A stretch of DNA of 33,036 nucleotides. Source: an uncultured Pelagibacteraceae bacterium. GTDB lineage: Bacteria > Pseudomonadota > Alphaproteobacteria > Pelagibacterales > Pelagibacteraceae. Below the pieces are notes generated by a model. That model had not been told where the DNA came from and did no database searches. It was given only the letters and a program-made list of their open reading frames with translations. This document shows positions 1 to 33,036 of the stretch, piece by piece. The position numbers and the translations under genes were made by a program. The stretch spans positions 1 to 33,036 of the forward strand of contig CACFEW010000007.1 of NCBI GenBank assembly GCA_902565385.1, in the 5' to 3' direction. Each line of letters begins with the position of its first letter. Position 1 is the stretch's first letter.

Positions 1-114
1 TTTTCCATCTAATTGAGCTTTATCAAACAACTCTTTCTTAAAAGTTGTTTCTTTTTCCATTGCATTTACACTTAATGAAAATAAAAAGAAAATTGATATT
101 AATATTTTTTTCAT
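1..114 (-). CDS. Exported protein, N-terminal fragment (runs off the left edge)
   Basis: Only the first 38 codons are in the window. The reading begins MKKILISIFFLFSLSVNA, a typical signal peptide with a Lys-rich start, a hydrophobic core and a likely cut after NA, followed by a charged segment ending in QLDGK. The spacing and the 'aqldGK' ending resemble the start of exported thioredoxin-fold proteins, but the CxxC region would lie outside the window, so this is only a guess. The ATG is 6 bases after the azlD stop, so it probably belongs to the same transcript. It is too short for most gene callers at this edge. Confidence 0.6.
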   Translation of the reverse strand, partial: MKKILISIFFLFSLSVNAMEKETTFKKELFDKAQLDGK

Positions 115-120
115 ACGTTT

Positions 121-435
121 TTATACCATAAAAATTAAAAACCAATAAGAAGCTAGCCCTGAGATAATTGTCGCAATAATATTTTGACTTATTATTCCAA
201 TTAACATTGCAATTATTGCTGCCATTATTTTTGGATTGTTTTCTAATTGGAAATCTCCAGAGTTATCCAAAAAGATAGCAGGAAATATAATTGCAGGAAA
301 AATTGCTGAGGGCACAAAAGAGAGAATTTCTCTTATTCTATCATTGAACATTTCTTTCTTTAATAATGCTATCATTGAAAACCTTGTCAAAAAAGTTATC
401 AAACCACAGTATATAATTAATAGCCAGTTACTCAT
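121..435 (-). CDS. azlD: AzlD family branched-chain amino acid export subunit
   Basis: A 104-residue, very hydrophobic protein with about four membrane segments, the usual length and profile of AzlD (the small partner of AzlC). It contains the family-like stretch LTRFSMIALL near the N-terminus, followed by a proline-containing FVPSAIFPAIIFPAIF segment. AzlC and AzlD together form an inner-membrane exporter of branched-chain amino acids or analogues in characterised members. Its start overlaps the end of azlC by 8 bases, the standard arrangement for this pair and a sign of translational coupling. The substrate here is unknown. Confidence 0.85.
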   Translation of the reverse strand: MSNWLLIIYCGLITFLTRFSMIALLKKEMFNDRIREILSFVPSAIFPAIIFPAIFLDNSGDFQLENNPKIMAAIIAMLIGIISQNIIATIISGLASYWFLIFMV

Positions 436-1123
436 TTTTTTTATTCAACTTAGTTAAAATTGCTGCAGTAACTAAAGCAGTTACTCCAGCAACAATTACA
501 TATGCTTTATAAGGAACATAATTAAATCCAAACGTTGCCACTAATCCTGAAATAATTATCACAATCACATTTATAAATTTTCTAAAATCATTAACCAGTA
601 ATGCTAAAAAAGTTAACGGTACTGCAAAACTTAAGCCTAGTTTTTCAGGAATAAAAGCTCCCAAAACAATTCCTAAAAAAGTGGTTGTCTGCCAAATAAC
701 CCAACAAGTAATACCACCACCAAATAAATGAAAATATTTATCTTTATCTTTATTTTTTTTAAAATACTCATTTGATCTTGCAAAAGCTTGGTCAACTAAA
801 AAATATGAGATTACAATTTTCCAAATAAGTTTTAAATCTGATAAATGCTCAGAAACAACAGCTCCATACAAAAGATGTCTTGAGTTCACTGCTCCAACTG
901 AACTTATTATAACTAAAGATGAGGCGCCTCCTGAAAATAATTGCAGTAAAACAATTTGTGAAGCACCACCAAAGACTATTAATGACATTCCCATAGTTTC
1001 TATTGGGCTAAATCCAATATCAATTGAGAGAACCCCAAATATTAAACCAAATGGAACAACTGGGATCATCAGTGGGCTAACATCAAAAATACCCTTTAAA
1101 AAAACTCTAAATTTATTATTCAT
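428..1123 (-). CDS. azlC: AzlC family branched-chain amino acid permease, large subunit
   Basis: A 231-residue inner-membrane protein with the AzlC pattern: an N-terminal PLMIPVVPFGLIFGV segment, then a Gly/Ala-rich GGASQIVLLQLFSGGAS segment, then NSRHLLYGA with the conserved Asn-Arg-His, and several further membrane helices. The length matches the family. It is followed directly by azlD (8-base overlap) and preceded by the ATPase gene of the iron transporter with a gap of only about 15 bases, so it is probably on the same message as that transporter. That placement is unusual for an amino acid exporter and may be simple read-through. Confidence 0.88.
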   Translation of the reverse strand: MNNKFRVFLKGIFDVSPLMIPVVPFGLIFGVLSIDIGFSPIETMGMSLIVFGGASQIVLLQLFSGGASSLVIISSVGAVNSRHLLYGAVVSEHLSDLKLIWKIVISYFLVDQAFARSNEYFKKNKDKDKYFHLFGGGITCWVIWQTTTFLGIVLGAFIPEKLGLSFAVPLTFLALLVNDFRKFINVIVIIISGLVATFGFNYVPYKAYVIVAGVTALVTAAILTKLNKKNE

Positions 1124-1138
1124 TTTAGAGAGTTTTTA

Positions 1139-2200
1139 TTAGAAGCAAACAATATGATCAATATGAATTGGTCTTTTTATGCCAAATTTTTCATTCTCCT
1201 CGTGTTGGTGAATATGATGAGAGTGAACAAAAACTGGAATTAATAAATTACTTGGCGTTTTAAGAGTGTAGATAAAATTTGTGCCCCTAAACTTTCTATC
1301 TATAACTTCAAACTTTAAATTACTTTGGTCATCATGATGCAAGTCCTCTGGTTGAACCAAAAGTTTTACTTTTGATCCTATTGGAAAAGGTTTATTAAAA
1401 TTACCCGTAATTGTTCCAAGATCTTTATTTTCTAAACTTTTAGGACTTGTGACCTCTGCAGGAATTAGGATGCCTCTATTTAAAAAATTAACTACCTCTA
1501 TTGAGTTGGGTAAATGATAAACATTATATGGATCGTCAAATTGTTTGAGTTCCTGATTTAAAATAATTCCACATTTTGATCCTAAATAAAATGCTTCATA
1601 AGAGTCATGAGTTACAATTATTGTAGTAATTTTTGAACTCCTTAATATTTTTTTTAATTTTTCCTGTATTTCTTCTTTAAAACTTTGATCAACATTTGAT
1701 AATGGTTCATCTAATAACAGTAGGTCTGGATTAGTGATTAAAGATCTCGCAAGTGAAGCTCTTTGAGCTTCTCCAGCGCTAATTTCATGTGGAAATTTAT
1801 TTAAAATTATAGAGATATCTAGTAGATCAATAATTTCTTGAAAGTTTAAATTTTTTTCTTTTTTATCTTTATTTCTATCGGCACCTAATAATATATTTTT
1901 TTCTACAGTATAATGTGGAAATAAACTGTTTTCTTGAAATGCAAGTGATATATTTCTGTTTTCAGGCTCAACATTTTTTTGATTTGAAGATAATACATTT
2001 CCTTTTAGCTCTATTGTTCCTCTTTCAATTTTTTCTAAGCCAGCAATTGTTCTTAAAATTGTAGTTTTGCCAATTCCCGATGGACCTAGAAGACATATAA
2101 TATCTCCTTCATTTTCAATGGCAAAAGACACATTGGCTACTTTTGTTTTGCCTCCAACTTTAAAATTAACATTTTTTACTTCAAAAAAATTTTTACTCAT
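1139..2200 (-). CDS. fbpC: Fe(III) ABC transporter ATP-binding protein (FbpC type)
   Basis: A 353-residue ATPase that would power Fe(III) import through FbpB. Visible motifs are Walker A GPSGIGKTT (about residues 39-47), a Q-loop around QENSLFP (about 89), an ABC signature written as ISAGEAQR (about 140-147) instead of the usual LSGGQ, Walker B LLLLDEP (about 160-166) with the catalytic Glu, and the H-loop His in VTHD (about 198). The last 110 or so residues form a TOBE-like regulatory domain. They carry a His cluster, HSHHIHQH, near the C-terminus that is unusually dense. The start overlaps the end of fbpB by 8 bases. Iron as substrate is inferred from the neighbouring FbpA. Confidence 0.88.
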   Translation of the reverse strand: MSKNFFEVKNVNFKVGGKTKVANVSFAIENEGDIICLLGPSGIGKTTILRTIAGLEKIERGTIELKGNVLSSNQKNVEPENRNISLAFQENSLFPHYTVEKNILLGADRNKDKKEKNLNFQEIIDLLDISIILNKFPHEISAGEAQRASLARSLITNPDLLLLDEPLSNVDQSFKEEIQEKLKKILRSSKITTIIVTHDSYEAFYLGSKCGIILNQELKQFDDPYNVYHLPNSIEVVNFLNRGILIPAEVTSPKSLENKDLGTITGNFNKPFPIGSKVKLLVQPEDLHHDDQSNLKFEVIDRKFRGTNFIYTLKTPSNLLIPVFVHSHHIHQHEENEKFGIKRPIHIDHIVCF

Positions 2201-3818
2201 TGTTCTCTCTTAAAATATATTTTGAGCTAATTATAATGAATAAAGATGCAATTAATATCAAAAATAAAGAAGGCACAGCAGCTGCCTCTAATAAATCCTC
2301 CGAGGCAGAAATGTATGCTGTAGTTGCAAAAGTTTCAAAATTAAAAGGTCTTAAGATTAATGTTATAGGTAGTTCCCTAATTATCTCTAATGAAATTAAA
2401 ATAATTATAAATAATAAGGAATTTCTTAAGAAAGGAATGTGAATATTCATAAAGGTCTTTCTTTTTGAATAACCAAGTAAGTACGCACTTTCATCAACAG
2501 ATATATTTATTTTTTCATATCCTGATTTTATTCCATTAAATGCTAAAGAATAAAATCTTACAAAATAAACTAATACTAATCCTAAAATAGAACCAATAAA
2601 AACTTTCTTGATAGAGTCAAATCCCAAAGATTTAATTATACTGTTATCAAACCATGCAATAAAACTTATAAATGCAATAGCCAAAATAACTCCAGGAATT
2701 GCATATCCTGAAATAGATAAAGTTGATAAAATGTTTAAGACTTTATTTTTAGAAACTCTATTTCCATAATTAGATATTAATGAGAATAAAATTAAAACAA
2801 AGCTAGACAATATTACAATGTAAAGAGTATTTGTTAAAAGTTCAAAAATTTCTAAATCAAATAAATTTTCTGGAAATTTAATTGTCCAATACATCATTTG
2901 GAGTAACGGAAATAAAAAACTAATTAAGAATATTAAAAAACAATATGAAAATGCATATAAAGATTTATTTCCAATAAGTTTAATCTTTTCTTTTTGTTTA
3001 AATCCTCCTCGAGAATTAAAATGATACCGTGCGTTTTTTCTAGAAAAATTCTCCAAAATAAATAATGCAAAAATGAATATTAACAAGAAAAAGGATATTC
3101 TATTCGCAAAGGCTAAATCATCAAAAGCTATCCAGGAATTATAGATTCCAGTTGTAAGAGTATTGATTGAAAAAAAATCAACTGCACCAAATTCTGCTAA
3201 AGTTTCCATCGCAACTAAAGATAGTCCAGCAACTATTGCGGGCCGAGCTGCAGGAAGTACTATCTTGTAAAAAGATTCAAATTTTGAAAAACCTAGGTTT
3301 TTTCCTAGGTCAATAAGACTTTGAGATTGGTATAAAAATGAGGCCCTGGCTAAAATATAAACATATGCAAACAAAGAGAAAGAGATAGATAATATTGCGC
3401 CTAACATGCCATCAAATTTAGGAATGTGTTGGTTATAATTTCCTTCTCCAAAAAGATTTTTTAAGATTGTATATGCAGTGCCATAATTTTCAAAAAAAGC
3501 AGTTAACGAATATGCATAAATATAAGGTGGTACTGCAAAAGATAATATCAATGCCCATTTAAAAAAGTTAGAAAATGGAAAATCAAAAAAAGATACCAAA
3601 TAAGCTGAGCTAGTACCTATAATAAATGTTAAAATAAGAACACATATTAGTAATACTGATGAATTAAAAATGTACTCGATTAAAAATGTATTTTTTAAAA
3701 GTTCATAATAGTTTGAAGTTTCTTCAAAAAAACTTGTAAATACGGTAATTATTGGAATTATGACAAATATTGAAATCAATAATGAGAAAAAAAACCAGAT
3801 GTTAAAAAATTTATGCAT
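2193..3818 (-). CDS. fbpB: Fe(III) ABC transporter permease (FbpB type, fused double permease)
   Basis: A 541-residue inner-membrane protein made of two binding-protein-dependent permease halves in tandem, about 12 membrane segments, which is the normal layout for FbpB/SfuB. Each half has an EAA-like loop that contacts the ATPase: near DLGKNLGFSKFESFYKIVLP in the first half and near ESAYLLGYSKRKTF followed by HIPFLRNSL in the second. The gene is followed by fbpC with an 8-base overlap. It is separated from the upstream small Cys gene by about 110 bases containing a strong hairpin, so membrane components may be made at a lower level than the binding protein. Confidence 0.9.
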   Translation of the reverse strand: MHKFFNIWFFFSLLISIFVIIPIITVFTSFFEETSNYYELLKNTFLIEYIFNSSVLLICVLILTFIIGTSSAYLVSFFDFPFSNFFKWALILSFAVPPYIYAYSLTAFFENYGTAYTILKNLFGEGNYNQHIPKFDGMLGAILSISFSLFAYVYILARASFLYQSQSLIDLGKNLGFSKFESFYKIVLPAARPAIVAGLSLVAMETLAEFGAVDFFSINTLTTGIYNSWIAFDDLAFANRISFFLLIFIFALFILENFSRKNARYHFNSRGGFKQKEKIKLIGNKSLYAFSYCFLIFLISFLFPLLQMMYWTIKFPENLFDLEIFELLTNTLYIVILSSFVLILFSLISNYGNRVSKNKVLNILSTLSISGYAIPGVILAIAFISFIAWFDNSIIKSLGFDSIKKVFIGSILGLVLVYFVRFYSLAFNGIKSGYEKINISVDESAYLLGYSKRKTFMNIHIPFLRNSLLFIIILISLEIIRELPITLILRPFNFETFATTAYISASEDLLEAAAVPSLFLILIASLFIIISSKYILRENNE

Positions 3819-3885
3819 TTAAAATTTTATATTATATTAATTTTTTTAGAAAAGTAATTAATGTTTATTAAGTATTTCAAATTTA

Positions 3886-3918
3886 GTGTCCACCGTAATC
3901 TACATTTACGATGGACAC
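3886..3918 (-). promoter_or_regulatory. Strong hairpin between the fbpA-proximal genes and fbpB
   Basis: Two 13-base arms (3886-3898 and 3906-3918) pair along their whole length with one G-T wobble, around a 7-base loop. The arms contain GTGTCC/GGACAC, far more GC-rich than the surrounding DNA. No T-run follows the stem on either strand, so it is not a textbook intrinsic terminator. Its position after the binding-protein gene and the small Cys gene and before the permease gene is where stabilising or attenuating hairpins occur in other binding-protein transporter operons, keeping the binding protein in excess. That role is inference. Confidence 0.6.
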
Positions 3919-3930
3919 CGGAAAGAAAAA

Positions 3931-4101
3931 TTAGAAATCAAAAACTTTAAGGAGATGCGGAACTTCCTTAGGTTCAATTTCTTCCAGTTTTCTTTTATTT
4001 ATTCTTTGATCGATTTTTTTACACTCCATAATACATGGGGAACATGCCTTGGAAGATTTATTTAAATCAATCTCTGAAATAAATCTTTTTTCTTGTTTCA
4101 T
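3931..4101 (-). CDS. Small Cys-motif protein of the iron uptake cluster, function unknown
   Basis: A 56-residue, soluble, highly charged protein with one compact motif, CSPCIMEC (Cys 20, 23 and 27, CxxCxxxC), in a Lys/Glu-rich background. There is no signal peptide. The ATG at 4101 lies two bases after the fbpA stop and has a GGAAG Shine-Dalgarno-like sequence at good spacing inside the fbpA tail. An upstream TTG in frame is a poorer start. The tight coupling to fbpA and the metal-binding look of the motif suggest a cytoplasmic iron-related role (sensor, chaperone or FeS-carrying peptide), but no family is recognised and this is inference. Confidence 0.7.
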   Translation of the reverse strand: MKQEKRFISEIDLNKSSKACSPCIMECKKIDQRINKRKLEEIEPKEVPHLLKVFDF

Positions 4102-4103
4102 TG

Positions 4104-5132
4104 TTACTTCCAACCAGCGGCAGTCATTACTTCTACTGCAGCAGCCTGATTTTTTCCATAAGAAGCTAACTTAGTTTTCATATCTTGTTTGAAATCTAAT
4201 CCTAAGTTATTTACTACTAATGAACTTGGTGAAACACCGTTAATCATCGGAAACTCAAAAGTGTTGTTAGTAAAATGCTCTTGAGATTGAGGAGTCAGTA
4301 AAAACTCTACAAGCTTGATAGCGTTAGCTTTATTAGGAGCACCTTTGACCAAAGCGGCACAACTAACATTCATGTGTGTTCCTCTATCATTTTGATTAGG
4401 GAAGAAAGCTTTAACTTTCTTAGCTGCTTCTTGTTGCTCTGCACCTTTTTTACCAGACAACATAAGTGCTAGATAATAAGTATTAGCTACAGCAATATCA
4501 GCTTCTCCTGCTGCGACTGCCATAATTTGAGCTCTATCATTACCTGTAGGTGTTCTTGCCATGTTTGCAACAACTCCTTCAGCCCATTCAGCTGTAGCTT
4601 TTTTTCCATTATTTTTAATTAATGATGCTACTAAAGATTTATTATAAATATTGCTAGATTTTCTAATTACTAATCTACCTTTCCACTTAGGATCAGCTAA
4701 ACCTTCATAAGTCATTCCAGATAATTCTGCACCTGTAACTCTCTCCGGCGAATAATAAATTATTCTAGCTCTTTTAGCTATTCCAACCCATTTATTCGTT
4801 CTAAAAGTTTTTGGTACAGCATCTTTGATTGCTGCTGATGTTAAACCACTTTGAAGTGCACCTTTTGCATCCATTGCTCCACATCTTCCAGCATCAGCTG
4901 TAATATATAAGTCAGCAGAAGAATCAGCACCCTCACTTAGAATTCTTTTTTCTAAAGCACCTGATTTTCCGTTTATCAAATTGACTTTGATTCCAGTCAT
5001 ATTTGTAAACTTAGAATAAAGCTCACCATCTGCTTTATAATGTCTTGCATTAAAAACATTTACCTCATTCGCCATCACAACTGATGAGGCAAATAAAGAT
5101 GCTATCAATGCAAAAATTGATATATTTCTCAT
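4104..5132 (-). CDS. fbpA: Periplasmic Fe(III)-binding protein (FbpA type)
   Basis: A 342-residue exported protein that would capture ferric iron in the periplasm and hand it to FbpB/FbpC. A signal peptide (MRNISIFALIASLFASSVVMA) is followed by the mature start NEVNVFNARHY, whose His31-Tyr32 match iron-ligand positions in the family, and the paired tyrosines in NTYYLAL (Tyr218-Tyr219) are the classic Fe-binding pair. Two cysteines (about 83 and 257) could form a disulfide. I chose the ATG at 5132 over one seven codons upstream because GGAG sits 5 bases before it. Two Fur-like palindromes lie 34-68 bases upstream, consistent with iron repression. Confidence 0.93.
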   Translation of the reverse strand: MRNISIFALIASLFASSVVMANEVNVFNARHYKADGELYSKFTNMTGIKVNLINGKSGALEKRILSEGADSSADLYITADAGRCGAMDAKGALQSGLTSAAIKDAVPKTFRTNKWVGIAKRARIIYYSPERVTGAELSGMTYEGLADPKWKGRLVIRKSSNIYNKSLVASLIKNNGKKATAEWAEGVVANMARTPTGNDRAQIMAVAAGEADIAVANTYYLALMLSGKKGAEQQEAAKKVKAFFPNQNDRGTHMNVSCAALVKGAPNKANAIKLVEFLLTPQSQEHFTNNTFEFPMINGVSPSSLVVNNLGLDFKQDMKTKLASYGKNQAAAVEVMTAAGWK

Positions 5133-5165
5133 TATTTCTCCATTCTTCCGCAAGATTTAATTGAG

Positions 5166-5184
5166 AATGAGAACTATTCTCATT
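5166..5184 (-). promoter_or_regulatory. Fur-like operator 1 upstream of fbpA
   Basis: The 19-base sequence AATGAGAACTATTCTCATT is a perfect inverted repeat (8-base arms, 3-base centre). It matches the classical Fur box AATGATAATNATTATCATT at all but three positions besides the free centre. It lies between the LysR gene and fbpA and overlaps the region where the fbpA promoter must be. The protein that binds could be Fur or another iron-responsive regulator of alphaproteobacteria. Confidence 0.75.
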
Positions 5185-5200
5185 GAGAATGATTATCAAT
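5182..5200 (-). promoter_or_regulatory. Fur-like operator 2, overlapping operator 1
   Basis: ATTGAGAATGATTATCAAT is a second 19-base inverted repeat (9-base arms with one mismatch around a single central base). It shares its first 3 bases with operator 1. The two boxes are 16 bases apart centre to centre. Overlapping arrays of this kind occur at Fur-regulated promoters, where dimers bind side by side. Confidence 0.68.
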
Positions 5201-5221
5201 CGCAAAGATGTCGCAGGCTAA

Positions 5222-6112
5222 CTAAGACTTCCAGTCGCCTATTTTGCTGAACAAAAAGTTCCTAAAAGCCTGAACTCTGGCTGTGTTTTTTAAAGATTGT
5301 GGATAAACGAAGTGTGCCTCTGTGATTGGTCCCTCAGATTTAGGTAAAACTTTAATAATATTGGTCGAATTACTTACTAAATATTCAGGCAGTGCTGCTA
5401 AACCTACTCCAGACTCCACTGCTAGTAAAAGTCCCATAACACTATTTACCTTCATTATAGGTTTTCTTTTTTTTCCGTCATGCATCCCTAACTTTAATGC
5501 CCACTCTGGATTATAAACTGGAGAAGGTGCTCCTTTACCAAATGATATGAATTTGTGTTTATTTAAGTCACTCACAGTTTTTGGCATACCATATTTTTCT
5601 AAATATTTGTTAGACCCATAAATATAATATTTTAGATCTATAAGCTTTTTTTGAATATAATTTAATTGTTTAGGTCTTCTCATAAAAATACCAATATCTG
5701 CTTGTCTTGTACTTAAGTCCAGCTCCTTATCCTCAAAAATCAACTCAATTTCAACCTCGGGATTTAACCGCATAAATTCCTCAATTCTAGGTGTTAACCA
5801 ATGAGTTCCAAAACTTCTAACTGTTGTAATTGTCAATTTTCCTGTTGGTTTATTTTTTTGATCTCCTAGTGAAGTTTCCACTTCTTTGAGTTTACTTATA
5901 ACTTCGTGTGCAGTCTTAAATACATACTCTCCATTTTCGGTGAGCGTAAGACCTCTTGCGTGTCTCTCAAATAATTGAACTTTTAAGTCTTGTTCCAAAG
6001 ATTGAATTTGTCTACTTATTGCTGATTGACTAAGATTTAAATTTATAGTTGCATTAGTAAAACTTCCTGCTTCTGCAACTGCATGAAAAATTTTAAGTTT
6101 ATCCCAGTCCAT
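5222..6112 (-). CDS. LysR-family transcriptional regulator
   Basis: A 296-residue regulator. Residues 1-60 form the LysR winged helix-turn-helix (LKIFHAVAEAGSFTNATINLNLSQSAISRQI, followed by LEQDLKVQLFERHARGLTLTENG). A linker helix and a periplasmic-binding-protein-like effector domain follow (starting near GKLTITTVRSFG). The length is normal. The ATG overlaps the stop codon of the upstream acuI-like gene (TAATG), so the two are translated together. This suggests that the regulator acts on that reductase gene or its pathway. It precedes fbpA, but the intervening Fur-like sites argue for a separate promoter there. The effector cannot be told from sequence. Confidence 0.9.
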   Translation of the reverse strand: MDWDKLKIFHAVAEAGSFTNATINLNLSQSAISRQIQSLEQDLKVQLFERHARGLTLTENGEYVFKTAHEVISKLKEVETSLGDQKNKPTGKLTITTVRSFGTHWLTPRIEEFMRLNPEVEIELIFEDKELDLSTRQADIGIFMRRPKQLNYIQKKLIDLKYYIYGSNKYLEKYGMPKTVSDLNKHKFISFGKGAPSPVYNPEWALKLGMHDGKKRKPIMKVNSVMGLLLAVESGVGLAALPEYLVSNSTNIIKVLPKSEGPITEAHFVYPQSLKNTARVQAFRNFLFSKIGDWKS

Positions 6113-7113
6113 TATTTATTTAAATCAACCAAAACTCTTCCAGAAATTTCACCCTTTAATATTTTAGGATAAGTTTCAATTAACTCCTCCAAGCTAACAG
6201 TTTGAATAGATTTTTCTATTAAGTTGAAATCGATTAATTTTGCAGCCTCTCCCCATATAAACTCTCTTCTTTTGATGCTACAATTAGCTGAGTCCATTCC
6301 CCAAAGTTTTATTCCACGTAACATAAAAGGAATAACATTTGTGTTAAGTTCATTTGTACTTGCATTACCACACACTGCAACAATCCCATTTGAATTAGTT
6401 TGAACAATTGCGTTAGCTAAAATTTTACCACCAACTGTATCTACTACCCCATCCCATAAACCTTTATCTATAAGTTTTGGATCTTTATCAAATTCAACGC
6501 GATTTATAACATTTTTAGCACCTAATGATTTTAAGTAATCAGCTTTAGAATCTTTTCCTGAGACCGCTGTAACATTGTATCCCATCTTATTTAATATCAT
6601 AACCGCAATACTTCCGACTCCACCGGTTGCACCTGTAACTAAAACATCATTTACTTTTGCACCAAGCAAAATTTCCTCTCTAGCTTTTATTGCAAATGCT
6701 GCCATTAAAGATGTAAAACCAGCAGTCCCTAAAATCATTGCTTGCTTACTTGATAAATCACTTGGTTTCTTTATTAAGAAATCTCCGTTAACTTTTGCTA
6801 TTTGAGAATATCCACCATAAAAAATTTCTCCAACTCTAAAGCCTGTTAAAATTACTTCATCGCCTGACTTAAATTTTGAATTTTCACTTTCCAAAACAGT
6901 TCCTGAAAAATCTATGCCTGGGATATGCGGAAACTCTTTTACTAACCTTCCACCGTTTTTTAAAATCATTCCATCTTTAAAATTAAGATCTGAATAGTCA
7001 ACTTTAATAGTTACATCACCATGTTTTAAAAAACTTTTGTCTAATGATTTTACTTCTCTTGTAAAGTTGTCACCCTCTTGATTTAAAACTAATGCTTTAA
7101 ATTGGTCTGACAC
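6112..7113 (-). CDS. acuI: Acryloyl-CoA reductase-like zinc-free MDR oxidoreductase (AcuI/YhdH family)
   Basis: A 333-residue medium-chain dehydrogenase/reductase. The N-terminal GroES-like half contains YSDLNFKDGMILKNGGRL and HIPGIDFSGTV, typical of the YhdH/AcuI group. The Rossmann half has VTGATGGVGSIAV for NADPH binding. The zinc-ligand residues of alcohol dehydrogenases are absent. Characterised AcuI proteins reduce acryloyl-CoA to propionyl-CoA with NADPH, which matters for DMSP-derived acrylate detoxification and propionate formation in marine bacteria. Here that activity is inferred from family resemblance. It lies between folE (2-base gap) and the LysR gene (1-base overlap). A general quinone-oxidoreductase-like role is the alternative. 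Confidence 0.82.
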   Translation of the reverse strand: MSDQFKALVLNQEGDNFTREVKSLDKSFLKHGDVTIKVDYSDLNFKDGMILKNGGRLVKEFPHIPGIDFSGTVLESENSKFKSGDEVILTGFRVGEIFYGGYSQIAKVNGDFLIKKPSDLSSKQAMILGTAGFTSLMAAFAIKAREEILLGAKVNDVLVTGATGGVGSIAVMILNKMGYNVTAVSGKDSKADYLKSLGAKNVINRVEFDKDPKLIDKGLWDGVVDTVGGKILANAIVQTNSNGIVAVCGNASTNELNTNVIPFMLRGIKLWGMDSANCSIKRREFIWGEAAKLIDFNLIEKSIQTVSLEELIETYPKILKGEISGRVLVDLNK

Positions 7114-7115
7114 TT

Positions 7116-7730
7116 TTAATCTTTTGAATTACTTATTAACCTTAAATATCTGTTTTGATAACTTAAATCTTCTTTAAATTGACCTAAATAATAATTTGTG
7201 ACTGTTGTAGCTTGTTCTTTTTTGATTCCTCTCATAGTCATACATTGATGAGTTGAGTCTATTGTAACTGCTACCCCTTTGGCATCTAGAGATTGCATTA
7301 GTGTGTTCGCAATCTGCATAGTTAATCTTTCTTGAGTTTGTAATCTTTTAGAAAAAACCTCTACCACTCTTGCTAATTTGCTTAATCCAACAACTCTTTC
7401 ATTAGGTATATATGCTACATGAGCTTTACCAATTATTGGTGCCATATGATGTTCGCAATGACTTTGAACAGAAATATTTTTTTGAATAACCATATCATCA
7501 TACCCATCGACATCGCCAAAAGTTTTATCTAAAACTTGAATAGGATCTTCCTTATAACCTTTGAAATACTCCTTAAATGCTTTAACAACTCTTTTTGGAG
7601 TTTCTAATAATCCTTCTCGATTGGGGTCTTCACCCATCCAAGATAAAATAGTTTTAAAAGCTTCCTCTGCTTCTTTGTCAGAAATCTTCTTCGGATTTTG
7701 ATTATTATCTATGTCTTTAACTAATTTCAT
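7116..7730 (-). CDS. folE: GTP cyclohydrolase I
   Basis: A 204-residue enzyme that converts GTP to 7,8-dihydroneopterin triphosphate, the first step of tetrahydrofolate synthesis. Key family elements are visible: QSHCEHHMAPIIGKAHVAYIP with the zinc Cys and catalytic His, VVGLSKLARVVEVFSKRLQTQERLT, and DSTHQCMTMRG with the second zinc Cys. The length is normal, with an Asn/Lys-rich N-terminal extension of about 20 residues. It is the first gene of the minus-strand run toward acuI and is divergent from hisI across 76 bases. A folate gene makes sense in a region full of THF-dependent demethylation enzymes. Confidence 0.95.
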   Translation of the reverse strand: MKLVKDIDNNQNPKKISDKEAEEAFKTILSWMGEDPNREGLLETPKRVVKAFKEYFKGYKEDPIQVLDKTFGDVDGYDDMVIQKNISVQSHCEHHMAPIIGKAHVAYIPNERVVGLSKLARVVEVFSKRLQTQERLTMQIANTLMQSLDAKGVAVTIDSTHQCMTMRGIKKEQATTVTNYYLGQFKEDLSYQNRYLRLISNSKD

Positions 7731-7806
7731 GGAGGGCTTTATACATATAAATGTGCATTTTTAAAATATTTAATATATCTCTATATGTGCTACATAATTA
7801 CCGAAT

Positions 7807-8274
7807 ATGTTCAAAAAAAGAGAAAATGTGGTTGAAATTGAAGAGGGAAATCTTCTTTCCCCTAAATTTGATAATGATGGTTTAATACCTGTCATTACAA
7901 TGTGCTCTCAAACAAATGAAATTTTAATGCATGGTTATATGAACGTTGAAGCATTAAAAAAAACTATTGAAACAAAAGAAGCTCACTATTATAGCAGATC
8001 AAGGAAGGCTATCTGGCACAAAGGTAAAACCAGTGGTTTTACTCAGAAAGTAATTGAAATCAAAATTGATGATGACCAAGACTCAGTTTGGCTTACTGTT
8101 GATATTGGAGACGGAGCTAGTTGTCATGTAGGTTATAGATCTTGTTTTTATAGATCTATACCTCTTGGGCCGATTGAAAATGGTAGAGAAATTAAGATGA
8201 AATTTACTGAAAAAGAAAAAAAATTTGACCCAGAAAAAGTTTACAAAGGTCAACCCAATCCAACAAAAATTTAA
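7807..8274 (+). CDS. hisI: Phosphoribosyl-AMP cyclohydrolase
   Basis: A 155-residue enzyme of histidine synthesis that opens the purine ring of phosphoribosyl-AMP. It shows HGYMNVEALKKT, YYSRSRKAIWHKGKTSG, an Asp cluster IDDDQDSVW (about 87-95) for metal binding, and ASCHVGYRSCFYR (Cys106, Cys113). The canonical DCDxD reads DDDQD here, as I recall from alphaproteobacterial forms with the CHVGYRSCFYR ending. There is no fused HisE domain. A TACATAAT element ends only 8 bases before the ATG and no clear Shine-Dalgarno sequence is present, so the transcript may be leaderless. The gene stands alone, without other his genes, and is followed 4 bases later by an oxygenase gene. Confidence 0.93.
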   Translation: MFKKRENVVEIEEGNLLSPKFDNDGLIPVITMCSQTNEILMHGYMNVEALKKTIETKEAHYYSRSRKAIWHKGKTSGFTQKVIEIKIDDDQDSVWLTVDIGDGASCHVGYRSCFYRSIPLGPIENGREIKMKFTEKEKKFDPEKVYKGQPNPTKI

Positions 8275-8278
8275 TTAG

Positions 8279-8917
8279 ATGGAAATTAAATATCAAAATT
8301 TAAGAGTATTAGGTCCAGCAATTTTGAAAGTCAAAATACCAGGTGAAATACTAAATAAATTAAATGAGTATATTGATAAAATTATTGATGATGATTCTAA
8401 ATTAAAAAGATTAAATTATGGCGAAGCACTGGTTGGTGATGTGACTCAGGAATTTTTATTGGAAGTAGAATTTGTTAAATCGTCAGGTTGGTTAGATTTT
8501 TTAGGAAATTCTTGTAAGATTTATACAGAGTTAAATGAAGGAAAAAAAATATCAAAATTCAATTTGATGAAAACATGGGTAGTAAGGCAATTTCAAAACG
8601 AATATAATCCAACTCATTGGCACGGTGGTCATATTTCTGGAGCTGGGTTTTTAAAAGTTCCAAAGTCATTAGGACAAAGTACTCAACAAAAAAAATCAAA
8701 ACAATATAGAGGTGGAAACTTACAACTTATACACGGAGCAAGAATGTTTACTTGTCCCTCTACGTTTAATATTACCCCGGAAGTTGGAGATTTCTATTTA
8801 TTCCCAAATTATTTGATGCATACAGTTTTTCCATTTAAAGACACTGATGAGGAAAGACGCTCTATCTCATTTAATGCCTTTATAGATGAAGATATATACA
8901 ACGTATATGGAAAATAA
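8279..8917 (+). CDS. Putative 2OG-Fe(II) oxygenase, copy A
   Basis: A 212-residue protein of the putative 2OG-Fe(II) oxygenase group described by TIGR02466/PF13759. The iron-site region is THWHGGHISGAGFLKVP (His113, His115, His118), the later His is in GDFYLFPNYLMHTV (His181), and the 2-oxoglutarate-contacting Arg probably lies in ERRSISFN (about 193-194). The family consists of soluble, mostly uncharacterised oxygenases, and the substrate is unknown. Copy B follows 81 bases downstream with the same length and over half of its residues identical by eye, including all candidate ligands. The pair is an obvious tandem duplication, with hisI upstream (4-base gap). Confidence 0.88.
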   Translation: MEIKYQNLRVLGPAILKVKIPGEILNKLNEYIDKIIDDDSKLKRLNYGEALVGDVTQEFLLEVEFVKSSGWLDFLGNSCKIYTELNEGKKISKFNLMKTWVVRQFQNEYNPTHWHGGHISGAGFLKVPKSLGQSTQQKKSKQYRGGNLQLIHGARMFTCPSTFNITPEVGDFYLFPNYLMHTVFPFKDTDEERRSISFNAFIDEDIYNVYGK

Positions 8918-8978
8918 AATTCAAAAAAATATTCTATTTAAAAATTTGGATAAGAAAAAAACTGATAAGATCAAATAA
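8907..8978 (+). pseudogene. Remnant of a DUF2237 gene start between the duplicated oxygenases
   Basis: A 23-codon reading begins inside the tail of oxygenase copy A and reads MENKIQKNILFKNLDKKKTD before a stop. The true DUF2237 gene after copy B has KIQKNVLGEKLEE at the same position relative to the oxygenase end and in the same relative frame. The two places share the 15-base run AAAATTCAAAAAAAT (8916-8930 and 9639-9653). I read this as the leftover 5' end of a second DUF2237 gene, copied with the oxygenase and then lost. Low sequence complexity makes chance similarity possible. Confidence 0.5.
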
Positions 8979-8998
8979 ACATATAAAAAATATAAATT

Positions 8999-9634
8999 AT
9001 GAAAAAACTTGAAATGAAACTGGTAAGACCTTTCGGTCCATCAGTGATACATGCAAAAATACCTGTCAATACAGTTGAGACTTTAAATAAATACATAGAT
9101 GGTATTGTAACTGATAAAAAAAAATCATCTGCTCTTGATCATGGTCATAATTTAGTTGGTGATGTCACACAAGAATTTATGCTTGAGCCAGAAATCATAG
9201 AAAAAAGTGGATGGGGACAATTTTTAACAACTTGCGTAAGCCGATGGGTAGAATGGGAATTAAAAAAGAAAATTTCAAAATTTAAGATAATGACTTCTTG
9301 GGTAGTTAGACAATTTGAAAATGAGTACAACCCTACACATTGGCATAATGGTCATATATCAGGAGCAGGTTTTTTAAAAGTTCCTTCAACTTTTGGAAAA
9401 CACGTCCAAAAAAAAAATAGGGACTATCATGGTGGAAGTTTGCAATTAATAAATGGCACACGACATTTTATGTCACCATCAACCGTTTCTATAACTCCAA
9501 AAGTAGGAGATTTTTATTTTTTTCCTAACTATTTAATGCATACAGTTTATCCATTTAAAGATACTAAAGAGGAAAGAAGATCAATATCATTCAATGCCCA
9601 AATTGATGACAAGATTTATGACGTCTATACCTGA
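8999..9634 (+). CDS. Putative 2OG-Fe(II) oxygenase, copy B
   Basis: A 211-residue paralogue of the preceding oxygenase. All candidate active-site elements are retained: THWHNGHISGAGFLKVP (His114, His116, His119), GDFYFFPNYLMHTV (His181) and ERRSISFNA. Divergence is concentrated in the first 50 residues, in residues 75-92 (IYTELNEGKK in A against RWVEWELKKK in B) and in the segment around GKHVQKKNRDY. That fits a changed substrate pocket or partner surface rather than decay. The end overlaps the start of the DUF2237 gene. Both copies look functional from sequence alone. Confidence 0.88.
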   Translation: MKKLEMKLVRPFGPSVIHAKIPVNTVETLNKYIDGIVTDKKKSSALDHGHNLVGDVTQEFMLEPEIIEKSGWGQFLTTCVSRWVEWELKKKISKFKIMTSWVVRQFENEYNPTHWHNGHISGAGFLKVPSTFGKHVQKKNRDYHGGSLQLINGTRHFMSPSTVSITPKVGDFYFFPNYLMHTVYPFKDTKEERRSISFNAQIDDKIYDVYT

Positions 9635-10007
9635 AGCCAAAATTCAAAAAAATGTTCTTGGAGAAAAACTGGAGGAGTGTTCCTTAGATCCTTTAACTGG
9701 TTGGTATAGAGATGGTTGTTGTAATACTGATGAAAATGATCATGGATTACATACTGTTTGTGCAAAAGTTACAACCGAATTTTTGGAATGGTGTAAAGAA
9801 GCTGGAAATGATTTAATCACACCTCACCCTGAGTTTGGGTTTCCAGGCTTAAAAGATGGAGATGGCTGGTGTGTTTGCGCAACTTGGTATGCAAGAGCGG
9901 TAGAAGCTGGAAAAGGTTGCCCGATTTTTTTGAAACGAACTCATGAAAACACATTGAAAGTTTTACCAATCGAAACACTCAAAAAATTTGCAATAGATCT
10001 TTCATAA
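9618..10007 (+). CDS. DUF2237 family Cys-rich protein
   Basis: A soluble protein of about 129 residues, recognisable as DUF2237 by NVLGEKLEECSLDPLTGWYRDGCCNT, LHTVCAKVTTEFL, GNDLITPHPEFGFPGLKDGDGWCVCATWY and a C-terminal THE motif. Cysteines at about 21, 34-35, 48, 59, 85, 87 and 101 suggest metal or redox chemistry. The family has no established function that I know of. I chose the ATG at 9618, inside the oxygenase tail (17-base overlap). In-frame ATGs at 9594 and 9606 are possible but add residues not typical of the family. Coupling to the oxygenase suggests a shared task. Confidence 0.85.
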   Translation: MTSIPEAKIQKNVLGEKLEECSLDPLTGWYRDGCCNTDENDHGLHTVCAKVTTEFLEWCKEAGNDLITPHPEFGFPGLKDGDGWCVCATWYARAVEAGKGCPIFLKRTHENTLKVLPIETLKKFAIDLS

Positions 10008-10021
10008 TATAAATTTGGATT

Positions 10022-10186
10022 ATGGGTGAAAATATTTTATCAGTCATATATCTTTTATTAGTAATTGCACTAGTCTTCCCAGGTTTTTATTATGCAAATA
10101 AAAATAAAAAAGTTTTTTTAAAAAATCTTATTATTTGGCTAGGTATTATTGGAATAGTAATAATTTTTGCTAATTTTCTAAGATAG
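10022..10186 (+). CDS. 54-residue membrane protein
   Basis: A small gene reading MGENILSVIYLLLVIALVFPG, then YYANKNKK, then a second hydrophobic stretch NLIIWLGIIGIVIIFANF and a terminal Arg. This gives two membrane helices joined by a short basic loop. The layout resembles the membrane-anchoring N-terminus of the alphaproteobacterial retropepsin-like family TIGR02281, but the protease part is missing. It begins 14 bases after the DUF2237 stop and ends 4 bases before the stop of the convergent etfQO gene. Reality is supported by a sensible two-helix profile and by filling the gap exactly. The function is unknown. Confidence 0.65.
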   Translation: MGENILSVIYLLLVIALVFPGFYYANKNKKVFLKNLIIWLGIIGIVIIFANFLR

Positions 10187-10190
10187 CTAA

Positions 10191-11810
10191 TTACATATTT
10201 CCATACTTTGGTCCACCACCTCCCTCTGGAGTGACCCAAACTATATTTTGAGAAGGTTCTTTAATATCGCAAGTTTTACAATGAATACAGTTCTGAGCGT
10301 TTATAACAAATTTGTTTATATCGTTTTCTTTTTGAACCTCATAAACTCCTGCTGGACAATATCTTTGTGCTGGTTCGTCATATTTTTCAAGAGTATATTT
10401 TATAGGTAAATCTTTATCTTTTAGCTGTAAGTGCACTGGCTGATTATCCTCATGATTAGTCCCAGTCAAATAAACTGAGCTTGTTTTATCAAAAGTAATT
10501 ACATTGTCAGGTTTAGGATAATCAATTTTTGGCATTTTATCTGCAGGTTTTAAAGTTTCATGATCGGAATGCTTATGTCTTAATGTAAATGGAAATTTTC
10601 CTCTAAATAAAATTTGATCAATTCCTGTAAAAATTATTCCTAAAATTAAACCCCAATTAAAACTAGGTTTTACATTTCTTGCCTGATACAGTTCTTTATA
10701 TAACCAGCTTTTTTTAAATAATTCCTCATATAATGATAAATCTTTTTTGGACTGAATATGTTCATTGATAGCCTCTGCAGCTAAAATTCCACTTTTCATA
10801 GCAGTGTGAGATCCTTTTATTTTTGGCATATTTAATGTTCCCGCATCACATCCAATAAGTAATGCACCTGGCATAAACATTTTTGGTAAACTTTGAATAC
10901 CACCTTCAATTAAAGCTCTAGCGCCATAAGAAATTCTTTTTCCACCTTCTATAATTTTTTTTATTGATGGATGTGTTTTAAATCTTTGAAACTCATCAAA
11001 AGGAGAAAGATGAGGATTTTGATAATCTAAACCTATTACATATCCTAAAAACACTTGTTTGTTCTCAGCATGATAAATAAAACTCCCACCATAAGTGTTA
11101 TTGTCTAAAGGCCATCCAGCTGTATGCATCACTAATCCCTCTTCATGATTTTTTTCATCAATTTCCCAAATTTCTTTAAATCCGATTCCATATTGTTGAG
11201 GATCTTTGTCTTTATTAAGATTAAATTTTTTAATTAATTGTTTTCCTAAATGACCCCGACAACCTTCAGCAAAAACTGTAACCTTGCCTATAAGTTCAAT
11301 ACCTGGTTCAAAACTATCTTTTTTATTTCCTTGTTTATCTATTCCCATGTCCTGAGTAGCTACACCTTTAACCGAGCCATCGTCATTAAATAAAACCTCA
11401 CTAGCTGGAAATCCTGGAAATATCTCTACACCAAGTGTTTCTGCTTGCTCAGCAAGCCATCTACATAAATTTGCAAGACTAATTATATAATTTTTATGAT
11501 TTTTTTGGACAGCGGGTAACAACCACGTTGGCCAATTTAATGATTTTGTTTTTCCTAAAAATAAAAATTTCTCCTTAGTAACTTTTGTTTTTATAGGTGG
11601 ATTTAAATCTTTCCAATTTGGAATTAATTCGTCTAGTGCTCTAGTTTCAAAAACATTTCCACTTAATATATGGGCACCGATCTCAGATGCTTTCTCTAAA
11701 ACACAAATATTTAAATTTGAATTTAATTGTTTCAGTTTAATAGCAGTTGTTAATCCTGATGGTCCTCCACCAACAATTACAACATCATATTCCATTGACT
11801 CTCTGGACAT
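10191..11810 (-). CDS. etfD: Electron transfer flavoprotein-ubiquinone oxidoreductase
   Basis: A 539-residue membrane-associated FAD/[4Fe-4S] protein that passes electrons from reduced ETF to ubiquinone. The N-terminal FAD motif is DVVIVGGGPSGLTTAIKL (about 9-26). The mid-region includes FAEGCRGHLGKQL and GCDAGTLNMPKIKGSHTAMKSG. The C-terminal domain carries the cluster ligands Cys485 and Cys508, 511 and 514 (CIHCKTCDI), ending in the family signature GGGGPKYGNM. The length is normal. It follows etfA by about 21 bases and closes the operon that begins with the dimethylglycine dehydrogenase, so the whole route to the quinone pool is in one transcript. Also called etfQO. Confidence 0.96.
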   Translation of the reverse strand: MSRESMEYDVVIVGGGPSGLTTAIKLKQLNSNLNICVLEKASEIGAHILSGNVFETRALDELIPNWKDLNPPIKTKVTKEKFLFLGKTKSLNWPTWLLPAVQKNHKNYIISLANLCRWLAEQAETLGVEIFPGFPASEVLFNDDGSVKGVATQDMGIDKQGNKKDSFEPGIELIGKVTVFAEGCRGHLGKQLIKKFNLNKDKDPQQYGIGFKEIWEIDEKNHEEGLVMHTAGWPLDNNTYGGSFIYHAENKQVFLGYVIGLDYQNPHLSPFDEFQRFKTHPSIKKIIEGGKRISYGARALIEGGIQSLPKMFMPGALLIGCDAGTLNMPKIKGSHTAMKSGILAAEAINEHIQSKKDLSLYEELFKKSWLYKELYQARNVKPSFNWGLILGIIFTGIDQILFRGKFPFTLRHKHSDHETLKPADKMPKIDYPKPDNVITFDKTSSVYLTGTNHEDNQPVHLQLKDKDLPIKYTLEKYDEPAQRYCPAGVYEVQKENDINKFVINAQNCIHCKTCDIKEPSQNIVWVTPEGGGGPKYGNM

Positions 11811-11831
11811 AATAATTTTTTACAGATTATA

Positions 11832-12785
11832 TTATTTTTGTATAGTGTTTAATTTGTTCAGTTCCTCGATAAATTGAGGTACTGCTTCAAAAAGATCAGC
11901 TTCTAGACCATAGTCTGCAACACTGAAAATTGGAGCTTCACCATCCTTATTGATTGCGACAATCACTTTGCTTTCTTTCATTCCAGCTAAATGTTGAATA
12001 GCACCAGAAATACCAATGGCAATATATAAATCTGGAACTACAACTTTTCCAGTTTGACCCACTTGATGATCGTTGCTTATATATCCGGCATCCACAGCCG
12101 CTCTTGACGCTCCAATAGCAGCATTTAATTTATCAGCAACAGAAGTGATCAATTTAAAATTGTCTCCACTCTGCATTCCTCTTCCACCAGAAACAACCAC
12201 TCTTGCAGTTCCAAGTTCTGGTCTATCTGACTTAATTTCCTCTCTTTTTACAAATTTTGTATTATTAAACTCTTCACTTGGTTCAGCTTTTTCAATTGGT
12301 GCAGATCCGCCTGAACTCTCACATGGATCAAAAGAAGTTGGTCTAATAGTTATACATTTTTTTGGATCTTTGCTTTTAACAGTTGCAAATGCATTTCCAG
12401 CATAAATTGGTCTTAAAAATGTATCTGCAGAAATTACCTTAATAATATCACTGACTTGAGATGTATCTAAAGAAGCTGCAATCCTTGGCATCAAATTTTT
12501 ACCAAATGTATTAGCTGAACAAACAACATGTGAATAGTTTTCTGCCAATTTCACGATTACTGGTGTAAAATTTTCTGCTACAAAGTTTTCGTAATGATCT
12601 GCCTCTACTTGAATTACTTTTTTGACTAATGGTAACTCTGATAATTTTTTTGCTGCATCACCACAGTTATTACCGATAATTACAGCATGAAGATCTGTAT
12701 CCATTTGAGAAGCTGCAGTCACGGCATTCAGTGTAAAAGGTTTAAGCTCTTTGTTGTTATGTTCTGCAACTAATAAAACTGACAT
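11832..12785 (-). CDS. etfA: Electron transfer flavoprotein alpha subunit
   Basis: A 317-residue subunit that binds FAD in its C-terminal half. It shows VVSGGRGMQSGDNFKLI, AIGASRAAVDAGYISNDHQVGQTGK and LYIAIGISGAIQHLAGMK, all classic EtfA FAD-site segments, and the NKDGEAPIFSVADYG ending. It forms a heterodimer with EtfB and carries electrons from acyl-CoA and methylamine-type dehydrogenases to ETF-QO. The start codon overlaps the etfB stop (TAATG), consistent with equal production of both subunits. Confidence 0.97.
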   Translation of the reverse strand: MSVLLVAEHNNKELKPFTLNAVTAASQMDTDLHAVIIGNNCGDAAKKLSELPLVKKVIQVEADHYENFVAENFTPVIVKLAENYSHVVCSANTFGKNLMPRIAASLDTSQVSDIIKVISADTFLRPIYAGNAFATVKSKDPKKCITIRPTSFDPCESSGGSAPIEKAEPSEEFNNTKFVKREEIKSDRPELGTARVVVSGGRGMQSGDNFKLITSVADKLNAAIGASRAAVDAGYISNDHQVGQTGKVVVPDLYIAIGISGAIQHLAGMKESKVIVAINKDGEAPIFSVADYGLEADLFEAVPQFIEELNKLNTIQK

Positions 12786-13534
12786 TATATTACTTTAGCC
12801 TCATTTTTTAATTTTTGCACTAGCTCAGCCACACTTTTTACTTTTATTCCCGCTTTTCTTTTTGGTGGCTCTTCGACCTTAATTTGCTCGATTCTTGGTG
12901 ATGTATCTACTCCTAAATCTGACGCATTTATCTGCTCAATAGGTTTTTTTTTAGCTTTCATTATGTTTGGTAAAGATGCATATCTTGGTTCATTGAGTCT
13001 TAAATCACAAGTTACAATAGCAGGAATATTGATCTCTATTGTCTCTAATCCTTCGTCAATCTCTCTTGTAACTTCAAGTTTTTTATCTTTAATCTCAATC
13101 TTTGAAGCAAATGTTGCTTGAGGCCAGTTTAGTAAAGCACTTAACATTTGACCTGTTTGATTACAATCATCATCAATTGCTTGTTTTCCCATAAAAACTA
13201 AATCTGGTTTTTCTTTTTCAACAATTTTTTGTAATAATTTAGAAACGGCTAAAGGTTCTAAAATACCATCAGCTTTAATAAGAATGCCTCTATCAGCTCC
13301 AACCGCTAATGCTTTACGAACAGTTTCTTGAGCTTTATCTTCTCCAACACTTACTGCAACTACTTCAGTTGCTTTTCCCGACTCTTTGATCTTTACCGCC
13401 TCCTCGATTGCATTATCGTCAGGTGGATTGGTGGACATCTTAACATTATCGGTTACTACACCAGTATTATCCTCTTTAACTCTAATTTGAACATTGTAAT
13501 CAATTACTCTTTTTACTGCGACTAAAATTTTCAT
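12785..13534 (-). CDS. etfB: Electron transfer flavoprotein beta subunit
   Basis: A 249-residue subunit. It begins [19 protein letters not shown], has the AMP-binding domain with [36 protein letters not shown], and the family segment [22 protein letters not shown] that includes the recognition loop for partner dehydrogenases. The length is standard. Its ATG overlaps the stop of the upstream dehydrogenase gene, and its stop overlaps the etfA start. The dehydrogenase is therefore the most likely electron donor, although ETF normally also serves fatty-acyl-CoA dehydrogenases. Confidence 0.97.
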
Positions 13535-15966
13535 TAGGCTCTCAATAGTTTATTTTCAGCATCGTATGGACTTTCTTCTACTATTGTAGCCTCATACATT
13601 TTTCCAAGAATATCAACTTTAAGTTTTTCTCCAATATTTGCTAAATCAGGTTTCACCATGGCTAAGGCAATAGATTTATCTAATCTAAATCCATATTCCC
13701 CTCCTGTTGCTCGCCCAACGACTTTGTCATCTTTATAAATTGGATTGTTACCTAAAACATCTGAGTCTGTTGTGTCATGAACCTCTAGTGTTACTAATTT
13801 ATTATCAAAACCCTTTTCTCTCCATTTGTTTAGTGCATCAAGTCCTATGAAATTACCCTTGTTTGGATGAATAAATCTGTCTAGGCCAGACTCATAAGGT
13901 GAATACTCAATTGATAGTTCAGTTCCCACAAGTTTATAAGATTTTTCTACTCTTAAACTGTTCATCGCTCTGATGCCAAAAGGTTTAAGACCGAGATCCT
14001 TGCCTGCTTCCATTAATTTATCAAAAATATGGTTTTGATATTCAATTGGGTGATGTAATTCCCAACCAAGTTCACCAACAAAATTTACCCTCATAGCATT
14101 TACTGGAGCATATCCAACATTAACATTTTTTGCAGTTAACCATTTAAAGTTTTCATTTGAAAAATCGTCAGTTGAAACTTTTTGCATAAGTTCTCTAGCT
14201 TTTGGGCCTGCTACAACAAGCACACCTGTACTATTTGTTAAGTCCTCAAATATAACTGAACCATCGGTTGGCATCCATTTTTGAATCCAATCATGGTCTA
14301 ATCTCAAATTCGCTCCAGCTGAAACTAAATAATAACTATTTTCAGCTTCTTTCATGATTGTAAACTCAGAGTGAACACCACCTTTAGTATTTAGCGCATG
14401 ACACAAATTAATTCTTCCGATTTTTTTTGGAAGTTTGTTAGCTACTAAGTAGTCTAAAAATTCCTCAGCTTTTGGACCCTTAATTCTACATTTTGCAAAG
14501 GCTGTCATATCCAAAAGTCCAACATTTTTTTTAACATTTTCACATTCTTTCTTAATTGCATCAAACCATTTTGATCTTCTAAATGACCAATGATCTTTTT
14601 GTTCCATGCCATCTGTTGCAAAAAAGTTTGGTCTTTCCCATCCAAATTTTTGTCCAAAAACAGCACCAAGATTTTTCATTCTTTCATAACAAGGAGATGT
14701 TCTTAAAGGTCTAGCAGCTGGTCTTTCTTCATCAGGATAATGAACAATAAAAACATGACTGTAAGCCTCCTCATTTTTTGCTTTAAGATAAGATTTTGTT
14801 GCATAATTTCCGTAACGTCTTGGTTCAACACCAAGCATATCAATCGACGGTTCACCATCAATAATCCATTCTGCTAATTGCCAGCCCGCTCCACCTGCTG
14901 CAGTTATTCCAAAACTATGTCCCTCATTAATCCAAAAATTTTTAAGTCCCCAGGCAGGACCAACAATAGGATTACCATCTGGCGTATAACATATTGCACC
15001 GTTATAAACTTTTTTCACTCCAACTTCTCCAAATGCTGGAACTCTATGTATTGCTCCCTCAATGTGTGGAGCAAGTCTATCTAAATCTTCTTGAAACAAT
15101 TCATATTCAGAATCTTTTGAGGGACCTTCTACATAACACGCTGGTGCACCATCTTCATACGGACCTAATATTAATCCACCAGCCTCTTCTCTCATGTACC
15201 ATCTACTATCACTATCTCTTAATACACCCATCTCTGGCAGACCTTCTTTTTTTCTTTTTTGTATTTCTGGATGCGGTTCAGTTACAATATATTGATGTTC
15301 CACAGGAATAACTGGAATATCTAATCCAACCATTTCACCAGTTTGTCTTGCAAAATTTCCTGAACATGAAATGACATGTTCACATTCAATTGATCCTTTG
15401 TCTGTTTCAACAATCCATCCCTCTTTAGTTTGTCTCATTGATAACACAGTTGTGTTTCTATAAATCTCAGCTCCTCTGTTCCTAGCACCTGTGGCAAGTG
15501 CCTGAGTTAAGTCTGCAGGTTGGATGTATCCATCTTCTGGGTGTTGAATTGCTCCAACTAAATCATCAGTATGACAAAGCGGCCAAATTTCTTTAACTTG
15601 TTGAGGTGTCAAAAATTTTACATCAACACCAATTGTTTTAGCTACACCAGCATATTGATGATACTCATCCATTCTATCTTTGGTGCTAGCTAAACGGATA
15701 TTTGAAACAATACTGAAACCAACATTCTTACCAGTCTCTTCCTCTAACTTTTTATAAAGATTTACTGCATACTTATGAAGTTGACCAACAGAATAGCTCA
15801 TATTAAAAAGAGGTAACAAACCTGCTGCATGCCAAGTTGAGCCTGAGGTTAATTCTTTTCTTTCAACTAAAACAACATCTGACCAACCTTTTTTTGCTAA
15901 ATGATAAAGAGCGCTTACTCCAACAACTCCTCCACCGACTATGACGACTTTTGCTTTAGATTTCAT
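13534..15966 (-). CDS. Dimethylglycine dehydrogenase-type FAD/THF demethylase
   Basis: An 810-residue enzyme with a DAO-type FAD domain ([21 protein letters not shown] at about 7-27), the [11 protein letters not shown] motif where His46 is the likely covalent FAD attachment site, a middle FAO-type domain (about 375-430), and a C-terminal GcvT-like folate domain (about 430-810) with [20 protein letters not shown]. Known dimethylglycine and sarcosine dehydrogenases of this architecture oxidise an N-methyl group and deliver it to THF as 5,10-methylene-THF. Dimethylglycine is the favoured substrate because of SAR11-like context, but sarcosine is possible. It is first in an operon with etfB, etfA and ETF-QO (TAATG overlap with etfB), consistent with electrons leaving through ETF. 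Confidence 0.88.
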
Positions 15967-16022
15967 TAAATGATTCCTACTAAATTTTTATTCATAACGA
16001 AACAAAATTGTATTATGGATAA

Positions 16023-16496
16023 TCAAATTGAACTTCCTAGTGCTATTGGGCTAGAAACCATTGTGGTCAACCAACAATCCTTAAGGGGTCCTTCAGCAGT
16101 ATATTTTTCCACTTGCCAGTTGAACTTATGATAAACCTTATCTTTATCTAAAATTATCACCTCAAATTTTGCCCATTTGTCACTACCTCCAACCTGTGTA
16201 ATTGTATGGCTTAAGTGATTTAAGAGCATTTGATATGAGTTGCCTTTAATCATCATTTTGAAATTTGGTAAAGGGCCAGTATTTTTTTTGTTGCTGGGAT
16301 GCGCAAAATTCCAGGTTTGCTCAATCCCACTATCTTTATAATTTAAGTCATTTTTTTGAAGACCACTTAATTGAATCTCGACAACTTTGGAAGGTTTTAT
16401 ATCACTATTAGGTTTCAGTAATTCAGCTTTAGTTATTGAAATTGAAAAGAGAAGAATAATTAAGACTTTAAATATTATCTCGAATTTTTTTAACAT
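16023..16496 (-). CDS. DUF4864-like exported protein
   Basis: A 157-residue protein with a signal peptide (to about Ala24, ISITKA) and a mature region of the DUF4864 pattern: VVEIQLSGLQKND, GIEQTWNFAHPSNKKNTGPLPNFKMMI, then a hydrophobic-polar alternation and WQVEKYTAEGPLKDCWLTTMV near the end. The fold is probably related to small NTF2/cystatin-like barrels, with no known activity. It is the last gene of the minus-strand run that starts at 18674, 24 bases after the CoA-binding protein gene. I am fairly sure of the family and have no view on function. Confidence 0.75.
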   Translation of the reverse strand: MLKKFEIIFKVLIILLFSISITKAELLKPNSDIKPSKVVEIQLSGLQKNDLNYKDSGIEQTWNFAHPSNKKNTGPLPNFKMMIKGNSYQMLLNHLSHTITQVGGSDKWAKFEVIILDKDKVYHKFNWQVEKYTAEGPLKDCWLTTMVSSPIALGSSI

Positions 16497-16520
16497 CTTT
16501 TTAAAAATTTAATTATAAAT

Positions 16521-16922
16521 TTAATTAAAGTATTTTTCGTACTCTATCTTTGTACATTTATTATCAATGTAAATGATGTCATTTGTCTCAACAATTTTTT
16601 TTGCTTCCTCGTTACTAATGTCTAATTGTAACCATAATACTTTTGCATTTATTTTGACAGTTTCTTCTGCAATTGTGACAACTTCATTCGATGGCCTAAA
16701 CACATCTACTATTTCTACTGGATTATCAATCTCTGAAATATTTCCAAAAACTTTTTCTCCTAATATTTTTTCTCCTTTCATGGATGGATTTACGGGGTAA
16801 ACTTTAAAACCATTGTCTTGTAAATATTTCATAACAATAGATGATGTTTTTGTTAAATCTTTACTTGCACCTACTAGAGCAATATTTTTATATTTTTTTA
16901 AAATTTCTTTTATATTTTCCAC
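16521..16922 (-). CDS. CoA-binding domain protein (YccU type)
   Basis: A 133-residue, single-domain Rossmann-like protein. NIALVGASKDLTKTSSIVMKYL (about 13-34) is the nucleotide-binding loop, GFKVYPVNPSMKGEKILGEKVF follows, and VDVFRPSNEVVTIAEE and KVLWLQLDISNEEA are family hallmarks of the succinyl-CoA-synthetase-like CoA-binding domain. Its length matches YccU-type stand-alone proteins, whose role is unclear. It sits between a small membrane protein gene (5-base gap) and the DUF4864 gene. The nearby crotonase-fold gene would fit a CoA-thioester theme, but no reaction can be assigned. Confidence 0.85.
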   Translation of the reverse strand: MENIKEILKKYKNIALVGASKDLTKTSSIVMKYLQDNGFKVYPVNPSMKGEKILGEKVFGNISEIDNPVEIVDVFRPSNEVVTIAEETVKINAKVLWLQLDISNEEAKKIVETNDIIYIDNKCTKIEYEKYFN

Positions 16923-16927
16923 TCTAT

Positions 16928-17116
16928 TTACTTTTTACTCATTATCTTTTCTTCACAAAACTTCTTAGCTTCTTCAATAGTCATTGGTTGATCCAACTTT
17001 TGACTACCTGCAATACAAGCATCGATAGATCTTTTAAAATTATGGTCTCTAAAGGTGAAAATAAAATATATACCAATGATTATTAAAATAATTGTTAGAA
17101 TATTTTTTACTTTCAC
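16928..17116 (-). CDS. 62-residue single-pass membrane protein with two cysteines
   Basis: One N-terminal membrane helix (about residues 5-22) is followed by a short soluble domain, IDACIAGSQKLDQPMTIEEAKKFCEEKI, with Cys34 and Cys54. The TIEEAKKFCEEK part looks like an amphipathic helix. An N-in orientation would place the cysteines in the periplasm, where a disulfide could form. Its start overlaps the stop of the crotonase-fold gene by 4 bases (ATGA) and its stop is 5 bases before the CoA-binding gene, strong evidence that it is a translated gene. I recognise no family. Confidence 0.72.
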   Translation of the reverse strand: MKVKNILTIILIIIGIYFIFTFRDHNFKRSIDACIAGSQKLDQPMTIEEAKKFCEEKIMSKK

Positions 17117-17886
17117 TTATTTCTCCACTTTGGTTTTCTTTTTTCTAAAAAAGCTGAAATACCTTCTTTTGCATCCATAGCCATCATATTGTATGTCATC
17201 ATTTGACTTGTATACGAGTACGCTTTTCTGAGGGGCATTTCTAACTGCTTATAAAAAGCTTGTTTTCCAATTTTGATTGTTAAATTTGATTTTGATGCAA
17301 TTTTTTTTGCAATTTTCATCGTCTCACTATTTAATTTTGATTTTGAAAAATAATCATTAATTAAACCAATTTCCTTTGCGTAATTTGCTTTAATTGGTTC
17401 ACCAGTTAGAAGCATCTTCATCATAGGTTTTCTATTAATCTTTCTGCTAACTGCAACCATAGGAGTACTACAAAACAATCCAATATTTACTCCTGGTGTT
17501 GCAAAAAGTGCATCTTTTGTGCTGTAAGCTAAATCACAACTAGCAACTAATTGACATCCTGCTGCATAAGCTGCACCATGAACTTTTGCAATAACTGGTT
17601 TTTTACCCTCAACTATTTGAAGCATTAGCTTAGAACAAAGATTAAATAATTTTTTATATCTTTCTTTTTTCTTTAAGTCTTTAACTTCTTTTAAATTATG
17701 ACCTGCACTAAAACCTTTTCCAGCACCCTCAAGAATAATAACTTTAACCTTTTTATCTTTGTCTAATTTTTTAAAAACATTGATTAAATCTTTTAAATTT
17801 TTGTAAGATAAAGAGTTGTATGTTTTTGGCTCATTAATAATAACTCTTGCTATATCTTTATTCTGATTGATGATTTTGATATTCAT
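17113..17886 (-). CDS. Enoyl-CoA hydratase/isomerase-fold protein lacking catalytic glutamates
   Basis: A 257-residue crotonase-fold protein resembling the ECHDC3 branch. The oxyanion-hole segments are GFSAGHNL (about 58-65) and GAAYAAGCQLVASCD (about 104-118), with MLLTGEPIKANYAKEIGLI further on. In classical hydratases the acid/base residues are the Glu in GGCEL and the Glu in QPE. Here they read GCQL (Gln112) and TPG (Gly132), so simple enoyl-CoA hydration is unlikely. A CoA-thioester substrate is still expected from the fold. It lies in an operon with a nucleotidyltransferase (6-base gap upstream) and a small membrane protein. Confidence 0.85.
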   Translation of the reverse strand: MNIKIINQNKDIARVIINEPKTYNSLSYKNLKDLINVFKKLDKDKKVKVIILEGAGKGFSAGHNLKEVKDLKKKERYKKLFNLCSKLMLQIVEGKKPVIAKVHGAAYAAGCQLVASCDLAYSTKDALFATPGVNIGLFCSTPMVAVSRKINRKPMMKMLLTGEPIKANYAKEIGLINDYFSKSKLNSETMKIAKKIASKSNLTIKIGKQAFYKQLEMPLRKAYSYTSQMMTYNMMAMDAKEGISAFLEKRKPKWRNK

Positions 17887-17892
17887 TAAAAA

Positions 17893-18267
17893 CTATTTAA
17901 GTTTACCCTCTTCTCTCATCTTTGCTCTTATCTTGGTGGCTGAAATTTTTTGTATTTCCTCAGGTAAAACAATTTCTTCTATTTTGTAACCAACACCTCT
18001 TCCATAACAAATGTTTGTAATATTGGGAACTAACATAATTTTAAAACGTCCCTCGAATTCTGGATTAAGTTTATCTTCAATATTTTTTTTTACTGTTTCA
18101 AAGTCAAATGGATTATCATCCACACCTTGTACGTCTCTGATTTGTATACAAACTTGTCCAGTTTTCTTAATTATTTCTTTAAATAAAGTATAGTGACCAT
18201 CATGAAATGGTTGCCATCTTCCAAGCATTTGAGCAGTTGGTTTTTTATTATCCCACTTGTAAGTCAT
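17893..18267 (-). CDS. Small nucleotidyltransferase (HxGH superfamily)
   Basis: A 124-residue protein with the nucleotidyltransferase signatures GRWQPFHDGHYTLF (HxGH at 22-25) and ISATKIR (108-114), the counterparts of the ATP/CTP-binding motifs in cytidylyl- and adenylyltransferases. It also has NICYGRGVGY before the second motif. It is short for the superfamily, close to glycerol-3-phosphate cytidylyltransferase size. The substrate is unknown. Its ATG overlaps the stop of the APS-kinase-like gene (TAATG), so the two probably act in the same pathway, for example activating a small phosphorylated compound. Confidence 0.8.
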   Translation of the reverse strand: MTYKWDNKKPTAQMLGRWQPFHDGHYTLFKEIIKKTGQVCIQIRDVQGVDDNPFDFETVKKNIEDKLNPEFEGRFKIMLVPNITNICYGRGVGYKIEEIVLPEEIQKISATKIRAKMREEGKLK

Positions 18268-18674
18268 TATTTTAATTTCTCATATATCTTTGGAGCCCAA
18301 TTTTTAGCATCTTGAGTTGTTACATGAAAGTCATACTTATCAGGTTTTACAAACATTTTATTTGTATCATCAAACCTACCCTCCTTAATTGTATCAACCC
18401 AAATAACAAAATCTGCTGGAAATAAACTTCTTGCCTCAGGAGTAGGACAAATAAAATCTGCTACAACATAATTTCCATCATTTTTCAATTTTACTGCAAA
18501 GTCAGCCATTCTTTTTGCTTGTCTTTTTCTTCCTTCCTCAGAAAAATCCCAATCATTGGCTTCTTTTCTTACTTCATCAGCATTTAATCTTTTAGCATTT
18601 AACATCGGACCAAGTTCGTTTGCTAACGTAGTTTTTCCTGATCCCGGTAGTCCCATTATTAAAATTATTTTCAT
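18267..18674 (-). CDS. Short P-loop kinase resembling adenylylsulfate kinase
   Basis: A 135-residue P-loop protein. Walker A is MGLPGSGKTTLA (about 7-18). RLNADEVRKEANDWDFSEEGRKRQAKRMADFA and VADFICPTPEARSLF align well with adenylylsulfate (APS) kinases. APS kinases are usually about 170-200 residues, so this is shorter, mainly toward the C-terminus. SAR11 members are described as lacking assimilatory sulfate reduction, and no sulfate gene is seen in the window, so phosphorylation of a different small molecule is plausible. It is the first gene of a minus-strand run and is tightly coupled to the nucleotidyltransferase gene. Confidence 0.78.
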   Translation of the reverse strand: MKIILIMGLPGSGKTTLANELGPMLNAKRLNADEVRKEANDWDFSEEGRKRQAKRMADFAVKLKNDGNYVVADFICPTPEARSLFPADFVIWVDTIKEGRFDDTNKMFVKPDKYDFHVTTQDAKNWAPKIYEKLK

Positions 18675-18685
18675 TTGATATTAAA

Positions 18686-18713
18686 TTGACACCTTTTTCA
18701 AAAAAGATAAAGA
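18686..18713 (+). promoter_or_regulatory. Candidate promoter for the MetF-like/GcvT-like genes
   Basis: A perfect TTGACA (18686-18691) is followed after 16 bases by TAAAGA (18708-18713), a weak -10 match. Initiation would fall at about 18720, directly on or next to the ATG at 18721. No Shine-Dalgarno sequence precedes that ATG, so a leaderless message is possible. The prediction rests on these matches alone. Confidence 0.4.
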
Positions 18714-18720
18714 TCTTATA

Positions 18721-19449
18721 ATGAAATTTTCTCTTGAAATAGGCCCTCAGACAGATCTTGATACAGTACCTCAAGTAAAAGATGTTTATATCACAATGCT
18801 TCCAGGGGGTGACTATAGAGAAACAGCTCAACAGGCAGTTGAGTTAGTTAAAAAAGGTTTTAATCCTGTTCCTCATTTTCCTGCAAGGTCAATGCTGGAT
18901 GAAAAACAACTAAAAGATTATGTTTCTAGGTGTAAAGATGGTGGTGTTAAACAAGTTTTAGTAATTGGTGGCGGGAGAGAACCAATGGGAAAATTTGATA
19001 GCTCGTTTCAACTTTTAGAGACTGGTTATTTTGAGAAGATGACAATAGGAATTGCTGGACACCCTGAGGGGAGTCCTGATATATCCGACTCAGATTTAGA
19101 AAAAGCTATGATAGATAAAAAGCCTTATGCTGATTACATCGTAACCCAATGGTTATTAGATCCCCAGCCTATTATAGATTTTGTTTCTAAACAAAGTGTA
19201 CCAGTGCATGTGGGAATTACTGGGCCTCTAAAAATATCTAGCTTAATAAAATTTGCTAATATCGTTGGTGCAAAAAATTCTCTAAATTTTCTTAAATCTA
19301 ATTTTAGTAAGGCGTTAGATTTATTAAAACCTAAAGACCCTAATGATTTAATTGGGAAAGTTAAATCGCATACTGATTTCTTCCACATTTATACATTCGG
19401 CGGCTTGAAGGAAACAAACAAGTGGTTGAAGGAGAATGGTTATGTCTAA
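18721..19449 (+). CDS. Short methylenetetrahydrofolate reductase-like protein
   Basis: A 242-residue TIM-barrel-type protein with MTHFR features: FSLEIGPQTD at the start of strand 1 (matching the Glu-bearing motif of MetF), NPVPHFPARS, VLVIGGGREPMG, IGIAGHPEGSPD (the GYPEGHP-type motif) and HIYTFGG near the end. Full-length bacterial MetF is about 290 residues, so this belongs to a shorter class. It would interconvert 5-methyl- and 5,10-methylene-THF. The next gene, a GcvT-like methyltransferase, overlaps its end by 8 bases, suggesting that methyl groups placed on THF by that protein are oxidised here to methylene-THF. Confidence 0.8.
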   Translation: MKFSLEIGPQTDLDTVPQVKDVYITMLPGGDYRETAQQAVELVKKGFNPVPHFPARSMLDEKQLKDYVSRCKDGGVKQVLVIGGGREPMGKFDSSFQLLETGYFEKMTIGIAGHPEGSPDISDSDLEKAMIDKKPYADYIVTQWLLDPQPIIDFVSKQSVPVHVGITGPLKISSLIKFANIVGAKNSLNFLKSNFSKALDLLKPKDPNDLIGKVKSHTDFFHIYTFGGLKETNKWLKENGYV

Positions 19450-20800
19450 AGAATTTGACTATACTAAACTAAAGCATGTTACTTCTGTTGATCAGTCAGA
19501 TCGAAAAGTACCATACAATTTAAGACAAAGTGGGCCTACAAAAGTTGAAATGTTAATTTCAACAAGAGTAAGAAAATCACCATATTGGCATTTATCAATG
19601 CAAGCAGGTTGTTGGAGAGCAACTGTTTATAATCGAATTTATCATCCTAGGGGATATGTAAAACCTGAAGATGGTGGTGCAATGGTTGAGTATGATGCAA
19701 TTGTAAATCATGTAACTATGTGGAATGTTGCTGTTGAAAGACAGATCCAAGTAAAGGGTCCTGATGCAGAAAAATTTGTTGATTACGTGATAACTCGAGA
19801 TGCAACAAAAATCTCTCCGATGAGAGCAAGATATGTAATTTTATGTAACGCTTACGGAGGAGTTTTAAACGATCCAATACTTTTAAGAATTTCAAAAGAT
19901 GAATTTTGGTTTTCTTTATCAGACTCGGACATAGGAATGTATTTACAAGGCGTTAATGCAGACGGTAAATTTAATTGCACCATTGAAGAAATTGATGCAT
20001 GTCCAGTTCAAATTCAAGGGCCTAAATCAAAAGCGCTTATGAAAGATTTGCTAGGTGATCAGGTTGATTTAGAAAATATGCCTTTCTATGGTTTAGCTGA
20101 AGTTAAGGTTGCCGGAAGAAGTTGTGTTATCTCTCAATCAGGTTTTTCAGGTGAAGCTGGATATGAAATATATTTAAGGAATGCAACTTTATATGCCGAT
20201 GAGATGTGGAATGCTGTTCTTGAAGCTGGAAAAAAACACCAGCTAATGGTTATTGCCCCTGCTCACCACAGAAGAATTCAAGCTGGGATTCTTTCTTGGG
20301 GTCAAGATATGGATCAACAACATAACCCTTTCCAGTGTAATTTAGGTTATCAAGTTTCTTTATCAGGAAAAGGAGAATGGAAAAAAACTTCTGATTACGT
20401 AGGAAAAAAAGCTCTTGAAAAAATGGGCGCTGAAATCAAAGCTGGAAAAAAACCTTATAAGTTACAGTTGGTTGGTCTTGAGTTAGGAGGAAAACCAATT
20501 GATGATTATGCACCAGATTTTTGGTTGATATCTAATGCAGATGGTGGTGATCCAGTTGGTTTTGTAACATCACCATGGTGGCATCCTGAAAAGAAAACTA
20601 ATATTGCTATGGGATATGTTCCATTTGATGGAACTTTAAATGCCAATGGCTTTCCTAAAGGTAAAGTTGGAACTAAATTTAAAGTTCATTTACCAGAGAA
20701 ATATTCAGATAAACCAGGAACACCTGTTGATGCCGTTATAGTTGATATTCCATTTAAGGAATCTTATAACGCTAACACAAGAGAAGTGGTATCAGGTTAA
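19442..20800 (+). CDS. GcvT-family THF-dependent methyltransferase/demethylase
   Basis: A 452-residue GcvT-fold protein. Recognisable parts are SPYWHLSMQAGCWRATVYNRIYHP, VERQIQVKGPDAEKFVDYVITRD (the GcvT domain start), VQIQGPKSKALMKDLL, ISQSGFSGEAGYEIYL and a C-terminal IAMGYVPFDGTLNANGFPKG. It is longer than DMSP demethylase DmdA (about 370) and resembles it only in the shared fold. The demethylated substrate is unknown. The ATG at 19442 is preferred over 19436 because GGAG lies 7 bases ahead of it but only 1 base ahead of the other. Coupling to the MetF-like gene supports a role in methyl-to-THF transfer. Confidence 0.85.
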   Translation: MSKEFDYTKLKHVTSVDQSDRKVPYNLRQSGPTKVEMLISTRVRKSPYWHLSMQAGCWRATVYNRIYHPRGYVKPEDGGAMVEYDAIVNHVTMWNVAVERQIQVKGPDAEKFVDYVITRDATKISPMRARYVILCNAYGGVLNDPILLRISKDEFWFSLSDSDIGMYLQGVNADGKFNCTIEEIDACPVQIQGPKSKALMKDLLGDQVDLENMPFYGLAEVKVAGRSCVISQSGFSGEAGYEIYLRNATLYADEMWNAVLEAGKKHQLMVIAPAHHRRIQAGILSWGQDMDQQHNPFQCNLGYQVSLSGKGEWKKTSDYVGKKALEKMGAEIKAGKKPYKLQLVGLELGGKPIDDYAPDFWLISNADGGDPVGFVTSPWWHPEKKTNIAMGYVPFDGTLNANGFPKGKVGTKFKVHLPEKYSDKPGTPVDAVIVDIPFKESYNANTREVVSG

Positions 20801-20810
20801 TTATTTTTTT

Positions 20811-20830
20811 AGGGGAGTTTGCGCTCCCCT
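20811..20830 (+). promoter_or_regulatory. GC-rich hairpin after the GcvT-like gene
   Basis: AGGGGAG (20811-20817) and CTCCCCT (20824-20830) form a perfect 7-base stem around TTTGCG, 11 bases after the gcvT-like stop. A T-run precedes the stem but only two T residues follow it on the plus strand, so termination would be weak. It may act as a 3'-end processing or stability element. The next small gene starts 12 bases later. Confidence 0.55.
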
Positions 20831-20841
20831 TAAAATCATAA

Positions 20842-20946
20842 ATGACAAAGAGTTTCATTATTGTAGTTTGCATTATCATCGCTATTGCATTAATACTATT
20901 TCCGTTAATTGTATCTTACAAAGAACAAAAAAATAAAAAAAAATAA
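20842..20946 (+). CDS. 34-residue single-pass membrane peptide
   Basis: The reading MTKSFIIVVCIIIAIALILF then PLIVSYKEQKNKKK gives one membrane helix followed by a short, strongly basic cytoplasmic-type tail. Its TAA is directly followed by the ATG of the Yip1-type gene (no bases between), which suggests translational coupling. Peptides this small are easily missed. The evidence is the organised helix-plus-tail layout and the position. A chance reading frame remains possible in AT-rich DNA. Confidence 0.5.
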   Translation: MTKSFIIVVCIIIAIALILFPLIVSYKEQKNKKK

Positions 20947-21489
20947 ATGTTTGCTGAATTTTTAAATATAATTTTTAAATCTATAAAATTAGATAAAACA
21001 CTTTATAGTGATAATAAAAATTTTGGTGAAGCTGCGATATATTTTGCGGGTTTGATAATGATATTAGATGGTGTAGCTGGAGCTGTGGCTGCAAATACTG
21101 TGGTAAAAACAGCTATAGGAATGTCTGGTCTTACGGCAATTTTAACATGGTTCATTTGGGCAATTTTTATTTATGTAATTGGTGTAAAATTATTTCCAGA
21201 TAAACAAACAAAAGTGCCTTTTAAAAAAGTTCTGGTAGCAGTTGGTTTTGCTCATTCACCAGGTTTACTAAGATTTTTTGCATTAACCCCCGAATTAATG
21301 ATACCAATCATTTTTCTTACTCAATTCTGGATTTTTGCAAGTTTAATTATTTCAACAAAGCAAATCTTAAATTTAAAATCTAATTTTAAAGCGTTTGGCA
21401 TAATATTTTTATCATTTTTAATTATTGCTTTTTTATCAATATCTTTTGTTATGAGTAGAATGAATGCTTTACCAATAAATAGTATCTAA
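20947..21489 (+). CDS. Yip1-domain integral membrane protein
   Basis: A 180-residue membrane protein with about five helices and the Yip1-type layout: a short amphipathic start (FLNIIFKSIKLDKTLY), then AAIYFAGLIMILDGVAGAVA, LTWFIWAIFIYVIGVKLFP, the polar FKKVLVAVGFAHSPGLLRF loop, and two more hydrophobic segments. The GFAHSPGLLR motif is typical of bacterial Yip1 family members, whose function is unknown. It ends in a 4-base convergent overlap with the zinc-ribbon gene on the other strand, leaving no room for a terminator. Confidence 0.8.
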   Translation: MFAEFLNIIFKSIKLDKTLYSDNKNFGEAAIYFAGLIMILDGVAGAVAANTVVKTAIGMSGLTAILTWFIWAIFIYVIGVKLFPDKQTKVPFKKVLVAVGFAHSPGLLRFFALTPELMIPIIFLTQFWIFASLIISTKQILNLKSNFKAFGIIFLSFLIIAFLSISFVMSRMNALPINSI

Positions 21490-21656
21490 ATTGGAAAGAT
21501 TGTTTTCGAAACCCTGCATGATTTACAAATTTTAAATCCAGTCAAAATTAAATTTTGGGTAACACTTTCATCAGTTTTTTTACATTCATCACAGATATCA
21601 TTTAATTCATCAGTGTTTGTGTTATGCTGATCTTTAATATTATCATCTTCAATCAT
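21486..21656 (-). CDS. 56-residue zinc-ribbon-like protein
   Basis: A small acidic protein, with an Asp/Asn-rich first 20 residues, then ICDECKKTDE and, after an 18-residue spacer, FKICKSCRV. The two CxxC pairs (Cys22/25 and Cys44/47) are the layout of a zinc ribbon. The ATG at 21656 lies inside the end of the DUF3726 gene (8-base overlap) and the stop is TAG. The whole region between neighbours is used, and the reading ends in a 4-base convergent overlap with the Yip1 gene. It is the last member of the unit starting with the M19-like gene. The function is unknown. Confidence 0.75.
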   Translation of the reverse strand: MIEDDNIKDQHNTNTDELNDICDECKKTDESVTQNLILTGFKICKSCRVSKTIFPI

Positions 21657-22260
21657 TATCAGTTAAAGCCGCTCCTGCTGCCCCTTTTTTTAAACTTTCT
21701 GTTTCTTCAACAAAAGTTTTTTCTGATAATTGATATAAACTTTTCCAATCTTGCTCGGTAAAGTTGTCATTATTTTCTAAAATTTTTACCTCTACGTTGT
21801 TTGCAATATTTGGACAATTTTTATTTAACAAGTTTGTGGAAATATTAACATTTATATTTAATAGAAACTCATTTTTTTCAAACTTAAAAAAAATTTTTTT
21901 ACCGATAACCTCTGAGCTTCTACTAAGAAAGGGTAAAAATAGTAATGGGTATGCAACTTTGGAAAAATTAATAGTTTTTATTTTTTCAATTTTTTCAATT
22001 TGATCTAAAAAACTTACACCTAAAATAATTGGGCAGTAAGAAAATTCAGAGTTTTCATTATTTTGATTAATTAGATTAAGACTCTCAAACTTTTTGTCTT
22101 TTTTTTCATTTAAATATTCATTTAAATTTTTAACTCCTTCAAAGTTAAACATTTCTAGTAATCTTACACTTTTTCCAACTTCTTCGCTTATTCCCCAAGA
22201 ATAACCTAATGCTCTACTCGCGCGTTTAGAGGTTGTTTCAATTTCACTCAAAGATTTCAT
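21649..22260 (-). CDS. DUF3726 family protein
   Basis: A 203-residue soluble protein. SLSEIETTSKRASRALGYSWGISEEVGKSVRLLEMFNFEGVKNLNEYL at the start matches the DUF3726 pattern (helical, 'RA-RG-G-WG-AEE-G' type). The C-terminus reads TESLKKGAAGAALTDND, also typical of the family. The middle (about 95-150) is beta-rich and poorly recognisable. No catalytic role is known to me. It sits 9 bases after the 550-residue gene and overlaps the zinc-ribbon gene, so all are probably made together. Confidence 0.75.
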   Translation of the reverse strand: MKSLSEIETTSKRASRALGYSWGISEEVGKSVRLLEMFNFEGVKNLNEYLNEKKDKKFESLNLINQNNENSEFSYCPIILGVSFLDQIEKIEKIKTINFSKVAYPLLFLPFLSRSSEVIGKKIFFKFEKNEFLLNINVNISTNLLNKNCPNIANNVEVKILENNDNFTEQDWKSLYQLSEKTFVEETESLKKGAAGAALTDND

Positions 22261-22269
22261 AAAATTTAA

Positions 22270-23922
22270 TCAACGATAGACCCAATGCTGATTATAATCT
22301 TTTAATTCATGCGGAAGTGGTGCTCCTTGAAACATACAAATTCTTAACCACTTGTCTGACTTAGGATCAAATTTTAGTGCACCAAAAAAAGATAATTTTA
22401 ATCGTAGCATATCGATTGGGACAACGTTTTCATTAATTGTATTATCTTGAATTTCAGCATATGGAAATTTTTCAACGATAAATGCGCGTCTTACAACATG
22501 TCTTAAATCTGCATTATACATTAAAAATCTATCAATAGTTAAATCATCTTTACATGAAATTAACTGATCATATAGTTTTTTAATATCTCTAGCAATTGCA
22601 AGAGGTTGTTCTAATTCTGCACCTCCTTCCTCAAAACGATCTGCATACCTGGGCTCTTCTTTATTTTTAGAAATAAACCAAAAATTTCTTAAATTTGATT
22701 TATCTTTGAAATCCATTTTTAGAATATCTGGATATCTTTGCTTTAAAATATTTTTAAGATCTAAAACTGTTCGTTCTGTGGGAATTCTAAAATACTTTTC
22801 CTCATCTGAGCTCATTTTTTTTATTAATGGCTTAACAATTTTATCAAAAGGTTCCATCATCATAGACACGATATACTCAATAGTTTCTTCACAAGTTTCT
22901 TCCTCTAACCATAAATATATTTGATTGAAAGGATATGGAGTTGAAAAATCTAATTGATCTTCGATAAATTCTAAAAATTTTTTTACATTAAGAAGTAGTG
23001 AATTTATTTTTTTTATTTGAAATTCACTTTCAGAATTCCAACTGGTAATATTTTTTAAGGAATCTTTGACACATTTTTTGAATAAATCTGCATCTTTTGA
23101 ATTCACATTTTTAATTTCTCTAATTTCTTTTAATGCGACTTCTCTTGATAAAATCCAATTATTTAACAGGGTAGGATGATTTACAATAAAAGGTGCCATT
23201 CCAAGTCCAGTTGAATTTCCAATGCCAAGGTTTCTACAAATTTTTTTGTCTAAATTAACTGCTTTCTCTGGATTTTTATTTTTTGCTACATGATTAACTT
23301 GGTCAAAAGTGAATTGCCTTACTAAATAGACTAACATCATCTCTAATCTAAAAGGTCCATTAATTTCCACCCTATTTTTAATTCTAAATCGATCTGCTAA
23401 ACCAAACTTTCCAGAACCATAAACAGCGGTAGTTCTATATAAGTATCCAACTTTTTCTAATAAATCTAAATCTGGCTGATTACCCTCGCTTAACTTTTCA
23501 ACTACGTGATTAAAAACCCTTACCGACTTATTTGCTCTAGATAAAGTTAATTCTTTGTATGAAAGTCTACCAACCTCTTGCCTTGGGACTTCATTCTTCA
23601 ATCTTTCAATATCTTTTTTTGAGGGAACCCCGTCATGCAAAGTAAAAGCAGCGTCCCATTTTGTTGCAATAACTCTATCTGATCTATCATTATCATCTAT
23701 CTTGTTAGCAAAACAAACTAATGAGTAAACTCTTTTATCTTTTTTGAAAGAATATATCGCTACGCCATATCCACCAGAGTCTAAGTTGAATAAATCTCTG
23801 TTGTATTCCCAATCTTTGAATTCATCTAAAAAACTTCTTAGAAATGACAATTTAGATTGATGAAAAGACCCTAGTCTAGACAATTTCATTATTATGTTTG
23901 GATCTCTTAATTCGACTTTCAT
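22270..23922 (-). CDS. Unrecognised 550-residue soluble protein
   Basis: I do not recognise a family. The protein has no signal peptide or membrane helix. It starts MKVELRDPNIIMKLSRLGSFHQ. A probable alpha/beta N-terminal part (about 1-130) includes GGYGVAIYSFKKDKRVYSLVCFANKID and the hydrophilic DDNDRSDRVIATKWDAAFTLHDG, followed by RQEVGRLSYKELTLSRANKSVRVFNHVVEKL. The conserved-looking YRTTAVYGSGKFGLADRFRI (about 161-181) leads into a mainly helical rest with several Trp/Tyr-rich segments. The gene begins 3 bases after the M19-like stop and ends 9 bases before DUF3726, which ties it to them. It is clearly a real, intact gene. Confidence 0.85.
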   Translation of the reverse strand: MKVELRDPNIIMKLSRLGSFHQSKLSFLRSFLDEFKDWEYNRDLFNLDSGGYGVAIYSFKKDKRVYSLVCFANKIDDNDRSDRVIATKWDAAFTLHDGVPSKKDIERLKNEVPRQEVGRLSYKELTLSRANKSVRVFNHVVEKLSEGNQPDLDLLEKVGYLYRTTAVYGSGKFGLADRFRIKNRVEINGPFRLEMMLVYLVRQFTFDQVNHVAKNKNPEKAVNLDKKICRNLGIGNSTGLGMAPFIVNHPTLLNNWILSREVALKEIREIKNVNSKDADLFKKCVKDSLKNITSWNSESEFQIKKINSLLLNVKKFLEFIEDQLDFSTPYPFNQIYLWLEEETCEETIEYIVSMMMEPFDKIVKPLIKKMSSDEEKYFRIPTERTVLDLKNILKQRYPDILKMDFKDKSNLRNFWFISKNKEEPRYADRFEEGGAELEQPLAIARDIKKLYDQLISCKDDLTIDRFLMYNADLRHVVRRAFIVEKFPYAEIQDNTINENVVPIDMLRLKLSFFGALKFDPKSDKWLRICMFQGAPLPHELKDYNQHWVYR

Positions 23923-23925
23923 ACT

Positions 23926-24891
23926 TTAAATATTTTTATAAAAATTATACCAATTGTTACCTAATATCCCATTAGTTTCTTCTTCGGAAAATCCAACTTT
24001 TCTTAATCCCTTCTCTATATTAAAAAAACCTCTAGCATCCTCAAACCAATCTGGTTGTCTAGGAAAGCCAGGTTTGTTCTTTGAGCCTTCTCCATAATTT
24101 TTATTTTTAGACCAGGTACCGTTCCTCATCCATTCTACTATTTCATCAGGCTGATTCAAACATAAGTCAGATCCAATACCAATATTTTTGATATTCATTA
24201 TATCTGAAGTTCTAGCAATCATTTCACAAAAGCTTTCTAAAGTACAATTAGTATTATTCTTTAAATGGTGAGGATATAAAGAAAAACCCAAAATACCTCC
24301 ACTATCACTTAAAACTTTTAATAGTTCGTTAGATTTATTTCTTTTAGCAGAATGCCAAAAACTTGGGTTAGCATGAGTGATTGCAATTGGTTTCTCACTT
24401 ATTTCAATTGCATCTAATGTACTTTTTTCAGCAGAATGAGACATATCTATAACTATTCCAACTCTGTTCATTTCTTTAATGACTTCACGTCCAAAATTAG
24501 TTACTCCACTATCAATTTTTTCATAACAGCCAGTTGCTAGAAGAGATTGGTTATTATAAGTTAATTGCATAAAACGACATCCAAGTTTATGCACTTTTTC
24601 TACTAAAGATATATCATCCTCAATTGGCGAGCAGTTTTGAAATCCAAAAAAAATTGCAGTTTTTTTTTCTAATTTAGCTTTTTCAATATCTTTGAAATTA
24701 GTGCCTTGAAAAATTAAATCTGAATTTTTCTCAAAAAGTTTTTGCCACTTTTTAATTTCATTAAGAAACTCATTATAATCTTCATGATAGACAATCGTTA
24801 CATGAACAGCATCTAGCTCAGCTTTTCTATTTATCTCAAAAACTTCTCTTGACCAATTACAATATTGTAAATTATCAATCTTAAATTTCAT
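23926..24891 (-). CDS. M19 membrane-dipeptidase-like protein with altered metal site
   Basis: A 321-residue TIM-barrel hydrolase-like protein. It resembles M19 (renal dipeptidase) in IVIDMSHSAEKSTLDAIEIS (His152), PIAITHANPSFW (His173) and IGIGSDLCLNQPD (Asp242), the counterparts of His198, His219 and Asp288 of the human enzyme. The first metal motif HxD is replaced by LQYCNW (8-13). The bridging Glu appears as Gln85 in FFGFQNCSPIEDD. There is no signal peptide, so it is cytoplasmic. A catabolic role on a small amide or amino acid derivative is possible. I start at the ATG at 24891, since the longer reading needs a TTG. It is first in a four-gene unit and divergent from purE. Confidence 0.83.
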   Translation of the reverse strand: MKFKIDNLQYCNWSREVFEINRKAELDAVHVTIVYHEDYNEFLNEIKKWQKLFEKNSDLIFQGTNFKDIEKAKLEKKTAIFFGFQNCSPIEDDISLVEKVHKLGCRFMQLTYNNQSLLATGCYEKIDSGVTNFGREVIKEMNRVGIVIDMSHSAEKSTLDAIEISEKPIAITHANPSFWHSAKRNKSNELLKVLSDSGGILGFSLYPHHLKNNTNCTLESFCEMIARTSDIMNIKNIGIGSDLCLNQPDEIVEWMRNGTWSKNKNYGEGSKNKPGFPRQPDWFEDARGFFNIEKGLRKVGFSEEETNGILGNNWYNFYKNI

Positions 24892-24989
24892 GAGTTTAAT
24901 TTTATTAAACCATATCAATATGTATTTGAAATTCTATTAATTTATTGAAATTTTAACAATTTTTTGAAATAAAGTTTGAATAATAACTC

Positions 24990-25478
24990 ATGAATAAAAA
25001 AAAACTAAAAGTTTCAATTGTGATGGGTAGTCAATCTGACTTTAAGACAATGAAATTAGCGAAACAAATATTAAAAAAGCTAAAAGTTCCTCTAGAAATA
25101 AAGATTATTTCTGCTCATAGAACCCCAATGAGAATGTACAAATACGCATCTGATGCAGAAAAAAATAATATTGGTGTAATTATTGCAGGCGCTGGAGGAT
25201 CGGCACATTTGCCAGGAATGATCGCAGCACTTACTCAAATACCTGTATTAGGTGTTCCAATTGAGAGTAAAAAACTCAAAGGCTTAGACAGCTTATTATC
25301 TATTGCTCAAATGCCTAAAGGAATCCCTGTGGGGACTTTAGCAATCGGAGAGGATGGAGCAATAAATGCTGCAATACTTGCTGCATCAATTATTTCCAAC
25401 AACAATCCTCTAGTGAGATCTAAACTTAAAAGTTGGAGAATATCTCAAACAAAATCAGTTAGAAAAAATCCAAAATAA
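24990..25478 (+). CDS. purE: N5-carboxyaminoimidazole ribonucleotide mutase
   Basis: A 162-residue class I PurE that converts N5-CAIR to CAIR in purine synthesis. VSIVMGSQSDFKTMK, IISAHRTPMRMY (catalytic His and Arg) and AGAGGSAHLPGMIAALTQIPVLGVP are textbook family motifs, followed by SLLSIAQMPKGIPVGTLAIG. It starts 98 bases from the divergent M19-like gene and is 4 bases from purK. The length is standard. Confidence 0.97.
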   Translation: MNKKKLKVSIVMGSQSDFKTMKLAKQILKKLKVPLEIKIISAHRTPMRMYKYASDAEKNNIGVIIAGAGGSAHLPGMIAALTQIPVLGVPIESKKLKGLDSLLSIAQMPKGIPVGTLAIGEDGAINAAILAASIISNNNPLVRSKLKSWRISQTKSVRKNPK

Positions 25479-25482
25479 TTTA

Positions 25483-26529
25483 ATGTCTGTAGTGAGATTA
25501 GGAATACTTGGTGGTGGTCAATTAGGTAGTATGTTGTCAGTTGCAGCAAAAAAATTAAATATCAAAACTGTGATTTACTCAGATGATAAGGATGCACCTG
25601 CACAAAATTTCTGTGATGAATTCATGTTTGGTGATTACAAAGATAAAAATAAAATTAACGATTTTGTGAAAAAGGTAAGTATAGTTACTTATGAATTTGA
25701 AAATATTCCTTATGAAACTTTAAATGAAATAAATAAATTCAAAACCGTAAATCCAAAGCCATCGATAAATAGATTAATACAACATCGTTTAGCTGAAAAA
25801 GATTTTGTAAATAAATTAAATATCAGAACTACAAGATATGTTAGTATAGAAAAAAAGTCAGATTTAGAGACTCTTGATGATTTTTTGCCAGGAATTTTAA
25901 AAACAACAACCATGGGTTATGATGGAAAAGGTCAATATCCTATTAAATCACTAAATGAATTAAATGGATCAAATATAGATTTTTCAAAAGAGTATATTCT
26001 TGAAAAACTAGTTAAATTAAAAAAAGAGATCTCTGTTATAATTACAAGATTTGGCAATAACAGATACGAAATTTACGAGGCAATAGAAAATATTCATGAA
26101 AACCAAATTTTAAAAAAATCTAAAATCCCTGCTGATATTAGTAATAAACTTGTTGATCAATCTAGAGAGTGGAGTAAACAAATTTCTGAGGAATTAAAAT
26201 ACATTGGTACACTTTGTGTAGAATTTTTTATTGATAGAAATGATAATCTATATGTGAATGAAATTGCACCTAGAGTTCATAATTCTGGCCATTTAACTAT
26301 TAATGCTTTTAATATAAGTCAGTTTGAAAATCATATAAGAGCAGTTTGTTCTTTAGAGCAAATCCCCTTAAAGAAATTACATAATGCAGAAATGATAAAT
26401 CTTATAGGTAATCAAATTACACCATATAGACAAAATATAAATTTAAACGATAATGAATTTTTTTTCGATTATCAAAAAAAAGAAATAAAACATAAAAGAA
26501 AAATGGGTCATTTAACAAAAATTTTATAA
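25483..26529 (+). CDS. purK: N5-carboxyaminoimidazole ribonucleotide synthetase
   Basis: A 348-residue ATP-grasp enzyme that makes N5-CAIR from AIR, bicarbonate and ATP, the step before PurE. It shows LGILGGGQLGSML at the N-terminus, TTTMGYDGKGQYPI for the grasp loop, EKLVKLKKEISVI, YIGTLCVEFFID and the signature NEIAPRVHNSGHLTINAFNISQFENHIRAV. Its final ATGs and stop overlap the GNAT gene (TAATG). The length is normal. Confidence 0.97.
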   Translation: MSVVRLGILGGGQLGSMLSVAAKKLNIKTVIYSDDKDAPAQNFCDEFMFGDYKDKNKINDFVKKVSIVTYEFENIPYETLNEINKFKTVNPKPSINRLIQHRLAEKDFVNKLNIRTTRYVSIEKKSDLETLDDFLPGILKTTTMGYDGKGQYPIKSLNELNGSNIDFSKEYILEKLVKLKKEISVIITRFGNNRYEIYEAIENIHENQILKKSKIPADISNKLVDQSREWSKQISEELKYIGTLCVEFFIDRNDNLYVNEIAPRVHNSGHLTINAFNISQFENHIRAVCSLEQIPLKKLHNAEMINLIGNQITPYRQNINLNDNEFFFDYQKKEIKHKRKMGHLTKIL

Positions 26530-26996
26530 TGTTTAAAACTATTGAGGGAAACTTTGAAAATTCAGATGTTAATGAACTTTTAAAAAAACATTTTATAGAA
26601 TTAAGGGCAGCTTCTCCTGAGGGAAGTGCTCATGTTTTGGATATCGAAGGTTTAAAAGTACCATCTATTAAATTTTGGAGTTTGTGGTATAATGATAAAT
26701 TAATAGGTTGTGGTGCCCTTAAAATTTTAGAAAAATACCATGGAGAATTTAAATCAATAAGATTACATGATGATTTTAGGAATAAAGGGAATGGAATAAA
26801 ACTTATTGATCATTTGTTTGATGAAGCTAAAAAATTAAATATTAAACGAATTAGCATAGAAACGGGGGCAGGAATATTCTTTAAACCAGCAAGAAAATTA
26901 TTTGATTTATGTGGATTTAAGCCCTGTAAACCGTTTGCACATTATAAAGAGGATAAAAATTCTATTTATTTGTCAAAGTTAATAAACAACACTTAA
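26529..26996 (+). CDS. GNAT family N-acetyltransferase
   Basis: A 155-residue acetyltransferase-fold protein. The acetyl-CoA pyrophosphate loop is LHDDFRNKGNGIKLIDHLF (RxxGxG type, about 91-98). The preceding beta strand IGCGALKIL and the later RISIETGAGIFFKPARKLFDLCGF fit the GNAT motifs A and B. It resembles small YsnE-like GNATs, whose substrates are mostly unknown. The start overlaps the purK stop (TAATG), so it is produced with purE and purK, although a direct role in purine synthesis is unlikely. Confidence 0.87.
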   Translation: MFKTIEGNFENSDVNELLKKHFIELRAASPEGSAHVLDIEGLKVPSIKFWSLWYNDKLIGCGALKILEKYHGEFKSIRLHDDFRNKGNGIKLIDHLFDEAKKLNIKRISIETGAGIFFKPARKLFDLCGFKPCKPFAHYKEDKNSIYLSKLINNT

Positions 26997-27023
26997 AAAT
27001 AAAATTTTAAGTATTGATCTATT

Positions 27024-27051
27024 TTGTTGACAAAAGTAATTAAATTATAAA
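27024..27051 (+). promoter_or_regulatory. Candidate promoter of the cold shock gene
   Basis: TTGTTG (27024-27029) and TATAAA (27046-27051) are 16 bases apart. A TTGACA overlaps the first element (27027-27032) but is only 13 bases from the -10. This would give a leader of about 55 bases before the csp ATG, with AAGAAG as a Shine-Dalgarno-like element shortly before it. The assignment is by inspection only. Confidence 0.4.
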
Positions 27052-27113
27052 GAAAGTCACTATTGCTTAAATATAAGTAATAAATTAACAAATAACAAAG
27101 TAAGAAGAAAAAT

Positions 27114-27320
27114 ATGAGTCTACAAGGAAAAGTAAAGTGGTTCAATCCAACCAAAGGTTTTGGTTTTATTGAAAGAGATGATAAAGAAAAAGATGTGTTT
27201 GTACATGTTTCAGCTGTAAGAGATGCTGGTATGAACGGTTTAGATGAGGGTCAAGCTTTGACTTTCGATGTTGAAGATGGTCCAAAAGGTCCTTCAGCAG
27301 TTAACTTAAAAACTGCATAA
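27114..27320 (+). CDS. Cold shock domain protein (CspA family)
   Basis: A 68-residue OB-fold RNA/DNA-binding protein. [23 protein letters not shown] carries RNP1 (KGFGFI) and DVFVHVSAV carries RNP2, and the length is standard. It probably acts as an RNA chaperone. It has its own upstream region of about 117 bases and a long hairpin after its stop, so it is likely a single-gene transcript. The codons look ordinary for this genome. The symbol cspA/cspE cannot be decided from sequence alone. Confidence 0.96.
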
Positions 27321-27335
27321 TTTTCATTACATAGA

Positions 27336-27389
27336 TTATTGGCTATAAGATTTACAATTTGACAATATTTGTATATTTGTAGCCAATAA
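27336..27389 (+). promoter_or_regulatory. Long hairpin downstream of the cold shock gene
   Basis: TTATTGGCTA (27336-27345) pairs perfectly with TAGCCAATAA (27380-27389). The stem extends 3 further pairs (one wobble) to 13. The 28-base loop contains a smaller inner TACAA/TTGTA stem. It starts 16 bases after the csp stop. The following bases are GAAAAATTT, so there is no classic T-run. It could be a 3' stabiliser of the csp message, a weak terminator or part of a small RNA. Confidence 0.55.
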
Positions 27390-27422
27390 GAAAAATTTAA
27401 AAATCAATAAAATAAAAATAGA

Positions 27423-28169
27423 ATGATTGGAATTTTAGGTGGCATGGGCACACAAGCTGGCCTAGACTTTTGTAACAAACTTGCAATTCTTTATCGAGGA
27501 AAAATTGATCAAGAATATCCTTTATTTCTTCTTTTCAACAAATCAAATATTCCTGGACGACCAGAGTCAATAGGTGTTCAAACTAAAAATTTATCAAATC
27601 GAAAAAAAAATAAAAAAATTGAAAAAAAATACTCATTGGTATTAAAAAGTTTATTACACGGATGCAACATACTTAAAAAAAGTAAATGTAAATTTATTGT
27701 TATTCCCTGTAATACAGCACACTATTGGTATGATGATTTAAGAAAAAGAGTAAAATTACCAATTATAAATATGCCCAAAGAGGTATTTATTCACACTAAA
27801 AAAACATGTAAAAAAGATTCATCAATTGGACTATTAGCAACAGAGGGTACTTTAAACACTGGTGTTTACAATAAGTTTTTTGATAAAAATTATAATCTTA
27901 TTTTTCCAAATATATCTTTACAAAAAAATTCTGTAAATAAAGCAATAAAATTTGTAAAAATGGGAAATGTAAAAGCTGCTAGTAAAATTATAAAACCAGC
28001 CATAAATTATTTAATCAAAAAAAGATGTAAAAAAATAATTTTAGGTTGTACTGAATTACCAATTGCCATATTCGCATTTAAATCATTCAAAAAAGTAAAA
28101 ACTTCAAAAATTTTTTTAGATCCAAATTTGATATTAGCCAATGCGGCGATGAAAAAATACCGTAAATAA
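27423..28169 (+). CDS. Aspartate/glutamate racemase family protein
   Basis: A 248-residue cofactor-independent racemase of the Asp/Glu/hydantoin group. It begins MIGILGGMGTQAGLDFCNKL and has the two active-site cysteines in FIVIPCNTAHYW (Cys96) and IILGCTELP (Cys209), plus LLATEGTLNTGVY, an aspartate-racemase-type motif. Both catalytic cysteines are present, so the protein should be active on an amino acid such as aspartate. The stop overlaps the start of the 138-residue unknown gene (TAATG). The start is the first ATG after an A-rich leader. Lys content is high toward the C-terminus. Confidence 0.88.
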   Translation: MIGILGGMGTQAGLDFCNKLAILYRGKIDQEYPLFLLFNKSNIPGRPESIGVQTKNLSNRKKNKKIEKKYSLVLKSLLHGCNILKKSKCKFIVIPCNTAHYWYDDLRKRVKLPIINMPKEVFIHTKKTCKKDSSIGLLATEGTLNTGVYNKFFDKNYNLIFPNISLQKNSVNKAIKFVKMGNVKAASKIIKPAINYLIKKRCKKIILGCTELPIAIFAFKSFKKVKTSKIFLDPNLILANAAMKKYRK

Positions 28170-28585
28170 TGAAATCTAAAGATAAGCCATATATTTTATA
28201 TGTAGCAGAAAAGATATATTTAGAAGTTTCAGAAATTAAAAAAAAAAATAATGGTTTCTCTAATATTGATGCAATAGATGGTTTTATTGGATCAGATACT
28301 TACAAAGAAGTAAGTAGCGGTAAATTTCATGACAATTGGTTTGAAGAATTAAAGAAAAAAAAAGAAAAAATTCCTGAAGAGACAATGAGGTTATTAAAAA
28401 TACAAAGAGAAATGATGATTAAACAGTTAATCCAGTACCCAGAACTTTATTATACTAAAAGTCATTTTCCCTTAGAAATTTCTCAACGTGCGTTTGATCA
28501 CTTGTGGAGAATGTGTGAAAGTTATGAGTTATGGTGTAAAGAAACTAACCAAAAAAAATTAATTCTTTTAAATCTTACCGATTAA
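28169..28585 (+). CDS. Unrecognised 138-residue protein coupled to the racemase
   Basis: No family is recognised. It is soluble, with no signal peptide, and looks mostly helical: ILYVAEKIYLEVSEIKKKNNG, then a Gly/Asp loop (FSNIDAIDGFIGSDTYKEV), then charged helices and a Tyr/Trp-rich end (YPELYYTKSHFPL, DHLWRMCESYELWC). The overlap with the racemase stop (TAATG) is strong evidence that it is translated and functionally linked. The 3' end overlaps the convergent exported-protein gene by 11 bases. Confidence 0.75.
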   Translation: MKSKDKPYILYVAEKIYLEVSEIKKKNNGFSNIDAIDGFIGSDTYKEVSSGKFHDNWFEELKKKKEKIPEETMRLLKIQREMMIKQLIQYPELYYTKSHFPLEISQRAFDHLWRMCESYELWCKETNQKKLILLNLTD

Positions 28586-28976
28586 TTTTTTGTTCTATTA
28601 ACTTTTGATGAGTTAATTGAACTCTTTTTTCAACCAAAAGTTTAAAATTTTTTATAACTTTTGGTTCATTATTTTGTTGGACAAGTTTTTGGTGGGCTAT
28701 TTTTACTCTTTTTTCTATTAAGTCTTTAAAATCTTTATTTAAGCGGTTTTCTTTATTATTTTTAGATACTTCTTCAGTAATGTAGTTAAGAGAACTTTTG
28801 CCTGTTTTTCTTTTTAATTCATTATCAAAAACCAATTGAGCAGTTGCTTTAACCAAATTTCCTGAAGTGGCTACTGTGATTGCAGGACCCAGCACTGCTG
28901 GTAGAGGGACGAAACCCGTCAAAAATAAAAACGAAGTAAGAAAAAAACAAAGTTTTAAAAATCTTAAATTCACCAA
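28575..28976 (-). CDS. Exported protein with an internal repeat, function unknown
   Basis: A 133-residue protein with an N-terminal hydrophobic signal (about 6-22, no lipobox Cys at the usual spot), then FVPLPAVLGPAITVATSGNLVKATAQ, and a Lys/Gln-rich helical end. The end consists of two copies of a 19-residue unit: FKDLIEKRVKIAHQKLVQQ (83-101) and FKLLVEKRVQLTHQKLIEQ (111-129), about two-thirds identical. It has no recognisable domain. The gene stands alone between the convergent unknown gene and the divergent transporter. Confidence 0.7.
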   Translation of the reverse strand: MVNLRFLKLCFFLTSFLFLTGFVPLPAVLGPAITVATSGNLVKATAQLVFDNELKRKTGKSSLNYITEEVSKNNKENRLNKDFKDLIEKRVKIAHQKLVQQNNEPKVIKNFKLLVEKRVQLTHQKLIEQKINR

Positions 28977-29086
28977 ATAAATTTATTTGATTTAATCAAA
29001 TGCTACAATAATAAAATTGTCCAAAATAAGTTTTAATACTAATAGAATATTATGGTAATTCATCATATTTTATTACAATTTTTAAC

Positions 29087-29935
29087 ATGATCAAAATTTT
29101 TCCTTTTATTTTTATTATTCTTTGGTCATCTGCATTTATTACTACTAAACCGATCATCGATAATAGTGATCCATTTGCTGCCTTGGCTTTTCGTTTTTTT
29201 TTTGTGGCAGTTGGGTTTTTGTTATTCTCACTTTATTCTAAATATTCAATTATTATAAAAAGAAAAAACTTAATTGAGTCAGTCCTTAGTGGTATTCTTT
29301 TCCATGGTTTGTATCTGGGAGGGGTTTTTTATTCAATTTCTATTGGCATGCCCACAAGTATTGCAGCATTAATTGTAACTCTTCAACCAATTTTGACAAA
29401 TATCCTGAGTGGACCAATTTTAAATGAAAAGGTGACTTTAAAACAATGGATTGGTGTTTTGCTTGGATTTCTTGGAGCAACACTAGTTTTGGGTTTAGAT
29501 TTAGGATCAAAGATTCCATTGCTGGGATTAGTTGCTACATTAATAGCACTTATTTCAATAACAGCATCAACAATTTGGCAAAAAAAATTAAGTAATAATT
29601 TACCTCTGTCAGTTAGTAATTTTTATCAAGCTGTAGGAGGATGTTTTTTTCATATTATTGTTGTTATATTTTTTGCAAAACCCTACATAGCCTTCACAAA
29701 AACATTTCTTCTTTCAATGGGTCATCAAATATTTCTTGTGTCTTTTGGTGCTTTTACAATTTTAATGTTTTTGATAAAAAAAAATTCTGCAAGTAAGACT
29801 GTTTCAATTTTTTTCCTTATTCCCGCAACATCTGCTTTAATGGCTTGGTTCTTTTTAAAAGAAAGTTTAACAGCAATTGATCTTTTAGGTTTTTTGATAA
29901 CGTCAATAGGGGTTTACATAGCTACTAGAGATTAA
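29087..29935 (+). CDS. EamA/DMT-family transporter
   Basis: A 282-residue inner-membrane transporter with about 10 helices in two EamA halves. The first begins FPFIFIILWSSAFITTKPIIDNSDPFAALAFRFFFV (the typical 'W-S-F' start). TSIAALIVTLQPILTNILSGPILNEKVTLKQWIGVLLGFLGATLVL and the second-half ending LMAWFFLKESLTAIDLLGFLITSIGVYIATRD are family patterns. The substrate is unknown, since this family exports amino acids and other metabolites. It ends 5 bases before the convergent soxG stop. Confidence 0.88.
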   Translation: MIKIFPFIFIILWSSAFITTKPIIDNSDPFAALAFRFFFVAVGFLLFSLYSKYSIIIKRKNLIESVLSGILFHGLYLGGVFYSISIGMPTSIAALIVTLQPILTNILSGPILNEKVTLKQWIGVLLGFLGATLVLGLDLGSKIPLLGLVATLIALISITASTIWQKKLSNNLPLSVSNFYQAVGGCFFHIIVVIFFAKPYIAFTKTFLLSMGHQIFLVSFGAFTILMFLIKKNSASKTVSIFFLIPATSALMAWFFLKESLTAIDLLGFLITSIGVYIATRD

Positions 29936-29940
29936 TATAG

Positions 29941-30528
29941 CTATTTATTTTCGTAACCAAACTCTAATGCTGCATCAGTAATAGAATGGTACAACGACTC
30001 TCCAAAACTTCTTAATGTGAATAACCTTACTTTAAATGGTTTATTATTTAGTAAGTCTATTGTGAACGCAATATTATTATAAAGAGAATTTATCGAATTA
30101 TTTTTATTTAATTCATCAAAATTAAATGGTGATCCTTTTTTTAAAACTTCTATTACATAATTGCCTTCTATATCAATTACAGCTCTTGAGTGGGATAAAT
30201 CAGTAATTGCAAAATCTATTTCTTTACATTTTGAAGAAATATCATTGATTAAATCTTTTTTGGAAGAGACCAATAACCAATTTTTTGGGCCATTCCATAA
30301 AATTCTTGTGTTATCATTAAAACTCACATTTAAAGGAGTATCTTTCAGTTTTAAACCGTCAATATCTAAACTTTCAATCGGAATATTAGAATTTTTGAAT
30401 TGTACAATTTGCACAATCAACAAATTTTTTTTCTCTGTGATTTTTAAAAGGTCGTCTCCTTTTTTGTCTTCAAAGTCTCCAAATTGTCCTTGATGGTGAA
30501 CATTGGCTAGTGCAGAAATTAAACTCAT
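29941..30528 (-). CDS. soxG: Sarcosine oxidase gamma subunit
   Basis: A 195-residue SoxG subunit of heterotetrameric sarcosine oxidase. It begins MSLISALANVHHQGQFGD and contains WNGPKNWLLVSS, DLSHSRAVIDIEGN, VLKKGSPFNFD and FTLRSFGESLYHSITDAALEFG, patterns shared by SoxG proteins and the YgfZ/GcvT-related fold. It helps form the folate-binding core with SoxA. Its ATG overlaps the soxA stop by 4 bases (ATGA), the normal end of a soxBDAG cluster. Confidence 0.92.
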   Translation of the reverse strand: MSLISALANVHHQGQFGDFEDKKGDDLLKITEKKNLLIVQIVQFKNSNIPIESLDIDGLKLKDTPLNVSFNDNTRILWNGPKNWLLVSSKKDLINDISSKCKEIDFAITDLSHSRAVIDIEGNYVIEVLKKGSPFNFDELNKNNSINSLYNNIAFTIDLLNNKPFKVRLFTLRSFGESLYHSITDAALEFGYENK

Positions 30529-33036
30529 GATCTAACTCGTTCACCTTTTGGATCAACATAATGCGAAGACACTATCTCGACTGGGATTACTTTATTTTTT
30601 AGAGGAGACATAACAAATAACTTTTCTCCTATCATATTCTTACCATCCTTAAGAATTGCTAGAGAAAATGGATTGTCATGTTCAACACTCCAGCATGAAG
30701 CTGAAATATAACCTAATTTTGGGTTTGGAAGTGGTGCATTTGAATCTTTAACTAAATGAGATCCCTCTGGAATACTTGTTTTTTTATCTAATGGGACAAC
30801 ACCAACAATTTTTTGTCTATCTTCAGCTGCAAAAGCTTTTCTTGATAAAGATCTTTTTCCAATAAAATCTTTCTTTTTACTTAATAGTCCCTCAAGTGAA
30901 TTGTCATAAGGAATAGTTCTACCATCAAGCTCTGAACCTGCAACATGCCCCATCTCAATTCTTAAGGTTGATAGTGCTTCTGTTCCATATGGTTGAATTC
31001 CAAACTCTTCTCCAGCTTCTATTATTTTTTCCCACATAAAATATCCATTGTCTGACTCTACATTGACTTCGTATGCAAGTTCACCAGAAAATGAAATTCT
31101 AAAAATTTTTGCTTTTACTCCAAATAAATCAGCTTCCATGTAACCCATAAAAGGAAGTCCCTCATTCGTCACATCAGTATTTGGAAAAAGTTTTTTTAAT
31201 ACTTCTCTTGATTTTGGTCCAGCAATCGCAGCTCCTGCCCACTGTTCAGTCGTTGAAACTACATTAACATTTAGCTCTGGCCAAACTAGTTGTAGATAAT
31301 ATTCTAAATGTGATAAAACATTGGCAGCTTGAGCAGTTGTTGTAGTCATATGGTAATGATTTTCTGATATTCTTGTTGTTGTTCCATCATCCATAACAAT
31401 TCCATCTTCTCTCAACATCACACCATATCGTGCTTTACCGACTGGTAATTTTAACCATGCATTTGTGTAAACTCTATTTAGAAACTCTGCTGCATCTGGA
31501 CCTTTAATATCTATTTTACCTAAGGTGGTAACGTCACAAACACCAACATTAGTTCTTACATTTTTAGCCTCTCTTTTTGATGCCTCAAATAAATTTTCAT
31601 CACCACGTTTGTAATACCTTGGTCTTAACCATATACCCGCATCAACAAAGACTGCGTTATTTTTTTCATGCCATGAATGCATTGGAGATTTTCTTGTTGG
31701 TTTTGAATGTTTTCCTACTTCCCTTCCAACGATTGCTCCAATAGAAACTGGTGAATAAGGCGGTCGAAAAGTTGTATGCCCAACTGCTGGAACAACTTTA
31801 TTCTCAATTTTCGATACTAATTGTAAACCGTTAAGATTACTTGTCTTACCTTGGTCAGTAGCCATACCAAGTGTAGTGTATCTTTTTACATGTTCAATAG
31901 ACCTATACCCTTCTTTAAGAGCTATCTCTATGTCGGAAACTGCAACATCATTTTGGAAATCTAAAAATCTTTTGTAGTTTTTTCCCTTTGGTAAGGGCAC
32001 ACACCAAAATTTATCATGTACTGTAGATTTCTTTTCAACAACATTAGGAAAAGAAACCTTGTTCTCATTATTTGTTATTTTTTTTGATAATAGGTTTCCT
32101 TTTTCAAATGAGTCTTTTAATGTCTCCTCTAAAGTGTAAATTCCGTTTGCAGCACCTAAGGTTTTTTCATTTTGTTTAGATATGCTGGGAACAAATGCAT
32201 CAATATCTTCATTGAATTTTGTTTTATTTCCAGATTGTGATGCCAAATGAATTGTAGGTGTCCAAAACCCAGAAACACAAATACAATCACACTCAATATT
32301 TTCAATCGATCCAAGTTCTTCTTTATTATCTGAAATTTTAGCTACGTCAGCTGATTTTACTTTTTTATATCCTTGAGCAGCTACAACTACATATGAATTT
32401 TTAATATTAATATTCATATTTTTTGCTTCTTCGATAATCTCTGATTGAGGCTCTTTTCTTGTATCTAAAATTATTGGATCAACACCATTCTTTTTGAATT
32501 CAATGGCTGTTTCATAACCACTATCATTGTTTGTAAAGATAAGCGGTTTTTTTCCAACTAATACACCATAGACTTTCATGTATTCTTTAGCGGCTGAAGA
32601 TAACATTACACCTGGGGTATCATTATTGCCAAATACAATGGGTCTTTCAATTGATCCAGATGAGATTAATACTTCTTTTGCCCTAATATACCAAAGTCTT
32701 TGTTTTGGATGATATTTTTTTGTTTTTGGTAAATGGTCACTAATTCTTTCAGACATAACCAACATGTTATGATCATAATAACCAAAAACTTGAGATCTGT
32801 TTTTTACAGTAACATTAGGCATTTCTTTAAGCTCTGAAATGATACTATCTGCCCACTCTTTTCCTGATTGATTACCAATATTTACTTCACTAGTTAATAA
32901 AGTTCCTCCAAATCTTGCTTTGTCTTCAGCAAGAATAACTTTTGCACCATTTTTTGCAGCTGAGTAAGCGCTTGCTAATCCCGAAGGACCTGATCCTGTT
33001 ATTAGCACATCACAATATTCATATTTATGCTCATAT
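30525..33036 (-). CDS. soxA: Sarcosine oxidase alpha subunit, 5' end missing
   Basis: About 836 residues are in the window, and the reading stays open to the right edge. A GTG at 33008 that could be taken as a start is internal (YEYCDVLITGSGPSG is contiguous with the N-terminal part). Full-length SoxA is about 1000 residues. Present are the NAD(P)-type Rossmann region (VLITGSGPSGLASAYSAA), the SIGAIVGREVGKHSKPTRKSPMHSWHE linker, and the C-terminal GcvT-like folate domain (MEADLFGVKAKIFRISFSGELAYEV). The complex oxidises sarcosine to glycine with formation of 5,10-methylene-THF. soxB and soxD are expected beyond 33036. Confidence 0.95.
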   Translation of the reverse strand, partial: YEHKYEYCDVLITGSGPSGLASAYSAAKNGAKVILAEDKARFGGTLLTSEVNIGNQSGKEWADSIISELKEMPNVTVKNRSQVFGYYDHNMLVMSERISDHLPKTKKYHPKQRLWYIRAKEVLISSGSIERPIVFGNNDTPGVMLSSAAKEYMKVYGVLVGKKPLIFTNNDSGYETAIEFKKNGVDPIILDTRKEPQSEIIEEAKNMNINIKNSYVVVAAQGYKKVKSADVAKISDNKEELGSIENIECDCICVSGFWTPTIHLASQSGNKTKFNEDIDAFVPSISKQNEKTLGAANGIYTLEETLKDSFEKGNLLSKKITNNENKVSFPNVVEKKSTVHDKFWCVPLPKGKNYKRFLDFQNDVAVSDIEIALKEGYRSIEHVKRYTTLGMATDQGKTSNLNGLQLVSKIENKVVPAVGHTTFRPPYSPVSIGAIVGREVGKHSKPTRKSPMHSWHEKNNAVFVDAGIWLRPRYYKRGDENLFEASKREAKNVRTNVGVCDVTTLGKIDIKGPDAAEFLNRVYTNAWLKLPVGKARYGVMLREDGIVMDDGTTTRISENHYHMTTTTAQAANVLSHLEYYLQLVWPELNVNVVSTTEQWAGAAIAGPKSREVLKKLFPNTDVTNEGLPFMGYMEADLFGVKAKIFRISFSGELAYEVNVESDNGYFMWEKIIEAGEEFGIQPYGTEALSTLRIEMGHVAGSELDGRTIPYDNSLEGLLSKKKDFIGKRSLSRKAFAAEDRQKIVGVVPLDKKTSIPEGSHLVKDSNAPLPNPKLGYISASCWSVEHDNPFSLAILKDGKNMIGEKLFVMSPLKNKVIPVEIVSSHYVDPKGERVRS

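Follow-up and report, generated by a model that had tools for sequence, protein, structure and literature searches.

The window, the whole stretch of 33,036 nucleotides that was analysed, comes from an uncultured Pelagibacteraceae bacterium. Its minus strand carries a compact group of four genes:

23926-24891, minus strand, M19-like gene (321 aa; ATG start, with a TTG at 24918 as a possible alternative start)
22270-23922, minus strand, U550 (550 aa)
21649-22260, minus strand, DUF3726 gene (203 aa)
21486-21656, minus strand, small Cys4 gene (CxxC...CxxC; 56 aa)

From the M19-like gene onward, the spacers measure 3 and 9 bases, and the DUF3726 gene and the small gene overlap by 8 bases, in exact agreement with the layout given in the initial annotation of this DNA. 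The small gene also overlaps a convergent gene (20947-21489) by 4 bases. As had been claimed, only two of the products are recognisable: in Pfam, the M19-like protein (PF01244) and the DUF3726 protein (PF12525) gave significant matches, and U550 and the small protein gave none.

Conservation within SAR11 was examined in loci fetched by U550, namely the best 80 of at least 570 U550 relatives; these are labelled SAR11 or 'Alpha proteobacterium', and some of the contigs stop short. Within this best 80, the M19-like gene was present in 80/80 loci, the DUF3726 gene in 79/80 (the exception, L160, ends just past U550), the small Cys4 gene in 72/80, purE in 75/80, and mgdC together with mgdD in 57/80. 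The gene order and the tight spacing recur across the loci, the 8-base overlap is kept in 67 of the 72 loci with the small gene, and dN/dS of the four genes is 0.036-0.128 (window against the relatives L089, L092 and L093); for these reasons the arrangement is beyond chance. We conclude that the four genes form a genuine unit, which SAR11 has conserved. The window itself derives from a SAR11 bacterium, as the closest named contigs among the U550 matches listed belong to uncultured Pelagibacteraceae (97-98% identity in U550). In the SAR11 loci L160 and L167, a betaine transporter of the BCCT or ProXWV type lies directly upstream of the M19-like gene.

The M19-like protein matches Peptidase_M19 (PF01244) over residues 17-318 with an E-value of 4.3e-71 (240.1 bits), and its best solved relative is 2i5g (E 8.4e-57), which we take to be the Pseudomonas aeruginosa M19 protein from the glycine betaine/dimethylglycine locus. 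The ligand set of Peptidase M19 includes an HxD motif and a bridging Glu. The protein resembles the family and 2i5g in its profile and in keeping two metal-site His and one Asp (H152, H173 and D242). It differs in that HxD is missing from the N-terminus of all 17 aligned members and Gln (Q85) is invariant in the same 17 at the position of the bridging Glu (Glu in 3id7). The statement that most canonical metal ligands are lacking thus applies to HxD and the bridging Glu, and not to the two His and the Asp. Cys122 and Glu124 are also invariant in the 17-member alignment, and the protein is probably not a dipeptidase that has lost its activity but a member of a separate subfamily.

No significant match was found for U550 of the window in Pfam (best E 0.078) or NCBIfam (best 0.16). 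When 44 members were searched singly against Pfam, only stray matches affecting one or two members each were obtained, the best being a Borrelia family at E 0.00076 in 1/44. A search of the PDB sequences gave nothing at E 1, and the U550 profile retrieved 11 PDB sequences up to E 10, the best (0.058) being a coiled coil. The predicted model (550 residues, pLDDT 75.9, pTM 0.81) gave a best Foldseek E of 0.34 and a best VIA Z of 3.9 against the PDB, and no fold was assigned. As the model is weakest in conserved loops and the protein is long, a structural relative may have been missed. No relation to the Ldh_2 or DUF3726 profiles was detected using hhalign, none of the 60 pattern matches to U550 in viral contigs was a relative, and no cofactor motif was recognised in the sequence. 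There are 31 invariant columns in 44 sequences, with many Arg and Gly. Model confidence is lowest in several of the loops that hold invariant residues, which would fit ordering by a partner or a ligand.

The DUF3726 protein matches PF12525 with an E-value of 2.3e-21. Its predicted model (pLDDT 88.2) was compared with the PDB using VIA-align, which re-aligns Foldseek matches only (best Foldseek E 0.034). The 15 best entries, all presumably of the Ldh_2 family as judged by name, reached Z 9.1-10.7 with an rmsd of 3.2-5.6 Å over 155-177 residues, and the next entry had Z 4.8. The matches include an Ldh_2 member, piperideine-2-carboxylate reductase (1wtj). In most Ldh_2 targets, residues 1-164 of the model cover about 270 residues, so that the protein seems to be missing an internal part. 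The likeness to the family (YiaK, 1nxu; ureidoglycolate dehydrogenase, 4h8a; 1wtj) lies in the fold and in a weak sequence similarity at the N-terminus. When DUF3726 (36 sequences) was compared with Ldh (16 sequences) using hhalign, the probability was 49% and the E-value 1.7e-4 over the N-terminal 63 columns. With the SAR11 rows only, the probability was 3%, and the best match of the DUF3726 profile to PDB sequences (E 0.67) was not an Ldh_2 protein. In Ldh_2, SHG is the catalytic motif and GTNP the nucleotide-site motif; HG and GTNP are invariant in the Ldh alignment and absent from both DUF3726 alignments, and, across the aligned span, DUF3726 falls short of Ldh_2 by about 100 residues. By its predicted model, DUF3726 has the Ldh_2 fold without the catalytic and nucleotide motifs. 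Its best-conserved part in the diverse set is a C-terminal tail, GAGAGLxDND, which is unordered in the model.

Homologues of U550, some of them partial or split, were found in 53/385 alphaproteobacterial genomes; within the SAR11 family, 68/197 genomes carry it, and 45/77 of those of good quality. PF12525 was detected in 43/385 class genomes (a sample with the same handles as the U550 search), all 43 of which have U550, and in 43/43 the two are co-directional, the DUF3726 gene following the U550 match after 15-122 bases. Several of the 10 genomes of this sample with U550 and without a PF12525 match have split or divergent copies. A phylum sample of 398 genomes, which overlaps the class sample of 385, had U550 in 29 and DUF3726 in 27, all 27 within the 29; 29/29 copies of DUF3726 are located just downstream of U550, at a distance of 12-102 bases. 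Among 18 SAR11-family genomes, the M19-like gene and DUF3726 were present in 7/7 with U550 and 0/11 without. The pattern reads as gain and loss of M19-like gene, U550 and DUF3726 as a block, and U550 and DUF3726 appear to work as a pair.

Outside this SAR11 genus, the unit of M19-like gene, U550 and DUF3726 occurs in several alphaproteobacterial orders, and U550 with partners is also present in some members of the beta- and gammaproteobacteria. An aldehyde dehydrogenase, the M19-like gene, U550, DUF3726 and an Ldh_2 gene, with a divergent LysR gene, are carried on plasmids of Phaeobacter, Tritonibacter, Shinella and Aminobacter. A BCCT gene is inserted between the M19-like gene and U550 in the Phaeobacter and Tritonibacter operons, the Shinella and Aminobacter operons contain glycine betaine ABC (ProXWV) genes, and purU is annotated beside the Shinella operon. 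On these plasmids the M19-like gene is annotated as 'membrane dipeptidase'.

Counts were made in 50 loci from 40 class genomes (two of SAR11) and 10 plasmids. M19 shares the strand of U550 and is at most 3.5 kb away from it in 43/50 and was not found at five loci (L040, L045, L069, L079 and L080); adjacent DUF3726 was detected by BLAST in 38/50. Ldh was found in 22/50, aldehyde dehydrogenase in 20/50, a betaine-type transporter in 15/50 and LysR in 13/50, and M19, adjacent DUF3726, Ldh and aldehyde dehydrogenase all together in only 12/50; a looser clustering of neighbours in the 50 loci gave aldehyde dehydrogenase in 22 and BCCT in 11. Among the recurrent U550 neighbours, no gene for a flavin reductase was conspicuous. 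M19 and U550 point in opposite directions in Pseudomonas and in G161, and Mesorhizobium has U550 with one neighbour and without M19. In a distant branch (Bosea, Variovorax and Sinorhizobium; U550 25-27% identical), the set consists of IclR, U550, a gene without a name in the place of DUF3726, M19 and different transporters, to which Sinorhizobium adds an aminotransferase, a succinate-semialdehyde dehydrogenase and two RidA genes.

The dN/dS of the small gene is 0.050-0.095, and its product, with two CxxC pairs, had no significant Pfam match. BLAST at E 1e-6 with one 55-residue query gave no match at those of the 50 loci that are not from SAR11, and it was seen in SAR11 only. The earlier suggestion that it is a partner or adaptor does not hold in general, and a universal partner role was rejected on this absence.

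No reference for the operon-type aldehyde dehydrogenase, Ldh_2 or LysR was a best match in the SAR11 loci (best 80 of at least 570 U550 relatives), 3/80 of which gave a weak ALDH2-type match. Copies 54-55% identical to the operon-type aldehyde dehydrogenase occur in G030 and G259, there inside the operon; the best copies in the genus of the window (G000, G207 and G297) are 31-38% identical to it, and neither of the two Ldh_2 genes in G207 exceeds 35% identity to the operon type. With no close copies in this genus, either the steps are taken over by other dehydrogenases or SAR11 makes a different product.

Beyond the unit, two further genes of the window bear on its role:

30525-33008, minus strand, mgdC (N-methylglutamate dehydrogenase, large subunit, cut by the window end; TIGR01372, 1038 bits, cut-off 1164)
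29941-30528, minus strand, mgdD (N-methylglutamate dehydrogenase, small subunit; TIGR01375, E 6.3e-15, below cut-off)

The TIGR01372 score falls below its cut-off because the gene is cut by the window end. The models that 29941-33008 matches in this way are of the soxA/soxG subfamily type. The window protein falls, in the MgdC tree, in a 9-row clade with the G030 copy (L223; support 100/100), to which it is 68.7% identical, apart from a second SAR11 copy (42-43%). The G030 copy has gmaS and mgsABC as neighbours at one end and tmm at the opposite end (genes named by eye), and by this linkage and the tree 29941-33008 is mgdCD. Upstream genes in G207, also judged by eye, look like tdm, a betaine-type ABC transporter, tmm and, next to mgdA, formate-tetrahydrofolate ligase. 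Cluster-side copies in Phaeobacter, Shinella and L067 form the sister clade of SAR11 mgdC and are not claimed as Mgd. An MgdC orthologue (at least 73% identity) was present in 40/44 SAR11-family genomes with U550 and 5/20 without (p 2e-7); within the genus of the window the counts were 40/44 and 3/5 (p 0.11), so that much of the association may reflect shared ancestry. Mgd also serves methylamine use. The betaine transporters, the N-methylglutamate dehydrogenase and the one-carbon genes together make up a setting for catabolism of a small N-methylated compound, which bears out the earlier guess of a small nitrogen compound.

A homarine operon, homABCDER, was reportedly described in Nature Microbiology in 2026 by Ferrer-Gonzalez and colleagues; it is said to occur in Rhodobacterales, SAR11 and SAR116 and to yield N-methylglutamate. 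The five genes plus LysR of the copiotroph operons presumably match its five structural genes and LysR. The resemblance extends to the joint occurrence in Rhodobacterales and SAR11 and to the tie with N-methylglutamate dehydrogenase; the differences are that this SAR11 genus has no orthologous aldehyde dehydrogenase, Ldh_2 or LysR at the locus and has added the Cys4 gene. The unit is best read, with a probability of about two in three, as the SAR11 form of a homarine (N-methylpicolinate) catabolic module working by the route proposed below. The analysis demonstrates the linkage and co-occurrence of the genes, the pairing of U550 with DUF3726, the likeness of the DUF3726 fold and the identity of mgdCD; we infer both the identity of the unit with hom and each individual enzyme step. 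Mgd is stated in PMC13390433, which cites Ferrer-Gonzalez et al. 2026, to take part in homarine catabolism, and PMC12817926 describes quick assimilation of homarine by R. pomeroyi.

If the product is taken as N-methylglutamate, homarine must lose ring carbon 6. U550 with DUF3726 would open the N-methylpyridinium ring oxidatively at C5-C6, giving a five-carbon aldehyde acid whose nitrogen bears a methyl and a formyl group, 2-(N-methylformamido)-5-oxopent-2-enoate. The C5 aldehyde would be oxidised by the aldehyde dehydrogenase; the enzyme of Phaeobacter scores highest with the 2,5-dioxovalerate and alpha-ketoglutaric semialdehyde dehydrogenase models (478 and 474 bits, below cut-off, against 385 for the next), which corresponds to the C5 skeleton that the route requires. 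The M19-like protein would act as an amidohydrolase (deformylase or amide hydrolase) and remove formate, which could pass to formate-tetrahydrofolate ligase (G207) or purU (Shinella). The resulting ketimine (enamine/imine) would be reduced to N-methylglutamate by a reductase of the Ldh_2 family, for which several other bacteria have a dedicated gene and this SAR11 genus probably some stand-in; this is plausible because the family holds delta1-piperideine-2-carboxylate reductase. Mgd, whose genes lie at a distance of 5 kb from the M19-like gene, would convert N-methylglutamate to glutamate and methylene-tetrahydrofolate. This leaves U550/DUF3726 as the ring-opening enzyme, with U550 as the proposed catalytic subunit.

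The route parallels trigonelline degradation by TgnA-E, moved to the picolinate isomer: TgnAB opens the ring oxidatively between C5 and C6, and an N-methylformamido aldehyde, an aldehyde dehydrogenase and a formate-releasing hydrolase follow. Unlike U550, which matches no such families, TgnA belongs to the luciferase-like flavin monooxygenases and is paired with an FMN reductase. We tentatively propose, at rather below even odds, that U550/DUF3726 is a new two-subunit class that opens N-methylpyridinium rings, in which U550 has an unsolved fold and DUF3726, having lost its own active site, completes that of U550 by its C-terminal tail, the Cys4 protein and non-orthologous dehydrogenases completing the reduced pathway in SAR11.

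Other substrates have to be weighed against homarine. The unit might act on another N-methylated pyridine or heterocyclic betaine (trigonelline or proline betaine, for instance); U550/DUF3726 would then be a general ring opener of such betaines, and the product would depend on the dehydrogenases nearby. Transporters of the betaine type lack specificity, and the succinate-semialdehyde dehydrogenase, aminotransferase and RidA genes of Sinorhizobium fit the succinate-semialdehyde end to which trigonelline would lead; the trio may therefore serve more than one substrate. The link to Mgd and the C5 semialdehyde dehydrogenase relation, however, fit homarine better than a four-carbon product, and we regard this alternative as unlikely. 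The closeness of 2i5g to the M19-like protein and the presence of dimethylglycine-dehydrogenase-like, ETF and GcvT-like genes in the window, the first of them also near U550 in Phaeobacter, might instead point to an accessory of glycine betaine/dimethylglycine demethylation, in line with the initial annotation and its P. aeruginosa M19 gene. Those genes form separate transcription units, though, and M19, DUF3726 and U550 come and go together in the 18 SAR11 genomes; moreover, no glycine betaine demethylation step known to us calls for U550 together with an aldehyde dehydrogenase and an imine reductase, and such a role is improbable. Salvage of dipeptides or similar amides, with the M19-like protein as a dipeptidase, is suggested by the name of PF01244 and is very improbable: dipeptide use was rejected, since the HxD and bridging-Glu ligands are replaced in 17/17 members and no annotated peptide transporter lies nearby in nine annotated plasmid loci (L035 is without annotation).

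On the homarine reading, the unit most likely belongs to the operon said to have been reported in 2026, so that the pathway, which the initial annotation had held to be undescribed, probably is already described. A literature search found no publication under DUF3726 or homABCDER. As far as searched, the DUF3726 fold, the tight pairing of U550 with DUF3726, the reduced SAR11 arrangement with its Cys4 gene and the full chemical proposal are new. A dehydrogenase fold turned partner of an enzyme of unknown fold would open the ring cleavage to direct testing. Among algal osmolytes homarine is abundant, and SAR11 cells are some of the commonest in the ocean; U550/DUF3726, given its frequency in the good-quality SAR11-family genomes, would be a compact metagenome marker of homarine users.

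Three further gene groups were distinguished in the window:

18721-20800, an MTHFR-like gene, then a DmdA-like gene of the GcvT family (family-model score for the latter)
10191-15966, minus strand, a gene for an FAD/GcvT-type demethylating dehydrogenase and putative etfB, etfA and ETF-ubiquinone oxidoreductase genes, forming a single run (gene reading)
4104-5153, a gene for an ABC-type substrate-binding protein (matches to 2-aminoethylphosphonate-binding families, below cut-off), adjoined by permease and ATPase genes

The DmdA-like gene scored 232 bits against the DMSP demethylase model, the cut-off of which is 410. A comparable pair adjoins a dimethylglycine-dehydrogenase-like gene in genome G030 (locus L224, genes named by eye), which suggests that the genes at 18721-20800 may be an undescribed demethylase pair.

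In the SAR11 locus L168 (12266-14675), which lacks the Cys4 gene, the DUF3726 gene is directly followed by a ureohydrolase-like gene and an aldehyde dehydrogenase gene. At L163:10001-11644, from a single-cell genome, the U550 gene as assembled contains an interrupting stop. A distant U550/unnamed gene/M19 set is located on Sinorhizobium pSymB (L039:9223-21168), together with genes for an ABC transporter, an aminotransferase, succinate-semialdehyde dehydrogenase and two RidA proteins; this set possibly acts on another substrate.
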